Assembly: GCA_014360645.1 (NCBI GenBank)
Contig: JACIXD010000002.1
Span: 186,001 to 250,000 of the forward strand
Length of the DNA stretch: 64,000 bases
Source of the DNA: Actinomycetota bacterium
Lineage (GTDB): Bacteria > Actinomycetota > Geothermincolia > Geothermincolales > RBG-13-55-18
Direction of reading: 5' to 3'
The position numbers and the translations under genes are program-made. Under the pieces are notes generated by a model. That model was not told the DNA's origin. It saw only the letters and a list, made by a program, of their open reading frames with translations, and ran no database searches. Shown one piece after another: positions 1-64,000 of this stretch (its first letter is position 1; each line of letters begins with the position of its first letter).

Positions 1-1050
1 GGTGGCGTCCATGCCCGGCACGTCGTCTACGGAGAGGGTGAAGCGGGAGTGGGGCGCGATGCCGCACGCCTGTTCCACCACCTCGCCGCTGTCCTTGAAG
101 AACCTCACCCTGGCGACCGCCCCTTCCTCGCCCGGGTTGGAGAGCAGCAGGTAGGTGTCGTAACCTTCCGCGGTGTAGCCCTCGGCGAAATACCAGCGCC
201 CGGCGGGCTCGGGCACCCCCGCCGTGGCGTGACAGCCGGATATCACCCTCTTCGCCAGCGAGGCGTAGGTTATGGTCAGGGGGGTGCCGTCGGGAGCCCA
301 GTGGTACGGCCAGTAGGCCTCCAGGGGGTGTTGGCGGATGCACCCGTGGGAAGCGGGCGCCCCCAGCCCCGCCTCGTAACCGCTTGAACCGCGAGGCCAG
401 GAATGCATGCCGTGGCTGGGGGTGAAGGCCATCCAGTAATCGCAGATGGCGCCCCCCAGGCCGGCGTGGGTGCCGTAGTGCCCGAGGATACGGAAATTTC
501 CCGTGGGGGTGGAGTTGCGGAGCCCCGTGGAGCACCTGGTGACGTTGATCAGCTGGTCGCCCTCGTAGAAATAGAGCCGCTGGTCCGGGAGGGAACAGAC
601 GATCCTCTTGGGGCCGTCCGCACCGCGGGCCGCCGGCCCCAGCCCGGCCGCGACGCGCTCCGAGAGCGGGCCTTCGCGAAAAGCATCGTCCACCGCGGCC
701 ACGGCATAGTGATAGACCCTGCCCTGCTCCACGTCTCCGTCGAGGAAGAGCGGGTACGCGAGCATGGAATCCGCCGCCTTTCCTCCCACGGGAACGAATT
801 CGCCGTGCGCGGGATCGGAGCGGTAAACGCGGTAGCCCGAGGCCCCCGGCACCGCGTCCCAGGTGATGGCTATGCGCAGGCCGGCATCCTCCGGCCTTTC
901 CACCTCCCGGACGCCCGTGGGGGGAGGCAGCGTGCCTCCGGGCGAGGTCATGCCGCCGGGCAGGGTGACCTCACCGGCGCCGGCCGTGCCGGGTAAAGCG
1001 AGCGTGAACACTACAGCCATGCATGCTGCCGCCAGGATCGTCCTCCACAT
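1..1050 (-). CDS. L,D-transpeptidase (YkuD) with FAEGYT-type repeat, C-terminus cut by window edge
   Basis: Reading from ATG at 1050 (a GTG at 1053 is an alternative) the frame stays open to base 1. A signal peptide is followed by a fibronectin-III-like stretch (about residues 45-120, including 'GYRVYRSDP') and a YkuD L,D-transpeptidase domain. The active-site motif SHGCIR lies near bases 331-348, with an upstream HG-containing segment. YkuD enzymes form 3-3 cross-links in peptidoglycan or attach proteins to it, outside the membrane. Downstream of the catalytic domain the protein begins a repeat with 'WYFAEGYT', the same module found in three other secreted proteins of this window. The end is missing, so repeat number is unknown. 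The domain calls are visible; the role of the repeat as a surface or cell-wall module is inferred. Confidence 0.85.
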   Translation of the reverse strand, partial: MWRTILAAACMAVVFTLALPGTAGAGEVTLPGGMTSPGGTLPPPTGVREVERPEDAGLRIAITWDAVPGASGYRVYRSDPAHGEFVPVGGKAADSMLAYPLFLDGDVEQGRVYHYAVAAVDDAFREGPLSERVAAGLGPAARGADGPKRIVCSLPDQRLYFYEGDQLINVTRCSTGLRNSTPTGNFRILGHYGTHAGLGGAICDYWMAFTPSHGMHSWPRGSSGYEAGLGAPASHGCIRQHPLEAYWPYHWAPDGTPLTITYASLAKRVISGCHATAGVPEPAGRWYFAEGYTAEGYDTYLLLSNPGEEGAVARVRFFKDSGEVVEQACGIAPHSRFTLSVDDVPGMDAT

Positions 1051-1395
1051 CACCTTCGCCTTTCTCGGTCCAGTGCCGACGAGCGGGGCCGACATCACCT
1101 CACAACCTTCTACCTGAGCGCCGCTCCCCAAATCCATGCCGGGGATATTCTTCCCCAGGCCTGAGCTATTAATCGGAAAAGCTCGCCCGACGGTTTACGG
1201 TGTTCCGCGCAGATGACCCCCGGGTCCGCCGCGGCGGCGTACGCCGAATCGCCGTCATGACGGAAAAGGTGACGAGCATGCGGGTGCGGCCCGACGTACT
1301 TCCGCATCCCGGGAGCAACGCGCTGCTCAAAAGATGAGCGCGGGTAAGCCTGTGGGCACATTTCCCTCTTCATCCAGTAGTTTCTCTGGTTCCGC
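1051..1395. other. intergenic, nothing recognised
   Basis: This stretch lies between two L,D-transpeptidase genes on the same strand. Short open frames here have no recognisable protein features. I see no clear terminator or promoter, although an A+T-richer patch near 1165-1180 could hold the promoter of the downstream gene. Confidence 0.5.
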
Positions 1396-2448
1396 TCAGA
1401 AGATGAGCACGGGGATGCCCACGGGCACCCTCTCGTAGAGATCCTCGGAATCCTTGATGTACATGCGGATGCAGCCGTGGGAGGCGTTGGTCCCGATGGA
1501 CCAGGAGTTGTAGGTGCCGTGGATGAAGACGCCGGGAGCGCTGGTCTGGATGGCCCGTGTGCCCAGCGGGTTCCCCGGCCCGGGGGGTATATAGGGGGGC
1601 ATGGTCGCGGCCCAGGAGGTCCCCGGGTTCACCCAGGTGGGGTTCTTCTCCTTGCCCACCACCTTGTAGGTCCCGCTGGGGGTGGGCCAGGAGGGCATCC
1701 CCACGGCCACGGGGTACTGTTTTTCCACCTCCATGTTGTTGTAAAGGGTCAGTAGGTGGTTGGTCTTGTCCACGGTTATCACCTTGCCCACCTGGGAATC
1801 GGAGACCTCCGGCGGTGTCACCTCGATACGGAGCTCCGCCACCCGCTCCGTCGAGGAGAGAGCGGCGACGATGGCCTCGCGCGCCTCGTCCGCGTCCAGC
1901 TCCCACCCGTCCTGGGACTTCTGGAAGACCAGCTTGCGCCCCTCCAGCTTTATCTCCGCGTTCACGGGTGGGCGATTGATGGTGGATTCCAGGGTGGAGA
2001 GGAAGTTCTCCAGCTTACGCCAATCCACATGGATGGCCAGGTCCACGCTGCGGTCGAGCCCCCGGAAGACGGCGCGGTGCGCCCAGCGCTCGTAGAAGGG
2101 CATCTCCCGGCTCGCCTTCAGGGCCCTGTCCACCGTAGCATCCAGGTCCACGTAGGCGTCGATCTCGTAGAGGGGAAGGGGCCAGGAATAGCCGTCGAAG
2201 GCGAGGGTGAGGTCGCGGTTGAGGGCGCCCAGGTCCAGCTCGGAACGGAGCTTCTCTATAGCTCCCTCCCTGGTCAGGCCGCCGATGTTGATGCCCTGCA
2301 CGTAGACACCCTTGAAGACCTGGCCTGCGTAGGCCACATCCAGGCCCACGAAAAGGGCGGCTACCGCCGCCGCCGCTACGGTCAGGATGACGGCGAGCAC
2401 GAGGAGCACCTGCCTCACCACGCGCCATCCCTGCAGCCTGAAGACCAT
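1396..2448 (-). CDS. membrane-anchored L,D-transpeptidase (ErfK/YbiS/YkuD family)
   Basis: A 350-residue protein. Residues 10-38 form an N-terminal membrane anchor (a run of V, L and A), with a positively charged cytosolic tip. Residues 45-215 resemble the peptidoglycan-binding-4 region that precedes many actinobacterial and clostridial transpeptidases ('GVYVQGINIGGLTREGA'). The YkuD domain fills residues 220-350, with the HGT and SHGCIR motifs close to the C-terminus; the Cys of SHGCIR is the nucleophile. The enzyme would make meso-DAP to meso-DAP cross-links at the outer face of the membrane. Length and architecture are typical. It lies upstream of a second, repeat-bearing YkuD gene at 1-1050 on the same strand, but the 345-bp gap argues against tight cotranscription. 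Confidence 0.9.
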   Translation of the reverse strand: MVFRLQGWRVVRQVLLVLAVILTVAAAAVAALFVGLDVAYAGQVFKGVYVQGINIGGLTREGAIEKLRSELDLGALNRDLTLAFDGYSWPLPLYEIDAYVDLDATVDRALKASREMPFYERWAHRAVFRGLDRSVDLAIHVDWRKLENFLSTLESTINRPPVNAEIKLEGRKLVFQKSQDGWELDADEAREAIVAALSSTERVAELRIEVTPPEVSDSQVGKVITVDKTNHLLTLYNNMEVEKQYPVAVGMPSWPTPSGTYKVVGKEKNPTWVNPGTSWAATMPPYIPPGPGNPLGTRAIQTSAPGVFIHGTYNSWSIGTNASHGCIRMYIKDSEDLYERVPVGIPVLIF

Positions 2449-2998
2449 GCCTCTCTACCTCCATTCGCCGGATATTTCCATCACCGGTGCTGTTTATCCT
2501 TCCCCGTCATGGCCACGAATAACGCTCTCCCGTCTTTTGCCCGTTCCGTATCCTCCGTATGCGCCGGGCCTCATCCTCCGCGGACAGCACCGAGCCACGT
2601 CTTTCCGCCCTTCACCTCATCTCGCCGTCCCGCCGCGGTCTCCCCGGCGGGACCGCCGCACCGCCCGACCCGTGCGACACGTTTCGCCGCCCGCCTGCCT
2701 TCGTCCCCTTCGCGGGCGCCACGTCCCGCCCGTAAAGATTTTTATCAGATCGCGAACGTTTATGAAATACGCTCCGGTCTCTCGAGAGCCAGAAGCGCCA
2801 CCGGGAGCGCGAAAAGGACCGCGCCCCGCCGGCTCCCTTCCCGCCCGCCGCCTCCCGAGGAGCCCCTCGTCCTTCCCCCTGCCGAGGCTTCGGCCGTCAT
2901 CACGCCGCACGGCGCGAGTGCGCCCGCCCCCCTGCATCCCGTTCCCGCAGGCGCCGCAGCCGTATATCCCCCGGCACGGCCCGTCGGCCTCGGTCCTG
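2449..2998. other. 550-bp intergenic region without a gene
   Basis: No convincing gene on either strand; open frames are low-complexity Pro/Arg shadows of GC-rich DNA. An A+T-rich island at about 2735-2772 stands out and could hold a minus-strand promoter for the transpeptidase at 2448, though no good -35/-10 pair was found. The right end is bounded by the operon terminator at 2999-3028. Confidence 0.5.
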
Positions 2999-3028
2999 AA
3001 AAAAGGGGCGGGGTCACCCCCCGCCCCT
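2999..3028 (-). terminator. Rho-independent terminator of the Hdr/Etf/Flx operon
   Basis: On the minus strand a perfect 9-bp stem GGGGCGGGG/CCCCGCCCC (arms 3019-3027 and 3005-3013) with a 5-nt loop is followed by six T residues (bases 2999-3004). It starts 18 bases past the stop of the last gene of the operon (3046). Confidence 0.92.
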
Positions 3029-3045
3029 TCGTGTTCTTGTCCGCC

Positions 3046-3885
3046 TCACGCGAAGGCCTCGGGTATCTCCTTGAGCTGGGCATAGGAGAACACCGGCCCG
3101 TCCTTGCACACGTAGAGATGGCCGACGTTGCAGCGTCCGCACTTGCCGATACCGCACTTCATACGGTTCTCCAGGGTGGTGTATACCTGATCGGGGGTGA
3201 AGCCCAGCTTTTCCAGGTTCTGGAGCACGAACTTGATCATGATGGGCGGCCCACAGGTGACGGCGATGGTGTTCTCGGGCGAGGGCGCCACCTCCAGCAG
3301 GAGCTGGGGGACGAAGCCCACGAAGTGGGGCCACTCCTCCTCCTCCACGTCGATGGAGAGGTGGCAGGCGCACTCGCCCTCCTCCAGGATCTCCTTGAAC
3401 TCGTCCTTGAAGCAGTGGTCGGCCGAGGTGCGGGCGCCGTAGATGAGCTGCAGCTCGCCGTAGTCACCGCGGTTGTCGCGGATCCACTGGATCACCGGGC
3501 GCAGGGGCGCCTGGCCTATGCCGCCGCCGATGGTCACCACGTTCTTCCCCTTCCAGTCCTCGAGGGGGAAGTTGTTTCCCAGGGGCCCGCGCACGAAGAA
3601 GGTGTCTCCCGCCTCCAGCTCGTGCAGGGCGGAGGTGTTCTTGCCCGCCTTCATGATGCTGAAGCGCAGGTACCCTTTCTCCGTGGGCGAGGAGGAGATG
3701 CAGAACATGGACTCCCCCACCCCCGGGATGCCCACCATGGCGCACTGCCCGGGCAGGTGGCTCCAGGTGTCCCAGACCTTCTCGTCGGTGAAGGTCACCT
3801 TGAAGGTCTTGATGCAGCGGTCACCCGGCGCCTCGTACCAGGTGTCCAGGATCTTTACCTCATGGGGAATGTAGGGGTTCTTCAT
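3046..3885 (-). CDS. FlxA-like FAD/NAD(P)H-binding [2Fe-2S] oxidoreductase subunit
   Basis: A 279-residue protein of the ferredoxin-reductase/PyrK/AsrB type. It would exchange electrons with NAD(P)H through FAD and pass them to the partner FeS subunits. An FAD-binding beta-barrel occupies about residues 10-105, a nucleotide-binding fold with 'VVTIGGGIGQAPLRPVI' residues 110-215, and a terminal [2Fe-2S] motif (CGIGKCGRC then C, residues ~245-260) closes it. The start chosen is ATG 3885, which overlaps the preceding stop as ATGA. Open frame continues upstream, but it only shadows the gene before it. Position last in the Hdr/Etf/Flx operon and family resemblance suggest the FlxA role in FlxABCD-Hdr complexes; NADH versus NADPH preference is not visible. 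Confidence 0.85.
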   Translation of the reverse strand: MKNPYIPHEVKILDTWYEAPGDRCIKTFKVTFTDEKVWDTWSHLPGQCAMVGIPGVGESMFCISSSPTEKGYLRFSIMKAGKNTSALHELEAGDTFFVRGPLGNNFPLEDWKGKNVVTIGGGIGQAPLRPVIQWIRDNRGDYGELQLIYGARTSADHCFKDEFKEILEEGECACHLSIDVEEEEWPHFVGFVPQLLLEVAPSPENTIAVTCGPPIMIKFVLQNLEKLGFTPDQVYTTLENRMKCGIGKCGRCNVGHLYVCKDGPVFSYAQLKEIPEAFA

Positions 3886-4907
3886 TGGGCATCCACCACC
3901 TGATCGAGTATGTCCAGGATGTCGATGTTCACCGGGCAGAGGTTGATGCAGCGGCCGCATCCCACGCAGGCGATGACGCCGAAGCGGTTGGGATAGTAGG
4001 AGTACTTGTGGTTGATGCGGTTGCGCGTCCTCTCCCTGCGCGTGGGGCGAGGGTTGTGACCCGAGGCGTGCAGGGTGTACTCCTCGAACATGCAGGAGTC
4101 CCACATGCGGCAGCGCCGTCCCTCTCCCCCCTCGTCCACCTCGTCCTGGATGTCGAAGCAGTGGCAGGTGGGGCAGAGGAAAGTGCAGATACCGCAGCCC
4201 AGGCAGGCCGCCGACACTCTCTTCCAGAGCTCGTTCTCCCACAGCCCCGGGAGCTTCTCCGGGATGCCCGCCGTGGATATGGAGCGGCGAATCCTGCCCT
4301 CGGACTCCCTGGCCATCTCCTCGGCCTTCTTCTCGTCGCCGGCGGGGGCCTCCTCGAGCTGCGAGGAAAGGGTCTCCGCCAGCTTCTCTCCCTTTTCGGT
4401 GAGGGACTGCACCAGGTAATAGTCGCCCATGTCGGTGAGGAGCATGTCCAGTCCCTCCGTCCCGAAGGGGCTTCCCTGCAGCGAGGTGCAGAAGCAGTTC
4501 ACCGAGGGGGGTTCCACGCAGGCCATCCCCACCAGGGTGGTCAGCTCGCGCCGCTTTAGGTAATAAGGGTCGTCGAAGTCCCAGGAGAAGAGCTTGTCCA
4601 CGATGGCCATGGCCCTGGCGTCGCAGGGACGCAGACCGAAGATCACCGTGGTGCCCTCCTCCTCCACGTTCTTCTCCTTGAGCTCGGGACTGCCCACCAT
4701 AAAGCGGAAGAGGGTCTCCGTCTGGGGGAAGGCGAACTTCTTGGGGGGCACGGTGGAGTTCCCGTAATCCAGGAAGGCCTCCTGCGGGTCCCCTATCTGC
4801 TTGAACACGACGACCTCGTCGGACTTGGCGGGCGCGACGAGGCGGAACTTGGAGAGCTCCCCGAGGACCTCTCCCATTTTTTCCTTGCTCAGCTTCTTCA
4901 ATGCCAT
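3882..4907 (-). CDS. FlxB-like 4Fe-4S dicluster protein (AsrA/hydrogenase FeS subunit type)
   Basis: A 341-residue soluble iron-sulfur protein. The N-terminal ~220 residues resemble the AsrA-type domain ('IFGLRPCDARAM', 'CFCTSLQGSPFG'). Two ferredoxin-like clusters follow: CLGCGICTFLCPTCHC (about residue 235) and CVGCGRCINLCP (about residue 320). Such proteins relay electrons between an NAD(P)H module and HdrA. The start is taken as ATG 4907 because GAGG lies 8 bases upstream; a GTG at 4916 also fits. The stop overlaps the next gene's start by four bases, indicating translational coupling to the flavin subunit. Confidence 0.85.
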   Translation of the reverse strand: MALKKLSKEKMGEVLGELSKFRLVAPAKSDEVVVFKQIGDPQEAFLDYGNSTVPPKKFAFPQTETLFRFMVGSPELKEKNVEEEGTTVIFGLRPCDARAMAIVDKLFSWDFDDPYYLKRRELTTLVGMACVEPPSVNCFCTSLQGSPFGTEGLDMLLTDMGDYYLVQSLTEKGEKLAETLSSQLEEAPAGDEKKAEEMARESEGRIRRSISTAGIPEKLPGLWENELWKRVSAACLGCGICTFLCPTCHCFDIQDEVDEGGEGRRCRMWDSCMFEEYTLHASGHNPRPTRRERTRNRINHKYSYYPNRFGVIACVGCGRCINLCPVNIDILDILDQVVDAQ

Positions 4908-4919
4908 GGCACCCACCTC

Positions 4920-5903
4920 TTAGAGTATGAAGTCCTCACGGTCGTCCACCTTGAAGGTCGAGAGCAGCGGCGGGTTCTCTACGCTGGTGCCCGGCTCGTA
5001 ATCGTAGAGCTCCTCCACGTCCTTGTAGAACTTGCGGTTGAGCTCCATGAGCGGGATGTCCACGGGACACACCCGCTGGCACTCGCCGCACTGGATGCAG
5101 CGTCCCGCCAGGTGGTAGGCCCGGGAGACGTGGTAGGCCGTGTTCTCGCTGATGTCCACGCTGCGCCTCATCCACTGCGGCTGCAGCCGGTCCAGCACGC
5201 AGTCCTCGCAGTAGCACATGGGGCAGACGTTGCGGCAGGAATAGCAGCGGATGCAGCGGGAGAACTTCTCCTCCCAGTACGCCCATTTCTCCGCCGCCGC
5301 CCGCTTCTCCAGCTCGGCGATGTCGGAGTAGTCGTCGTCGGCGAAACGCTCCACCGCCTCGTCCAGCAGCTCGTCGTAGACCAGGGGGGTGGGATAGCGG
5401 CAGCGCAGGCACTTGTCCGCCACCAGCTCCTCCCTGGGCACCTCCTCCTTGCTGCCGTTGAAGGAGAGCACGAACCTGTCCCCCTCCAGGGCGATCTCAC
5501 CCCGCTGCAGCACGCCGGGGAACTTGGCCTCCACCTTGGCCATGTCCACCACCCCGGTGCAGGGGATCCCCAGGACCAGGATGCGGTCACGGTCGTAGGC
5601 CTTCTCCTCCATCTGCTGCACCAGGGCGCGGGAGTCGCAGCCCTTGACCATCACCGCCACCTTGCGCAGGTCCGGCTCCTGGCCGCGGGGGACGGGCAAC
5701 TTCTCCTCCAGGGTGATGTAGGTGGCGAGGTTGTTCACGCAGGCGGGCGTGAAGATGAGCTCGTCCGCTTCGTCCGGGCCCTGGACGAAGGCGGGGCGCG
5801 CCCGGAAGCCGTAGGTGCCGGGACGGTACCCGATGAGCAGCCTCACGTCGTCCCTGGAGACAACCTCCTTGGCCTTTTCTCTCAGCTTGTTTACGTCTAC
5901 CAA
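4920..5903 (-). CDS. FlxC-like 4Fe-4S protein
   Basis: A 327-residue protein with an N-terminal region like the F420-hydrogenase/dehydrogenase beta-subunit fold ('VMVKGCDSRALVQQMEE'), a Cys pair CLRC near residue 195, and two ferredoxin clusters, CIRCYSCRNVCPMCYC plus CEDC (~residues 240-260) and CIQCGECQRVCP (~residue 285). The best start is TTG at 5903, preceded by CGGAGG at 8 bases and overlapping the stop of the mvhD-like gene by 7 bases. A longer open frame to 6290 exists but only reads the mvhD gene out of frame. It is probably the electron-wire subunit between the MvhD/HdrA module and the FlxB/FlxA pair. Confidence 0.82.
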   Translation of the reverse strand: MVDVNKLREKAKEVVSRDDVRLLIGYRPGTYGFRARPAFVQGPDEADELIFTPACVNNLATYITLEEKLPVPRGQEPDLRKVAVMVKGCDSRALVQQMEEKAYDRDRILVLGIPCTGVVDMAKVEAKFPGVLQRGEIALEGDRFVLSFNGSKEEVPREELVADKCLRCRYPTPLVYDELLDEAVERFADDDYSDIAELEKRAAAEKWAYWEEKFSRCIRCYSCRNVCPMCYCEDCVLDRLQPQWMRRSVDISENTAYHVSRAYHLAGRCIQCGECQRVCPVDIPLMELNRKFYKDVEELYDYEPGTSVENPPLLSTFKVDDREDFIL

Positions 5904-6334
5904 TTTAACTGCCTCCGTTTGAACTGATCCATGGGCCCGACTTCCTTCACGCCGTTGACGACCTCTTCGATGACCTCCTTCCACTTGGCGCCCTCGGAGG
6001 CCGAGACCCAGCTCATGCGCACCCTCTGGGGCTCGACGCCCAGGTATTCGAGGAAGTTGCGCATGAGGTTGAAGCGGCGCCGCGCGTAGTAGTTGCCCTG
6101 CATGTAGTGGCAGTCGCCGGGGTGGCATCCGGAGATGAGCACCCCGTCCGCGCCCTGCTGCAGGGCGTTCATCACGAAGAGGGGATTGACCCTGCCCGAG
6201 CACATGACCCTGATCACCCGCACGTTGGACGGGTACTGGATGCGCGAGGTGCCGGCCAGGTCGGCCCCGGCGTAGGAGCACCAGTTGCACAGGAAGGCCA
6301 CGATGTTGGGCTCGAAATCCGTCTTCTCAGCCAT
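5897..6334 (-). CDS. MvhD/FlxD-like iron-sulfur subunit
   Basis: A 145-residue protein of the MvhD (FlpD) family, the small [2Fe-2S] subunit that docks onto HdrA and delivers electrons from hydrogenase, formate dehydrogenase or Flx modules. Diagnostic features are 'FLCNWCSYAGADLAG' near the N-terminus, the conserved 'RVMCSGRV' and 'GCHPGDCHY' segments, and the 'ARRR' stretch. Length is typical. The gene begins 3 bases past the HdrA stop and overlaps the downstream FeS gene. No hydrogenase subunits are present here, so its electron partner should be the Flx-like NAD(P)H module encoded next. Confidence 0.93.
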   Translation of the reverse strand: MAEKTDFEPNIVAFLCNWCSYAGADLAGTSRIQYPSNVRVIRVMCSGRVNPLFVMNALQQGADGVLISGCHPGDCHYMQGNYYARRRFNLMRNFLEYLGVEPQRVRMSWVSASEGAKWKEVIEEVVNGVKEVGPMDQFKRRQLNW

Positions 6335-6337
6335 GAC

Positions 6338-8374
6338 CTACTTCACCCCCAGGGCCTGTATCTGCGGCAGCAACTGCACGTCCTTGAAGGAACGCTGCTG
6401 GATGGAGCCGGAGAGGCAGGCGGCCGCGCAGGCGCCGCACCCCTTGCACAGGGCCTCGTTGACCCGCGCCACCCTCACCGGCCAGCCCATGCGGTTGATC
6501 TCCACCAGTTCGATGGCCGTGAAGGGGCAGAGCTCCACGCAGAAACCGCAGCCGCGGCAGGTCTGCTCGTTGACCACCGAGGTCTGGGCCTCCACCTTCA
6601 CCTTGCCCGAGGCCATGGGGATCATGGCCGCCGAGGCAGCTCCCTTGGCCTGTGCAACGGCGTCCGGGATGTCCTTGGGTCCCTGGCACACGCCGGCCAG
6701 GTAGACGCCGTCGGAGGCCGTGTCCACGGGACGCAGCTTGGGGTGTGCCTCCAGATAGAAGAGGTCCGAGGACTGCGAGAGTTTGAGCAGGTCGATGATC
6801 TCGCGGTTGTCGGAGCGCGGGCACAGGCCCACGGAGAGCACCACCATGTCCGTCTCGTGCTCCAGGGGGGTGGCGGTGAGGGTGTCCTCGGCGCGCACGA
6901 TGAGTTTGTCGCCCTTCTTGTAGATCTCCGAGGGGTTGCCGCGGATGTACTTGACCCCCTCGCGGCGCACGCGGTCGTAGAACTCCTCGAAGCCCTTGCC
7001 GAAGGCGCGCACATCCATGTAGAACACGGTCACCTCGCAGTCGTGGCCTACCTTGTCCTTGACCAGGTGGGCCAGCTTGGCGGTGTACATGCAGCACACG
7101 CGGGAGCAATACTCGTTGCCCACGCTCTTGTCGCGCGAGCCCACGCACTGGATGAAGGTGACGCTCTGGGGCACCCTGGGGGCCTCCGCCTCCTCGCCCT
7201 CCTTCTTCTTCTTTTTCTTGCCCCGCTCGAGCATGACCACCTTGCCGCCAGTGGGTCCGGAGGCGTTGACCATACGCTCGAACTCCAGGGCGGTGAGCAC
7301 GTTGTCATAGACCCCGTAGCCGTACTCGGGCTTGAGGCGCGCGTCGAAGACGTCGTAGCCGGTGGCCACGATGATGGTTCCCACCTTGAACTCCACCACC
7401 TCGTCCTGGAGGTCGAAGTTGATGGCCCCCGCCTTGCAGGCGTCCTTGCACTTGGGCGACTCGCCGCACTTGCCCTTGGTGAGGAAGAGGCAGTTCTCCT
7501 TGTCGATGGTGTACTTGGCGGGAACCGCCTGGGGGAAGGGCAGGTAGATGGCCCCCCGCATGCCGATGCCCTCGTCGAACTCGTTGGGAATACGCCCCGC
7601 GAGGCGGCACTCGGACGCGCAATCTCCGCAGCCCGTGCACTTGTCCATGTCCACGAAGCGGCTTCTTTTACGCACCTTGATGTCGAAGTTGCCGATATAG
7701 CCGCCGATCTCCTCCACCTGGGAGTAGGTCATGAGCTCGATGTTGGGGTGGTTGGCCACGTCCACCATCTTGGGGGTGAGGATGCAGGCCGAGCAGTCCA
7801 GGGTGGGGAAGGTCTTGTCCAGCTGGGCCATGTGCCCGCCCACGGTGGGGCTCTTCTCCACCAGGTAGACCTTGAAGCCCGCGTCGGCGATGTCCAGGGC
7901 GGCCTGGATGCCGGCGATGCCCGCCCCGATGATGAGGCAGGAGGGCTCCACGTCCACCTCCTTCACGTCCAGGGCCTCCAGCCTGCGGGCCTTCACCACC
8001 GCCGCCTCCACCACCCGCTTGGCCTTCTCGGTGGCGGCGATGGGGTCATCGTGCACCCAGGAGCACTGCTCGCGGATGTTGGCCATCTCCAGGAAGTACG
8101 GGTTGAGGCCGCCGGAGAGCAGCGTCTTGCGGAAGGTGGGCTCGTGCATGCGCGGGGAGCACGAGGCCACCACCACGCGGTTCAACCCCATGTTGGCGAT
8201 GTCGTCGGTGATCAGCGCCTGCCCGGGATCGGAGCACATGTAGGAGTAGTTGCGCGCCACCACCACGTCGGGCAGGGTCTGGGCGAACTGCACCACCTCT
8301 TCCACGTTCACCGTGCCCGCGATGTTGGTGCCGCAGTGGCAGACGTAGACCCCGATCTTCGGTTTACCGTTCAT
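6338..8374 (-). CDS. hdrA: HdrA-type FAD and iron-sulfur subunit of heterodisulfide-reductase-like complex
   Basis: A 678-residue HdrA, the flavin subunit at which electron bifurcation occurs in Hdr complexes. The N-terminal domain has 'VYVCHCGTNIAGTV'. The FAD-binding thioredoxin-reductase-like core carries GAGIAGIQAALD (~residues 151-163). A central ferredoxin insert has CTGCGDCASEC, and two C-terminal clusters CRGCGFCVELCP and CKGCGACAAAC end the protein. Length fits single-copy HdrA. An odd lysine-rich, acidic insert (GKKKKKKEGEEAEA, DNA about 7195-7221) interrupts the FAD domain. It is followed by MvhD/Flx genes and preceded by EtfA, an association that suggests ETF as an electron donor or acceptor (inference). 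Confidence 0.93.
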   Translation of the reverse strand: MNGKPKIGVYVCHCGTNIAGTVNVEEVVQFAQTLPDVVVARNYSYMCSDPGQALITDDIANMGLNRVVVASCSPRMHEPTFRKTLLSGGLNPYFLEMANIREQCSWVHDDPIAATEKAKRVVEAAVVKARRLEALDVKEVDVEPSCLIIGAGIAGIQAALDIADAGFKVYLVEKSPTVGGHMAQLDKTFPTLDCSACILTPKMVDVANHPNIELMTYSQVEEIGGYIGNFDIKVRKRSRFVDMDKCTGCGDCASECRLAGRIPNEFDEGIGMRGAIYLPFPQAVPAKYTIDKENCLFLTKGKCGESPKCKDACKAGAINFDLQDEVVEFKVGTIIVATGYDVFDARLKPEYGYGVYDNVLTALEFERMVNASGPTGGKVVMLERGKKKKKKEGEEAEAPRVPQSVTFIQCVGSRDKSVGNEYCSRVCCMYTAKLAHLVKDKVGHDCEVTVFYMDVRAFGKGFEEFYDRVRREGVKYIRGNPSEIYKKGDKLIVRAEDTLTATPLEHETDMVVLSVGLCPRSDNREIIDLLKLSQSSDLFYLEAHPKLRPVDTASDGVYLAGVCQGPKDIPDAVAQAKGAASAAMIPMASGKVKVEAQTSVVNEQTCRGCGFCVELCPFTAIELVEINRMGWPVRVARVNEALCKGCGACAAACLSGSIQQRSFKDVQLLPQIQALGVK

Positions 8375-8466
8375 ATGTCTCTTTTCCTCCTCGTGCCTTG
8401 GGAAAAGCTCTGATATCCTGCGATCTCATTATGGGCACCGGAGGAGTCCGGGCTCAATGACAACCA

Positions 8467-9432
8467 TTAAGCGCCCTTCAACTCCTTGATCTTCTCCACC
8501 AGCTTGGGGACCACCTTGAAGAGGTCGTCCACGATGCCGTAATCGGCGATGCCGAAGATGGGGGCGTCGGGGTCCTTGTTGATGGCCACGATGACTTCGG
8601 ATCCCTTCATGCCCGTGACGTGCTGGAAGGCTCCGGAGATGCCCACCGCGAGGTAGAGCTTGGGCTTCACCGTCTTGCCGGAGATGCCCACCTGGCGGTC
8701 CGCCGGCAGCCAGCCGGCGTCCACCACCGCGCGGGAGGCGGCGAGGTCGGCGCCCAGGGCCTGGGCGAGCTCCTCCACCACCGGCATGTTCTTGTCCTCG
8801 CGGATGCCGCGGCCCACGCCCACCAGCAGCGTGGACTGGGTGATGTCCACCTCGCCCACCTCGGGCTCCACGTACTCCACGAACTTGCGGTATGAGAGGT
8901 CCTCGGTGACGGGGTTGTCGACCTTGACGATCTCGCCCGACTTGGAGGGATCCTCGGCGGTGAAGGTGGCCTCGCGCACGGTGAGGATGTAAAGGTCGGC
9001 ATCCTTCATGGTGAAGTGCGCGTCGAGCTTTCCGCCGTAGAAGGTACGCGTGGGCTTGGGCTTGTCGCCCTCCATCTCCAGGGCGGTGATGTCGGTGACC
9101 AGGGGAACTCCCAGCTCCACCGCCAGGGCCGGCGCCAGGTCGACGCCCTGGGCGGTGTTGCCGATGAGCACCAGCCCGGGGCCGTGCTCCTTGACGAGGG
9201 CCGAGAGGGCCTTCTGGTAGGCCTCGGAATTGTAGTTCTCGAACAGGGGGTCGTTGACGTAGAGGACCTTGTCCGCGTATCCGGCGGCCTTCTTCGCAAA
9301 GGCGTCCACGTCCTTGCCCAACAGGACGGCGACCACGGTCCCGCCCAGCTTGGCGGCGCCGCAGAGCATCTCCACCGAGACGTCCCGCATCTCGCCGCGA
9401 CGGTGCTCGATGAGAACGAAGATGTCTTTCAT
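8467..9432 (-). CDS. etfA: electron transfer flavoprotein alpha subunit
   Basis: A 321-residue EtfA. The C-terminal FAD-binding domain is clear: 'GRGIREDKN', '[11 protein letters not shown]', '[11 protein letters not shown]', 'GISGAFQH' and '[18 protein letters not shown]'. EtfA with EtfB accepts electrons from acyl-CoA dehydrogenases, two of which are encoded at 37.8 and 40.5 kb. It starts immediately after the etfB stop. A 92-bp gap separates it from hdrA, with no terminator visible, so the operon probably continues. Confidence 0.95.
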
Positions 9433-10230
9433 TTACACCAGCCCCTTCTCCTTCAGGATGGCGGCCAACTTCGCCGCCGTCTCCTCCGGCTCGCCCTCCA
9501 GGATCTCGGCCATCTCGCCCACCACCGGGGGCGTGAACTTCTCCAGCGCCGCCCAGGAACCGGCCTCGCCCACCTCGGAGGCGTCAAGGCCCAGGTCGGC
9601 GGCGGACTTGATGGCGATCTCCTTCTTGGCCGCCTGCTTGATGCCCTTGAAGGAGGCATAGCGCGGCTCGTTGATGCCGGTCTGTATGCCCAGCACGCAG
9701 GGAAGGTCGATCTCCAGGAACTCCATGAGCCCTCCCTCGAGCTCGCGGCCCACCTTGGCGCGCTTGCCGGGCTCCAGTATCTCCACCTTCTTCACGTAGG
9801 TGGCGTGGGGAACGCCCAGCAGCTCTGCCAGGGCGGCGGGCACCACGGCGTAGCCGTCGTCGTCGGCAAGGGCGCCGGTGAAGACGATGTCGTACTCCAG
9901 GCCCTTTATCGCCGCGGCCAGCGCCTTGGCCACCGCGAACCCGTCTCCGCCCTTGAAGGCCTCGTCCTCCAGGCGGATGGCCTCGTCGCCGCCCTTGGCC
10001 AGGGCCATGCGGATGACCTCGTCGGATTCCTTGTCCCCGAGGCTGATCACCGTCACCGTGCCCTCGCCCAGGCGCTCCTTGATCTGGATGGCCTCCTCCA
10101 CGGCGTAGTTGTCGCACTCGTTGATTCCGAAGGATAGTCTGCTCTTGTCGATATCCTTTCCCGAGGCGTCGATGTGGACCTCGGACTCGGCGGTGTCCGG
10201 GACCCTCTTCACGCATACCACCATGTTCAT
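9433..10230 (-). CDS. etfB: electron transfer flavoprotein beta subunit
   Basis: A 265-residue EtfB, starting with the family signature 'VVCVKRVPDT', then 'NECDNYAVEEAI' and 'NEPRYASFKGI'. The nucleotide-binding loop reads 'TGALADDDGYAVVP'. From memory, bifurcating EtfB proteins usually have a DGDTAQVGP-like sequence at this site and classical ones DDDxxQTG, so the bifurcation status is unclear. A good Shine-Dalgarno (GAGGTG) precedes ATG 10230. It pairs with the abutting etfA. Confidence 0.94.
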   Translation of the reverse strand: MNMVVCVKRVPDTAESEVHIDASGKDIDKSRLSFGINECDNYAVEEAIQIKERLGEGTVTVISLGDKESDEVIRMALAKGGDEAIRLEDEAFKGGDGFAVAKALAAAIKGLEYDIVFTGALADDDGYAVVPAALAELLGVPHATYVKKVEILEPGKRAKVGRELEGGLMEFLEIDLPCVLGIQTGINEPRYASFKGIKQAAKKEIAIKSAADLGLDASEVGEAGSWAALEKFTPPVVGEMAEILEGEPEETAAKLAAILKEKGLV

Positions 10231-10297
10231 ACGCTTTTCACCTCTTCCCTCTGATTCCCGATTCCGTTACCGATGCCTCACGTTCCGGCCCGTATAT

Positions 10298-11434
10298 CTA
10301 CAGAGCCTCGGCCAGGAGCTCGAGGATGTCCGCCACGCGCATCTCCTCCTCCACGCCCTTGACCTTGGTGGCGTCCTCCAGGGTCAGCAGGCAGAAGGGG
10401 CAGGCTACGGCGATGACCTCGGCGCCCATCTCTTTGGCGTCCTCAACCCTGATCTCCGCAAGGCGCTCCGCCTTGGACTCGCTCTCCACCCACATCTTTC
10501 CGCCCCCGCCCTCGCAGCAGAGGCTGCGTTCGCGGCAGCGGTCGAACTCCCGGAACTCCACCCCGGGGATGCGGGTGATGATGTAGCGAGGCTCGTCGTA
10601 GATGTCGTTCTGCTTCCCGAGGAAGCAGGGGTCGTGGTAGGTGACCACCTTGGCCATCTCCCCGCTGAGCTGGAGCTTGCCCTCCTCGAGGAGCTCCGCC
10701 ACCAGCTCGGTGTAGTGGAGCACCGGGTGCTTGAGCCCGTGGTACTCCTTCTTGAGGGTGTTGTAGCAGTGGGGGCTGATGCAGACGATGCGGTTGACGT
10801 TGAAGGAGTTGAGGAGCTCCACGTTCTCCTCGTCGCACATCTCGAAGAGGCCCTCCTCCCCGAGACGGCGCACCTCGCTGCCGCAGCAGCTCTCCTCCTC
10901 GCCGATGATCCCGAAGTCCACACCGGCCGCGTTGAGCACCTTCACCAGGGCTTGGGCCACCTTCATCACCCGGGGGTCGTAGGCGTCGGTGCAGCAGACG
11001 AAGAGGAGCACGTCGGTGGTCTCCTCCGCCTCCGGCTCCAGGGCCTCCACCTCCAGGTCGGCGGTCCAATCCAGGCGCTTGGCGCGCGGCGACCCCCAGG
11101 GGTTGCCGTCCTTGAAGATGGACTCCAGGGCGTCGCGCACCGTGGGCTGCACCCTGCCCTCCTCGATCTGCAGGCTGCGCAGCCCGATGAGCACCTCGAG
11201 GGGCTCAAGACCCTTGGGGCAGCGCGCCGCGCAGGTGTAGCAGGTGGTGCAGTCCCAGATCTCGGGCTTCTCGGAGAGCTCCTCCAGCCGCTCCTCGTTC
11301 TGGGTGTCGTACATGAAGCACCTGACCCTGAGGTCGGTCCTCAGTGCGACGGGGCAACCACCCGTACACCTCCCGCACTGGATGCATCCGAGGAGGTCGT
11401 ACTTCTCGACGAAACCGATTTCTTCAGCGCACAT
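10298..11434 (-). CDS. HdrD-like (Fe-S) oxidoreductase: two 4Fe-4S clusters plus two CCG domains
   Basis: A 378-residue soluble fusion of HdrC-like and HdrB-like parts. N-terminal clusters are CIQCGRCTGGCP (~residue 17) and CTTCYTCAARCP (~residue 62). Two cysteine-rich CCG domains follow: the first with 'VCC...ESCCG...CISPHC', the second with 'HDPCFLG...SLCCEGGGGKMW...ACPFC'. In methanogen HdrB the CCG domains hold noncubane clusters that reduce the disulfide; in bacteria similar proteins face ETF, quinones or unknown thiols. No transmembrane helix is present, so it is cytosolic. It is the first gene of the operon, ~100 nt downstream of the predicted promoter. The terminal acceptor cannot be read from sequence. 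Confidence 0.9.
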   Translation of the reverse strand: MCAEEIGFVEKYDLLGCIQCGRCTGGCPVALRTDLRVRCFMYDTQNEERLEELSEKPEIWDCTTCYTCAARCPKGLEPLEVLIGLRSLQIEEGRVQPTVRDALESIFKDGNPWGSPRAKRLDWTADLEVEALEPEAEETTDVLLFVCCTDAYDPRVMKVAQALVKVLNAAGVDFGIIGEEESCCGSEVRRLGEEGLFEMCDEENVELLNSFNVNRIVCISPHCYNTLKKEYHGLKHPVLHYTELVAELLEEGKLQLSGEMAKVVTYHDPCFLGKQNDIYDEPRYIITRIPGVEFREFDRCRERSLCCEGGGGKMWVESESKAERLAEIRVEDAKEMGAEVIAVACPFCLLTLEDATKVKGVEEEMRVADILELLAEAL

Positions 11435-11758
11435 GATTTACCCCGCTCCGTTTCCTTTTCCGTTCACTGTCGCTTACCTGACTCTATCTCTACTGCCGCA
11501 TCTTACCCGTGGAAAAACAGGGTATCTCGGCACGGGCCATCATATTATATTAGATATTTTTCCGGGGTTTCAAGGAGCACCGCGGGTGGGAGATACAGGG
11601 CGGCGGCCATTCGTGGGGCATCGCGAACACCGCGGGCGCCCTTCCACCATCTTCCACCCCTTCACCAGGGCGAGGGCGCATGCCTTTACTTTTTTGTCCA
11701 CGCCTCTCCGGACGGGGAAGCGGCGCCCCGCCACGGCACGGCCGTACCCGTCAGCGGC
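11435..11758. other. operon leader and intergenic DNA upstream of the Hdr/Etf/Flx operon
   Basis: It holds the promoter at 11544-11573 and an approximately 100-nt leader of the first operon gene. The left half shows no clear hairpin or riboswitch fold by eye. No terminator with a T-run was seen for the mutase subunit ending at 11759. Confidence 0.5.
11544..11573 (-). promoter_or_regulatory. sigma70-type promoter of the HdrD-Etf-HdrA-Flx operon
   Basis: Read on the minus strand: -35 TTGAAA (11568-11573), 18-bp spacer, -10 TATAAT (11544-11549, perfect consensus), in one of the few A+T-rich patches of the region. Transcription would start near 11537, about 100 nt before the ATG at 11434. Confidence 0.7.
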
Positions 11759-12160
11759 CTATGCGCCGCCGAAGTTCTTGTCCAGGAAGGAGACGATCTC
11801 GGAGATGGTCGTGCCGGGGGTGAATATCTCCGCCACCCCCATGCGCCGGAGCTCCACGGCGTCGTCCTCGGGTATGATCCCCCCGCCGAAGACCATGATC
11901 TTCTCGCCTCCCCTCTCGGCCAGGAGCTCCATGACCCGCGGAAAGAGGGTCATGTGGGCGCCGGAGAGTATGGAGAGGCCCACCGCGTCCACGTCCTCCT
12001 GGATGGCCGCCTCCGCTATCTGTTCCGGGGTCTGATGCAGGCCGGTGTAGATGACCTCATAGCCGGCGTCCGCGAGGCCGCGGGCCACCACCTTGGCGCC
12101 GCGGTCATGCCCGTCCAGGCCGGGCTTGGCGATAAGGATGCGTCTTTTTCCCCGCTCCAT
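11759..12160 (-). CDS. cobalamin-binding small subunit of acyl-CoA mutase
   Basis: A 133-residue B12-binding domain protein. DGHDRG near residue 15 is the DxHxxG motif whose His coordinates cobalt; 'SILSGAHM' and '[11 protein letters not shown]' are the SxL and GGxIP loops. It should form the adenosylcobalamin-dependent mutase with the large subunit encoded upstream (12460-14097). The start chosen is ATG 12160, because GGAGG lies 5 bases upstream; the ATG at 12172 itself overlaps that ribosome site. A gap of about 300 bp separates it from the large-subunit gene, longer than usual for this pair. Confidence 0.93.
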
Positions 12161-12459
12161 GATCCCCTCCACTCACAACCACGCTCCGGCATCTTTTCTG
12201 GACCGCCTAAAGTATATTAGAGCGGCCCTTTCCCAGGAAGTGCCCCCGGGTCGTCCCCCGCGCCGCACACGCCTGAAGAAATGCCTCCATTCCGAGCATA
12301 CGTGGCGGAAAGCGTCACGCGGACTCCGGGGAACAGGATCATCGCGCGGTACTTCCGGCATGACGGCATCCGCCCCGGAGATCTATCGGAACGCAAGAGA
12401 GGCTCGTGAGGGACGTCGCACGGTCCTTGCGGCATTACGGCAGCCGGTGAAAGCCGGGA

Positions 12460-14097
12460 TCAGAAGAGGGGGGTTTCGCGGTACTCCCCGAAGACCTCCC
12501 GCAGAGCGCCGATGATCTCTCCTTCCGTGCAGTAGGCGCGGGCACAGGAGAGGATGAGGGGCATAAGGTTGGCGTCGCCCCGCGCCCCCTCCTTGAGCGC
12601 CTCCAGGCTTGCGTCCACCTGCGAGGATGACCGCGACGAGCGCAGCTCGGCCAGCTTGTCCCTCTGTTTTTTCTCCACCGCGGGGTCTATCTTCAGCAGC
12701 TCGATGGAAAGGGTCTCCTCCTCGTTGCGGTAGCGGTTCACCCCCACCACCACCCGCTTCCCGCTCTCGATCTCCCGCTGGTAGCGGTAGGCGGCGTCGG
12801 CGATCTCGCGCTGGAAGAACCCCTGGTCGATGGCCGCCAGCACCCCTCCCAGTTCCTCTATCCTGCGGAAGTACTCCTCTGCCTCCCGCTCCATGCGGTC
12901 GGTGAGCGCCTCCACGAAGTAGGACCCCCCCAAAGGGTCGATGACGTTGGCGACCCCGGTCTCGTGGGCGATGAGCTGCTGGGTCCGGAGGGCTATCTCC
13001 ACCGCCTTCTCCGTGGGCAAGGCCAGGGTCTCGTCCATGGAGTTGGTGTGCAGGCTCTGAGTGCCCCCGAGGACCGCGGAGAGGGCCTGGAAGGCGGTGC
13101 GCACGATGTTGTTCTCCGGCTGCTGGGCGGTGAGGGAACAGCCCGCGGTCTGGGTGTGGAAGCGCAGCATCCAGGAGCGCGGGTCTTTGGCTCCGTACTT
13201 CTCGCGCATGTGGCGGGCCCAGATGCGGCGGGCGGCGCGGTACTTGGCGATCTCCTCGAAGAAGTCCACGTGGGCGTTGAAGAAGAAGGAGAGGCGGGGG
13301 GCGAATTCGTCCACGTCCAGCCCCGCCGCGATTCCCGCCTCCACGTAGGCGAAGCCGTCCGCCAGGGTGAAGGCCAGCTCCTGCACCGCGGTGGAGCCGG
13401 CCTCGCGGATGTGGTAGCCGCTGATGGAGATGGTGTTCCAGCGCGGCACCTCGCGCGAGCAGAAGGCGAGGATGTCGGTGATGACGCGCAGGGAGGGGCG
13501 AGGAGGGAAGATCCAGCTCTTCTGGGCGATGTATTCCTTTAAGATGTCGTTCTGGATGGTGCCCCCCAGCTCGGAGAAGGAGGCCCCCTGCTTCTCGCCC
13601 ACGCAGAGGTAGAAGGCCAGGAGCACCGCCGCGGGGCCGTTGATGGTCATGGAGGTGGTGATGTCTCTGAGGGGGATGCCCTCGAAAAGCGTCTCCATGT
13701 CCGCCAGGGAGTCGATGGCCACCCCGCAGCGCCCCACCTCCCCCTCGGCCAGGGGATCGTCGGAATCCCGCCCCATGATGGTGGGCATGTCGAAGGCCAC
13801 CGAGAGGCCGGTCTGGCCCCGCTCCAGGAGGAACCTGTAACGCCGGTTGGTGTCCTCGGCGGTGCCGAAGCCCGCAAACTGGCGCATGGTCCAGAGCCTC
13901 CCCCGGTACATGGTGGCCTGCACCCCCCGGGTGAAGGGATAGAGGCCCGGGTATCCGAGGTCCCGCTCGTAGTCCAGCCCCTCTACGTCCTCGGGGGCGT
14001 AAAGGGGGTCGAGTTCCTGCCCGGACACGGTGGTGAAATCCGCATCCCGCAGGGAAGAAGGAAGGTAGTGCTCCTTGAGCCAGCTACTTTTATCCAT
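12460..14097 (-). CDS. methylmalonyl-CoA mutase family, large (catalytic) subunit
   Basis: A 545-residue TIM-barrel mutase of the split type, lacking its own B12 domain. Conserved segments include '[15 protein letters not shown]', '[17 protein letters not shown]', '[11 protein letters not shown]', '[11 protein letters not shown]', '[19 protein letters not shown]' and '[10 protein letters not shown]'. The reaction is most likely (R)-methylmalonyl-CoA to succinyl-CoA isomerisation. The residue that aligns with substrate-contacting Tyr89 of Propionibacterium mutase is Gln (RGVQATMY), while the Arg207 equivalent (PSLRVI) is kept. A related substrate such as isobutyryl- or another branched acyl-CoA is therefore possible. 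It is followed by the B12 subunit and preceded by a cobalamin adenosyltransferase gene. Confidence 0.92.
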
Positions 14098-14241
14098 TAT
14101 CTTCCACCTCGTTCAAGTCGTTTCTAGGCCGGCCACATCAGGCCCGGGCCGGGGCGTAGACCGCGAGCCGGCAATCGATCCCCTTCCTTGTCCTCTCGCG
14201 GAGAAAAGGATGGGCCGGGCGGATGTCACTCTGCCGGCGAG

Positions 14242-14751
14242 CTAGTATTCGATCCCCTTCCTCATCTGCACGCCCTGCCGGTAATGGTGTTTGACCTCGC
14301 GTACCTCGCTCACCAGGTCGGCCAGCTCTATGAGCTCCGGCGGCGCGTACCTTCCGGTGCACACCACCTCCATCTCCCGGGGACAGGAGCGCAGGAATTC
14401 GAGCACCTCTTCCACGGGGAGCAGCCCGTAATCCATGGCCACGTTTATCTCGTCCAGGATGAGCATGCCGTGCTCTCCCTCCGCGGCCACCTTCCTGGCC
14501 AACTCGAAGCCCTCGCGCGCCATACGCAGGTCCACCTCCTCCGGCTCGCCTTTCTTCACGAACTCGTCGCGGCCGGCCATGACGATGGTGAACCCCGGCA
14601 GGCATCTCTCGCAGGTGATCAGCTCCCCGTAGGTGCGCCCCTTCATGAACTGCACCATGAACACCTTCGTCCCGTGTCCGAGGGCGCGCAGGGCCTGGCC
14701 CAGGGCGGCGGTGGTCTTTCCCTTCCCGTCTCCCGTGTATACCTGGATCAT
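14242..14751 (-). CDS. cobO: cob(I)alamin adenosyltransferase, CobA/CobO/BtuR type
   Basis: A 169-residue ATP:corrinoid adenosyltransferase. The N-terminal P-loop 'GDGKGKTTAALGQALRA', the 'MVQFMKG' strand and 'LILDEINVAMDYGLL' are family signatures. It makes adenosylcobalamin, the cofactor of the mutase encoded directly downstream, and would act in the cytosol. Its ATG overlaps the stop of the preceding zinc-ribbon gene (ATGA). A 144-bp gap leads to the mutase large subunit. Context and family function agree well. Confidence 0.94.
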   Translation of the reverse strand: MIQVYTGDGKGKTTAALGQALRALGHGTKVFMVQFMKGRTYGELITCERCLPGFTIVMAGRDEFVKKGEPEEVDLRMAREGFELARKVAAEGEHGMLILDEINVAMDYGLLPVEEVLEFLRSCPREMEVVCTGRYAPPELIELADLVSEVREVKHHYRQGVQMRKGIEY

Positions 14752-15668
14752 TCTCTCACCTTCGCTCCGCAGTTGGGGCAGAAACGGGCATCGAGGTCCG
14801 TTACCGCCGTCCAGCAGCTCGGGCAGGCGATGGTCTCCTCCGCCGAGGGCTCCGCGGAGGACGCCGCCTGTTCCGCGGTCTCTCCCGTCCGCGGCGACGC
14901 CGTCGGCTTCTCCTCCGCCGCCGCATCTCCCTCGCCCGCCCCCTCTTCACGGGCGGCCGGCCCGGTCTCCTCGGACGCCTCGGGTCCCCTTTCCCCTTCT
15001 CCCGTGACCTCCGCCGCCCCGGGCACGGGCGTTGTGGCCGCGGTGGCCTCCGCCATCGCCGTCACCCTTATGCCGCAGTTGCCGCAGAACAGGGCGTCCT
15101 CGTCCAGTGGCGCCCCGCACTGAGGGCACGTGCGGGCCACGACGGGGGTCGCCGCCTGTGCGGGCGGAGGCGCGGCCGGCCCGGTCACCGGGGCCTGGGC
15201 CGGGGTGCCCGCGACCGCCGGCTGGCCCGGGACCGGTGAGGGCATCACCGCCCCTGGAGGCACCGGAACCGCCGCCCCGGGCACGGGAGGAGGCGGAGCC
15301 AACGGCGCCGCCGGCGCCGTTCCGCCCGGCGCGGCAGGCATTCCCGGCTGCACCGGGGCGGCAAGCGCGCCCCCGCAGGAAGGACAGTATAGGGCGCCCT
15401 TTACCACCTCCCCGCCGCAGCGCGGGCAGCGCGGCCTCTGTGCCACCTCTTTCGCCGCCTTGAGCTGGGCCAGCAGGGTTTCCCACTGCGCCGTCTGCGT
15501 CTTGATGTCCTTGAGGGTGCGGTAGGCCTCGAGCATCTCGGGCCGGGAAAGCCCTCCTTCCTCCCCGGCCTGGAAAGCCAACTGGCCGAGGTAATAGATA
15601 TATTGTTCCTCGCGCTGCCTCAGCTGCTTGAGGAACTTCTTTATTTGTCCGGGGTTGTACTGTTCCAT
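14748..15668 (-). CDS. zinc-ribbon protein with coiled N-terminus and Pro/Ala-rich linker
   Basis: A 306-residue protein of unknown function. Residues 1-75 are helical and charged ('KKFLKQLRQREEQYIYYLGQL'). Three zinc ribbons are visible: CPRCGG/CPSCGG (~residues 80-100), CPQCG/CGNCG (~185-205) and CPSC/CPNCG (~290-305). They are separated by Pro/Ala/Gly-rich and Glu/Thr-rich linkers. The start is placed at ATG 15668, with GGAGG 8 bases upstream; the upstream ATG 15683 lies within that ribosome site. It is translationally coupled to the adenosyltransferase gene, which hints at a link with B12 supply, but nothing in the protein shows a corrinoid site. No signal peptide. Confidence 0.75.
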   Translation of the reverse strand: MEQYNPGQIKKFLKQLRQREEQYIYYLGQLAFQAGEEGGLSRPEMLEAYRTLKDIKTQTAQWETLLAQLKAAKEVAQRPRCPRCGGEVVKGALYCPSCGGALAAPVQPGMPAAPGGTAPAAPLAPPPPVPGAAVPVPPGAVMPSPVPGQPAVAGTPAQAPVTGPAAPPPAQAATPVVARTCPQCGAPLDEDALFCGNCGIRVTAMAEATAATTPVPGAAEVTGEGERGPEASEETGPAAREEGAGEGDAAAEEKPTASPRTGETAEQAASSAEPSAEETIACPSCWTAVTDLDARFCPNCGAKVRE

Positions 15669-16027
15669 CGCCCTTCCCTCCATCTCACGGCGCTTTCAGA
15701 CCTTCTCGGAACCCATCGGAGGGAAGTGAGTCGTGCCGTTCCATCGCCCTTCCCTCCATCTACTCGGGATATACCCGCCGTCTTACCGCCATCCCGGTCA
15801 GCCGGTGAGCTTTTATGCTAACAATAGCAAAAAACGGGCCACGTCACATGCCCTTACCGTCCCCGCGGCCCCCGACCCCGTCCCCCCGGCGTTCGGAAAA
15901 GTGTTAAGCGGCGATTGCTAAATTGCTTTACCCGCGGTTTTGTATTAGGATTAGAGATGCTTCCCCACGGGACGGGGGAGCACCGTTTCGGTTCGGCGTC
16001 TAAGCAGGGAAAGCAGGAGGTGTTGCC
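15669..16027. other. divergent intergenic region between zinc-ribbon and BKACE genes
   Basis: This region must hold promoters for both directions. The sequence GGAGGGAAGTGAGTCG repeats the area around the minus-strand start. There are A+T-richer patches at about 15810-15832 (with TGCTAacaaTAGCA) and 15910-15955. I could not pick a confident -35/-10 pair. An AGGAGG ribosome site at 16014-16019 serves the plus-strand gene. Confidence 0.45.
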
Positions 16028-16903
16028 ATGTCGCTCGAGGATAAGTGCATCATCACGGCGGCCTTGGCCGGAGCCGCGACCATGAAATCCCAGAACCCCG
16101 CGGTGCCCTATACCGTGGAGGAGTTCGTGGAGGAGGCCTACAAATGCTACAACGCGGGGTGCGCCATCGTCCACATCCACGCCCGCGACCCCGAAACGGG
16201 TCTTCCCACCGCGAGCATCGACGTGTTGCGCGAGATCGTCAAGGGGATCACCGAGAAATGCCCCATCGTCATCAACCTCTCCACCGCCATCGGCATCGGC
16301 GCCACCCCCGAGGAGCGCATCAACGTGGTGAAGCAGCTCAAGCCGGAGATGGCCTCCCTCAACACCAACTCCATGAACTTCGCCCTCGGGGACTGGAAGA
16401 ACCACGTGGTGCTGGGAGAGACGGTGTTTACCAACACCTTCCAGATGCTGGTCGATTTTGCAAAGGAGATGAAGGAGGCCGGGACCAAGCCGGAGCTCGA
16501 GGTCTATGACGTGGGCGGCATCTACAACACCCTCTTCGTCCGCCACCAGGGCATCTTCGTGGAGCCCCTGCACTACCAGTTCGTATGGGGGGTTCTGGGG
16601 GGTTGCTGGTTCGACCTCGGCAACTTCAAGCGCTTCATGGACCTCATCCCCGACGACGCCACCTGGAGCACCTGCGGCGTCGGCCCGGCGCAGTTCCGCG
16701 GCGCCTTCGTGGCCGCCCAGGAGGGCGGGCATATCCGCGTCGGCCTGGAGGACAACATCACCGTTAAGAAGGGCGTTCTGGCCAAGGGCTCGTACGAGCA
16801 GGTGGAGAAAGTGGTCAAGATCATCGAGCTCGCGGACCGCGAGCCGGCTACCCCCGACGAGGCGCGCCAGATCCTCGGCCTCAAGGGCGGGCCCGAGCTG
16901 TAG
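16028..16903 (+). CDS. beta-keto acid cleavage enzyme (BKACE, DUF849)
   Basis: A 291-residue TIM-barrel Zn enzyme of the 3-keto-5-aminohexanoate cleavage (Kce) family. These enzymes cleave a beta-keto acid with acetyl-CoA to give acetoacetate plus a new acyl-CoA. 'IVHIHARD' (~residues 45-52) holds the two Zn-binding histidines and 'VGLEDN' (~residue 241) the conserved Glu. Length is standard. AGGAGG sits 7 bases before ATG 16028. The exact substrate cannot be read; BKACE members act on many beta-keto acids. It stands alone on the plus strand, followed by duplicated terminators. Confidence 0.9.
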   Translation: MSLEDKCIITAALAGAATMKSQNPAVPYTVEEFVEEAYKCYNAGCAIVHIHARDPETGLPTASIDVLREIVKGITEKCPIVINLSTAIGIGATPEERINVVKQLKPEMASLNTNSMNFALGDWKNHVVLGETVFTNTFQMLVDFAKEMKEAGTKPELEVYDVGGIYNTLFVRHQGIFVEPLHYQFVWGVLGGCWFDLGNFKRFMDLIPDDATWSTCGVGPAQFRGAFVAAQEGGHIRVGLEDNITVKKGVLAKGSYEQVEKVVKIIELADREPATPDEARQILGLKGGPEL

Positions 16904-16971
16904 AGGAAAACCGCACGACCGGCCCGACCGGACGGGCGGGGTCACGCGAAAGGGCCATCAGAGAGACATAG

Positions 16972-16994
16972 GGCGCCCCATCCGGGGCGCCTTT
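16972..16994 (+). terminator. terminator hairpin, copy 1 of the duplicated unit
   Basis: GGCGCCCC (16972-16979), loop ATCC, GGGGCGCC (16984-16991), then TTT. It lies 69 bases past the BKACE stop. The T-run is short, so termination is probable rather than certain. Confidence 0.65.
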
Positions 16995-17104
16995 CATCTG
17001 TTCTGCTCTTCCATGCAGTACGCAGGTCGCCGCTTTCCGCCGGGGAGGACATATACAGGCCCGACCGGACGGGCGGGGTCACGCGAAAGGGCCTTCAGGG
17101 AGAC

Positions 17105-17131
17105 AAAAGGCGCCCCATCCGGGGCGCCTTT
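17105..17131. terminator. bidirectional terminator hairpin, copy 2
   Basis: Arms 17109-17116 and 17121-17128, with TTT on the plus side and four A residues (17105-17108) giving TTTT on the minus side. It can serve both the plus-strand BKACE gene and the minus-strand FAD oxidoreductase ending at 17247. Confidence 0.65.
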
Positions 17132-17246
17132 CACCTGTTCTGCTCTTCCATGCAGTACGCAGGTCGCCGCTCTCCGCCGGGGAGGACATATGCAGGCCCT
17201 TCGCCGGCGCATGCTGACCCTTGCCGCCGAGATGACGGCGCTTTTT

Positions 17247-18779
17247 CTACCCTATGCCGTAATCCTCTCCGGTGATGGCGGAGGCGCAGAGGATGCCGCT
17301 GGAGCAGGCGCAGTCCATCGCCACGCCGTAGCCGCGGACGGTATCGCCCGCGAAGTACAGGCCCTCCACCCCCGGCGCCTTGACGTCGGGCTTGAGGCTG
17401 CCCGCCTGACTCACGCTCTTAGCTACCCCCTCCAGCTTCACGCACACCGGATAGAGTTCCCATTCGATGCACTCCTTGAAGCCGGGGTAGATGCTCTCCA
17501 GGAAATCGGGAACCGCCCTAACCACCTTCATCACCAGTTCGCGGTTATGGGACTCCGCCTCAGTGAGGGGGAGGTAGGCGGTGAAGAGGTGCTTTCCCGC
17601 CGGGGCGCATCCGGGTTCGATATAGGACTGGATGTTCCAGGCCATGTAGACGTCCCAGTCGAACCCCTCGGACCTGGGTACCACGCAGGGCGTCTTCATG
17701 AGTCGTCGGGCATGATCCTCGGGTACGGGTAGGTCGGAAAGCCCAATATAAGGCGAGAGGCTGCCGTATCCATAGAGCGATCTCACGCGGGAGACGAAAT
17801 CGGCCGGGAAGGCCGCCTCGTCCGCGTACTCGAACAGCTCCTGCACCGGGATGTTGAAGACCACGCGCTCGGCGGCGATGAACTCCCCCTCGCCGTCGCC
17901 CTCCACCCTGACTCCGGCGACCTTTCCGCCCTCGAGGGCGATCTCCTTTACCTTGCTTCCGAGGCACACCTCGCCGCCGAAATCGCGCAGTCTCCCAGCC
18001 ACCGCTTCGCTCCACGCCATCACCCCGTCGCGGGTGAAGCCGCCCACATAAACCGAGCCTCCCTTAAGGACGGCGGGCGCCAGCACCTGGGAGGAGTAGC
18101 GCAGGATATCCCCGATGGAGATGTCGTGCGGATTGTTGATGGTGGTGATAAGGGTTCCGATGCAGCGGAAATAATCGTAGAGCACCGGGCTCTCCGCGAA
18201 CCCCGTCTTCACCAGGTGGTCGTGGAGGGAGACGCGGTCGAGCTCACGCGCCTGCTCCGGCGTGAGCGACATGAGGTCGCCGAAGAAATCCAGGAACCTC
18301 TTGTTGATCCGCTTTAGCTCCGCTTTTATCTTCTCGTCCAGGTCATTCCCCTCGCTCAACGGCGGCTCGCGGTAGAACTCCCCGTTTATCCATGAACCGG
18401 TGAGGAAGGGGACGATCTCCACCTCGCGTGCTCCGTAACCCCCGATGAGATCGCGCAGCCGGGCGAAGTATCCCTCCCCCGCCACGCTCACGCCGTGATA
18501 GCCCAGGTCGAGTACATATCCGTCGAGGGTCCCCTCCTCGGCCATCTTGTCGAGGGAGGGGACGCTCTCAACGAGGTAAGAGTACTGGCCGGCGAGAAGC
18601 CTCCGGTACCATCCGGTTCCCTTTTCCCTCAATTCCTCGCCGCGCAGGGACATCGCCCTTCCGCCCACACGGTCGTCTTTTTCCAATACCAGGGTCTTGA
18701 GCCCCTCCTTTGCCAGCAGCGCACCGGCTGACAGCCCTCCGACGCCAGCTCCTATTACCACCACATCCCACTTTTCCAC
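17247..18779 (-). CDS. NAD(P)/FAD-dependent oxidoreductase, phytoene-desaturase-like
   Basis: A 510-residue flavoprotein of the CrtI/amine-oxidase-like superfamily. The Rossmann motif 'VVVIGAGVGGLSAGALLAKEG' opens the protein and is followed by 'EKDDRVGGRAMS', the dinucleotide-binding continuation. The C-terminal 'GLYFAGDTVRGYGVAMDCA' is the FAD-closing motif. The start is GTG 18779 with GGAGG 6 bases upstream. Family members desaturate or isomerise carotenoids, reduce retinol-like polyenes or oxidise amines. No carotenoid genes are nearby, so the substrate is unknown. It is a single-gene unit on the minus strand, ending at the duplicated terminator region. Confidence 0.82.
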   Translation of the reverse strand: MEKWDVVVIGAGVGGLSAGALLAKEGLKTLVLEKDDRVGGRAMSLRGEELREKGTGWYRRLLAGQYSYLVESVPSLDKMAEEGTLDGYVLDLGYHGVSVAGEGYFARLRDLIGGYGAREVEIVPFLTGSWINGEFYREPPLSEGNDLDEKIKAELKRINKRFLDFFGDLMSLTPEQARELDRVSLHDHLVKTGFAESPVLYDYFRCIGTLITTINNPHDISIGDILRYSSQVLAPAVLKGGSVYVGGFTRDGVMAWSEAVAGRLRDFGGEVCLGSKVKEIALEGGKVAGVRVEGDGEGEFIAAERVVFNIPVQELFEYADEAAFPADFVSRVRSLYGYGSLSPYIGLSDLPVPEDHARRLMKTPCVVPRSEGFDWDVYMAWNIQSYIEPGCAPAGKHLFTAYLPLTEAESHNRELVMKVVRAVPDFLESIYPGFKECIEWELYPVCVKLEGVAKSVSQAGSLKPDVKAPGVEGLYFAGDTVRGYGVAMDCACSSGILCASAITGEDYGIG

Positions 18780-18889
18780 TTTCTTCCTCCTTTTGAACCG
18801 TCGAGAAGCAACCCCCTCCCGCCATAATAATAGCGCAACCGGCGCTCACAGGTGGTATTCGGTTATCGGATCATCGGTTTCCACCGCTT

Positions 18890-19080
18890 GCGCCGCAGGC
18901 GCTACGGTGCCGGTGCCTGTGCGGCGGGGTGTCATCCTTTATCGCGCGAGAGCCTGCATCGCGAAAGCGATAGCGCCGCAGGCGCTACGGTGTCCAGCGC
19001 TTAGGGGCTGGGGGCTATCGTTTCACAATCGACAGTCTGCATCGCGTAAGCGATAGCGCCGCAGGCGCTACGGTGTCCAG
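18890..19080. repeat. REP-like palindromic repeats, two full copies and one partial
   Basis: Two 44-bp copies (18954-18997 and 19037-19080, period 83) differ by one base in the first hairpin loop. Each has two small palindromes, ATCGCGaaAGCGAT-like and GCGCCGCAGGCGC. A partial copy holding only the second palindrome and its GCTACGGTG tail is at 18890-18909. A further stem GCCTGGAC/GTCCAGGC lies at 19082-19110. The array fills the gap between the FAD oxidoreductase promoter and the acyl-CoA synthetase stop, and no gene is seen in it. The pattern resembles REP/BIME elements. Confidence 0.85.
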
Positions 19081-19164
19081 TGCCTGGACGGAGCGTAGCG
19101 AGGTCCAGGCCTGGCACGCATACGCCCGCACATACAAAATGTCCCATGTCCGGGGCTGACCCCA

Positions 19165-21102
19165 TCAGCTTCTGCGGACCGGTATGTCGTCCAGCGCCTG
19201 CGGGTTCTCCACCGAGGCCAGGTCCCCCAGCTCCTCCCCAAGGTATCGGGCTTTGATGAGGCGGCGCACGATCTTGGCGGAGCGGGTCTTGGGCAGGGCG
19301 GGCACGAAATGCACCTCGTCGGGACGTCCCACCTTGCCCAGGAAGTCGGCTGCCCTGTCCTTGATGGACTCCGCGAGCTCGGAGGTGGGCTTGAAGTCGG
19401 GCCTTAGGACCACAAAGCACACCACCGCCTCCCCCTTGATGTCGTGGGGGACGCCGATGGCCGCCGCCTCCGTGACCGCCTCGTGCTCCATCAAGGCAGC
19501 CTCGATCTCCGCGGGGCCGGTGCGCCGCCCCGAGACCTTGATGGTGTCGTCGGAGCGGCCGTGCAGGAACCAGAAGCCGTCCTCGTCCACGCTGGCCCAG
19601 TCGCCGTGGTACCACACGCCGGGCCAGCGCGACCAGTAGGTCTCCAGGTAGCGCTCAGGGTCGCGCCAGAAGCCCCGGGTCATGGAGGGGGCGGGCTTGA
19701 CCGCCACCAGGTGCCCCTTCTCCCCTCGCACCGGCCGGCCCTCGTCGTCGTAGACGTCTATGGCCATGCCCAGCCCGGGGCCGCGCAGGGTGATGGGCTT
19801 GAGGTCGGTGATGGGCAGGGGGGAGAGGAAGCAGCCCACGATCTCGGTGCCCCCGGAGATGTTGATGATGGGGAGCTTTCCCCGGCCCACCTTCTCGAAG
19901 TACCACATCCAGGATTCGGGGTCCCAGGGCTCCCCGGTGGAGCCCAGGATGCGCAGGCTGGAGAGGTCGTGCTTGTCTATCCAGGACTCCCCGAAGCGCA
20001 TGAGCATGCGGATGGCGGTGGGGGAGATGCCGAAGGTGCTTATGGCGTGGCGCTCGGTGAGCTCCCAGAGGCGGTCCGGCTCGGGGTAGTCGGGGACCCC
20101 CTCGAAGATCACGAAGGTGCCCCCGAAGTTCATCACCCCGATGATCATCCAGGGCCCCATCATCCAGCCGATGTCGGTGAGCCAGAAGAAGATGTCCTCC
20201 TGCTTGACGTCGAAGTAGTAGCCCAGCTCCTTGCATATCTGGGCCAGGCAGCCCCCGTGGGTGTGCACCGCGCCCTTGGGGGCGCCGGTGGTGCCGGAGG
20301 TGTAGATGATCATGGCGTGGTCCTCGGAGTCCATCTCCTCCGTGGGGCAGTCCTCGGGGAGGCCTTGCACCAGCTGGTGCATCCAGATGTCGCGTATGGC
20401 GTGCCACGGGATGTCGATGCCCACACGCTTCAGCACCACCACGTGCTTCACGGAGGGCACCTGGTCCACCGCCTCGTCGGCGTTCTCCTTGATGGGGAAG
20501 ACCTTGCCCCTGCGCATGGACCCGTCGGCGGTGATGAGCACCTTGGCCTCGGCGTTGCGCAGGCGAGCCGCCAGGGGGGCGGGCCCGAAACCGGAGAAGA
20601 TGGGGATGGTGATGGCCCCCACCTTCCAGCAGGCCAGGAGGGAGAAGATGATCTGGGGGCTCATGGGCATGTAGATGCCCACGGTGTCGCCCTTTCCCAC
20701 CCGCAGGTTCTTGAGGGCGTTGGCCATCTTGCAGGTCTCGCGGTAGACGTCCCCGTAGGTGTAGCGGCGGATGGCGCCGTCGTCGCCCTCCCAGATGAAG
20801 GCGAGCTTGTTCCTCACCGGGGTCCGCATGTGCTTGTCCAGGCAGTTGAGGACGATGTTGGTCTTGCCGCCCAGGTACCACTTCGCCCACTGGATGCCCT
20901 CCGAGGTGTCCAGCACCCTCTCGTACGGTCGGTACCAGCGGATGTCCAGGTCCTCCATGATGGCGTCCCAGAACCACTCCAGCTCCTCGGTGCTCCTGGC
21001 GAGCAGCTCCTCGTAGGTGGAGATGCCGTGCTTGCGCATGAACCTGGTGATGTTGGCCTTCTCGATGTAGTCCCCGTACGGTTTCCAGACGACCTCGCTC
21101 AT
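19165..21102 (-). CDS. acyl-CoA synthetase, AMP-forming (acetyl-CoA synthetase-like)
   Basis: A 645-residue ANL-superfamily ligase that would activate acetate or a short acid to acyl-CoA through an acyl-adenylate. Features: the ACS N-terminal region, the P-loop-like 'YTSGTTGAPKG' (~residue 270), 'GGTEIVG' (A5 motif), 'YHGDWASVDEDGFWFLHGR' with the hinge Asp, and the C-terminal 'LPKTRSAKIVRR' holding the catalytic Lys. Length matches Acs. The canonical acetate-pocket Trp (position 414 in Salmonella Acs) cannot be placed with confidence by eye, so chain length is open. The stop abuts a TGGGGTCAG-type repeat end. A promoter is visible at 21325-21353, leaving a ~215-nt leader. Confidence 0.9.
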   Translation of the reverse strand: MSEVVWKPYGDYIEKANITRFMRKHGISTYEELLARSTEELEWFWDAIMEDLDIRWYRPYERVLDTSEGIQWAKWYLGGKTNIVLNCLDKHMRTPVRNKLAFIWEGDDGAIRRYTYGDVYRETCKMANALKNLRVGKGDTVGIYMPMSPQIIFSLLACWKVGAITIPIFSGFGPAPLAARLRNAEAKVLITADGSMRRGKVFPIKENADEAVDQVPSVKHVVVLKRVGIDIPWHAIRDIWMHQLVQGLPEDCPTEEMDSEDHAMIIYTSGTTGAPKGAVHTHGGCLAQICKELGYYFDVKQEDIFFWLTDIGWMMGPWMIIGVMNFGGTFVIFEGVPDYPEPDRLWELTERHAISTFGISPTAIRMLMRFGESWIDKHDLSSLRILGSTGEPWDPESWMWYFEKVGRGKLPIINISGGTEIVGCFLSPLPITDLKPITLRGPGLGMAIDVYDDEGRPVRGEKGHLVAVKPAPSMTRGFWRDPERYLETYWSRWPGVWYHGDWASVDEDGFWFLHGRSDDTIKVSGRRTGPAEIEAALMEHEAVTEAAAIGVPHDIKGEAVVCFVVLRPDFKPTSELAESIKDRAADFLGKVGRPDEVHFVPALPKTRSAKIVRRLIKARYLGEELGDLASVENPQALDDIPVRRS

Positions 21103-21309
21103 CCTTCGCTCCCCCTTTCGATGCGTTTCCGTTCTCTCCCTCCCCGTCTCCTGTGAGTGAGACCTCGAAACCCTGGAACGTCTCCTCTGCCGGTGCCGCG
21201 AATGTGATGCCGGTAAGCCGCGTGAGCTGATGCGTCTGAGGGTTGGAACCGCGCTGCGAAAATGCTGCTGCGTTGCCCAGATGTCGCGCCTTGTCTGCTA
21301 TCGAGTATC

Positions 21310-21320
21310 CCCTATTAGGG
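21310..21320. promoter_or_regulatory. operator-like palindrome at the predicted acyl-CoA synthetase transcription start
   Basis: CCCTA-T-TAGGG, a perfect 5+1+5 inverted repeat immediately downstream of the -10 box at 21325-21330 on the minus strand. A regulator bound here would block initiation. It is a short palindrome, so chance occurrence cannot be excluded. Confidence 0.35.
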
Positions 21321-21324
21321 ATTT

Positions 21325-21353
21325 ATTAAACACGGCGCGGAGCAAAATGACAA
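21325..21353 (-). promoter_or_regulatory. promoter of the acyl-CoA synthetase gene
   Basis: Minus strand: -35 TTGTCA (21348-21353), 17-bp spacer, -10 TTTAAT (21325-21330); each box matches consensus at five of six positions. Confidence 0.6.
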
Positions 21354-21368
21354 GTGCTCCTTAACAGT

Positions 21369-21397
21369 TTGCCAGCCAAATCGCCAGATGATATCCT
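21369..21397 (+). promoter_or_regulatory. possible promoter of the CoA-transferase operon
   Basis: Plus strand: -35 TTGCCA (21369-21374), 17-bp spacer, TATCCT (21392-21397). It would start transcription near 21404, about 45 nt before the ATG. The minus-strand promoter for acyl-CoA synthetase lies only 16 bp away, so the two units are divergently transcribed from one small regulatory region. Confidence 0.42.
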
Positions 21398-21448
21398 ACA
21401 TATCAACCTGCAGGAGATTCCTTGCGCAAAGACGAGGGAGGGAAGAGT

Positions 21449-22447
21449 ATGTTTGAAGTCGTCGCCGAAGGAACCGGCCCCCTCTTCATGGATCCCGACG
21501 CCGACAAGGCGCGGGAGTTCTTCCGCACCAAGACCCGGGCCATGGTGAGCAAGGTGATGACCGTCAGCGAGGCGGTGGGAAGATTCGTCCACGACGGCGA
21601 TTACCTGGCCATCGGCGGTTTCGGGGCCAACCGCATCCCCACGGCCGTATGTCACGAGATCGTGAGGCAGCGCAAGAAAAACCTGGCCTTCGCCGGCCAC
21701 ACCTCCACGCATGATTTCCAGATCCTTGCAGCGGGAGAGGTCTTCAACCGCTGCGACATCGCCTACATCATCGGGCTGGAGGCGCGCGGCCTCTCGCCCA
21801 ACGCGCGGCGCTACATGGAGAGCGGAAAGGTGGAGTGCTGCGAGTGGACCAACTACGGCATGGCCTGCCGCCTCAAGGCCGCGGCGGCCGGCGTCTCCTT
21901 CATGCCCGCGCGCAACATGATGGGCACCGACACCTTCAAGCACAGCGCCGCCAAGGTGGTGAAGTGCCCCTTCACGGGGGAGAACTACGTGCTCTACCCC
22001 GCCCTCTGGCCCGACGTCTCGGCCATCCACGTGCATGAGGCGGACATCTACGGCAACTGCCGCATCAAGGGCATCTCCGTGGCCGACCTGGAGCTGGCGC
22101 GCGCCTCCAAGCGCCTCATCATCACCACCGAGCGCCTCATACCCAACGAGGAGATACGCTCCGACCCCACCTCCACCCTCATCCCCTACTACCTGGTGGA
22201 CGCGGTGTGCGAGGTGCCCTTCGGGAGCTACCCGGGCAACATGCCCTACGAGTACTTCTCCGACGAGGAACACCTCCGGCAGTGGCTGAACGTGGAGAAG
22301 GACCCCGAGGAGTTCAAACAGTTCCTGGACAAGTACATCTACCGGACCCGCGACTTCAACCAGTACCTGGAGCTCTGCGGAGGCCTGGAGCGCATCAACG
22401 AGCTGCGCGCCATAGAACACCTCATCGACCTCGACGGGAGGGGGTAG
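21449..22447 (+). CDS. CoA-transferase family I, subunit A (glutaconate CoA-transferase-like)
   Basis: A 332-residue subunit of a heteromeric CoA-transferase, which moves CoA between acyl-CoA and a free acid. 'YLAIGGFGANRIPTA' near residue 50 is the conserved glycine-rich loop of the alpha subunit. GGAGGG lies 7 bases before ATG 21449; an in-frame start at 21422 lacks a ribosome site. Subunit B begins 2 bases past the stop. The length (332) is close to GctA. The acyl specificity is not visible; opposite the acyl-CoA synthetase gene, it fits short-chain acid metabolism. Confidence 0.87.
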   Translation: MFEVVAEGTGPLFMDPDADKAREFFRTKTRAMVSKVMTVSEAVGRFVHDGDYLAIGGFGANRIPTAVCHEIVRQRKKNLAFAGHTSTHDFQILAAGEVFNRCDIAYIIGLEARGLSPNARRYMESGKVECCEWTNYGMACRLKAAAAGVSFMPARNMMGTDTFKHSAAKVVKCPFTGENYVLYPALWPDVSAIHVHEADIYGNCRIKGISVADLELARASKRLIITTERLIPNEEIRSDPTSTLIPYYLVDAVCEVPFGSYPGNMPYEYFSDEEHLRQWLNVEKDPEEFKQFLDKYIYRTRDFNQYLELCGGLERINELRAIEHLIDLDGRG

Positions 22448-22449
22448 AG

Positions 22450-23217
22450 ATGACCGAGTACAACACCATGGAGCTGATGATCTGCGCCGCCGCCCGCAAC
22501 CTGGAGGACGGTAAAGCCGTGGCGGTGGGCACCGGCGCCCCCTGCGCCGCCGCCATGCTGGCCCAGAAGGCCTACGCCCCCAACCTGGTGATCATCTTCG
22601 AGGCGGGAGGGATCGCCCCCCTGCTCCCCACCATGCCCATCTCGGTGGGGGACTCCCGCACCTACTACAAAGCGGTGATGGCCAGCGGAATGTGCGAGGT
22701 CATGGAGACCATCTCCCGCGGCCTGGTGGACTACTGCTTCCTGGGCGGCGCCCAGATCGACATGTACGGTAACATCAACTCCACGGTCATCGGCGACTGG
22801 GAGAAGCCCAAGGTGCGCTTCCCCGGCTCCGGCGGGGCCAACGACTTCGGATCCATGGCCTGGAAGATCATGGTCATCACCCCCCAGGACGCCCGCCGCT
22901 TCGTGGAGCGGGTGAGCTTCATCACCACGCCGGGCTATCTCGAAGGCCCGGGGGCGCGCGAGGCCGCCGGCCTGCCTGCCGATACCGGGCCGCACAAGGT
23001 GATCACCAACATGGCGGTGATGGGGTTCGACCCCGAGAGCAAGCGCATGCGCGTGGAATCCATCCATAAGGGCTATACCTTCGACGACGTGCAGGAAAAC
23101 ACCGGCTTCGAGCTCCTCAAGGCCCCCGAGGTGGTGGAGACCCCCGAGCCCACGGAGGAGGAGCTGCGTCTCCTACGCGAGGAGGTCGATCCCAACCGCT
23201 ACATCATCGGGCGCTAG
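22450..23217 (+). CDS. CoA-transferase family I, subunit B
   Basis: A 255-residue beta subunit paired with the preceding gene. 'VIIFEAGGIAP' (~residue 48) carries the Glu expected to form the glutamyl-CoA thioester. 'GGAQIDMYGNINSTVIGDW' and 'GSGGANDFGS' are family signatures of GctB-like proteins. The start ATG 22450 has the subunit A stop and AGGGGGTAG just upstream, a coupled arrangement. The frame extends upstream as an artefact through subunit A. The tail (~residues 215-255) is acidic. Hairpins at 23249-23316 follow the stop. Confidence 0.88.
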   Translation: MTEYNTMELMICAAARNLEDGKAVAVGTGAPCAAAMLAQKAYAPNLVIIFEAGGIAPLLPTMPISVGDSRTYYKAVMASGMCEVMETISRGLVDYCFLGGAQIDMYGNINSTVIGDWEKPKVRFPGSGGANDFGSMAWKIMVITPQDARRFVERVSFITTPGYLEGPGAREAAGLPADTGPHKVITNMAVMGFDPESKRMRVESIHKGYTFDDVQENTGFELLKAPEVVETPEPTEEELRLLREEVDPNRYIIGR

Positions 23218-23248
23218 GGGCGGGATCACCCTCTCGTCCGTCGGATGA

Positions 23249-23316
23249 CCGTCACCCCGCCGCGCGCGGACGGGCGCCGGCGCCGCCCGCGCGCGGTATG
23301 ATCATCATCGTGACGG
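23249..23316. repeat. nested strong inverted repeats between CoA-transferase and kinase genes
   Basis: Outer arms CCGTCAC (23249-23255) and GTGACGG (23310-23316) enclose two copies of the self-complementary CCGCGCGCGG (23260-23269 and 23287-23296). Between these lies GGCGCCGGCGCC. There is no T-run. It could act as a transcription or mRNA-stability structure after the CoA-transferase operon. Confidence 0.6.
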
Positions 23317-23479
23317 CGGCATGCCGTATCCCCCTACCTTATCCGCGGCGCCCGCGGCCACCGCCCCTCGCGGGCATGATCACTCTCGTTGCGCGCAGAA
23401 CACCGCAGTGGTAGCTTTAAGGCGAGTTCTTCTTTCGGCCCTCGCGTTATGAGAGCTCCGGCGAGACGGGCTGCTGGGT

Positions 23480-25726
23480 TTGTCCATGCATCACCGCCTC
23501 TCCCTTACCCGGCGGGTTGAGTGGAAAGCTTCGACCCCTTTTGAGAGGATAGATCTGATCCCTGAACTCGAGACCATCACGGCGGGAAGCCACCTCTGCC
23601 ACCTCTACGCATCGCGGGGAGAACGGCGGAAAACAGCCCTTTCCTTCCTCTACCGAGGCCTGGAGCGCGGCGAAAAGACGGTCTACGTCGGAGACCGGAA
23701 AAGCCGGGCGGCCATCACGGAGGGACTCGCGGAGATGGGCGTCGACGTACCCTCATGCCTCGCCAGCGGGCAGCTCATGACCCTGCCGGCCGAGGAGACC
23801 TATCTCCCGGAAGGGACCTTCGACCCCGCCGTGACGCTGGGCTTCTGGACACGACTGGAGGAAATGGCCCGCGGCGAGGGTTGGGCGGGACTACGCGCAG
23901 CGGGGGAGATGTCCTGGGTCCTCACCCGTCCTCCTGGATGGGAAAAGTTCGTGGAATACGAGGCGGAGGTCAACCGGCTTCCCGCGGCGGAGAACTGCGT
24001 CCTGCTGTGCCAGTACGACCGCGCGGCCTTCGACCCCCGTTTCCTCCTCGACCTCCTGCGCGTGCACCCCCTGGTGGCGGTGGACGGAGAGGTCTTTGAC
24101 AACCCTTACTACCTGCCTCCGGGAGAGTTCCTGCATAACATGAGCACGTCTTCGGTGCTCCACTACCACCTCGAGCAGATGAAGGAACGCAAGATCGCCC
24201 TCTCCGAGGTCCTGGCGGCGCGGGAGTTCGCCGAGGCCATCGTGGAGACGGTGCGCGAGCCCCTGCTGGTGCTGGACGCGGACCTGCGGGTGGTGAGCGC
24301 CAACCGCTCTTTCTACCGCACCTTCCAGGTGGGAGCGGAAGAGACGGTGGGCAGGCTCGTCTACGAGCTCGGCGACCGCGAGTGGGACATCCCGGAGCTC
24401 CGCGGCCTGCTGGAGGACATCCTCCCCCTGAACACCTCCTTCGAAGGCCTGGAGGTGGAGCGCGAATTCCCGCGCATCGGCCGGAAGTCCATGGTGCTCA
24501 ACGCCCGCCGCATCCATCACGGCGGGCACCGTGCCGAGATGATCCTCCTGGCCCTCGAGGATGCCACGGCGCTAAGGAAGGCCGAGGAGAGGATGCGCGG
24601 CCTTAGCCGGCTCTATCTCTCGCTGGGAGCAGATTTCCTCTCCAACATGGAGAGCGTCATCGTGACCTGTCGCGGCCTGCTCGCCGCCGAGTTCGCCGTC
24701 TACGCCAGGCCGGAGGGCGGGAAGCTCTCCCTCCTCACCACCCTCCCCGGAGAGGAGGGCTTCTTCATCTGCGAGCGCCCCTCCGACTTCGCCGGCTGGC
24801 CCCTGCTGGCGGGGAACGGCGGCGGGTTCCTGGCCGCGGCGCCGGGAGAGGGGGAGCGGAACCTGGGCGGGGACCCGCTGGCGGCCAGGCACGGCTGCCG
24901 CTTCTTCCTCGGCGTCCCGGTGCTCTTGGACGGTCACCCCAAGGGCGTGCTCGGCGTATATGCCGGCGAGCGGGGGGCGGCAGGCGAGGACGAGCGCGAG
25001 ACGCTCGCCCTGCTGGCGCGCGCCCTGCAGATCGAGGAGGAGCGCCTGGCCAGGGAAAGGGGCCTGAAGGACTTCATCGACGTCGCCTCCCACGAGCTGC
25101 GCCACCCCGTCACCATCATCAAGGGGTACGCCCTCACCCTCAAGGAGCGCATGGGTGAGCTTGCCGGCGAGCGGGTGAGGGAGATGCTCACCGCCATAGA
25201 CCAGGGCTCCGACCGCATCACGCGCCTGGTGGAGAGCCTCCTGGACACCTCCAATATCGAGCGCGGGCGCTTTCAGCTCGAGCCGGAGGAGACGGATCTC
25301 TCCTCGCTCCTGCGCCAGGCCGTCGAGGAGACGGGGGCCCCGGAGGGGCGCATCCTGCTCACGTTGCGGGGGGAGCTCGGGAGCTGCCGCCTGGACCGTG
25401 ACCGCCTGCTGGAGGTGCTGTCCATCCTCCTCGACAACGCCAACAAGTTCTCTCCTCCGGGGACGGCGGTGGAGGTGGAGGCCGAGCGCATGGAGGGCGC
25501 CTGCCTGGTCTCGGTGCTGGACCGCGGCCCTGGCATCCCACCGGAAGAGCGGGAGCGCGTCTTCGACCGCTTTCACCAGTTGGAGCAGGTCCGCTTCCAT
25601 TCCAAGCCGGGAATGGGCATGGGCTTGTTCATCGCCCGCGAGATCGTCGAGCGCCATGGTGGAAAAATATGGTGCGAGAAACGCGCCGGCGGGGGATCTG
25701 CCTTCCGTTTCACCCTTCCTTTATGA
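23480..25726 (+). CDS. cytosolic sensor histidine kinase with MEDS, PAS and GAF-like domains
   Basis: A 748-residue hybrid sensor without transmembrane segments. Residues 30-215 match the MEDS/DcmR-type sensory domain ('FLYRGLERGEKTVYVGDRKS', 'AGEMSW'). Residues 240-350 form a PAS domain and 370-520 a degenerate GAF. The HisKA H-box has 'ASHELRHPVTIIKGY' with phospho-acceptor His538. The HATPase has N-box 'LLDNANKFS', 'DRGPGIPP' and 'GMGMGLFIAREIVERHGG'. MEDS kinases are thought to sense C1 compounds or redox state in archaea and actinobacteria. No response regulator is adjacent, so it is an orphan kinase. The start is uncertain: TTG 23480 or ATG 23486, both with weak ribosome sites. Confidence 0.88.
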   Translation: MSMHHRLSLTRRVEWKASTPFERIDLIPELETITAGSHLCHLYASRGERRKTALSFLYRGLERGEKTVYVGDRKSRAAITEGLAEMGVDVPSCLASGQLMTLPAEETYLPEGTFDPAVTLGFWTRLEEMARGEGWAGLRAAGEMSWVLTRPPGWEKFVEYEAEVNRLPAAENCVLLCQYDRAAFDPRFLLDLLRVHPLVAVDGEVFDNPYYLPPGEFLHNMSTSSVLHYHLEQMKERKIALSEVLAAREFAEAIVETVREPLLVLDADLRVVSANRSFYRTFQVGAEETVGRLVYELGDREWDIPELRGLLEDILPLNTSFEGLEVEREFPRIGRKSMVLNARRIHHGGHRAEMILLALEDATALRKAEERMRGLSRLYLSLGADFLSNMESVIVTCRGLLAAEFAVYARPEGGKLSLLTTLPGEEGFFICERPSDFAGWPLLAGNGGGFLAAAPGEGERNLGGDPLAARHGCRFFLGVPVLLDGHPKGVLGVYAGERGAAGEDERETLALLARALQIEEERLARERGLKDFIDVASHELRHPVTIIKGYALTLKERMGELAGERVREMLTAIDQGSDRITRLVESLLDTSNIERGRFQLEPEETDLSSLLRQAVEETGAPEGRILLTLRGELGSCRLDRDRLLEVLSILLDNANKFSPPGTAVEVEAERMEGACLVSVLDRGPGIPPEERERVFDRFHQLEQVRFHSKPGMGMGLFIAREIVERHGGKIWCEKRAGGGSAFRFTLPL

Positions 25727-25816
25727 CCGCCTCCGCCGTGAGGCCGCACGGCCGGTTGCGCCAAGCAGACATGCCGTCGCGAACTGCCGCCGCTCCGGGG
25801 AAGGCGGGCCTCCGTT

Positions 25817-26500
25817 TCAGGAGGAGCCGTCGCCCAGGACGATCAGGGAGTCCACCACCACCGGCCTGGAGCCCTGGATGATCACCGGGTTCATGTCGAT
25901 CTCCTTCACGGCGTCGAACTCCATGCCGATGTCGCCGACGGCGATGAGGATGTCCGCCAGGAGGTCGCGGTCCACCGCCTCCTTGCCGCGGAAGGGGCCG
26001 AGGATGGCCTTGCTCTTGATCTCCTCCATCATCTGGAGGGCGTCGTACTTCTCGATGGGGGCGACGCGGAAGGAGGTGTCCTTGAGCACCTCGGTGAAGA
26101 TGCCTCCCAGCCCGAACATCACGCAGGGCCCGAACTGCGGGTCCCTCACCAGGCCCACCACCAGCTCGCGCTCGCCCTTGATCATCTCCTGCACCAGCAC
26201 CCCGTCATAGGGGTCTCCCCCCAGGTTCTCGACGATGGTCTTGTATGCCTTCCTCACCTCGTCCGGGCTGTCCAGCCCCACCTGCACCAGGTTGCGCTCC
26301 GTCTTGTGCGCTATCTCCGGCCCGCAGGCCTTTAGCACCACGGGGTAGCCGAGCCTCTCGGCCGCCGCTATGGCCTCCTCCTCCCCCAGCACCAGTTCCT
26401 CCCTGGTGACGGGGATGTTGCGCTCCTTGAGGAAGAGCTTGGCCTGGTATTCAGAGAGAGCCCTCTGGCCCTTCGCCAAAGCCTCGTCGATTATTCCCAT
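25817..26500 (-). CDS. ATP-grasp subunit of ADP-forming acyl-CoA synthetase (beta-like)
   Basis: A 227-residue ATP-grasp_5 protein, the size of the beta subunit of archaeal-type acetyl-CoA synthetase (ADP-forming), which makes ATP from acyl-CoA, ADP and phosphate. 'YPVVLKACGPEIAHKTE' and 'VQEMIKGERELVVGLVRDPQFGP' followed by 'FGLGGIFTEVLKD' are family signatures. GGAGG lies 5 bases before ATG 26500, and a promoter is visible at 26548-26577. The partner alpha subunit (CoA-binding, phospho-His) is not next to it, so it must be encoded elsewhere or the protein has another partner. Open frame upstream to 27541 is an artefact. Confidence 0.88.
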   Translation of the reverse strand: MGIIDEALAKGQRALSEYQAKLFLKERNIPVTREELVLGEEEAIAAAERLGYPVVLKACGPEIAHKTERNLVQVGLDSPDEVRKAYKTIVENLGGDPYDGVLVQEMIKGERELVVGLVRDPQFGPCVMFGLGGIFTEVLKDTSFRVAPIEKYDALQMMEEIKSKAILGPFRGKEAVDRDLLADILIAVGDIGMEFDAVKEIDMNPVIIQGSRPVVVDSLIVLGDGSS

Positions 26501-26547
26501 GGTGTCCTCCGTTTTTTCCTTCTTCCCGGCCGGCTCATGCGTAGAAA

Positions 26548-26577
26548 ATATTATCCCAAACCCCGACGGGGTGGCAA
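26548..26577 (-). promoter_or_regulatory. promoter of the ATP-grasp acyl-CoA synthetase gene
   Basis: Minus strand: TTGCCA (26572-26577), 18-bp spacer, TAATAT (26548-26553), about 48 bases before ATG 26500. The -35 box overlaps a CGGGGTG/CACCCCG hairpin (about 26564-26586) that may weakly terminate the upstream gene. Confidence 0.5.
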
Positions 26578-26604
26578 ATGCACCCCGCCGTCTCCGGCGT
26601 GACG

Positions 26605-28041
26605 CTACTCCACGGCGTAGCCGGAGGTGACGTGCCCTCCCGGGATGGTTCCGCCGTAGAGGAAATATATGGGGCGCTCCACCACCACCGACCCCGGCTC
26701 CATCGTCTCGGTGTCCTTGAGCGCCTTGACGCGGAAGGACACGTCGTATCCCTCTCCCAGGTCGGCGTTGACGTTGCGCGTGTAGCGGGAGCGCGGGGGC
26801 ACGGTGAACTCCACCTCCCGGTAACCGCCCTCCTGCAGGAGGTATTCCACCATCACCCTCTGCCCCACCTCCAGGGGATTGAGCACGCAGAGGTAGGTCT
26901 CTATGCCGCGCCTCGTGGATCCCTCCGCCAGGAACCATTCCGGTGTGGCCCGGGGGACGGCGGCGGTGTCGTGGCCGCCGGCCCAGGTATAGCGGTAATT
27001 GAAATACATGGGCCTCTCGACCACGATATCCCGGTCGGAGAGGATGTGAAAGGAGAACTCGCCCTTGCCCACCACATCGTTCACGTAGAGGGTGAAGCGC
27101 GAATACCCCGATACCTTCAGCCTCTGGGGCGGCAGGGCCGCCCCGTCGCCGCGGCGGTAGTTCACGGTTATATGCGCATCCTCCAGGCCGGGGTTGAGGA
27201 AGCAAAGCCAGGTCTCGAAGTTCCACTCGCAGTATCCCTCGGCGAGGTACCATTCCCTTCCGGGAGCGGTCTCGCCCACCACGATGTGCCCGCCCTGCCA
27301 GCTCCCCTTGTAATCGAAATACATGGGGCGCTCGGCGATGACGCCCTCCTCGGCCTCCACCTTCAGGCTCACGTCCTGGTGGGGGTCTTCCGGCCAGAGC
27401 CCGGCCACCTCGCGGTTTATGTCCAGGGTGAAGCGGTGGAGCGCCGCTATGCGGTAGGTCTTGAACTCCACCACCTCGGGGGTGAAATAGCCCACCGTGA
27501 CCCCCTGCTCGACGTCCAGGGGGTTCTGGATGCAGAGCCACTCCTCGAAGCCCGGCCTGGTGGTGCCCTCGGCGAAATACCAGGTCCTGCCGGGCTCGTT
27601 CACCCCCTTGGTCACGTGCCCGTCATGCCATTTTCCCCTGTACGAGAAGTACATGGGGCGCTCCGCCACCAGCCCCCGGTCGCTCTCCACCGCGGCGGAG
27701 ACGTCGAGCCCGGGATCGAGGTAGCCGTTGACGAAGACGGTGGCGCGAGACACGGGCGGCACAGTGTGCACGAAGGGACCGATGGGGCCGTCGTTGGTCA
27801 TGTAGGTAATACGTACCTCCGCCGCCGCGGTGCCGGGGTTCTGCAGGGACAGGTACTCATAGAAACCCTCGCGCGTGGTGCCCTCGGCGAAATACCAGCG
27901 CCCGGGAAGAGCGTCCACGGCCGCCGCGGAGCCTACCTCCGGCGAGGCGGAGAAAAGGGCGGCCGGCCTCACCGCTCCCGGTACGGAGACAACGACGAGG
28001 GCCGCCAGCGCCATCGCCGCCGTCCGCATCGAGAACCTCAC
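26605..28041 (-). CDS. secreted protein of four FAEGT/Y repeats (DUF5719-like)
   Basis: A 478-residue exported protein: a signal peptide (residues 1-30, 'AAMALAALVVVS') followed almost entirely by four ~105-residue repeats. They start at about residue 48 (WYFAEGTT), 152 (WYFAEGTT), 265 (WYLAEGYC) and 370 (WFLAEGST). Each has the same plan: an FAEG start, an 'LCxxNP'-like strand, an 'RxTLxVN'-like turn, an 'ERPMYFxY' strand and a 'GGH' end. I recall similar repeats as DUF5719 in actinobacteria, but cannot verify this. No enzyme motif is visible. It may be a structural, adhesive or substrate-binding surface protein. Confidence 0.85.
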   Translation of the reverse strand: MRFSMRTAAMALAALVVVSVPGAVRPAALFSASPEVGSAAAVDALPGRWYFAEGTTREGFYEYLSLQNPGTAAAEVRITYMTNDGPIGPFVHTVPPVSRATVFVNGYLDPGLDVSAAVESDRGLVAERPMYFSYRGKWHDGHVTKGVNEPGRTWYFAEGTTRPGFEEWLCIQNPLDVEQGVTVGYFTPEVVEFKTYRIAALHRFTLDINREVAGLWPEDPHQDVSLKVEAEEGVIAERPMYFDYKGSWQGGHIVVGETAPGREWYLAEGYCEWNFETWLCFLNPGLEDAHITVNYRRGDGAALPPQRLKVSGYSRFTLYVNDVVGKGEFSFHILSDRDIVVERPMYFNYRYTWAGGHDTAAVPRATPEWFLAEGSTRRGIETYLCVLNPLEVGQRVMVEYLLQEGGYREVEFTVPPRSRYTRNVNADLGEGYDVSFRVKALKDTETMEPGSVVVERPIYFLYGGTIPGGHVTSGYAVE

Positions 28042-28735
28042 CTGCTCCTCCTTCCGACGGAAATCCCTTGGAATTCAAACCCATGATAGCAGGAATCCCT
28101 CCTCACCATAAACGCCGCCGCCGTCCCCTGCGCCCGTATGAACACGTGCCCGGTGCTTTTCTTGCGCGGTGCCGGGGCACACGGTGTTTTCGCCGCGGGC
28201 ACGTTCCTTCACCGCCGCCTTCCCGATCACCCCATAGGCACGTTCCCTGTGCGCACCCTTCCGCGGTGCTGGGGCCCGGGGACCTTTCGACGTGGTTGCG
28301 TTCCTTCGTCGCCGCCTTCCCGATCGCCTCATAGGCATGTTACCTGTGCATACCCTTCCGCGGTGCCGGGACACAGGCTCTTCTCACCGCAGGCGGGGTG
28401 CAGCTCCGCAGCGGCGGCGAGGTCGAGCCGGTCGCGACCCCCGACGAGACCCCGATTCCCCTGCACCGAGGAATACCCCCACTCCATAAAAGTGATATTC
28501 TATACCGTTCACGCCTCCCTGAGGACCGCCGGCGGACCAAAGCTCTCTTCGCCCTTTTTACGGACGAAGATCATAACAGGAGGCATTTTCCCGTGGGTGA
28601 CGCGCGCCCCGTCCGGGCGCGAAACCGGGACGAAGGCGTAAGGCCGAAGCCGGTACGGCGAAGAAGGACGGATACGCGGCGCGGGACAGCGGCAGTTACC
28701 CGAGGGAGGCGCTTGCGAAACGGAAAAGTGGGGTG
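28042..28735. other. 694-bp intergenic region with degenerate repeats
   Basis: No convincing gene between two divergent secreted-protein genes. The left half carries a 97-bp-period repeat (28202-28378). A+T-richer DNA at 28490-28510 is a possible promoter area for the plus-strand gene. The remainder is GC-rich with no recognised signals. Confidence 0.5.
28202..28378. repeat. imperfect tandem repeat, period 97 bp
   Basis: Copy A from 28202 and copy B from 28299 share long runs such as GCCGCCTTCCCGATC and CCTTCCGCGGTGC, with scattered substitutions. Fragments of the same unit (CGGTGCCGGGRCACA-like) occur just before copy A and after copy B, suggesting an older array of three or more units. Confidence 0.75.
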
Positions 28736-31700
28736 ATGGCGGTGGCGGGAGAATGGACCGCGGCAGGAGCAGGAAAAGACCCGGGGAGGCCGGGGCGCCG
28801 CCGGCGCGGACCGGACAAGGCCGGGAAGCCCTTGAGGAGGCATGGCCTGGCTGCCGCCGCCTTCTGCGTGACCGTGGCGCTGGCGGCGGCGATGCTCGCG
28901 GCGGGGGGAGCCACGGCCGTGGGGGCGGAGATATCCTGGCACGAGCACGACGGCAACCCCGTCTATGACCCCGCCGACCACCGTGCCTATTATCCCTGCG
29001 TGCTCTACGACCCCGACGGGTTCTCGGGGCACGGGGCGACCTTCCATTACAAGATGTGGTACGGAGGTTACGAGTCTGCCCCCGGGTCCGCCCACAACCA
29101 GGCGGTGACCTACTCCGACGACGGGATCGACTGGTCCGCCCCGGTGGAGATGCAGGGCATCGCGGCCGGCGGGTACCACGCCCAGGTGGTGTACATCCCG
29201 GAGGGTTTCGGCGCCGGGCCTTATTTTTACAAGATCTGGTATTGGACCGGGGACATGGATTACACCATCGGTAATATGCGCACCGCCGATTCCGCCGACG
29301 GGGAAAACTGGGAGAACGACCAGGCCGTCACCCAGGACGCCGCCTACCCCCTGATCTCGGGCATCTCCGGCACGGACTGGAAGCGCGGCACCTACGGCCC
29401 GGTCTCCGTGCTCTACAACCCCTCGGCGTCAAACACCGGCGACGACCCCTTCGATCACACCTTCGCCATGTATTACGACGCCACCACCGGGGGCCAGGAG
29501 GTCATCGGCCTCGCCTACAGCGCGGACGGAGCGCACTGGACCCGCTACCACCTGCCGCCCTACGAGGACGCGCCCGTCTTCGACCACGGCTCCCCCGGGG
29601 ACTGGGACAGCGACTACGCGACCTTCGGCACCGTCATCCCGGACATCGACGGCACCTGGCACCTGTGGTACTCGGGGAGCGGCCCCGCAGGCTTTGCCAA
29701 CCAGGGCATCGGGCACGCCACCTCGCCCGACGGCATAAACTGGACCCGCGACCCCGAAAACCCCTTGTTCCACCGGGACGACGGGGTGGCCTGGAGGAAT
29801 GTACGCACCTACACCCCCAGCGTGCTCTACAGCCCCGACGCCTTCCGCGGGCACGGAGAGAACGCGCGTTTCAAGATGTGGTTCTCGGGAAGGACCAACA
29901 CCCCATCCACCAACTACTCCGTCGGCTACGCGTCCTCCCGGGAGCCCGTCCTCGCCCTCGAGAAGTCCTCCCAGCCCACAGGGCAGGTCAAGCCGGGCGA
30001 CGAGCTGACCTACACCATGGTGGTCCGCAACGGCGGTAACGCTCCCGCCACGGGCACCACCCTGCGGGACGCCGTGCCCGCCCATACCTCCTACGTCGCG
30101 GGCTCCACCACCATCAACGGCGCCCCGGTCCCCGACAGCGGCGGCACCACCCCCCTGCAGGCCGGCATGAGCGTGAACTCCCCCGGTGACCCGCCGGGGA
30201 CCATCGCCCCCGGAGGGCTAGCCACCGTCACCTTCAAGGCGAGGGTGATGTCCGGGACCCCCGGGGGCACCCGGGTGACCAACGCCGCCGCCGCGACCTG
30301 CTCCGAGCAGCCCTCCGGGGTCACGGCGCAGGCAGTCATCGAGGTGGCCGCTTCGGCGCCGAGCCTGGTCCTGGAAAAGACTTCCTTCCCGGCGAGAGAG
30401 GTGACGCGGGGATCGGTGATCCGCTACACCCTGCGCGCGCGCAACGTCGGGGACGCGGCCGCCACCGGGGCCAGGTTGACGGACGCCGTGCCCGCCCACA
30501 CCGGCTACGTATCGCATACCACCACCCTCAACGGGATACGGGTGGAGGACGCGGGCGGCACCACCCCCCTGGCGGGAGGCATGGCCGTGAACTCCCCCGG
30601 CGAGGTGCCCGGCGTCATCGCCCCGGGGGCGGAGGCGGTGGTCACCTTCATGGTGCAGGTGGCCAACGACCTTCCCCTGGGCGCGGATGTGCGCAACGTG
30701 GCCGTGGCGGAGGCCGACGGGCTCGCGCCCGTGGAGGCGAGCTGCGCCAACGCATCCTCCGCCGGGCTCCCGAAGACCTGGTTCTTCGCGGAGGGTAGCA
30801 CACAGCCCGGTTTCGACGAGTATATCCTCATGAGCAACATGGGCGATGACAACATGAACGTCACCATCACCTACCTCACCGAGGACGGCGCGGAGAGGGA
30901 TTCCGTGCACCTCCTTCCGGCCCGCAGCCGGCGCACCGTATACGTCAACGCCGAGATGCCCGGCGAGAACGGGGTGGCGGCCATCGTGCGGGGCGAGGAA
31001 GGGTTCGTGTGCGAGCGCTCCATGTACTTTATGCACCGCGGCATCCCGGGCGGGGACGACGTCATGGGGGTGGCCGCCCCCAGCCTGGAGCTCTTCTTCG
31101 CCGAGGGGTTCACGGGAACGGCCGACAGCCCCTTCGAGGAATGGCTGCTGCTGCTCAACCCCAACCTTGAGGAGGCCCGGGTCGAGGTGGCCTATCTCTT
31201 CCCGGAGGGAGAGGAGAAGCGCGTGGAATACCGGGTGCCACCGCGCCGCCGCCTCACCATCAGCGTGGACGCCGAGGTGGGCGAGGGCAGGGAGGTGAGC
31301 GCCCTGCTGCGCTCCGACCTCCCGCTGGTGGCGGAGAGGGCCATGTATTTCTCCTACAACAACCGCTGGGCGGGCGGGCACAACGGTGTGGCGGCCACGG
31401 CGGCGAGCGGCGACTGGTACCTGGCCGAGGGATACACCGGTTGGGAGGGAAGCCCCTTCGACGAGTGGATCCTGGTCGCCAATCGCAACGAGGCAGCCGC
31501 CGCGGTCACCGTCACCTACATGTTCCCGGACGGATCCACGCGGGCCTTCGACCATACCGCCCCTCCCCGCGGCCGCATGACGGTGAGCGTGGACGCCGAC
31601 CTGGGGGAAGGGCAGATGGTGAGCGCGCACGTGCACTCGGACCTCCCGGTGGTGGTGGAGCGGGCCATGTATTTCTCCTACCGCGGCGCCTGGGCGGGCG

Positions 31701-32068
31701 GGCACAACTGCCTCGGAGCCACCGCTCCCGCCTCCCGACTCTATTTCGCCGAGGGCTACACCGGCAACCCCGGCTCACGCTTCGAGACCTGGCTGCTGGT
31801 CCAGAACACCTCCCGCGAGCCGAAGGCGGCGCGGGTGGACTACGTGCTCTCCACCGGCGAGGTCGTGACCCAGGTACTGGAGCTGCCGCCGCTCTCCCGC
31901 ACCACCGTCCTAGCCAACCAGCTCCTGGAAAGGGAGTCCCTGGAGTTCTCCATGCTCGTCACCTCGTCCGACGGATCATCTTCCCTGCTCGCCGAAAGGG
32001 CCATGTACTTCGACTACTCCGGCTCCTTCGGCCCCTGTCAAGGCGGCTCAGATGTGGTGGGATACTGA
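28736..32068 (+). CDS. large secreted protein: beta-propeller glycosidase-like domain, two DUF11 domains, four FAEGY repeats
   Basis: About 1110 residues. A basic N-terminal tail is followed by a signal peptide at ~40-65. Residues ~70-405 have repeated 'FHYKMWYGGYES', 'YKIWYWTGD' and 'WHLWYSGSG' blades typical of five-bladed propellers of the GH43/GH32 or sialidase-like groups. Two DUF11/TIGR01451 domains ('LEKSSQPTGQVKPGDELTYT', 'LEKTSFPAREVTRGSVIRYT') occupy ~410-650. Four ~105-residue repeats (WFFAEGST, LFFAEGFT, WYLAEGYT, LYFAEGYT) end the chain. No LPXTG anchor or C-terminal helix is seen. GTG 28733 is an alternative start. Exported; a role in binding or cutting glycans is inference only, as catalytic acids could not be assigned. 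Confidence 0.85.
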   Translation: MAVAGEWTAAGAGKDPGRPGRRRRGPDKAGKPLRRHGLAAAAFCVTVALAAAMLAAGGATAVGAEISWHEHDGNPVYDPADHRAYYPCVLYDPDGFSGHGATFHYKMWYGGYESAPGSAHNQAVTYSDDGIDWSAPVEMQGIAAGGYHAQVVYIPEGFGAGPYFYKIWYWTGDMDYTIGNMRTADSADGENWENDQAVTQDAAYPLISGISGTDWKRGTYGPVSVLYNPSASNTGDDPFDHTFAMYYDATTGGQEVIGLAYSADGAHWTRYHLPPYEDAPVFDHGSPGDWDSDYATFGTVIPDIDGTWHLWYSGSGPAGFANQGIGHATSPDGINWTRDPENPLFHRDDGVAWRNVRTYTPSVLYSPDAFRGHGENARFKMWFSGRTNTPSTNYSVGYASSREPVLALEKSSQPTGQVKPGDELTYTMVVRNGGNAPATGTTLRDAVPAHTSYVAGSTTINGAPVPDSGGTTPLQAGMSVNSPGDPPGTIAPGGLATVTFKARVMSGTPGGTRVTNAAAATCSEQPSGVTAQAVIEVAASAPSLVLEKTSFPAREVTRGSVIRYTLRARNVGDAAATGARLTDAVPAHTGYVSHTTTLNGIRVEDAGGTTPLAGGMAVNSPGEVPGVIAPGAEAVVTFMVQVANDLPLGADVRNVAVAEADGLAPVEASCANASSAGLPKTWFFAEGSTQPGFDEYILMSNMGDDNMNVTITYLTEDGAERDSVHLLPARSRRTVYVNAEMPGENGVAAIVRGEEGFVCERSMYFMHRGIPGGDDVMGVAAPSLELFFAEGFTGTADSPFEEWLLLLNPNLEEARVEVAYLFPEGEEKRVEYRVPPRRRLTISVDAEVGEGREVSALLRSDLPLVAERAMYFSYNNRWAGGHNGVAATAASGDWYLAEGYTGWEGSPFDEWILVANRNEAAAAVTVTYMFPDGSTRAFDHTAPPRGRMTVSVDADLGEGQMVSAHVHSDLPVVVERAMYFSYRGAWAGGHNCLGATAPASRLYFAEGYTGNPGSRFETWLLVQNTSREPKAARVDYVLSTGEVVTQVLELPPLSRTTVLANQLLERESLEFSMLVTSSDGSSSLLAERAMYFDYSGSFGPCQGGSDVVGY

Positions 32069-32085
32069 GTAAAGGGACGCTGGAA

Positions 32086-32115
32086 GGGGCTTTCCGGTGA
32101 GGAAAGCCCCTTTTT
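32086..32115 (+). terminator. Rho-independent terminator
   Basis: Perfect 10-bp stem GGGGCTTTCC/GGAAAGCCCC (32086-32095, 32101-32110), loop GGTGA, then TTTTT. It lies 17 bases after the stop of the large secreted-protein gene. Confidence 0.95.
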
Positions 32116-32142
32116 CCATGGCCTGCTCCATTCCGCGACGCG

Positions 32143-33261
32143 CTATAGGGCGAGGGCCCTGGCCATTTCATCGCCCTCGTAGAGACGGACTCCCCCCTCC
32201 GCCAGTCGCTTGAGGAACTCCCGCGGGGGCAGGCAGGCCTCCGGGGCAAGGGCGCCCTTCTCCGTCACCAGCCCCTCGCCGACCATCTGCACGGCGATGG
32301 AGGTGGGAAGGCAGGTGAGCATGTCCATGTGGGCGGCGGCGCCGTATGCCAGGTGCACCCATTTGCCGTCCTTCCTGCCGGTGATGTCGGTGCGGCAAGC
32401 GGAGCAGGTTTCCGGAGGCCTGCCGATGTTCTCCACGTAGGGAAGGAGCTTGTTGAAAAACCCTCCCACCACCTCCTTCTTGCGCTCGGTGTCGGTGAGG
32501 CCCATGGCCACGATGGCGTTGCACATCATCACCAGGAACTTGTCGGTGAGCCCACCCTTGAGGGTGACCGTCCGGCAGTTGATGAAGCGCGGGATGGTCA
32601 CCGGCTCGGGGTGCCCGGCGTGGAAGCAGTCCACCGCCCCCACCGTGGGCGGGAAGGTTATGCGCTCCAGCCCCGATCCCGCCTTGATGTGCTGTATCCG
32701 GCCGTCGATGTAGGAGGGGATCATACCCGTGACCGCGTGCAGGTAATGCAGGGTCACCGCCTTGCCGGCGGTGTCCGCGGGGTCGCAGGCCCAGGAGGTG
32801 GCGATCTCCTCCACCTCGTCGAGCTGGTCCGCTCCCAGCCGCGCGAAGACGTTGGTTATTCCCGGGGTCCAGCCCACGCCGGTGATGGCGGTGACTCCCG
32901 CCTTCTTCGCCGCCTCGTCCAGGTCCATGAAGTCGGCGGCCGCGTCGTAGTCGTCGCAGATACTCACGTAGTTCACGCCCGCCTCGATGCATGCGCTCGC
33001 CACCTTCTTCTCGTACTTGTAGAAGGGGCCGATGGTGCCCATGGCCACGTCGAAGCCGCGCACCGTCTCCACCATCTGGGCGTGGTCGTTGGCGTCCACC
33101 TTGACCGCCCGGCACTTGGGCCCCAGCTCCCGGGCAAGTGCCTTCGCCTCCTCGAGGTTGTAGTCCGCGATGAGCAACTCCTCGACGCTGTCCTTCGAGG
33201 CCAGGTCCCTGACCCCGAAGCGTCCCATCATGCCTGCGCCTCCCAGTGCCACTACCTTCAT
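32143..33261 (-). CDS. saccharopine-dehydrogenase-like NAD(P)-binding oxidoreductase
   Basis: A 372-residue protein with an N-terminal Rossmann motif 'VVALGGAGMMGRFGVRDLA', then 'VDANDHAQM' and 'YVSICDDYDAAADFMDLDE', typical of the saccharopine dehydrogenase/SDH-like family. A large C-terminal alpha/beta dimerisation domain follows. The family includes lysine-pathway, carboxyspermidine and trans-acting enoyl-reductase members, so the reaction is undefined; no other lysine gene is near. GTG 33264 is an alternative start. It lies downstream of a TetR gene on the same strand (229-bp gap), which may regulate it. Confidence 0.82.
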   Translation of the reverse strand: MKVVALGGAGMMGRFGVRDLASKDSVEELLIADYNLEEAKALARELGPKCRAVKVDANDHAQMVETVRGFDVAMGTIGPFYKYEKKVASACIEAGVNYVSICDDYDAAADFMDLDEAAKKAGVTAITGVGWTPGITNVFARLGADQLDEVEEIATSWACDPADTAGKAVTLHYLHAVTGMIPSYIDGRIQHIKAGSGLERITFPPTVGAVDCFHAGHPEPVTIPRFINCRTVTLKGGLTDKFLVMMCNAIVAMGLTDTERKKEVVGGFFNKLLPYVENIGRPPETCSACRTDITGRKDGKWVHLAYGAAAHMDMLTCLPTSIAVQMVGEGLVTEKGALAPEACLPPREFLKRLAEGGVRLYEGDEMARALAL

Positions 33262-33493
33262 CACGCATCTCTCCTTTCATCTCGCGGCCCCGTTCCCGCC
33301 CCCCGGCGGCGGGGCGACCTCGCCGATCCCCGTGGGCCCCGTACACGGCTCGCGGCCTCTCCTCCAGGTATCCGCCCGCCTCCCCGGTCAAGGATGGGTT
33401 CGTCCGCCCGTCTCGGGCCACCCCGGGATCTTCCTCCGCCCGCGCTCCACGCCTGCGGCATCCGCTTACGAGATCGAGGTCTCCTCGGCGCCG

Positions 33494-34102
33494 TCACGCT
33501 TTCCCCAGGCTCGCGAATACCATGCCCATGGTCTCGCGCAGCGCCTCGCGCATGGAGAACTCTTCCTCGTTCTCCAGCCACTCCAGCTCCAGGCCCTCGG
33601 CCACCCCCAGGAGGATGAAGGCCATCCGTCCCGGATCCACCTCCTTGAACTCTCCCTTCTCGATGCCCTCAGCGATGAGGCTCTCCAGGGCCTTGCGCAT
33701 GCGCAGGTAGTAGCTGGTGACCTTCTCCCGGTATTCCTCGCTGAAGATGTAGCCTCGGTCCACCCTGAACTTCCAGAGCAGGCGCAGGTAGTCCGTCTCG
33801 CGGTAATAGAGCTCCGTCACCTTTTCCACCAGGGCAGCGAAGCGCCCGGCCACGGGTCCATGGGAGTCCCTGGCCTCCTCGATGAGGGCGAGGAAATCTC
33901 CCAGCATGTCGGAGACCAGCGAGTAGGCGAGGTCCTCCTTGGACCTCCAGTACCAGTAGATGGTGCCTTTTCCCAGCTCCGCGGCCTCCGCGATCTGGGT
34001 GATGGTGGTGTTGTGGAAACCTTGCTCGGAGAAGAGGCGCAGGGCCGCCTCCTTGATCTGTCTCTCCCTCAGCTCCTTGACGGGGTTCTCGCGCCTGGCC
34101 AC
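33494..34102 (-). CDS. TetR-family transcriptional regulator
   Basis: About 202 residues. The N-terminal helix-turn-helix reads 'TTITQIAEAAELGKGTIYWY', a strong TetR signature, followed by a C-terminal ligand/dimer domain that is all helical. I favour GTG 34102 because AAAGGG lies ~9 bases upstream and because the longer ATG start at 34141 would fall inside the 28-bp palindrome and has no ribosome site. TetR proteins usually repress their own and neighbouring genes and release DNA on binding a small ligand, often an acyl-CoA or toxic compound. Targets here may include itself and the dehydrogenase downstream. Confidence 0.9.
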   Translation of the reverse strand: MARRENPVKELRERQIKEAALRLFSEQGFHNTTITQIAEAAELGKGTIYWYWRSKEDLAYSLVSDMLGDFLALIEEARDSHGPVAGRFAALVEKVTELYYRETDYLRLLWKFRVDRGYIFSEEYREKVTSYYLRMRKALESLIAEGIEKGEFKEVDPGRMAFILLGVAEGLELEWLENEEEFSMREALRETMGMVFASLGKA

Positions 34103-34125
34103 GGCCTTGATCCCTTTCCCCTGGC

Positions 34126-34153
34126 AATATCGACCGACCATCCGGTCGATATT
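34126..34153. promoter_or_regulatory. 28-bp palindromic operator of the TetR regulator
   Basis: AATATCGACCG (34126-34136), six-base spacer, CGGTCGATATT (34143-34153): a perfect 11-bp inverted repeat just upstream of the preferred TetR start codon. Size and position are typical of TetR autoregulatory operators. Confidence 0.82.
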
Positions 34154-34517
34154 CTAAGTCCGGGGACGCAAATTGTCAAGCCACGTGATAGGAAAGAGAC
34201 CATCCTTTGATGTAGGGCCGGCTTCGCGTGGGGCCGCCCGGCACCGACACCGGGCCGGAACGGGGCGCACGCCGGCCCGCGGATCGCAGCCATGACCGGA
34301 CCGTACGTGGGAGGGCGGAACCCAGCACTTGGGAGGTGCATGGACGCGAGTCAGCCCATGCCACCGGAGAGAGCCGTACCCGCCGTTGCCCGTTTCGGAC
34401 TCACGGGACATACTTTGAGCCATGGTCTTTCTGTATGGCGACCTTGTCCCCCAGCGACGCAGACGGATGCGGGCATCACGATGATACCGCGAGCTATGGA
34501 TGCGGGATATGGAACAT
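34154..34517. other. intergenic, nothing recognised
   Basis: Between the TetR operator and the end of the subtilase gene. Short frames on both strands look like chance. No hairpin with a T-run was found for the subtilase, so its terminator was not located. Confidence 0.45.
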
Positions 34518-37034
34518 TCAGGAGCTGCCGCCGTCGATGCCTTCGCCGTAGCGGAAATAGAAGGCGCCCTCCACCACCAGGCGCTCGCCGCCGGCGGCGG
34601 TGACCTCGGCGCTGACCCCCTCTCCCGCCAGGAGGTCGTTCTCGAGCACGGAGAGGCGGGCGCGGGGCGCGAGGGCGTATTCGCGGGTCACCTCCCTCCC
34701 GCTCTCCCCCATCAGCACCACACGCACCACCACGCCCTTATCCTCGAGGTTGGACACCAGGACCCAGCTCTCGAAGCCGGGGCCCGTGTATCCCTCCGGA
34801 ATCAGCCATTGGGAGAAGGACTCCGTAGCCCCCATGGCCGCATGCCCGCCCCCCGCCATGCCGAAAGAGCCGCGGTAGGCGAAATACATGGCTCTCTCGG
34901 CCACCACACCCGGATAGTCAGCTCGCACCCTCGCGGAGACCTCCACGTCCCCAAGGCCCGGGATCTCGTCCACATGGAGGGTGGCACGGGAGCGCGGCTG
35001 CAGGGAGACCTCCCGCTCCAGGATCACCCCGTCACCGCGCTGAAAGGAGGCAATGGCCGTCACGGGCGATGGAGACGGATTGGCCAGGAGGAGCCAGGTA
35101 TCGAAGTCTCCTCCCGTGTACCCCTCCGCGAAGTACCATTCCTCCGCGGCAGCGCGCGCTCCCATGGCCGCCGATCCGCCGCTTCTGTCACCCATATCGA
35201 AATAGACCGCCCTCTCCGCCACCACGGGGAGATCGCTGGATATGGCGGTGGCCAGCTCCGCTCCCGGCAGCAGGTCGTTGAGCCTGATGGTACGGCGGGT
35301 CCCGGGAGCTACCTCCGCGGCGTAGCGCACGCATCCCCCCGGGGTCATGAGGTCCAGGTCGAGGTGTGCCGTCTCCTTCTGCGGGTTGAGCACCAAGATG
35401 TAGGTGTCGAAACCTGGCCCGGTGTAGCCCTCGGCGAAATACCATTCCCTGGAAACCCCCGAGGCGCCGGTGGTATGGCCGTCCCTGATGCCGTGGTAGT
35501 CGAAATACATGGAGCGCTGCGCGCGCAGCGCGGAGCCTTTGCGGGTCACCAAGCGCGCCGAAACGTCCCCCGCCGGTGCCATGCGGTTGAGGTGCAGGGT
35601 CAGGCGGGAACGCGCGGGCACGCTCACCCGGGTGGAGGATATGAGCCCCTCGTTCCCGAAGAGCTCCAGGGTGGCTTCCTCGGGCTCGCCGCCCGGGTTC
35701 TCGAGCAGGAGATAGGTGTCGAACCCCAGGCCGGTGTAGCCCTCGGCGAAATATAGGCCGTCGTCGGGACCGTCGCTCTGTTTCGGGCTCAGTCCGAGGG
35801 CCCCATCCACCCGCAAGATCCCCCACCCGCTGGCGGCGTCCCAGCCACGCTCGCAGAGGTCCCGCGCGCTTCCGGTGAGGCGCGCTTCCGCCTCCCCGAC
35901 GTCAAGTCCGGGCTCCCGTGAGAGCATGAGGGCCAGGGTCCCGCTCACCTGGGGCGCGGCCATGGAGGTACCGCTCAAAGAGGCGTAGCGGCCTCCCGTG
36001 TAGGTCGCGTATATGGCCACGCCCGGCGCCACCAGGTCCAGCCCCTCTCCGCGGTTGGAGAAGGAGGCCGGGCGGTCCTCGCTGTCCGTCGCCCCCACGC
36101 CGAGCACCCCCTCGCAGGCCGCCGGGTAGCTCAGGGAGTCCAGCCCGCCGTTGCCGGCCGCCGCCACCAGCAGGCAACCCCGCGAGCTCGCGTAGTCCAC
36201 GGCTTCCTGCAGGGCCCGGGAACTGGCTCCGCCGCCCAGGCTGAGGTTGATCACCCGCGCTCCGCGGTCCGCGGCGTAGCGGATCCCGGCCACGATGTCC
36301 GAGTAATACCCGTATCCGCTCCCGTCCAGCACCCGCACCGGGAGTATCCTGGCCCTCCAGGCCATCCCGGCCACGCCCTCGCCGTTGTCCCCCGCGGCGG
36401 CGATGATGCCCGCCACGTGGGTGCCGTGCCCGTAGGGGTCCGCGGTGTCCTCGTCGTCGTCCACGAAATCGAAGCCGCGCTCCACGCGCCCCCGCAGGTC
36501 GGGGTGGGCGGCGTCCACGCCGCTGTCCACCACCGCCACCAGCACCCCCTCGCCGTAGCTGCCGGCATCCCAGGCGGCGGGCGCGGCGGTGCGCGCCAGG
36601 TACCACTGCCGCTCGTACTGGGGGTCGTCGGGCAGGTATTCCGCCCTCGCCACCGCATCCTCCTCCACGAAGCGGACGCCCGGCAGGGCGGCCACGGCCC
36701 GCTTCGCATCCTCGAGGGACAGGCCTCCCCGCAGCGGGACAGACTGCAGGCCGGGGACGGGCCAGGCGGCGTCCCGCAGGCACTCGTAGAGCCCGGGCGT
36801 CTCCTCCAGGACTTTCACGGAGCCCCCGGTCCGGCCTGCGGCGGAGAGGAGCCTCTCCACCCCCGCCTTTCCCTCCTCCCAGGCGACCATGAGGCGGGGC
36901 CGCGGCTCCTGTCCCGATGCCGCCGCGGCGTTCATGCCCGTGGAGATGGAGAGCACGGCGGAGACGGCGGCAAAAAAGACAAAGGCCGCCACCATCGCCG
37001 GCGCCGTTTTACGCATCCCTTCCGTGACGGCCAT
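34518..37034 (-). CDS. secreted subtilisin-like serine protease (S8) with four C-terminal FAEGYT repeats
   Basis: An 838-residue pre-pro-protease. Signal peptide residues 8-39; propeptide ~45-135 (inhibitor-I9-like, 'GVRFVEEDAVAR'); S8 catalytic domain ~145-425 with triad Asp170 (VAVVDSGVD), His203 (YGHGTHVAG) and Ser357 (LSGTSMAAP), plus oxyanion Asn295 (AAAGN). It resembles fervidolysin/thermitase types. Then come four ~100-residue repeats (LYFAEGYT, WYFAEGYT, WYFAEGYT, WLIPEGYT), the module seen in three other window proteins. The start ATG 37034 has AGGAGG 7 bases upstream; the frame extends upstream without a ribosome site. It is an exported peptidase; the repeats may tether it to the surface or to substrate (inference). 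Confidence 0.95.
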   Translation of the reverse strand: MAVTEGMRKTAPAMVAAFVFFAAVSAVLSISTGMNAAAASGQEPRPRLMVAWEEGKAGVERLLSAAGRTGGSVKVLEETPGLYECLRDAAWPVPGLQSVPLRGGLSLEDAKRAVAALPGVRFVEEDAVARAEYLPDDPQYERQWYLARTAAPAAWDAGSYGEGVLVAVVDSGVDAAHPDLRGRVERGFDFVDDDEDTADPYGHGTHVAGIIAAAGDNGEGVAGMAWRARILPVRVLDGSGYGYYSDIVAGIRYAADRGARVINLSLGGGASSRALQEAVDYASSRGCLLVAAAGNGGLDSLSYPAACEGVLGVGATDSEDRPASFSNRGEGLDLVAPGVAIYATYTGGRYASLSGTSMAAPQVSGTLALMLSREPGLDVGEAEARLTGSARDLCERGWDAASGWGILRVDGALGLSPKQSDGPDDGLYFAEGYTGLGFDTYLLLENPGGEPEEATLELFGNEGLISSTRVSVPARSRLTLHLNRMAPAGDVSARLVTRKGSALRAQRSMYFDYHGIRDGHTTGASGVSREWYFAEGYTGPGFDTYILVLNPQKETAHLDLDLMTPGGCVRYAAEVAPGTRRTIRLNDLLPGAELATAISSDLPVVAERAVYFDMGDRSGGSAAMGARAAAEEWYFAEGYTGGDFDTWLLLANPSPSPVTAIASFQRGDGVILEREVSLQPRSRATLHVDEIPGLGDVEVSARVRADYPGVVAERAMYFAYRGSFGMAGGGHAAMGATESFSQWLIPEGYTGPGFESWVLVSNLEDKGVVVRVVLMGESGREVTREYALAPRARLSVLENDLLAGEGVSAEVTAAGGERLVVEGAFYFRYGEGIDGGSS

Positions 37035-37718
37035 GTTATCGCCTCCTATGCCTCCTCGCTCTGGGGTTCGGAGACACGCGGAAATCGCATCATCGGGCGC
37101 GGGCGTGATTTCGTGGCCACGCCAGGGGGATAGTGTCCCCACGGGGCTCGGGGAGAGGAGATCGAGGGCGGCCGGGGGTACGCGGATCAGGAGAAGGCCA
37201 CTCTCGTGAGCAACGAACACAGGAAACGGTGACCGTCGCGGGCCGCACGCCTCCATGCGGACAGGCGCCGGACATGCGTGAGGGAAGACCGGAAAACATG
37301 CCTGTCGGTGGATCGGGAAGATGGGAGCGGCCGCATCCCCGCGGGGCAAAGGGTCGGGAGTAGGAGGCGATGTCGCCTCCCGCGTACTGTTCTTCGCGAG
37401 GTCAGGCGCGATGGGTAAGCGTTTGCGGTTCAGGGAGAGAGCCGAGGGGCCGCGGTGGGTCAGCGGTCATGACGGGGCGGCCTGGACCTCGGAGCCGACA
37501 CGGCGGACGGGAAAGGGAGGCGCAAAGCCGCGGCCGGGGCAGGGCACTAATCCAGCAGCTGAGCCCCCATCACGCAGCTCCCGGCAGGGGAGGCGAAAAG
37601 CCGGGTCAGGTCGCGGCGCGGCGTAAGATCCCTGCAGGAGAATCAGGGGGTCATCGGATGAAGTGGGTCATCGGATCAGGATGACCGGGAATGCAGGGTT
37701 AAGGGCCAGACTGGAGAA
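37035..37718. other. 684-bp intergenic region without a gene
   Basis: Open frames are Arg/Gly/Pro-rich chance products. A short direct repeat GTCATCGGAT occurs twice around 37650-37676. The subtilase promoter should lie near 37040-37120, but no clear boxes were found. Confidence 0.5.
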
Positions 37719-37741
37719 GGAGGGGCGCCAAGCCCCTCCTC
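37719..37741 (-). terminator. probable terminator after the acyl-CoA dehydrogenase gene
   Basis: GGAGGGGC/GCCCCTCC arms (37719-37726 and 37732-37739) with a 5-nt loop. On the minus strand it is followed by TTCTCC, a weak T tract. It lies 106 bases beyond the stop at 37848. Confidence 0.5.
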
Positions 37742-37847
37742 CGTACTCGGATCTCCATTGGCTCCCCGGACGCATCCGCGGCATCGCCGCGCGGTTCGCC
37801 GGGATCCTCGACCGCCGCCGAAAGAAGTCCGCGGCGGCGGCTCCGTC

Positions 37848-38984
37848 CTAGCTCAGCAGGTGCCTCGCGATGACCACCCGCTGCACCTGGTTGGTGCCCT
37901 CGTAGATCTGGGTGATCTTGGCGTCGCGCATCATGCGCTCCAGGGGGTACTCGATCATGTAGCCGTACCCGCCCAGCACCTGCACCGCGTCCACGGTGAC
38001 CTTCATGGCCACGTCGGAGGCGAAGCATTTGGCCATGGCCGATACCGCCGAGGCCTCGCGCCCCGCCCTCTCCACCAGCGCGGCGGAGTAGTAGACAAGC
38101 TGCCGGGCCGCCTCCACCTGCATGGCCATGTCCGCGAGCATGAACTGGATGCCCTGCAGCCTGGCGATGGGCGCCCCGAACTGCACCCTCTCCTTGGCAT
38201 AGTTCACCGCGTGCTCCAGGGCTCCGGCGGCGATCCCCACTGCCTGCGCCCCGATGGAGGGGCGGGTGCGGTCCAGGGTCATCATGGCGATCTTGAAGCC
38301 CTCACCCTCCTTGCCCAGGAGGTTCTCCGCCGGGACCTCCATGTCCGTGAACACCAGCTCGGTGGTCTGGGAGCCGCGGATGCCCATCTTGTGCTCGATC
38401 TTGCCCACCTCGAAGCCGGGGAACTCCTTCTCCACGATGAAGGCGGAGATGCCCTTCACGCCCGCGCTCTCGTCCGTCTTGGCGAAGATGGAATAGGTAT
38501 CCGCGATGCCCCCGTTGGTGATGAAGCACTTCTGCCCGTTCATCACGTAGACGTCGCCCTTGCGCACCGCGCGCGTGGTCATGGCGGCGGCGTCCGATCC
38601 CGCGCCGGGCTCGGTGAGGCCGAAGGCGCACTGCTTCTCGCCCCTGGCCAGGGGCGGGATGTACTTCTTGAGCTGCGCGTCGTTGCCGGCGAGCATGATG
38701 GGCTGGGAGCCCAGCTTGCACACCCCGAGGATGAGGCTGGTGTTGGTGCACACCTTGGCCAGCTCCTCGATGGCGATGCATACCGTGAGGAGGTCGGCTC
38801 CCGCGCCGTCCAGCTCCTCGGGAAAGCACAGGGCCAGCAGGTCGTTGTCGCGCAGGAGCTCGAACATGTCCCAGGGGTATTCCCCGCTGGCGTCTATCTC
38901 CGCCGCACGGGGCTCCACCTTCTCTTTGGCCAGCTGGCGCACCGTCTGCTGGAGCATCTTCTGCTCTTCCGTCAGTTCGTACAT
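37848..38984 (-). CDS. acyl-CoA dehydrogenase 1
   Basis: A 378-residue FAD enzyme that oxidises acyl-CoA to 2-enoyl-CoA, with ETF as acceptor. Family motifs: 'CAFGLTEPGAGSDAAAM' (FAD/substrate loop), 'KCFITNGG', 'RVQFGAPI' and the C-terminal 'IYEGTNQVQRVVIARHLL'. The Glu of YEGT is at the usual catalytic-base position of short- and medium-chain enzymes. Length is typical. It follows the thiolase gene on the same strand across a 143-bp gap that contains an AATATGGT palindrome and so may be its own transcription unit. Chain-length specificity is unknown. Confidence 0.94.
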   Translation of the reverse strand: MYELTEEQKMLQQTVRQLAKEKVEPRAAEIDASGEYPWDMFELLRDNDLLALCFPEELDGAGADLLTVCIAIEELAKVCTNTSLILGVCKLGSQPIMLAGNDAQLKKYIPPLARGEKQCAFGLTEPGAGSDAAAMTTRAVRKGDVYVMNGQKCFITNGGIADTYSIFAKTDESAGVKGISAFIVEKEFPGFEVGKIEHKMGIRGSQTTELVFTDMEVPAENLLGKEGEGFKIAMMTLDRTRPSIGAQAVGIAAGALEHAVNYAKERVQFGAPIARLQGIQFMLADMAMQVEAARQLVYYSAALVERAGREASAVSAMAKCFASDVAMKVTVDAVQVLGGYGYMIEYPLERMMRDAKITQIYEGTNQVQRVVIARHLLS

Positions 38985-39054
38985 CTCACCCTCCTAAGAC
39001 TCTCGGACTCCTCGACCCCCGTCTCGCATTCGGGCCAGGTCCTCAACCCTGGAT

Positions 39055-39077
39055 AATATGGTTTAATTTACCATATT
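39055..39077. promoter_or_regulatory. palindromic operator-like site upstream of acyl-CoA dehydrogenase 1
   Basis: AATATGGT (39055-39062), seven A/T bases, ACCATATT (39070-39077): a perfect 8-bp inverted repeat in an A+T-rich island 70 bp upstream of the ATG at 38984. It is a likely binding site for a fatty-acid-type repressor and probably overlaps the promoter. Confidence 0.6.
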
Positions 39078-39127
39078 CCTCACGTGAAGGAATGCCTCTC
39101 AAGATCCAGGACCTGGCACCTTACCGG

Positions 39128-40318
39128 TCAACCTACCTTGATGAGCATGCCGTCGCCCTGGCCGCCGCCGCCGCAGATGCCGGCGGCCCCGTAGCCGCCA
39201 CCCCGCCTGCGCAGCTCATAAGCCAGGGTGGTGACGATGCGGATGCCGCTGACCCCGATGGGGTGGCCGAAGGCGATGGCGCCGCCGTTGACGTTGACGT
39301 TCTCCATCTTCTCCGGGTCCAGGCCCAGCATCTGCACCGAGCGCCAGGTCACGCTGGCGAAGGCCTCGTTGATCTCGAAGAGGCTCACGTCCTCCACCTT
39401 CAGCCCCGCCTTGTCCAGGGCCTTGAGGATTGCATTGGCGGGATGGGGATGCAGGTCGGCGAACTCACCCGCGCTGCATCCATAGGACACCACCTTGCAA
39501 AGAGGCTCCAGGCCCAGCTCCTTCGCCTTCTCCGCGCTCATCACCACCGCCGCGCAGGCACCGTCGTTTATCTGGGAGGCGTTGCCAGCGGTTATGGCCC
39601 CCTCCTTGTCGAAGGCGGGCTTGAGCGCAGCCAGCTTCTCCACCGTGGTGTCCGGGCGCACCCCCTCGTCGCGGTCGAAGACCACGGGGTCGCCCTTCTT
39701 CTGGGGTATCTCCACCGGCACGATCTCCTCGGTCAGGAGCCCTTTCTCCATGGCCGCGGCGGCTCTCTGGTGGCTGCGCGCTCCCACCAGGTCCATCTGC
39801 TCGCGGGTGATGCCGTATTTCGCGGCCCAGATGTCCGAGCCCTTGCCCATGTGCACGTTCTCGAAGGCGTCCCAGAGGCCGTCGTGGATCATGCCGTCCA
39901 CCAGGGTGCCGTTCCCCATGCGGTATCCCAGGCGAGCCTTGGGGATGAAATAGGGGGCGTTGGTCATGGACTCCTGTCCGCCCACCACCAGCACCTCGGC
40001 CTCCCCCGTCTTGACCATCATGTCCGCCATCTCCAGGGCGGACATGGAGGAGATGCACACCTTGTTGACGTTGATGCACCAGACCTCCCTGGGGATGCCG
40101 CCCTTCACCGCCGCCTGCCGCGCGGTGATCTGTCCCTGGCCTCCCGTGAGCACCTGGCCCATGATCACGCAGTCCACCGCGGCGGGATCTATCCCCGCCC
40201 TCTTCACCGCCTCGGCGATGGCGATGCCGCCGAGCTCCTGGGCGGTGAAGTCCTTGAGCGCACCGGCCAGCCGGCCGAAGGCGGTCCTCGCCGAGCTCAC
40301 GATCACCGTTTCCTTCAT
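39128..40318 (-). CDS. acetyl-CoA C-acetyltransferase (thiolase)
   Basis: A 396-residue classical thiolase, with Cys in '[15 protein letters not shown]' (~residue 88), '[11 protein letters not shown]', '[17 protein letters not shown]' carrying the catalytic His (~residue 350), and the C-terminal '[16 protein letters not shown]' second Cys motif. It condenses or cleaves acetoacetyl-CoA or longer 3-ketoacyl-CoA. GGAGG precedes ATG 40318. It sits between two acyl-CoA dehydrogenase genes on the same strand, fitting beta-oxidation or its reverse. Note that, unlike the two thiolase-like genes at 43-45 kb, all catalytic residues are intact. Confidence 0.95.
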
Positions 40319-40519
40319 CTCTTCCTCCCTCTGTGCTGTCTTTTTTTCCGCAGTCGATGATCCTGCCGCTTTTCAGAACAACCTGCCGTTCACCTTTTTC
40401 TCCATGCGCGGTCCCCCGTGCGTGCCGCCGCCGTACTTATCCAGCGGGGCTCCCCGTGACCGGAGCACCTCATATATCCTTTCTTCCATGCGGCAACCCG
40501 CCCGGAAGATACGCGTCAT

Positions 40520-41677
40520 CTACCTCAAGCCCAGCTCCCTGGCTATCACCATGCGCTGCACCTCCGAGGTGCCCTCGCCAATCTCCAGGATCTTGGCGTC
40601 GCGGAAGAAGCGGGACACCGGATATTCGTCCATGTAACCGTAGCCGCCGAAGATCTGCACCGCCTGGGTGGTGGCGCGCATGCACATCTCGGAGGCGAAG
40701 AGCTTGGCCATGGAAGCCTCCTTGGTGTGGGGCACCCCGGCATCGCGCATGGCCGCCGCCTTATAGGTCAGGGTGCGCGCCAGCTCGATGTCCGTGGCCA
40801 TGTCCGCGAGCTTGAACTGGATGGCCTGGAAGGAGGCTATGGGGCGCTTGAACTGCACGCGCTCCTTGGCATACCTCACGCTCTCCTCGAAGGCCCCCTG
40901 GGCCGTCCCCACCGCCAGGGCGGCGATGGCTATGCGCCCCCCGTCCAGGCAGTCGAGGAACTGCTTGAACCCGTCTCCCCGGTTGCCGATGAGGTTGCCC
41001 TCCGGAACCCGGCAGTCCACGAAGTTGAGCTCCCGGGTGTCGGAGGCGTGCCACCCCATCTTTTTATACTTGGGGGAGATGTTGTAGCCGGGCGTCCCCT
41101 TGGGGATGAAGATGTTGGAGATCTCCTTCTTGCCGCTGGGGCGCACCCCGGTGACGGCGGTGATGGTGACCACCCCGCTCATCTCCGTGCCGGGGTTGGT
41201 GATGAAGCACTTGGTGCCGTTGATCACCCACTCCCCGTTCTTGAGCTCCGCGCGCGTCTGGGTGTTCTGGGCGTCGGAGCCCGCCTCCGGCTCGGTGAGA
41301 CCGAAGGAGCCCAGGATCTTTCCCTGCGCGAGGGGGACCAGCCATTCCCTCTTCTGCTCCTCGCTGCCGTAGTAATAGAAGGGGCTCGAGCCCAGGGATA
41401 TGTGGGCCTCCACGGTGATGGCGCAGGAGCCGTCCACGCGGGCCAGCTCCTCCACCGCGATGGCGTAGGCCAGGTAGTCTCCTCCCGCGCCGCCGTACTC
41501 CTCCGGCCAGGGTATGCCCAAGATCCCGAGCTCGCCCATCTTGCGCACGATGTCGTAGGGGAACTCGCCCGTCTCCCAGAGGTGGTCCACCTGGGGGCGG
41601 ATCACCTGCTCGGAAAAGTCCCTGACCGAATTGCGGAACAGTCTCTTTTCCTCGTCCAGCTCGAACAGCAACTCCAT
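40520..41677 (-). CDS. acyl-CoA dehydrogenase 2
   Basis: A 385-residue acyl-CoA dehydrogenase. Signatures: 'GSFGLTEPEAGSDAQNTQT', 'KCFITNPG', 'RVQFKRPIASFQAIQFKLAD' and 'ILEIGEGTSEVQRMVIAREL' with a Glu at the catalytic position. I prefer ATG 41677 (AGG 6 bases upstream) over TTG 41695. It is only moderately similar to dehydrogenase 1 by eye, so the two probably handle different acyl chains or branched acyl-CoAs. The thiolase gene lies 201 bp downstream. Confidence 0.93.
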   Translation of the reverse strand: MELLFELDEEKRLFRNSVRDFSEQVIRPQVDHLWETGEFPYDIVRKMGELGILGIPWPEEYGGAGGDYLAYAIAVEELARVDGSCAITVEAHISLGSSPFYYYGSEEQKREWLVPLAQGKILGSFGLTEPEAGSDAQNTQTRAELKNGEWVINGTKCFITNPGTEMSGVVTITAVTGVRPSGKKEISNIFIPKGTPGYNISPKYKKMGWHASDTRELNFVDCRVPEGNLIGNRGDGFKQFLDCLDGGRIAIAALAVGTAQGAFEESVRYAKERVQFKRPIASFQAIQFKLADMATDIELARTLTYKAAAMRDAGVPHTKEASMAKLFASEMCMRATTQAVQIFGGYGYMDEYPVSRFFRDAKILEIGEGTSEVQRMVIARELGLR

Positions 41678-41883
41678 CACCTGCCTCGTCTCCAACTCCC
41701 TGCCTTACTGCTTGTCTCACCCAGGGCAAAGACCCCGGCGCCGGACGTAGCGTGGTGGCGGCCTCCCGGGCCTCGCGAAGAGGCTCCCGGCGCTTCCGAT
41801 GGGATTATATAGGAAATCGTCACCCCGTCCAAACCAAGGACAGGCCACGAAAACCCTTCTCTGCGCGCGGCGCGTGCAACCGG

Positions 41884-41912
41884 AAAAACCGGGGGAGGCG
41901 TGCCTCCCCCGG
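41884..41912 (-). terminator. Rho-independent terminator of the thiolase-like/DUF35 operon
   Basis: Perfect 11-bp stem CCGGGGGAGGC/GCCTCCCCCGG (41889-41899, 41902-41912) with a two-base loop; on the minus strand it is followed by five T (41884-41888). It lies 32 bases past the DUF35 stop at 41944. Confidence 0.93.
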
Positions 41913-41943
41913 CGGCTGAATCCGGTCTTTCCCGCGCTTTCGC

Positions 41944-42417
41944 TCACAGCGGCTGAAAGCCCAGGATGTCCTCGATGTGTCCCGTGCGGTCCTTCTTGGC
42001 CTTGAGGACGGGCTTTACCCTCATCCCCGCCTCGACCTCCTCCGGCTTCACCCCCGTCAGGTAGTGCATGAAGCGGCAGTCCGTCCCGTCCATGTCTATG
42101 AGCGCCAGGATGGCGGGCTCGTCCTTGGGGGTCTCGTCCATGTTCAGGTGCACCACCGTCCATGCGTACACGCTGCCCGTGCCCGGGACCGCAACGGTAT
42201 CCTGTATGCTCCCCAGGCAGCGCTCACAGAACGAACGCGCCGGCAGATAGGTGACCCCACACTCCTCGCAGCGTGAGGCGAGGAACTGGCCCTTGTCCTT
42301 TATGGCCCGGAAGAACTTCTCCAGTCCGAGCCCGTAGGTATAGACGTACTCGACGGGGATCTGTCCCTCGAAATAGGAGAGGTGATCGGTGCGGTTGATC
42401 CTTTCCGTGATTCCCAT
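41944..42417 (-). CDS. DUF35 OB-fold zinc-ribbon acyl-CoA-associated protein 2
   Basis: A 157-residue protein: short helices, then a rubredoxin-like zinc ribbon 'CEECGVTYLPARSFCERC' (~residues 49-66), then an OB-fold ('GTGSVYAWTVVHLN', 'GMRVKPVL'). DUF35 proteins form complexes with thiolase-fold enzymes, for instance the archaeal thiolase/HMG-CoA synthase complex, the benzoylsuccinyl-CoA thiolase BbsAB and the steroid aldolase Ltp2-ChsH2. It starts 4 bases past the previous DUF35 stop and is the last gene of a four-gene operon. Confidence 0.9.
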   Translation of the reverse strand: MGITERINRTDHLSYFEGQIPVEYVYTYGLGLEKFFRAIKDKGQFLASRCEECGVTYLPARSFCERCLGSIQDTVAVPGTGSVYAWTVVHLNMDETPKDEPAILALIDMDGTDCRFMHYLTGVKPEEVEAGMRVKPVLKAKKDRTGHIEDILGFQPL

Positions 42418-42421
42418 CTTC

Positions 42422-42943
42422 TCACCCCCTCGCCGGCTTGAAGTAGAGGATGTCGGTTATCGATCCCTCGCGCTCCTCGGGCTTCTTCCACACCGCCCGC
42501 ACCTTCATCCCTATCTTCACCTTATCCGGCTCGACCTCTCCCAGCACATGCAGTATCCCCATGCCGGGAGAAGCGCCGTCGATCTCTATGACCGCGGGAA
42601 TGTGTGGCTTCTCTCCCTCCTTGATGCGTGAGGCATCCCAGTTCACGTAACAGATGGAGAAGGTGTTCACCGTCCCGGTATCCCTGACGTACACCCATTC
42701 GTCGGTGGGACGCCAGCATAGCTCGCAGAACATGCGCGGGGGGATCATGATGCGTCGGCACTTGTTGCACTTGCGGGCGATGATGCGACCTTCCTTGAGC
42801 TCGGTCAGGTAACGGCCGATGGCCACGCCGTTGTCCCAGGCGTACCTGAGGTTGGGCTTCTTGTGCAGGGTCAAGACGGATCCGTCCTTTATCGCCGATT
42901 CCTTGAGCGGAGTGGCGCCGAGTTCGAACTTCTCCAGTTCCAT
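42422..42943 (-). CDS. DUF35 OB-fold zinc-ribbon acyl-CoA-associated protein 1
   Basis: A 173-residue DUF35 protein with the zinc ribbon 'CNKCRRIMIPPRMFCELC' (~residues 59-76) and an OB-fold with 'DTGTVNTFSICYVNWD' and 'IPAVIEIDGAS'. It is longer at the N-terminus than its neighbour. Tight spacing (12 bp after the thiolase-like gene, 4 bp before the next DUF35) suggests each DUF35 partners one thiolase-like protein. In known complexes DUF35 channels or holds the acyl-CoA. Confidence 0.9.
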   Translation of the reverse strand: MELEKFELGATPLKESAIKDGSVLTLHKKPNLRYAWDNGVAIGRYLTELKEGRIIARKCNKCRRIMIPPRMFCELCWRPTDEWVYVRDTGTVNTFSICYVNWDASRIKEGEKPHIPAVIEIDGASPGMGILHVLGEVEPDKVKIGMKVRAVWKKPEEREGSITDILYFKPARG

Positions 42944-42955
42944 TTCGCACCCCCT

Positions 42956-44119
42956 CTATATCCTCATGACCACCACGGTGCCCACCTGCATGAGGTCCCC
43001 CCATGCCTGGGCGAGCCCGCACTTCGGATTCCCCGGGACCTGGCGCTTGCCCGCCTCGCCGCGCAACTGCAGGAAGATCTCGATGATCTTCATGAGGCCG
43101 GTGGCGGCAATGGGATTGCCGACTCCCAGAGCCCCTCCCGAGGGGCACATGGGGCGGTCGCCGTCCCTCTGGGTCTTGCCGTCCAGGAGCATCTCCACGG
43201 CCTTGCCACGGTCGGCAAGCAGCAGGCCCTCCATGTGGTGCAGCTCCTTGTAGTCGAAGGGGTCGTAGGGCTCGGCGATCTCTATCTCCCGCTGCGGCTC
43301 GGTGATGCCCGCCATCTTGTAAGCCATACGCGCCGCCTTTTCCACGTAGCGCGGGTAATAGAGGTCCCTGGTCGCCCAGTATGCCGAGTCAAGATTCCAG
43401 CCCACGCCGTCGATCCACACCGGCTTGTCGGTGATGCGCTTGGCGACGTGCTCCGAAGCCAGCACGATGGCCGCCGCGCCGTCGGAGGCCGGACTGATGT
43501 CCAGTCGGTTGACCGGCCAGGCCAGGGTCTCGGAGTTCATGACGTCCTCCACGGTTATCTCCATGGGGAGCTGCGCCGCGGGGTGGTCCATGGCGTTCTT
43601 CTTGTTCTTGACCGAGACCAGGGCAATCTCCTCCTTGGTGATGCCGTAGGTGGACATGAAGCGGTTCATCTCCAGGGCGAAGATCCAGATCAGGGTGGGG
43701 TTGAGAGGTTGTTCCGTGGTGTGGTCGAAGATGGTCTTAAAAGCGCCCTGGGGATGGGGATGGCATGAGCTCATCTTCTCCGAGCAGACCACCAGGCAGG
43801 TGTCGAACATGCCCGAGGCCACGTGGTACCAGCCGTGGACGGGGGCGAAGACCCCCGTGCCGCCGCCCACGAACTGGCGCATATAAGGCTTTCTCCATCC
43901 ACCCGAGCCGTCGCTTAGGTACTCGCCCTTCATGTGTACGCCGTCGAAGGCATCCGGGGCGGTTCCCAGGCTCACGCACTCGATGTCCTTCATGGTCATG
44001 CCGCAGGATTCCAGGGCCATCTTGGAGGCCTGGGCTGCGAGCTCCTTTCCGGTCTCCTGGGCGCGGCGCACGAACTTGGTGATCCCGGCGCCCACTATCG
44101 CGACTCTCTGGTATGCCAT
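42956..44119 (-). CDS. thiolase-fold protein (SCP2/Ltp type) lacking catalytic Cys and His
   Basis: A 387-residue SCP2-thiolase-family protein ('VAIVGAGITKF' at the start, 'LQLRGEAGKRQVPG' near the end). Where thiolases have NCATG-like sequence with the nucleophilic Cys, it reads 'VGGGTGVFAPVHG', so the Cys is replaced by Gly. The usual GHP is GNP, and the C-terminal HN motif is 'GLAQAWGD'. It therefore should not work as a Claisen thiolase. Ltp2-type aldolases, which also pair with DUF35 proteins, are a plausible model; alternatively it is a non-catalytic acyl-CoA scaffold. It is second in the four-gene operon. Confidence 0.85.
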   Translation of the reverse strand: MAYQRVAIVGAGITKFVRRAQETGKELAAQASKMALESCGMTMKDIECVSLGTAPDAFDGVHMKGEYLSDGSGGWRKPYMRQFVGGGTGVFAPVHGWYHVASGMFDTCLVVCSEKMSSCHPHPQGAFKTIFDHTTEQPLNPTLIWIFALEMNRFMSTYGITKEEIALVSVKNKKNAMDHPAAQLPMEITVEDVMNSETLAWPVNRLDISPASDGAAAIVLASEHVAKRITDKPVWIDGVGWNLDSAYWATRDLYYPRYVEKAARMAYKMAGITEPQREIEIAEPYDPFDYKELHHMEGLLLADRGKAVEMLLDGKTQRDGDRPMCPSGGALGVGNPIAATGLMKIIEIFLQLRGEAGKRQVPGNPKCGLAQAWGDLMQVGTVVVMRI

Positions 44120-44137
44120 GCCGACTCACCTCCCGCC

Positions 44138-45286
44138 TCATGCGCTCAGTATCGCCACCGCGGCGGAGGTGGTGGGGATGCCTCTCCACGCCTGGGCGAG
44201 GCCGACGCCTGCGCCGGGCACCTGCCTTGAACCCGCCTCCCCCCGCAGCTGCAGCACCAACTCGAGCACCTTCTGCGCTCCCGAACATTCGAAGAGATGC
44301 CCCACTCCGAGGCCGCCGCCGGATACGTTGACGGGAAGCGCGCCGCCCGGCGAAGTCTGACCGTCTTCGGTAGCCCTGCCGGCCTGTCCGGGCTCGAAAA
44401 GCCTCAGGGCCTCGAGATGCTGTAGTTCCTTGAAGCTGATCTCGTCGTTGACCTCGGCGAGGTCTATCTCCCTTGCCGGGCAGGTGATGCCCGCCATCCT
44501 GTAGGCCATGTCCCCCGCCAGACGTACGGCAACCGCTCCACTCCAGTCGCGGCTCTCGATGGTGGGACTGTCGGTGCTCCATCCTATGCCCGTTATCCAG
44601 ACCGGCTTGTCCGTCAGGGAGGGTGCCAGCTTTTCTGAACACAGCACCATCACCACCGCTCCGTCGGCATAGGGCGCGATGTCCAGGAGCCTCACCGGCT
44701 CCGCCACCGGCTCGGATTCCAACACGTGTTCGATGGATATGGACGCCCCGTAGCCTGCCAGGGGGTTCTTGAGCGCGTTGGCTTTGTTCTTGACCACCAC
44801 CGCAGCACACTGTTCCCTGGTCGCCCTGCCGTCGGTGAGGAAACGGTTCATCTCCAGCCCGGCCAGCGCATAGGCCGTGACGTCGAGTGGACGGTTGAGG
44901 ACGGGGTCGAAGGCGAAGTTCAACAGATCAGGGATGGTCTTCATGTTACTTGCCTTGCTGAGCGCCTGCACCACCACGATGTCGAACTGCTCCGTGAGGA
45001 TGTGCATGACGCCCACGGCGAGGGAATGGAGAAAATCTCCCGGTATGGTCTGGGCGGGCTTAAGTACCGCTCCGAGCTGGTCATTGCAATACTCGTCCGA
45101 GATGCTGTAGCCCTCGAGCATGTCCTCGGACGTGCACACGAAAGAATCCACGTCCTTGGGCTCTATGCCCGCTTCCTCGTAGGCTTTCACCGCCGCTTCG
45201 TAGGTCAGCTCACGGTATGAGCTACCCGGCGATACCGAGGTGAAGGCGGTGTAGCCCAAGCCGGCGATCGCCACCCTTTCACGCAT
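44138..45286 (-). CDS. thiolase-fold protein (SCP2/Ltp type) lacking catalytic Cys
   Basis: A 382-residue paralogue of the next gene. At the nucleophile position it has 'TIPGDFLHSLAVG' (Asp in place of Cys by alignment with SCP2 thiolase), while 'GVGHLFECSG' keeps the His. The C-terminal HN motif is replaced by 'GLAQAWRG'. 'LQLRGEAGSRQVPG' marks the family. The start ATG 45286 has GGAGG 6 bases upstream. It is first gene of the operon with a second Cys-less paralogue and two DUF35 genes, most simply read as a heteromeric complex. The two proteins have lost different sets of residues, so only one, or neither, may be catalytic. Confidence 0.85.
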   Translation of the reverse strand: MRERVAIAGLGYTAFTSVSPGSSYRELTYEAAVKAYEEAGIEPKDVDSFVCTSEDMLEGYSISDEYCNDQLGAVLKPAQTIPGDFLHSLAVGVMHILTEQFDIVVVQALSKASNMKTIPDLLNFAFDPVLNRPLDVTAYALAGLEMNRFLTDGRATREQCAAVVVKNKANALKNPLAGYGASISIEHVLESEPVAEPVRLLDIAPYADGAVVMVLCSEKLAPSLTDKPVWITGIGWSTDSPTIESRDWSGAVAVRLAGDMAYRMAGITCPAREIDLAEVNDEISFKELQHLEALRLFEPGQAGRATEDGQTSPGGALPVNVSGGGLGVGHLFECSGAQKVLELVLQLRGEAGSRQVPGAGVGLAQAWRGIPTTSAAVAILSA

Positions 45287-45382
45287 AAGCAACCTCCTTT
45301 GATCGGACCCCTACCGGACGCAAGAGGATGTGTACAGGCCGGATCACCTCCCCGCTTAATGTGTCCGTGCTACGTGACGACT

Positions 45383-45883
45383 TCAATATTTCGGCATGTG
45401 CGGCCGGGCGAACTCGAAGTAGGCGGTGGCTATCTCCCGCAGCTTTTCCTCGTTCTCCTCCGGGAACTCCTTGGTCACCTTCGCCGGGACGCCCACCACC
45501 ATGGAGCGTGGGGGGATGTTCATGCCCTGGGGCACCACGGCGCCCGCGGCCACGATGCTCCCGTGTCCCACCACCGCGCCGTCGAGGACCACGGCGTTCA
45601 TCCCGATGACGCAGTTGTCCTCCACGGTGGCGCCGTGCAGGATGGCTCCGTGGCCGCAGGTGACGTGGTCGCCCACCTTCACCGGGCCGTGGAGCACGCA
45701 GCAGTCCTGGATGCTCGAGAACTCGCCCACCTGGATCTCGCCCCGGTCGGCGCGCAGCACGGCGTTGAACCAGATGCTGGAGTTGGCGCCCACATGCACG
45801 TCGCCGATGAGCATGGCGCCCTCCGCGATGAAGGCCTCGGGCGACACCCGCGGTACGCGGTCCTGGTACGGGATCAGGGCCAA
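45383..45883 (-). CDS. gamma-carbonic anhydrase-like hexapeptide-repeat protein
   Basis: A 166-residue left-handed beta-helix protein. The three metal-binding His are seen in 'CCVLHG', 'VTCGHGAILHGAT' (two). The start is taken as TTG 45883, with GGAGGG 6 bases upstream; a longer start at 45952 adds a Gly/Arg-rich tail without homology. Members hydrate CO2 or act as acyl-/nucleotide-linked transferases; CO2/bicarbonate supply would suit carboxylation or mutase pathways. It lies upstream of the thiolase-like operon on the same strand with a 96-bp gap. Confidence 0.88.
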   Translation of the reverse strand: MALIPYQDRVPRVSPEAFIAEGAMLIGDVHVGANSSIWFNAVLRADRGEIQVGEFSSIQDCCVLHGPVKVGDHVTCGHGAILHGATVEDNCVIGMNAVVLDGAVVGHGSIVAAGAVVPQGMNIPPRSMVVGVPAKVTKEFPEENEEKLREIATAYFEFARPHMPKY

Positions 45884-46215
45884 GCGAATCCCTCCCTCTT
45901 GCTCGCCTCGCCATCCCGGGCTCGCCCCTCGGTCCCGGGAGCCCGGGATCATTAAGTAATAAGCAACACTGTGCCGGAAAGCGACACCATATTATCATAC
46001 CGCCGGTAAAGCATCCAAACCGTTTCCGCGAACGGGAAGGATGAACGGAACGTCGTAAAGCCCCCGGGGGCGCGCCCGCGGCACAAGCCCCCTCTCTTTC
46101 TCAAGTGAAGCCGCCGCGGGGACGATAAACTCATCGGATTCCTTGAAGGTCGAAGCGGGGCCCGGGCGGCGCTCGAGCTTCCCGTTCCGATGCCTGTCGG
46201 GCGAGAGGAGGTAAA

Positions 46216-46950
46216 GTGGCCAAACGGCTCTACTGCCCCAGGTGCCTTACGCACGGGGACCCCCAGGCGGAGTTCTGCACCTCCTGCGGCACCAGGCTCG
46301 TTCCCCGCATGCGCGTGGTGATCATGCCCTTCGTGGAGAGCGGGCAGGAGCCGGAGTCCCTGGGAGAACACCGCGCGCTGGTGGAACGCGACGGCGAGCT
46401 CCAGCCCTCCCAGGCCATCGGGTGCCAGATGTACATGACCAGCGACCTCGACCGGCCGCGCCTCATCGTCAGCGCCAAGGAATCGTATTTCGCCGCCGCG
46501 GAGCGCATGCTCCCCGGGCTGGTCAAGGAACACCTCGACCCCATGGGCTTCTACGACGTCCCCGACCCCGCGGACGTGGACCGGGTGGCGGAGAGCGCCG
46601 CCCATATGCCCACCGAGCTCTTCGTGCTCATCCAGAGCGAATACGACCCCGAATACCTCTTCCTCCCGGAGGTGAACTACTTCTTCTTCCGGTATCCGCG
46701 CCTCCACGGCACGGGCTCGGGCCCGGACAGCGGCTTCGGCTTCGTGCAGATAAGCGCCTTCCTCCTGGACAACCGCGAGAACCGCATCGTGGGCCGGGGA
46801 TCCGGATCGGGTCTCGAGCTATACCATCCCGGGGACGTGAGCCTGGACGAGAACTTCAGCGTGCCCCCGGAAGTCCAGGCCGAGGTCATGCGGACGGCGG
46901 GGACACGCGCGGTGGAATCCCTGCTCAAAGAGATGAAGATGATCAGGTGA
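46216..46950 (+). CDS. zinc-ribbon-headed protein of unknown function
   Basis: A 244-residue protein starting at GTG 46216 with AGGAGG just upstream. The N-terminus has a double-CxxC ribbon (CPRC, CTSCG; residues 7-25). The rest is an alpha/beta domain with 'QMYMTSDLDRPRLIVSAKES' and 'YFFFRYPRLHG', and no recognised catalytic motif or membrane segment. It is convergent with the helicase gene, whose stop lies 20 bp away. Function unknown. Confidence 0.75.
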   Translation: MAKRLYCPRCLTHGDPQAEFCTSCGTRLVPRMRVVIMPFVESGQEPESLGEHRALVERDGELQPSQAIGCQMYMTSDLDRPRLIVSAKESYFAAAERMLPGLVKEHLDPMGFYDVPDPADVDRVAESAAHMPTELFVLIQSEYDPEYLFLPEVNYFFFRYPRLHGTGSGPDSGFGFVQISAFLLDNRENRIVGRGSGSGLELYHPGDVSLDENFSVPPEVQAEVMRTAGTRAVESLLKEMKMIR

Positions 46951-46970
46951 TCCAGCCGCGGTGAGCGCCG

Positions 46971-49151
46971 TCAGCCATCGAGCTTCCGCAGCGCCGCATA
47001 CCTCAAGTGCAGCAGCTTCTCACCCACGCCGGGGAAGTTCACCGTGACCTCAGTCCCGCCGCGGGTACGCGAGACGGAGAGCACCAGGCCCTCCCCGAAG
47101 ACGTCGTGCGCGACGCGGTCTCCGGCGTGCAGGGTGAGTGCCGTCTCCCCCGCCTCCTCCATCCACGTCCTCCGGGACGGAGCGGCGGCAACCGTGCCCG
47201 GCAGCTCGGAGGGCAGCCGCAGCAGGCAGTGCCGGGGGATGTCGGCGATGAAGCGCGACTCCGGGTTGTATTTCGTGTCCCCGTACTGCGAGCGCGTGGC
47301 CGCTCCCGTGAGATAGAGCCTGTCCTTGGCGCGGGTCATGCCCACGTAGAAGAGGCGGCGCTCCTCCTCCATGCTCTCCGGGTTGTCCATGCAGCGCAGG
47401 TGGGGAAAGACCCCGTCCTCCATGCCCACGATGAACACCACCGGGAACTCCAGTCCCTTGGCGTTGTGCAGGGTCATGAGGGTGACCGCACCCTCTTCCT
47501 CGTCGTAGAGGTCTATCTCCGCCACCAGGGACACCCTTTCCAGGAAGGCGTCCAGCCCCTCCCCGGGGTGGGCGGAGTGGAACTCCACCACCGCGCGCTT
47601 GAGCTCCTCGAGGTTCTCCAGCCTCCCGGCGGCCTCGAAGGTATCCTGCCGGCGCAGCGCCTCCAGGTAACCGCTCCTCTCCAGAACCGCCTGCAGGAGC
47701 TCCGGGAGGGAGAGGGTTTCCATCTCGCCCGCCAGACCCTGCACGAGCTCCGTGAACCCCTGCAGCTTTCCCCGCGCCGAGCTCCCAAGGTTCGGGACCT
47801 CGTCGCTGCTCCTCACCGCTTCCCACAGGCCCACCCCCCGGGAGCGGGCGAAGGCCTCCAGGTGGGCCAGGGTGTTGTCGCCGATGCCGCGCTTGGGCTC
47901 GTTGATGACGCGGCGTAGGCTCACGGAGTCGTCGGGGTTCAGGAGCAGCTTGAGGTAGGCGAGGACGTCCTTGACCTCCTTGCGCTCGTAGAACTTGAAC
48001 CCTCCCACTATCTTATAGGGGATGCCGCATCGCAGCAGGACCTCCTCGAAGGGACGCGACTGGGCGTTGGTGCGATAGAAGACCGCGAAGTCGCGGTGCC
48101 CGTATCCCCCCTCCTCCATGAGCCGGTTTATCTCCAGGGCCACGAAAGCGGCCTCGTCGCCGCCGGAGGGGGCGAAGAAGAAGCGGATGGGCTCACCGTC
48201 CTCGCGCTCCGTCCACAGCCTCTTATCCCTGCGGCCGGCGATGCGCGAGACCACGTGGTTGGCGGCCTCGAGGATGATGCGGGTGGAACGGTAGTTGCGC
48301 TCCAGGCGCACCACCCGCGCGTCGGGGTAGTCCCTCTCGAAGTCCAGGATGTTGCGCAGGTCGGCTCCGCGCCAGGAGTAGATGCCCTGGTCGTCGTCTC
48401 CCACCACGCACAGGTTGCGGTGCTCCTCGGAGAGCAGCTTTATCAGGCGGTACTGGGCGGGGTTGGTGTCCTGGTATTCGTCCACGTTGATGTAGGAGAA
48501 GCGCTGGCGGTAGTGCTGCAGCACCGCGGGGAAGAGCTCCAGCACGGCGATGGTGTTGAGCAGGAGGTCGTCGAAATCCATGGCGTTGTTGTTCAGGAGC
48601 TGCCGCTGGTAGCCCTGGTACACGGCGTACACCGCGTCGGTGAACTCGTCCTCCACGCGCTCGCGGTAGGAATCGACGTCCACCATCTCGTTCTTGGCGC
48701 GCTCGATCATGGCCCGCATCATGCGGGGGGGATAGAGTCTGGTGTCCATATCCAGATCGCGGAGGACGCGCCCCACCAGGCGCAGCTGATCGTCGTCGTC
48801 GTAGATGACGAAGTTGCGGCGGTAACCGAGGCGTTCCGCCTCCCGGCGCAGGATGCGGGAACAGGCGGAGTGGAAGGTGGAAATCCACACCGCCCCCGCC
48901 CGCGGGCCCACCAGGCGGTGTATCCGCCCCCGCATCTCCTCCGCCGCCTTGTTGGTGAAGGTGATGGCGAGGATGCGCGCGGGGTCCACCCCGCGGCTCT
49001 GCACCAGCAGGGCCACGCGGTGGGTGAGCACTCTCGTCTTGCCGCTGCCCGCCCCCGCCAGGATGAGCAGGGGCCCGTCGAAATAACAGGCCGCCTCGCG
49101 CTGCTCCGGGTTCAGTTCGCCGAGGATCGCTTCCTCACTGGTCTTCGTCAT
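46971..49151 (-). CDS. pcrA: UvrD/PcrA-type ATP-dependent DNA helicase
   Basis: A 726-residue SF1A helicase that unwinds DNA 3' to 5' in repair and replication-conflict resolution. Motif I 'LAGAGSGKTRVLTHR' (~residue 32), motif Ia 'AITFTNKAA', motif II 'VDEYQDTNPAQYRLI', motif III 'GDDDQGIYSWRGA', motif IV 'LERNYRST', motif V 'TLHNAKGLEFPVVF' and motif VI 'YVGMTRAKDRL' are all present. The C-terminal 'GDRVAHDVFGEG' is the tudor-like tail of PcrA that binds RNA polymerase. Full length; stands alone on the minus strand. Confidence 0.96.
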   Translation of the reverse strand: MTKTSEEAILGELNPEQREAACYFDGPLLILAGAGSGKTRVLTHRVALLVQSRGVDPARILAITFTNKAAEEMRGRIHRLVGPRAGAVWISTFHSACSRILRREAERLGYRRNFVIYDDDDQLRLVGRVLRDLDMDTRLYPPRMMRAMIERAKNEMVDVDSYRERVEDEFTDAVYAVYQGYQRQLLNNNAMDFDDLLLNTIAVLELFPAVLQHYRQRFSYINVDEYQDTNPAQYRLIKLLSEEHRNLCVVGDDDQGIYSWRGADLRNILDFERDYPDARVVRLERNYRSTRIILEAANHVVSRIAGRRDKRLWTEREDGEPIRFFFAPSGGDEAAFVALEINRLMEEGGYGHRDFAVFYRTNAQSRPFEEVLLRCGIPYKIVGGFKFYERKEVKDVLAYLKLLLNPDDSVSLRRVINEPKRGIGDNTLAHLEAFARSRGVGLWEAVRSSDEVPNLGSSARGKLQGFTELVQGLAGEMETLSLPELLQAVLERSGYLEALRRQDTFEAAGRLENLEELKRAVVEFHSAHPGEGLDAFLERVSLVAEIDLYDEEEGAVTLMTLHNAKGLEFPVVFIVGMEDGVFPHLRCMDNPESMEEERRLFYVGMTRAKDRLYLTGAATRSQYGDTKYNPESRFIADIPRHCLLRLPSELPGTVAAAPSRRTWMEEAGETALTLHAGDRVAHDVFGEGLVLSVSRTRGGTEVTVNFPGVGEKLLHLRYAALRKLDG

Positions 49152-49319
49152 ACGGCATTCATCCTTCCGATGGTTCCGTCAGCGCCTTCATCCCTCCCGT
49201 CCCGGGATGCGCCACAGAATATTTTACAGGCAGGGAGTGATGTCCCTCTGCGTCGAGTTTAAGCATGTCACCCGCACCAGGAGGCCGACGCGGTCGCTTC
49301 GCCCGCCCGCGCCTCGGAT

Positions 49320-50114
49320 TCACCGGTAGTCGGGGTCGCCCGGCAGGACCAGCTTCATGCGTCCGTCCTCCACCACCACCCGGGGAGAGACGGCGGTGAC
49401 CTCACGGCCGGCGGAGAAGGCCAGGGCCTCCTCTACGCTGGTAAATCCTGCCAGAGTCATAAGGTTGACCATGGTGGGAGGGAGCATGGCGAAGGTCCCT
49501 TCGCGGTTCCTCTCCAGCGCTTCCGACGGGGATATCCAGAGGTGACCGGTCACCTCCAGGTCGTCCTGCGCGGCCACCTGGCAGGGAGGTGCGGCGGCGA
49601 GGAAGAAACGGGTGTCGAAGCGTACGGGCATGATCTCGGGGGTGATCCAGTGCGCGAAGTACCGCAAGCGGTCCAGGGCAAGCTCGAGGCCCTCCCTGGC
49701 CACCATCTCCGTGAAGGTGAGGCTCCCCTCCCTGAGGGCCTCGCGATAGGCGGCGTAACGCCCCGCCGCCTCCCCGCGGCAGTCCACCATCTCGCCGTGG
49801 GCATCGCGGGCGAGGAGGATCCCGACCTCCTCGAAGGTCTCCCTTATCCCCGCCACCAGGATCCCCAGGGCCCTGGCCGGCGATGGAGCATCCGCGAGCA
49901 GGGACATGGCCTCGCCGGGTCCCATCCCCGCGCAGATGCCCGCCGCCTCTTCCCCGCAATCGGAGTCCTCCACCGTTCCGCCGGGAAAGACATGCATGTC
50001 GGCGGCAAAGTCGCTGTGCGCGCTTCGCCTGACCATGAGGACCTCGACCCCGCTACCGCCGGACGCGTCGCGCAGGAGCATGACCGAGGCTGCGTCCCTG
50101 GGTTCCGCTGGCAT
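49320..50114 (-). CDS. NUDIX hydrolase, NUDT7/NUDT19-like
   Basis: A 264-residue NUDIX protein. The helix motif 'IRETFEEVGILL' (REtfEEvGIL) gives the metal-binding Glu cluster; the preceding 'DMHVFPGGTVE' is the strand before the NUDIX box. An insert of about 35 residues separates the two, as in NUDT19-like (RP2p) hydrolases that act on CoA derivatives or nucleoside diphosphates. The start ATG 50114 has GGGAG 5 bases upstream; ATG 50138 has no ribosome site. A CoA-related substrate would match the acyl-CoA theme of the window, but that is inference. Confidence 0.85.
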   Translation of the reverse strand: MPAEPRDAASVMLLRDASGGSGVEVLMVRRSAHSDFAADMHVFPGGTVEDSDCGEEAAGICAGMGPGEAMSLLADAPSPARALGILVAGIRETFEEVGILLARDAHGEMVDCRGEAAGRYAAYREALREGSLTFTEMVAREGLELALDRLRYFAHWITPEIMPVRFDTRFFLAAAPPCQVAAQDDLEVTGHLWISPSEALERNREGTFAMLPPTMVNLMTLAGFTSVEEALAFSAGREVTAVSPRVVVEDGRMKLVLPGDPDYR

Positions 50115-50147
50115 ACCGTCTCCCTTCTCCTTCCCCATCTTAACATC

Positions 50148-50441
50148 TGGGGTCAGATCTATAGCTGTGTCATATGACGTTATCTTCGATCTTCGATACG
50201 TATTTGTTTACGGGGGTTCCGAAGGGGGGCGGTATGGGTTCAGGCATAAAGACGGGGGCGAATCGGGAAGTCATGGCAAATAATGGGGTACATCGACCTT
50301 CGATGGGGATCCGCTCGCGGGGGTTCAGGCACAAAGCCGAAGGCGAAAAGGGACTTCCCCGCTGGGGCGCGCAAGCATATATCGCCGTGACTCCACCGTC
50401 GACCTATGATACCGACATCGAAGATCGAAGATCTGACCCCA
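50148..50441. mobile_element. 294-bp MITE/REP-like element with 13-bp terminal inverted repeats
   Basis: Ends TGGGGTCAGATCT (50148-50160) and its exact complement (50429-50441). Inside, TCTTCGATCTTCGAT (left, ~50182-50196) is inverted as ATCGAAGATCGAAGA (right, ~50417-50431). GGTTCAGGCATAAAG and GGTTCAGGCACAAAG are internal direct repeats. No protein is encoded. It fills the gap between guaA (stop 50445) and the NUDIX start (50114). TGGGGTCAG-type ends are reminiscent of REP sequences mobilised by Y1 (RAYT) transposases, which is from memory; no transposase is in the window. Confidence 0.8.
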
Positions 50442-50444
50442 CCG

Positions 50445-51989
50445 TCATTCCCACTCGATGGTGGCGGGAGGCTTGGAGGAGATGTCCAGGACCACGCGGT
50501 TCACGCCCTTGACCTCGTTGATCACCCGGCTGGAGATGCGCTCCATGACCTCGTAGGGGAGACGCGCCCAGTCTGCGGTCATGGCGTCCTCGCTGGTGAC
50601 GGCGCGCACCACGATGGGGTAGGCGTAGGTGCGCTCGTCCCCCATCACCCCCACCGACTTGATGTCCGGCAGCACGGCGAAGGACTGCCATATCTCCCGG
50701 TAGAGGCCGGCGCGCTTGATCTCCTCCACCACGATCTCGTCCGCGTCGCGCAGGATGGCCAGCTTCTCCGCCGTCACCTCGCCGATGATGCGGATGGCCA
50801 GACCGGGCCCCGGAAAGGGCTGGCGCCACACGATCTCCTCCGGCAACCCCAACTCCTCCCCCACCGCGCGTACCTCGTCCTTGAAGAGGTTGCGCAGGGG
50901 CTCCACCAGGGTGAAATCCATGTCCTCGGGCAGGCCCCCCACGTTGTGATGGGACTTGATGCGGGCGGCGTCGCGGGTGCCGCTCTCGATGATGTCCGGA
51001 TACAGGGTGCCCTGGACCAGGAAATGGGTGTCCTTCATCTCCCGCGCCACCTCCTCGAAGACGCGGATGAACTCCTCCCCGATGGCCTTGCGCTTGACCT
51101 CGGGGTCGGTGACCCCCTCCAGGCGGCGGAGGAAGCGGTCCTGGGCCTTGACGTGGACGAGGTTCATATGGAAGTGACGCCGGAAGGTGTCCTCCACCTG
51201 CTCGGCTTCTCCTTTGCGCAGCAGGCCGTGGTCCACGAAGACGCAGGTGAGCTGGTCGCCCACCGCCTTGTGCACCAGCACCGCCGCGGTGGCGGAATCA
51301 ACCCCGCCCGAGAGGCCGCAGATGATCTTGTTCTCCCCCACCTGCTCGCGCACCTCGGACACCGCCTCCTCGATGATGGAGACCATGGTCCAGGTGGGCA
51401 GGAGGTCGGCAGCCGTAAAGAGGAAGTTCTTGAGGATCTCCTTGCCCAGTGGAGTGTGGATGACCTCGGGATGGAACTGCACCCCGTACAGCCCGCGCGC
51501 GGGGTCCTCCATTGCCGCGACCGGCGAGGAGGCGGTGGTGGCGGTGACCCTGAAGCCGCTCGGGGATTGCACCACCGTGTCCCCATGGCTCATCCATACC
51601 GTCTGGTGCAGGGGCAGGCCGTCGAAGAGCGCGCTCTCCCCCACGATGTCTAGCTCCGTCTTGCCGTACTCCCTTATCCCTGTGGCTTCCACCCGTCCCC
51701 CAAGCTCGCGGGCCAGCAACTGGTGCCCGTAGCAGATGCCCAGGATGGGAAGGCCCATGGACAGGATCTCGGGGTGGGGACGCGGCGCTCCCTCCTGGTA
51801 AACACTGGAAGGACCGCCGGAGAAGATCAGCGCCCTCGCGCCGCGTCTCCTTATCTCCTCCGGGGAGATGTCGTGAGGCACGATCTCGGAATAGACCCTG
51901 CATTCCCTCACCCTGCGGGCGATGAGCTGTGCGTACTGAGCCCCGAAGTCGACCACCAGCACGCTTTCCCTCGTTCCGGTGCTCAACAT
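50445..51989 (-). CDS. guaA: GMP synthase (glutamine-hydrolysing)
   Basis: A 514-residue GuaA converting XMP to GMP with ATP and glutamine. The class-I amidotransferase half has '[17 protein letters not shown]', the nucleophile loop '[13 protein letters not shown]' and 'GVQFHPEV'. The ATP-pyrophosphatase half has the P-loop '[18 protein letters not shown]', and the C-terminal dimerisation domain ends '[18 protein letters not shown]'. Full length. A TTG at 51986 has better ribosome-site spacing than the ATG, a difference of one residue. It is downstream of guaB3 with a 46-bp gap, so probably cotranscribed. Confidence 0.97.
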
Positions 51990-52035
51990 CCCCTCCCTTT
52001 TCGTCTCCGCCTATGCCCGTGGAACCTCGCGGCGT

Positions 52036-53196
52036 TCATTTGATCATGCCCACACCCTGCTCGAACTGCAGGGCCTTGCCCTCGGTGCGGATGGCCGGGG
52101 CGACCATGACCTCGGCGCGCTGGAACTCCTTGATGTTCGCGTACCCGCAGGTGGCCATGGAGGTGCGCAGGGCCCCGAAGAGGTTCACGGTGCCGTCGTT
52201 CTCGTGCGCAGGCCCCACCAGGATCTCCTCGATGCTCCAGCGCTGCTCCGTCTTCACCCTGGTGCCGCGCGGCAGCTCGGGGTGGAAGGTGGCCATGCCC
52301 CAGTGGTAACCCAGGCCCGGCGCCTCCTTGGCCGCGGCTATGGGCGAGCCCAGCATCACCGCGTCCGCGCCGCAGGCGATGGCCTTGGCGATATCCCCTC
52401 CCGTGCGCATGCCGCCGTCGGCGATGACATTGACGTACTTGCCCGTTTCCGTGAGGTGACGGATGCGGGCCGCGGCCGCGTCCGCCAGGGCTGTCGCCTG
52501 GGGCACCCCTATGCCCAGCACCCCCCGGGTGGTGCAGGCGGCACCCGGCCCCACTCCCACCAAGACCCCCACCGCTCCCGTGCGCATGAGGTGCAGGGCG
52601 GTGGAGTAGGAAGCGCAACCGCCCACCACGGTGGGGATGGGCAGTTCGGCGATGAACTTCTTGAGGTTCAAGGGCTCGCTGCGGGTGGAGACGTGTTCGG
52701 CGCTTATCACCGTGCCCTGGATGACCAGGATGTCCAGGCCCGCCTCCAGGGCGACGCGGTAATACCGCTCCACCTTCTGGGGGGTGAGGGAAGCGGCGGC
52801 CACCACTCCCCCTTCCTTGATCTCCTTTATGCGCCGGGCGATGAGCTCCTCCTTGACGGGCTCCTGGTAGAGTCTCTGCATGCCGCGGGTGGCCTCTTCC
52901 TTGCTGAAGGAGGCTATCTCCTCGTAAACCGGCCCGGGATCCTCATAGCGGGTCTGGAGCCCCTCGAGGTTGAGCACCGCCAGCCCGCCCAGTTTTCCTA
53001 TGGTTATGGCCATCCGCACATCCACCACCGCGTCCATGGCCGAGGCGATCAAAGGGAGCTGGAAGCGGTATCCGCCCAGCTCCCAGGTGATGTCGATATC
53101 GTCGGCGTCCCGTGTGCGCCTCGAGGGCACGATGGAAATGTCGTCGAACCCGTAGGCTCTTCTTCCTGATTTTCCCAGACCTATCTCGACCTCCAT
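52036..53196 (-). CDS. guaB3: GuaB3-family IMP dehydrogenase-like protein (possible GMP reductase)
   Basis: A 386-residue TIM barrel of the GuaB3 (IMPDH-related) family, without CBS domains. The start ATG 53196 gives 'MEVEIGLGKSGRRAYGFDD', matching GuaB3 N-termini, and has GGAGG 5 bases upstream; in-frame starts at 53208 and 53253 are less likely. The catalytic loop reads 'GVGPGAACTTRGVLGIGVPQ' with the Cys present, unlike mycobacterial GuaB3 as I recall it. 'NVIADGGMRTGGDIAKA' is the phosphate/K+ loop. Cyanobacterial GuaB3 has been reported as a GMP reductase; an IMP dehydrogenase role feeding GuaA is the alternative. Confidence 0.88.
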   Translation of the reverse strand: MEVEIGLGKSGRRAYGFDDISIVPSRRTRDADDIDITWELGGYRFQLPLIASAMDAVVDVRMAITIGKLGGLAVLNLEGLQTRYEDPGPVYEEIASFSKEEATRGMQRLYQEPVKEELIARRIKEIKEGGVVAAASLTPQKVERYYRVALEAGLDILVIQGTVISAEHVSTRSEPLNLKKFIAELPIPTVVGGCASYSTALHLMRTGAVGVLVGVGPGAACTTRGVLGIGVPQATALADAAAARIRHLTETGKYVNVIADGGMRTGGDIAKAIACGADAVMLGSPIAAAKEAPGLGYHWGMATFHPELPRGTRVKTEQRWSIEEILVGPAHENDGTVNLFGALRTSMATCGYANIKEFQRAEVMVAPAIRTEGKALQFEQGVGMIK

Positions 53197-53404
53197 CTCC
53201 ACCTCCATACTTGCCTTGCCACGATATATGACTGTCTTCCCCTCCTGTTCCACGATACGGGGAAGCCCGCTGGTCCAGATGCGGTTTGCATCCCTTCAAC
53301 CGGGGTAACCGTGAAATCCTTTTCATCTATTATTTGATGAGAACTACTATACTCCTTTTCCGATCTCGGAAAAACGCGCTCTTTCTTCGATACGCGGCCC
53401 GCGA

Positions 53405-53721
53405 GCGCCGAGCGAGACCGTTACCCGGCGGCCCGGGCCGGAAGAAGAACCCGAGAGCAACCCCTGCCCGGGAACGACCGGGTCGGTACGAGCGAGGCCG
53501 CGCTTGAAGCGGTCGCTTTGCCCGTTCCCTGCCCCATGCGCGCCGAGCGAGACCGTTACCCGGCGGCCCGGGCCGGAAGAAGAACCCGAGAGCAACCCCT
53601 GCCCGGGAACGACCGGGTTGGTACGAGCGAGGCCGCGCTTGAAGCGGTCGCTTTGCCCGGTCCCTGCCCCATGCGCGCCGAGCGAGACCGTTACCCGGCG
53701 GCCCGGGCCGGAAGAAGAACC
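53405..53721. repeat. 135-bp tandem repeat, 2.35 copies
   Basis: Units begin at 53405, 53540 and 53675 (partial), nearly identical, each starting GCGCCGAGCGAGACC and holding CCCGGCCC-type palindromes. The period is a multiple of three, so an open frame runs through on the minus strand, but its product is Arg/Gly/Pro-rich and has no start signal; I treat it as non-coding. It lies between the groEL terminator and the guaB3 promoter region. 53197-53404 shows nothing else except an A+T-rich patch near 53315-53350, a likely guaB3 promoter area. Confidence 0.93.
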
Positions 53722-53732
53722 CGGCCCGAAAC

Positions 53733-53778
53733 AAAAAAGGGAGGGGATGCAAAGGGGAGGGGCGGAGCCCCTCCCCTT
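53733..53778 (-). terminator. terminator after groEL
   Basis: A perfect 12-bp stem AAGGGGAGGGGC/GCCCCTCCCCTT (53752-53763, 53767-53778) with a three-base loop. A run of six T on the minus strand lies at 53733-53738, about 14 bases downstream. It is 19 bases past the groEL stop. Confidence 0.8.
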
Positions 53779-53796
53779 GCGGGAATCTCCCCTTTA

Positions 53797-55431
<1,635 letters not shown>

Positions 55432-55457
55432 TCAGGGTTCCCTGATTCCAAGGACCA

Positions 55458-55763
55458 CTACTTCTTTTTCTTGTCCTCTTTCTCGACCACGGCGAGAATG
55501 TCGCGCTCGCTGAGTATGAGGTGCTCTTCTCCCTCGATCTTCACCTCGGTCCCGCCGTACTTGGAGTAGATGATGGTGTCCCCCTCCTTTACCTCCAGCG
55601 GGACGTACTTGCCGTCCTCCCAGCGGCCGGGACCCACGGCGATCACCGTCCCCTCCTGGGGCTTTTCCTTTGCGGTGTCGGGGATGACCAGTCCGGACGG
55701 GGTCTTCTCCTCGCTCTCCCCGGGCTTCACGATCACCCGATCACCCAGAGGCCTCAGCTTCAT
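55458..55763 (-). CDS. groES: co-chaperonin GroES
   Basis: A 101-residue GroES: '[20 protein letters not shown]' start, mobile loop '[18 protein letters not shown]', roof '[14 protein letters not shown]' and '[20 protein letters not shown]'. It caps GroEL. First gene of the groESL operon, about 105 bases downstream of the perfect CIRCE element. Confidence 0.98.
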
Positions 55764-55821
55764 CTACACATCCCTCCATTCCTCTCTTTCCTCTTCCTGC
55801 TTCCTTCCCGACTATCTCCAC

Positions 55822-55848
55822 CTGGCACTCAACATGCCAGAGTGTTAT
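55822..55848. promoter_or_regulatory. degenerate second CIRCE element
   Basis: CTGGCACTC (55822-55830), nine-base spacer, GAGTGTTAT (55840-55848). It matches the CIRCE plan with changes only in the outer bases, and lies 20 bp from the perfect copy on the groES side, inside the probable leader. Confidence 0.72.
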
Positions 55849-55867
55849 CACTCTTTGTTGAAGGCTG

Positions 55868-55894
55868 TTAGCACTCTAGATATTAGAGTGCTAA
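55868..55894. promoter_or_regulatory. CIRCE element (HrcA operator)
   Basis: TTAGCACTC (55868-55876), nine-base spacer, GAGTGCTAA (55886-55894): a perfect consensus CIRCE. On the minus strand a TAATAT -10-like box falls inside the spacer, so bound HrcA would cover the groESL promoter. hrcA itself is not in the window. Confidence 0.96.
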
Positions 55895-56164
55895 GGGAAG
55901 GATAGGGCAAGGAAGAAAAAAAATCAAGGGGGTTTTTACGGAAGAGCTGCAGGGGAAAGGCCTTGGAGGCGGCAACGGGCTCGCCCGGGCGAGCCAGGGC
56001 TACCCCCACCTCCCCGTAGCGGTGGGACAGGGGTCGGCAGACCCCTGCCGCAAGGAGCTCATGCGCCGCGACGGCACCCCGACCAGCGGGGCGGGAGGAA
56101 AGGGGGCGGCCAACCCCTGCCACCCGAAAAGCCGCATACGGCCTCCGCGACCGGCGCCATGCCC
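55895..56164. other. intergenic hairpin region after tsaD
   Basis: Holds an 18-bp perfect palindrome GGCTCGCCCGGGCGAGCC (55978-55995) and a CAGGGGTC/GACCCCTG stem-loop (56028-56047). Further toward groES, an A-rich run (55915-55923) reads as eight or more T on the minus strand. Together these probably end transcription of the tsa operon. No gene. Confidence 0.6.
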
Positions 56165-57187
56165 TCAGGCCAGGGGAAGGGATGCGGCGGCGTCCACCTC
56201 GAGCGAGGCCACGTCGCCCTCCTGCAACATGCGCCACCCCAGGGCGGCGATCATGGCCGCGTTGTCCACGCAGAGCCGCATGGGGGGGTAATATAGCATG
56301 ATGCCCCGCCCGTAGAGCTCCTCGGCCAGCCTCTCGCGCAGGCTGCGGTTGGCGGCCACGCCCCCCGCCAGCAACACCCCTCCTACCCCCTTCTCCAGCG
56401 CCGCGCGGGTTATCTTGTGCACCTGCACGTCCACCACCGCCGCCTGAAAGGAGGCGGCGATGTCGGCCACGTTCACCGTACCGCCGCTCTCCCTCACCCT
56501 CCTTACGTGGTTGATCACCGCCGTCTTCAGGCCAGAGAGGGAGAAATCATATCCCGCCTCGCGCATGAGGGCGCGCGGAAAGCGGACGGCCTCGGGGTCG
56601 CCCTCGCGGGACAGGCGGTCTATCTCCGGACCCCCGGGATAGCCGAGCCCGAGGTATCTCGCCACCTTGTCGTAGGCCTCGCCCGCCGCGTCGTCCAGGG
56701 TCTCTCCCAGCACCTCGTAGCGGCGGTGGGAGGGCATATAGACGAGCAGGGTGTGACCCCCGGAGGCCAGAAAGGCGACAAGGGGGGGTTCCAGGCTTGG
56801 GAAATGCAGGAAATTGGCGTAGATGTGCGCTTCCAGGTGGTTGACGCCCAGGAGGGGGATGTCCAGGGAGAAGGCCAGCGCCTTGGCGGCGGTCAGTCCC
56901 ACCAGGAGGGCTCCGATGAGCCCCGGTCCCCGCGTCACCGCCACCGCCTCCAGCTCTCCCATCCCCACCCCCGCGCCCTCCAGGGCCTGCTGCACGGCGG
57001 GCAGGATGGCCTCCAGATGCGCCCTGCTGGCGAGCTCGGGGACCACCCCCCCGTAGCGACGGTGCAGGTCGGCCTGGGAGGAGATGACAAGGGACAGCGT
57101 CTCCTCTCCCCTCCGCACCACGGCGGCCGAGGTCTCGTCGCAGGAGGTCTCGATGCCCAGGATCAGCCCGTCCTTCGCCCCGCTCAT
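56165..57187 (-). CDS. tsaD: tRNA N6-adenosine threonylcarbamoyltransferase
   Basis: A 340-residue Kae1/Qri7/TsaD that transfers threonylcarbamoyl to A37 of ANN-decoding tRNAs. 'LGIETSCDETSAAVV' is the nucleotide-binding start; 'VNHLEAHIYA' holds the HxxxH metal site; 'FLASGGHTLLVY' and 'LLAGGVAANRSLRERL' are further signatures. Last gene of a tsaE-tsaB-rimI-tsaD cluster, 57 bases after rimI. Confidence 0.97.
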   Translation of the reverse strand: MSGAKDGLILGIETSCDETSAAVVRRGEETLSLVISSQADLHRRYGGVVPELASRAHLEAILPAVQQALEGAGVGMGELEAVAVTRGPGLIGALLVGLTAAKALAFSLDIPLLGVNHLEAHIYANFLHFPSLEPPLVAFLASGGHTLLVYMPSHRRYEVLGETLDDAAGEAYDKVARYLGLGYPGGPEIDRLSREGDPEAVRFPRALMREAGYDFSLSGLKTAVINHVRRVRESGGTVNVADIAASFQAAVVDVQVHKITRAALEKGVGGVLLAGGVAANRSLRERLAEELYGRGIMLYYPPMRLCVDNAAMIAALGWRMLQEGDVASLEVDAAASLPLA

Positions 57188-57244
57188 CTCCGCGCCTCCC
57201 CTTCACGGCGTGCGGCCGGGGGTGCGGCGGCGGCGTTCGCGCCC

Positions 57245-57754
57245 TCAGCCCTCCTCCACATCCCCGTATCTCCTCCGTAGGTCTTCCAGCAGCCGCCGGT
57301 ACTCCGGCGTGGTGATGTCCTCTGTCCACATGATGAGGGCGTTCTCCAGGTTGTCCAGGTAATAATGCTTGCGCTCGCCCATCACCTGGAACCCGAAGCG
57401 GCTGTACAGCTCGATGGCGGCGAGGTTGGACTTCCTGACCTCCAGGGTGAGGAAACGCGCTCCCTTTTCCTCCGAGCGTCGCACCAGTTCCAGGAGGAGC
57501 CTCGCCCCCACCCCGCTGCGGCGCCGGTCCTCCCGCACCGCGAGGGTCATCACGTGGGCCTCGTCCAGGATGAGCAGCGTGCCCCCGTAACCCGCCAGCT
57601 CACCCCCGCATCTAGCGACCACGTAGCACCCCTCCGGTTTTTCCAGCTCGCGCAGGTACATGTCCCGGGTCCAGGGGCTGGCGAAGGCTCTTCTCTCCAG
57701 CTCCATCACCTCGGCGAGGTCTTCCTCGCGCATGGTCGCCATCACCAGGCGCAT
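57245..57754 (-). CDS. rimI: ribosomal-protein S18 alanine N-acetyltransferase
   Basis: A 169-residue GNAT-fold acetyltransferase. Acetyl-CoA binding motif 'VREDRRRSGVGARLLLELV' (~residues 75-93) and the RimI-type 'LEVRKSNLAAIELYSRFGF' are present, followed by 'GERKHYY'. RimI acetylates the N-terminus of ribosomal protein S18. It overlaps the tsaB end by 13 bases, the usual tsaB-rimI-tsaD arrangement. Confidence 0.92.
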   Translation of the reverse strand: MRLVMATMREEDLAEVMELERRAFASPWTRDMYLRELEKPEGCYVVARCGGELAGYGGTLLILDEAHVMTLAVREDRRRSGVGARLLLELVRRSEEKGARFLTLEVRKSNLAAIELYSRFGFQVMGERKHYYLDNLENALIMWTEDITTPEYRRLLEDLRRRYGDVEEG

Positions 57755-58488
57755 CGCCCCTTCTCCCTCCTCTTCCCCGTGTCGGGGCGCCTTACGTAGA
57801 GCGGCCGGAGCGCGAAGGGATCCACGGTCTCCCCTCTCTCAGCCGCCATGCGGCACAGTCGCACCAGGCCCTCCACGCTCGGGGCGCCGTTCCCCGCCAC
57901 CCCCGCCCCCGCGGGCCATACGCCGGGGTACGCGGCGATCCCCGTTCCCGTGAGGACCGCCTCCCCGCCACAGCGCTCCAGGCAGGCCGAGAGCTCACGC
58001 GCCGCCTGCTCCGGTGGAGCGACGCGCGGCGGCAGCAGGGTCCTCGGGTAACCATCCTCCACGCGGTAGATCCCGTAATACACCTCTCCCCTGCGCGCGT
58101 CCACGGCCACGAACACCAGCCGGCCGGGGCTCCCCACCCCCGCGGCCGCCACCGCCAGGCTCTCCGGAGCCACGAGCGGGACCCCCAGGGCGAAGGCCAG
58201 CGTCTTGGCGGCGGTCACCGCCACCCGCACCCCGGTGAAGGACCCGGGGCCTCTGCCCGCGCCCAGGAGGGCGATCTCCTCCCTGGAGACGCCCGCCTCG
58301 TCCATAAGTTCGTGTATCTCGGAGAAGAGAAAGGCGGTCCGCTCGCGCGCGGGGACCTCGCGGCTGAGGGTGCTCCCGGGCCCATGGAGGGCCAGCACCC
58401 CACAGGGCACAGAGAGGTCGAAGGCCAGCAGCCACCCGCCTCCCAGGGCATCCAATTCCTTTTTTTGCCTCTCATCCGCCCCGCGCAT
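57742..58488 (-). CDS. tsaB: tRNA threonylcarbamoyladenosine biosynthesis protein TsaB
   Basis: A 248-residue TsaB, partner and paralogue of TsaD. 'LLAFDLSVPCGVLAL' starts the ASKHA fold; 'GAGRGPGSFTGVRVAVTAAK' is diagnostic. It lacks the HxxxH metal site, as expected. It begins 48 bases past tsaE and overlaps rimI. The start shows only a weak ribosome site, so an internal start is possible. Confidence 0.93.
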   Translation of the reverse strand: MRGADERQKKELDALGGGWLLAFDLSVPCGVLALHGPGSTLSREVPARERTAFLFSEIHELMDEAGVSREEIALLGAGRGPGSFTGVRVAVTAAKTLAFALGVPLVAPESLAVAAAGVGSPGRLVFVAVDARRGEVYYGIYRVEDGYPRTLLPPRVAPPEQAARELSACLERCGGEAVLTGTGIAAYPGVWPAGAGVAGNGAPSVEGLVRLCRMAAERGETVDPFALRPLYVRRPDTGKRREKGRCAW

Positions 58489-58536
58489 CCGCCTGTCGCC
58501 TTCCCGTCTCGTCTCCCCTCGCCGCCCGCCGCCCCC

Positions 58537-59019
58537 TCATCGCCCGGACAGCCCCGTAAGCCGGCTGCGCCATCCCTCGCCCCTCGGGAGGAAGACGATA
58601 TGCCTTTCCTCCTCTCCGCCGCCGTAGGCGAACCTCACCTCGAGGTACGGGGGCCTGAAAAAACCCCTCGCGCGGTCCGCCCACTCCACCACCAGCACCC
58701 CGTCTCCCTCCAGATATTCCTCCACCCCCAGGTCGAAGAGATCGAGGGGTCCCTCGAGGCGGTAGGCGTCCAGGTGGACGAGGGGAAGCCTGCCCCGGTA
58801 TTCTCGCAGCAGAGTATAGGTGGGGCTGGTGAGCTTCTCCCACACTCCCAGTCCCCTCGCCACTCCTTGGGCAAAACAGGTCTTCCCCGTCCCCAGCTCT
58901 CCCACCAGCAACAGCACGTCACCCGCGCGCAGCTCCTCCGCCAGCCTCTCCCCCAGGTTCTGCGTCTCCGAGGGACCGCGAGTCACCAACCTCACCGCGC
59001 CTTCGCCTGATGCGGCCAT
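58537..59019 (-). CDS. tsaE: tRNA threonylcarbamoyladenosine biosynthesis ATPase TsaE
   Basis: A 160-residue P-loop ATPase. Walker A 'VGELGTGKTCFAQGVA' (~residues 39-54), 'SPTYTLLREY', 'HLDAYRLEG' and the acidic 'LVVEWADRA' are TsaE signatures. It resets the TsaBD complex using ATP. The start ATG 59019 is 4 bases from GGAGG; TTG 59022 is the alternative. First gene of the tsa operon. Confidence 0.95.
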   Translation of the reverse strand: MAASGEGAVRLVTRGPSETQNLGERLAEELRAGDVLLLVGELGTGKTCFAQGVARGLGVWEKLTSPTYTLLREYRGRLPLVHLDAYRLEGPLDLFDLGVEEYLEGDGVLVVEWADRARGFFRPPYLEVRFAYGGGEEERHIVFLPRGEGWRSRLTGLSGR

Positions 59020-59132
59020 CAAACCTCCCGGATATTCCCACGGTTACCTGCGACGGCTCCGGGCGGAAACGTCCCGCCTTCCGCCCTTCCTCGCTCCGGG
59101 CCAGGTCCGGAACGCGACCCTCGCGCCTCAGA

Positions 59133-59453
59133 GGTTCATCTGCTCGGGCTCGCTCTCCGGCGGCTCCACCAGTCTATCTTCACGCCGGACAGTATGGGCA
59201 TTATCCCGGTTCATCTGCTCGGGCTCGCTCTCCGGCGGCTCCACGGTCCCGACCTCCGGCTCGGGCCGCGCCTCACTCCTCCAGCGCGCACTCTCGGCGT
59301 CCAGGTGCTCCCGCAGTCCCCGGGGGCTCATGCTTTTCAGAAAAGGTTCATCTGCTCGGGCTCGCTCTCCGGCGGCTCCACGGTCCCGACCTCCGGCTCG
59401 GGCCGCGCCTCACTCCTCCAGCGCGCACTCTCGGCGTCCAGGTGCTCCCGCAG
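59133..59453. repeat. triplicated 3' end of the UDG gene
   Basis: A 109-bp segment covering the last codons of the uracil-DNA glycosylase gene (59345-59453) is present again, apparently identical, at 59208-59316, and as a 37-bp fragment at 59133-59169. The two downstream copies are outside the gene. It looks like stepwise local duplication. Confidence 0.95.
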
Positions 59454-59999
59454 CCTCTGGAAATCCTCGACGAGCACGCTTTTAAGGGGCGGTTTGTGCA
59501 GGGCCGCCGCGGGATGGAACAGGGGCACGTAGGCCAGGCCGTCCCTGTACAGGAGCCTGCCGTGGAGCTGGGATATCCCCGTGCTCGTCTTGAGCAGGGT
59601 CCTGGTGGCGTGGTTGCCCAGGGTACAGATGATGCGCGGCTTGATGATCTCTATCTGCTTGAAGAGGTACGGGGTACAGGTCTCGAGCTCCTCCGGCAGG
59701 GGGTCGCGGTTTTCCGGCGGCCGGCACTTGAGGGTATTGGCGATATATACCTGGGAGCGTTTGAGTCCTATGGAGGCCAGGAGCTGGTCCAGGAACTGCC
59801 CCGCCGGACCCACGAAGGGGATTCCCTGCCGGTCCTCGTGGAAGCCCGGCGCCTCGCCCACGAACATGATGTCTGCATCCTCGGTCCCCGTGCCCAGCAC
59901 CAGGTTGGTGCGGGTGTTCCCAAGCGAACAGCGCCGGCAATCCTTTATGGCCTCGTAGAGCTCACCGATGGTCGCGGCCCCGCGCCAGTCGCCGGCCAT
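59337..59999 (-). CDS. type-4 uracil-DNA glycosylase (Fe-S)
   Basis: A 220-residue family-4 UDG that removes uracil from DNA, common in thermophiles and actinobacteria. Four [4Fe-4S] ligands are Cys21, Cys24, Cys92 and Cys108. Motif 1 'GEAPGFHEDRQG' (residues 49-60) and the 'FHPAA' motif (161-165) are intact. The C-terminal ~35 residues are an acidic, Pro/Glu-rich tail ('PEPEVGTVEPPESEPEQ') encoded by the DNA duplicated downstream. The start ATG 59999 has GAGG 5 bases upstream; the frame to 60251 is an artefact. It follows the FmdB-type gene by 8 bases. Confidence 0.94.
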   Translation of the reverse strand: MAGDWRGAATIGELYEAIKDCRRCSLGNTRTNLVLGTGTEDADIMFVGEAPGFHEDRQGIPFVGPAGQFLDQLLASIGLKRSQVYIANTLKCRPPENRDPLPEELETCTPYLFKQIEIIKPRIICTLGNHATRTLLKTSTGISQLHGRLLYRDGLAYVPLFHPAAALHKPPLKSVLVEDFQRLREHLDAESARWRSEARPEPEVGTVEPPESEPEQMNLF

Positions 60000-60007
60000 G
60001 TCCACCT

Positions 60008-60244
60008 CTACTTTGAGCAGCTGGAGCAGCTCGCCGCGGTGCAGGAGCCGCATCCCGAGGAGCCGGCCGAGGATCTGAAATCCCCCGCGGATGCCGACCC
60101 GCTCTTGAAGCCGAAAGTGGAAAAGAGCTTCCTGATCTTCTTCTTGCCGCAAAGGGTGCAGCGCTCCGCCTCCTCCGACATGCTTCGCGCGAAGAACTCG
60201 AAGGTCTCGCCGCACGCCTCGCACCTGTATTCGTAGAACGGCAT
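60008..60244 (-). CDS. FmdB-family zinc-ribbon protein
   Basis: A 78-residue protein with 'MPFYEYRCEACGETFEF' and a second CxxC (CTLCGKKKIRKL), the FmdB putative regulatory zinc-ribbon fold, then a Ser/Gly/Cys-rich tail. FmdB proteins are widespread and of unclear function. It is probably cotranscribed with the UDG gene 8 bases downstream and is divergent from the large membrane protein. Confidence 0.9.
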   Translation of the reverse strand: MPFYEYRCEACGETFEFFARSMSEEAERCTLCGKKKIRKLFSTFGFKSGSASAGDFRSSAGSSGCGSCTAASCSSCSK

Positions 60245-60421
60245 AGCTCATCCCTTCCTTTTCGCGTTCTCGACTTGATTTTAATCACAACCGGGTTGCC
60301 GGGCAACGAGCTGCGTCATCCGGCCTTTCGGGAGGGACGTATTTGCCTCGCCACCGGCCATGGGGTAATTTCTTGCTAGTCTTGTACCCATCCCGTCGCC
60401 CGACCGAGGCAGAGGACAGCC

Positions 60422-63400
60422 ATGGCCGTCTTGCATGGAGCGGAGAGAAAACGCGGTTTGAGCCTTTGGCCCCTCGCCATAACCGCCCTGGTGCTGGCGG
60501 CTTTCTTCCACTCCATACTCACCCTCTCCAGGGTCCCCTGGATCTCCGACATCAAGTCCTACTACTACCCGGCCTGGCGCTATCTCTCCCAGGCCTTTCG
60601 TTCCGGTGGGCCTTCCCTGTGGTGTCCCGGGATTTACTGCGGCTTCCCCCTCTTCGCCGACAGCGAGACGGGGCTGTTCTACCCTCTCAACCTCCTTTTC
60701 TTCCAGCTCCCGGCCACCGCCGGTTTCAACTATTCCATCGTCCTCCACTACCTCCTCGGGGGCTTTTTCACCTACGCCTACTGCCGGCGCCTGAACCTGG
60801 CGCGCTCCTCCTCGCTCTTCGCCTCCCTGCCCTTCGTGCTGGGCGGTTTCTTCCTGGCCCACCTGGTACACCCCAACACCATCGCCACCGCCGCCTGGAT
60901 ACCCCTCTTCCTCTACTTCCTCGAGCGCGCGCTCGCCGAGGGCAGGCCGTCCTTCCACCTCGCGGCGGGAGGGGTGATCGGACTGCAGTGCCTCTCCGGT
61001 TTCCTGATGATCCCGCTCATGGAGGCGTTGCTGGCCTTTTTCTACATCGTCTTCTACCGCTTCGAGGGCGAGGGGACGGGGCGGAAAGAGGCGTTGCGCA
61101 ACCTCGCCTGGCTCGCCCTGGCCTTGGCGCTGGGGATGGGTCTGGGCATGGTGCAGAACCTTCCCAGTTATTACCTGGTGCAGAACTCCTACCGCGCGGG
61201 GGGGCTCTCCGAGAAGGTCGCCGCCATCGGAAGCCTGCCCCCCGCACAGCTCCTGGGGGTGGTCTTTCCCCGCCTCTTCGGACGCGGCATCGCCCAGGGA
61301 GACTACCTGGGCGCCTGGACCTTCGAGGAGACCTACGCCTACATGGGGATACTCCCCCTCCTCTTCGCCTCTGCGGCGCTGCTGCGACCGCGCCGTCGCC
61401 ACGCCGTCTTCTTCCTCTGGGTCGGCGCCGTATCCCTGGTCCTGAGTCTCGGGAAGTACGGCCTCCTGTGGTCGGCGGTCCGCCACCTTCCCGGCTTCAG
61501 CGTGCTCAAGGGGTCGAGCAGGTTCATCCTCACCTTCAACCTCTCCCTGGCGGTGCTGGGAGGGATGGGCTTCGAGCGCTGGCGCGGCGCGGAGTTTCCC
61601 TCCCGGCTGTCAACGACCCTTTCCCGTGCCTGGATAAAAACGGGCGCGATCGCAACGGGGCTCACCGCCCTTTTCGTTCTCCTCTACCGCTTCAACCTGC
61701 TGTGGTTCAGGGACCTGGCCACGGCCACGGCCAGGCCCCTGCTGGAGGGCATCAAGCTGCCCACCCACCAGGTCCTGGACGGCCTGGTGTCCTTCTTCAC
61801 CGCTCCGCGCCTGGAGTTCCTTCTCCCCCTGGTGATGCTCGCTCTCTTCCTGCTCCTCCTGCGCACCGAGGGAGGAGCGGGACGGGGATACGGCCCCAGC
61901 CGCCTCAAGTTGTTCATCGTAGTGGGCCTGGCGGTGGCGGATGTCTTCGTCTTCGGCAGCTTCGTGCTCAAGCCGGTGCCCCGGGCGCGCGCGGACTTCA
62001 AGCCCCAGGTCGTCTCCTTCCTCGAGGAGCACGCCGGCGATGCGCGGGTGGCCATGGCCAAGGAGCCGGGGGTGGACCGCGGGGAGTTCCCCCTCTGCTC
62101 CAACCAGCTTCTTCCCTACGGGCTCGAGGACGCCTTCGGATTCTCCACCATACCTCCCGCGCGCCTCGACCGCTTCCTGGCTCTGGCGAACAACCGGCCC
62201 GAGACCTCCGCCTTCGCGCTCCTCGGCGTGCGCCTGCTCTTCTCCAGCCTTTCCAGGGTGGGGGATACCGCCTACGATCTCTCCGACCCCTATCCCATAC
62301 CCGGAGGCCTCGGCTCCGTGAGCTACGCCTTCCCGCAGGACACCTCGGGAAGGGAGCTCCGTCTCCTCCTGGACGGCAAGATCCTCGAATCCAGCGCCTC
62401 GGGACGCCTGTGCGTGAAGCTGAACTCCATAATCAACGGCCGCGTGACCAGGCAACCCGTGCTTCTTCTACATAAGGACACGGGTCGCGACGCCTTCTTC
62501 CTCGAGCTCATCGACACCGAGCAGGCCGCTTCCTTCGAGCGCACGCGGTTCAAGTCTCCCGGTTACGGCCGGGGGCGCGACGCCCTGGAGATCAGGGTCC
62601 CTCTCCCCCGGCTCGGCGAGGCGGACGAGATCGTCCTGACCACCCTCTGCGACCCGTCCCTCGCGGGGACCCGCCTGGCGGCCCTCACGGCCATCGACGA
62701 GGACGGAAGGCGCGTGCCCCTCACCGCCTGGCCGTCCGTCTTCAGTGACGGCAGGTTCGCCGTTTACGAGCTGCCGGGCGACCGCTTCCCAGCCTACCCG
62801 GCCAACGAGGTCTCCTGGAGCCAGGACTGGAAGGAGGCTGTGGACCGCGCCTTCCGCGAGAGGAAGGGTCCCGGCGAGGTCATCCTGGTGGAGAACGAGG
62901 TGGACGCCGAGACGCGGGAGGCCGTCACGAGGCTCCCGTCGGCACGGGAGGAGCCTTCCGTGGAGATGGTGGAGCGCGGGGGGAGCGGCATGTCCCTGCG
63001 CGTCAACAGCGATTCAGGCTTCATCCTGGTCATACCCTTGAACTATCTCCCCGGCTGGAGGGCGACGGTGGACGGGACGGGGACGAGGCTCTTCTCCGCC
63101 AACGGTTTCATGACCGCCCTCTACCTCCCGGCAGGAGACCACGAGGTGCGCCTCGCTTACCGCCCGCCCGGCCTCGTGGGAGGCGCGGCGCTATCGGCGT
63201 TCTCCCTGCTCCTCCTCTCGCTCCTCTTCGTCCTCGCGAGGAGGCGCGAGGCGGGAGAGACGGCGGCCCCTGGGGGCGAGAAGCCCGCGGCCGGGCCGGC
63301 GGGGGGGAGCATCAGCGCCTTCTTCCCGTGCTACAACGACTCCGCCACCCTCAAGGGGCTCATAGAGAAGGCCCTCTCCGTGCTCGCGGAGCTCACCGAC

Positions 63401-64000
63401 GATTACGAGGTGATCGTGGTAGACGACGGGAGCGCGGACTCCTCCAGCGAGGTGATAGACACCCTCGCCGCATCCTACCGGAAGGTCCGCGTGGTCAGGC
63501 ACGACCGCAACCGAGGCTACGGCGCGGCCCTGCGCAGCGGTATAAAGACCTCCAGCAAGGACTGGGTCTTCTACACCGACAGCGACGGACAGTACGATGT
63601 CGAGGACCTCCGTCGGCTGTATGCCTTGAGCGGCACCGCCGACGTGGTCAACGGCTACAAGGTGGGGCGCAGCGACGCCTGGTACCGCAGGCTCCTGGGG
63701 TCTGCCTATAACCGGCTGGTGCATTTCGCCTTCGCCATCCCCATCCGCGACGTGGACTGCGACTTCAGGCTCATGCGCGGAGACCTGGTGCGCGGACTCC
63801 ACCTGCGCTCCGAAGGGGGGGCCATCTGCGTGGAGCTGGTCAAGGAGCTGCAGGCGGCAGGGGCCGTCTTCGCGGAGACGCCGGTGGGACATTACCCGCG
63901 CGCCGAGGGCAGGAGTCAGTTCTTCCGCCTGAAAAACCTGCTTGTCATGGTAAGGGAGATTACGGCACTATGGTGGAGGATGCAGAAGAAGGGAGTGGTT
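60422..64000 (+). CDS. YfhO-like multi-spanning membrane protein fused to family-2 glycosyltransferase (C-terminus beyond window)
   Basis: Open from ATG 60422 (GAGG 6 bases upstream) to the window end, at least 1193 codons with no stop. Residues 1-~520 hold about 11-13 hydrophobic helices with the YfhO-type loop 'GIYCGFPLFADSETGLFYP'. Residues ~520-900 are an extracytoplasmic region, and 'NYLPGWRATVDG' near 875 is the usual YfhO C-terminal signature, followed by a last helix. After an Ala/Gly-rich linker (~940-960), a GT2 domain begins: 'SISAFFPCYNDSATL', 'VIVVDDGSADSSSEV', 'RGYGAALRSG' and 'YTDSDGQYDVEDL', like polyprenyl-phosphate hexose synthases. The fusion suggests making lipid-linked sugar and transferring it outside in one polypeptide (inference). 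Confidence 0.85.
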   Translation, partial: MAVLHGAERKRGLSLWPLAITALVLAAFFHSILTLSRVPWISDIKSYYYPAWRYLSQAFRSGGPSLWCPGIYCGFPLFADSETGLFYPLNLLFFQLPATAGFNYSIVLHYLLGGFFTYAYCRRLNLARSSSLFASLPFVLGGFFLAHLVHPNTIATAAWIPLFLYFLERALAEGRPSFHLAAGGVIGLQCLSGFLMIPLMEALLAFFYIVFYRFEGEGTGRKEALRNLAWLALALALGMGLGMVQNLPSYYLVQNSYRAGGLSEKVAAIGSLPPAQLLGVVFPRLFGRGIAQGDYLGAWTFEETYAYMGILPLLFASAALLRPRRRHAVFFLWVGAVSLVLSLGKYGLLWSAVRHLPGFSVLKGSSRFILTFNLSLAVLGGMGFERWRGAEFPSRLSTTLSRAWIKTGAIATGLTALFVLLYRFNLLWFRDLATATARPLLEGIKLPTHQVLDGLVSFFTAPRLEFLLPLVMLALFLLLLRTEGGAGRGYGPSRLKLFIVVGLAVADVFVFGSFVLKPVPRARADFKPQVVSFLEEHAGDARVAMAKEPGVDRGEFPLCSNQLLPYGLEDAFGFSTIPPARLDRFLALANNRPETSAFALLGVRLLFSSLSRVGDTAYDLSDPYPIPGGLGSVSYAFPQDTSGRELRLLLDGKILESSASGRLCVKLNSIINGRVTRQPVLLLHKDTGRDAFFLELIDTEQAASFERTRFKSPGYGRGRDALEIRVPLPRLGEADEIVLTTLCDPSLAGTRLAALTAIDEDGRRVPLTAWPSVFSDGRFAVYELPGDRFPAYPANEVSWSQDWKEAVDRAFRERKGPGEVILVENEVDAETREAVTRLPSAREEPSVEMVERGGSGMSLRVNSDSGFILVIPLNYLPGWRATVDGTGTRLFSANGFMTALYLPAGDHEVRLAYRPPGLVGGAALSAFSLLLLSLLFVLARRREAGETAAPGGEKPAAGPAGGSISAFFPCYNDSATLKGLIEKALSVLAELTDDYEVIVVDDGSADSSSEVIDTLAASYRKVRVVRHDRNRGYGAALRSGIKTSSKDWVFYTDSDGQYDVEDLRRLYALSGTADVVNGYKVGRSDAWYRRLLGSAYNRLVHFAFAIPIRDVDCDFRLMRGDLVRGLHLRSEGGAICVELVKELQAAGAVFAETPVGHYPRAEGRSQFFRLKNLLVMVREITALWWRMQKKGVV

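Follow-up and report, generated by a model that had tools for sequence, protein, structure and literature searches.

A composite GGGGTC-ended repeat beside guaA in an actinomycetote genome, very probably of the TIRYT type

Results

The 294-bp sequence at positions 50148-50441, which lies between guaA and a NUDIX-domain protein gene, is very probably a non-autonomous composite member of the TIR family of a TIRYT-type Y1 HUH transposase (RAYT group 1, or subclass 2.1). The family is dispersed in the genome, often as inward-facing pairs and mostly between genes, and the same inverted ends flank its own transposase gene. The kind of system is already known, and the pairing of transposase and repeat is unusually clear here. 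New are an end consensus that extends across phyla, reciprocal repeat populations in different genomes and, as a suggestive observation, a direct repeat of 7 nt within the variable portion of the ends. The window is the whole stretch of 64,000 nucleotides that was analyzed, G000:C2:186001-250000, where G000 is the source genome, a 3.38-Mb assembly of 34 contigs (C1, C2, and so on).

Structure and surroundings of the element

The features of the element and its two neighbors are listed by window position, strand, and description.

49320..50138, minus strand: NUDIX-domain protein gene, the neighbor on the side opposite guaA; a start at 50114 is also possible
50148..50198, plus strand: left end, long variant, composed of T and the core GGGGTCAGATC (50149-50159), an insert (50160-50184), and TTCGATC TTCGATA (50185-50198)
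50199..50270, plus strand: left subterminal region, assigned from the relation of its first part to other genome copies and from the direct repeats D1 and D2
50285..50304, plus strand: degenerate internal third end GGGGTACATCGACCTTCGAT, assigned from its sequence, alignments, and D1/D2
50416..50441, minus strand: right end, standard form, composed of the core GGGGTCAGATC (50430-50440) and TTCGATC TTCGATG; exact matches at C2:236424-236440 and C2:236419-236440
50445..51989, minus strand: guaA (GMP synthase), with its stop 3 bases from the element end at 50441

As the original prediction had stated, the element has perfect 13-bp inverted ends, found in the inverted-repeat analysis of the window as the arms TGGGGTCAGATCT at 50148-50160 and 50429-50441, and it ends 3 bases from the guaA stop. 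The second inverted block described there is also present, as a perfect 16-nt arm pair ATCTTCGATCTTCGAT at 50182-50197 and 50417-50432, but its left arm is displaced by the 25-nt insert at 50160-50184 and not by about 22 bases. These 16 nt form the longest perfect inverted repeat in the segment 50050-50550, a length reached by none of 1000 dinucleotide shuffles of this segment (the maximum was 14 nt, seen once, and 13 nt or more occurred in 2 of the 1000). The internal direct repeats reported earlier are D1 (50236-50268 and 50321-50353, 82%) and D2 (50186-50219 and 50293-50326, 74%); they exist because the degenerate third end at 50285-50304 starts a second left half.

Three ends make up the 294 bp: the long variant on the left, the degenerate copy inside, and the standard form on the right. 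In other words, the window copy is a pair of about 157 bp, from the internal degenerate end to the right end, with an extra left half in front, and this extra half resembles same-direction neighbor copies elsewhere in the genome. Thus, of the compact mobile-like element proposed originally, the mobile-type repeat with other copies stands, but it is a composite of three end copies and not one unit. The insert of the long-variant left end recurs at five other places in the fetched stretches, and the similarity search gave genome matches of the long variant at C1:34088, C4:73242, C25:356, and C16:21440. The matches to the left subterminal region at C18:6682, C4:101136, and C4:387 reach query positions 53-102 (about 50182-50231 of the window).

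The element appears to be non-coding, judging only from the list of open reading frames and from its repeat nature. Folding, one of the checks proposed with the original prediction, showed that both strands fold better than shuffled sequences (z of -3.97 for DNA and -4.21 for RNA), as is bound to be the case for inverted ends. An Rfam scan around the element found no family at it; the single match elsewhere in the stretch (E 0.3) is a chance one. Among the 25 guaA loci fetched, including the own one, the NUDIX gene stands beside guaA in the relatives G001 and G009 only. A clean insertion that spared guaA, as originally suggested, is unsupported: the element is missing from G001 and G009, but their spacers, about 150-165 bp long, are unalignable to the flanks of the element, and no exact empty site was found in the guaA loci of relatives. 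A putative effect of the element on the expression of guaA or of the NUDIX gene would be secondary.

A dispersed repeat family

The number of copies found depends on the pattern used. The pattern GGGGTCAGATCTTCGAT has 107 genome copies at no more than two mismatches; at no more than three mismatches, GGGGTCNNATCTTCNATCTTCG has 132 copies and the nearly identical GGGGTCNNATCTTCGATCTTCG has 129, and the reversed-pattern controls gave 0 copies in G000 for all three. The original prediction had named the lack of other copies in the genome and of related elements in relatives as evidence against it; instead, copies are abundant (129-132 at up to three mismatches) and relatives carry related repeats.

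The arrangement of copies was analyzed for the set of 129, located in 29 fetched stretches and the window (417,516 bases in total), the stretches being chosen where copies had been listed. This set contains 64 neighbor pairs closer than 450 bp, of which 29 face inward (+-), 19 are ++, 11 are --, and five face outward (-+). Only 23 of the 129 copy midpoints fall within predicted coding sequence, compared to a coding fraction of 0.738 by rough open reading frame calls in the fetched stretches. Of the 129 copies, 80 have T and 35 have C as the base preceding the end. Positions 7-8 are occupied by AG (47 copies), AC (39), GT (28), GC (6), AT (4), TG (2), TC (2), or GG (1), and inspection of the pairs by eye revealed no fixed left/right rule for this dinucleotide. 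The search for target-site duplications, also proposed originally, gave a negative result: duplications of 1-9 nt showed no excess over chance in 27 pairs (of 30, three near-duplicates having been dropped). By position frequencies the 129 copies start with GGGGTC, and no GTAG or GTGG consensus of the GT[AG]G head was seen. The string GGGGTCAGGTCTTG had no occurrence in the literature searched.

The probable cognate Y1 transposase gene

The genome encodes two Y1_Tnp proteins, with PF01797 scores of 44.9 bits at C16 and 36.7 bits at C1 (cut-off 23). The gene C16:15890-16843 sits in the densest cluster of repeat copies and is flanked by the family ends, a plus-strand one 116 bp upstream and minus-strand ones 120 and 237 bp downstream. 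These adjoining ends carry AC and AT at positions 7-8, unlike the AG form of the window. The original prediction of REP-like ends served by a Y1 transposase is borne out as far as the enzyme is concerned, since a Y1 gene of the REP-associated type was found in the same genome between the same ends, but the ends themselves are GGGGTC TIRs of the TIRYT type and not GTAG palindromic REPs.

The catalytic HYH and Y-x-x-x-NP motifs are invariant in 18 of 18 proteins, the own one included. The C16 protein scores 71 bits against the NCBIfam model of REP-associated transposases NF047646, whose cut-off is 80. C-terminal HTH matches are likewise below the cut-off, both for C16 (HTH_23, 23.8 bits, cut-off 24.6) and for C1 (Bac_DnaA_C, 22.9 bits, cut-off 31.5). 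The predicted fold of L082, the nearest named relative of the C16 protein, has a pLDDT of 91.5 and contains C-terminal helices; its best Foldseek match is 4er8, TnpA_REP with a REP hairpin (E 2.7e-7), which by sequence is a borderline match (E 0.0097).

The C16 open reading frame (L051) at about 16754-16843 enters two copies of its own repeat, both in the same direction, so that part of its final residues is encoded by them, and most proteins related to the C16 transposase align only to about residue 280. As repeat copies lie inside the 3' end of the frame, the C16 transposase may be decaying.

Ends of related transposases in many phyla

The best 80 of 421 relatives of the C16 transposase were kept; they come from many phyla, the nearest named being Candidatus Solincola and other Actinomycetota. 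Of the 80 loci, 75 carry one or more correctly oriented ends GGGGTC[AG]N[AG][TC]C; the exceptions are L100, L103, L109, L151, and L160. GGGGTC is strongly oriented in the 80 loci, with 98 plus versus 7 minus occurrences upstream and 88 minus versus 15 plus downstream, and within 600/800 bp it was observed 230 times, whereas 73 occurrences are expected by base composition. The consensus of 150 ends is GGGGTCAGGTC, in which the search pattern dictates positions 1-6 and 11, A is found at position 7 in 145 ends, G at position 8 in 119 and at position 9 in 135, and the later part is variable.

The end sequence follows the transposase. At positions 12-22, the similarity of upstream and downstream ends of a locus is 0.86, compared to 0.51 after permutation (56 loci). 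Where the nearest other protein is less than 60% identical (11 loci), own ends have a similarity of 0.81 and those of the nearest other locus 0.52. The Mantel correlation between end and protein similarity is 0.42 for 68 loci, the largest value in 1000 permutations being 0.17; related ends share descent and are not independent samples. The protein tree joins the own gene first to L082 (98/80) and next to L083 (100/98). The ends are TTCGATC TTCGGTT for L082 and TTCACTT TTTCCTC for L083; these two loci seem to be the G009 and G001 genes themselves, respectively, and thus are not independent of them.

Repeat populations in other genomes

The same relation was seen at the level of whole repeat populations, some of the assemblies compared being fragmented. 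The congener G001, whose transposase is 66% identical, contains 183 copies of its own variant GGGGTCNNATCTTCACTTTTTCC, which has 0 copies in G000, G002, and G009. The G000 pattern, in turn, has 10 weak matches in G001 (two or three mismatches), 0 in G002, 44 in G009, 29 in G006, 19 in G013, and 23 in G012. Hence the congeners G000 and G001 hold nearly exclusive repeat populations. In G007, the end of the own transposase occurs in 61 copies, 47 of them exact, and most of the 62 matches listed for G012 carry its own TTTCATTTTGCATAC.

Three genomes count against the pairing. G002 possesses a transposase, but its own end occurs in six copies only; G006, with 29 copies, has no transposase match at E <= 0.001; and in G013, with 19 copies, the ends of the one fetched transposase differ. 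The mismatch in G006 and G013 implies that copies outlive a visible cognate gene or lack it. The TTCGATC repeats of these two family members could be relics or result from movement in trans.

The variable part of the ends

In 111 unique ends, self-similarity of the sequence at lag 7 is 0.480 compared to 0.398 (z 6.7), and lags 5 and 8 are raised too (z 4.2 and 4.1), these z values being inflated by the common descent of the ends. Of 123 unique ends, 21 repeat an exact 4-letter word at lag 7 (six different words in all), compared to 0-2 at other lags. Another 16 ends, taken from more distant genes, gave a weak signal (lag 7, P 0.022; lag 4, P 0.003; at least 5 of 7 letters in 4 of the 16); they were hand-picked from 40 rows for the GGGGTC core (one has AGGGTC), leaving out rows without such an end, one palindromic end (L243), the C16 gene itself, and loci that occurred more than once. 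A symmetric hairpin within the end has no consistent axis, the largest z being 3.6 at one axis.

We tentatively suggest, as a possibility less likely than not, that the ends are bipartite, with a constant core GGGGTCAGRTC and a specificity part read by the enzyme, in many cases a word repeated with a period of 7 nt (TTCGATC TTCGATG), changes of which would give each species a private repeat population. If so, G000 (129-132 copies, TTCGATC-TTCG) and G001 (183 copies, TTCACTT-TTTCC) would lend themselves as a pair to mapping of the specificity code.

In the Uhrbacteria/Patescibacteria branch (L095, L108, L113, L115, L131, L134, and L143), the variable part has more G and C and in many cases contains a doubled word, for instance, CGGAATT CGGAATT or GGGAATC GGGAATT.

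Discussion

Relation to known systems

The comparisons below refer to the available parts of three publications, Di Nocera 2013 (PMC3733652), Quentin 2018 (PMC6006769), and Nunvar 2010 (PMC2817692). RAYT-like genes flanked by TIRs with the motif GGGGWSAS and accompanied by related dispersed families were described under the names TIRtron and TIRYT (PMC3733652). As there, we observe a Y1 gene with inverted terminal repeats, dimers and clusters elsewhere in the genome, and no GTAG head. The window ends GGGGTCAG fit GGGGWSAS, as do 86 of the 129 own copies at positions 7-8 (AG or AC). Thus the window repeat shows the TIRtron features tested, namely the Y1 gene, the flanking inverted ends, the end motif, and the dimers and clusters. 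It differs from the TIRtrons of those parts of PMC3733652 in that many ends have GGGGTCGT or GGGGTCAT instead of GGGGWSAS, in that there are about 130 copies with a longer shared core GGGGTCAGRTC followed by a variable part, and in the host, Solincola-like Actinomycetota not being met there.

In the classification of PMC6006769, 20 of 26 TIRYTs belong to the TnpA_Y1 subclass 2.1, which has HTH C-termini and corresponds to RAYT group 1 of Bertels 2017 (as given in PMC6006769). The Y1 core with Y-x-x-x-NP agrees with this subclass, the C-terminal HTH matches being below the cut-off here. According to the same source, neither automatic nor manual search found REP-like sequences near subclass 2.1 genes, and the link to TIRYTs needs further analysis; in contrast, oriented ends accompany 75 of the 80 loci analyzed here. 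With the REP/BIME systems of TnpA_REP/RAYT (PMC2817692) the family shares the Y1 gene between two inverted repeats, the non-autonomous pairs, and the co-variation of repeat and enzyme, but it has neither the GT[AG]G head nor a self-complementary unit of the REP type. The HUH Y1 catalytic core and the absence of target duplication are common to IS200/IS605 elements; the latter are described as having no terminal inverted repeats (PMC2817692), whereas here such repeats define the family.

Since cognate ends are visible in most of the 80 loci, they offer a substrate that can be tested with enzymes whose DNA target had been in question, and the link between ends and enzymes can be used to annotate repeats of this sort elsewhere.

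Proposed mechanism and alternative explanations

By analogy with IS200/IS605 and TnpA_REP, two inward-facing ends would pair into a long stem, and the transposase, acting on single strands, would recognize the GGGGTC ends, probably in the folded single-stranded form that results from pairing of the inverted ends. Cleavage may occur next to GGGGTC by tyrosine chemistry of the IS200/IS605 type, without target duplication. The pair would then be moved or copied, which could account for the spread of end pairs and clusters. The analysis revealed neither a transposition event nor an excision product, and no exact empty site. Also at odds with the main reading are the variation of the own ends at positions 7-8, the difference between the AG form in the window and the AC and AT ends beside the C16 gene, the atypical long left end of the element, and the repeat copies within the 3' end of the transposase frame.

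An RNA or DNA structure selected for its use to the host, namely a hairpin in the guaA-NUDIX spacer that serves transcript ends or processing, would agree with the folding of both strands and with the mostly intergenic copies. We nevertheless regard it as improbable, as G001 and G009, the two relatives that share this gene pair, lack the element, the copies occupy spacers between genes of every relative orientation, and the element has no Rfam match. Still less probable is a classical REP/BIME, a GTAG-headed palindrome served by a TnpA_REP of the gammaproteobacterial type: a Y1 of the RAYT superfamily is present, the repeats are paired and clustered, and the closest fold is that of TnpA_REP, but the paired region is formed by two ends and not by one unit, the NF047646 score is under its cut-off, and the available part of Quentin 2018 (PMC6006769) places HTH-bearing enzymes in a subclass without REP-like sequences. 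Together, the GGGGTC start and the missing GT[AG]G head largely refute this reading at the level of sequence.

The TIRs and the non-coding body also resemble a MITE of a DDE transposase, whose TIRs would merely happen to lie near a Y1 gene. This is the least probable of the alternatives and was rejected, as the 27 pairs show no target-site duplication of 1-9 nt above chance, and as Y1 genes are flanked by the end core of this family in 75 of 80 loci, its sequence changing with that of the Y1 protein.

A second repeat family

The second Y1 gene, C1:131343-132335, is flanked by a 31-bp inverted repeat of another family, whose core GGGGTCAGCCCCGGACATGGGACA has 94 genome copies, 79 of them exact, and 0 in the control. 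Both Y1 genes of the genome thus have their own repeat population. The window contains a single copy:

19140..19163, minus strand: second-family copy GGGGTCAGCCCCGGACATGGGACA

Beside this copy, an exact 31-nt direct repeat GCGATAGCGCCGCAGGCGCTACGGTGTCCAG is found at 18967-18997 and 19050-19080; these are two copies within the window, where none is expected.
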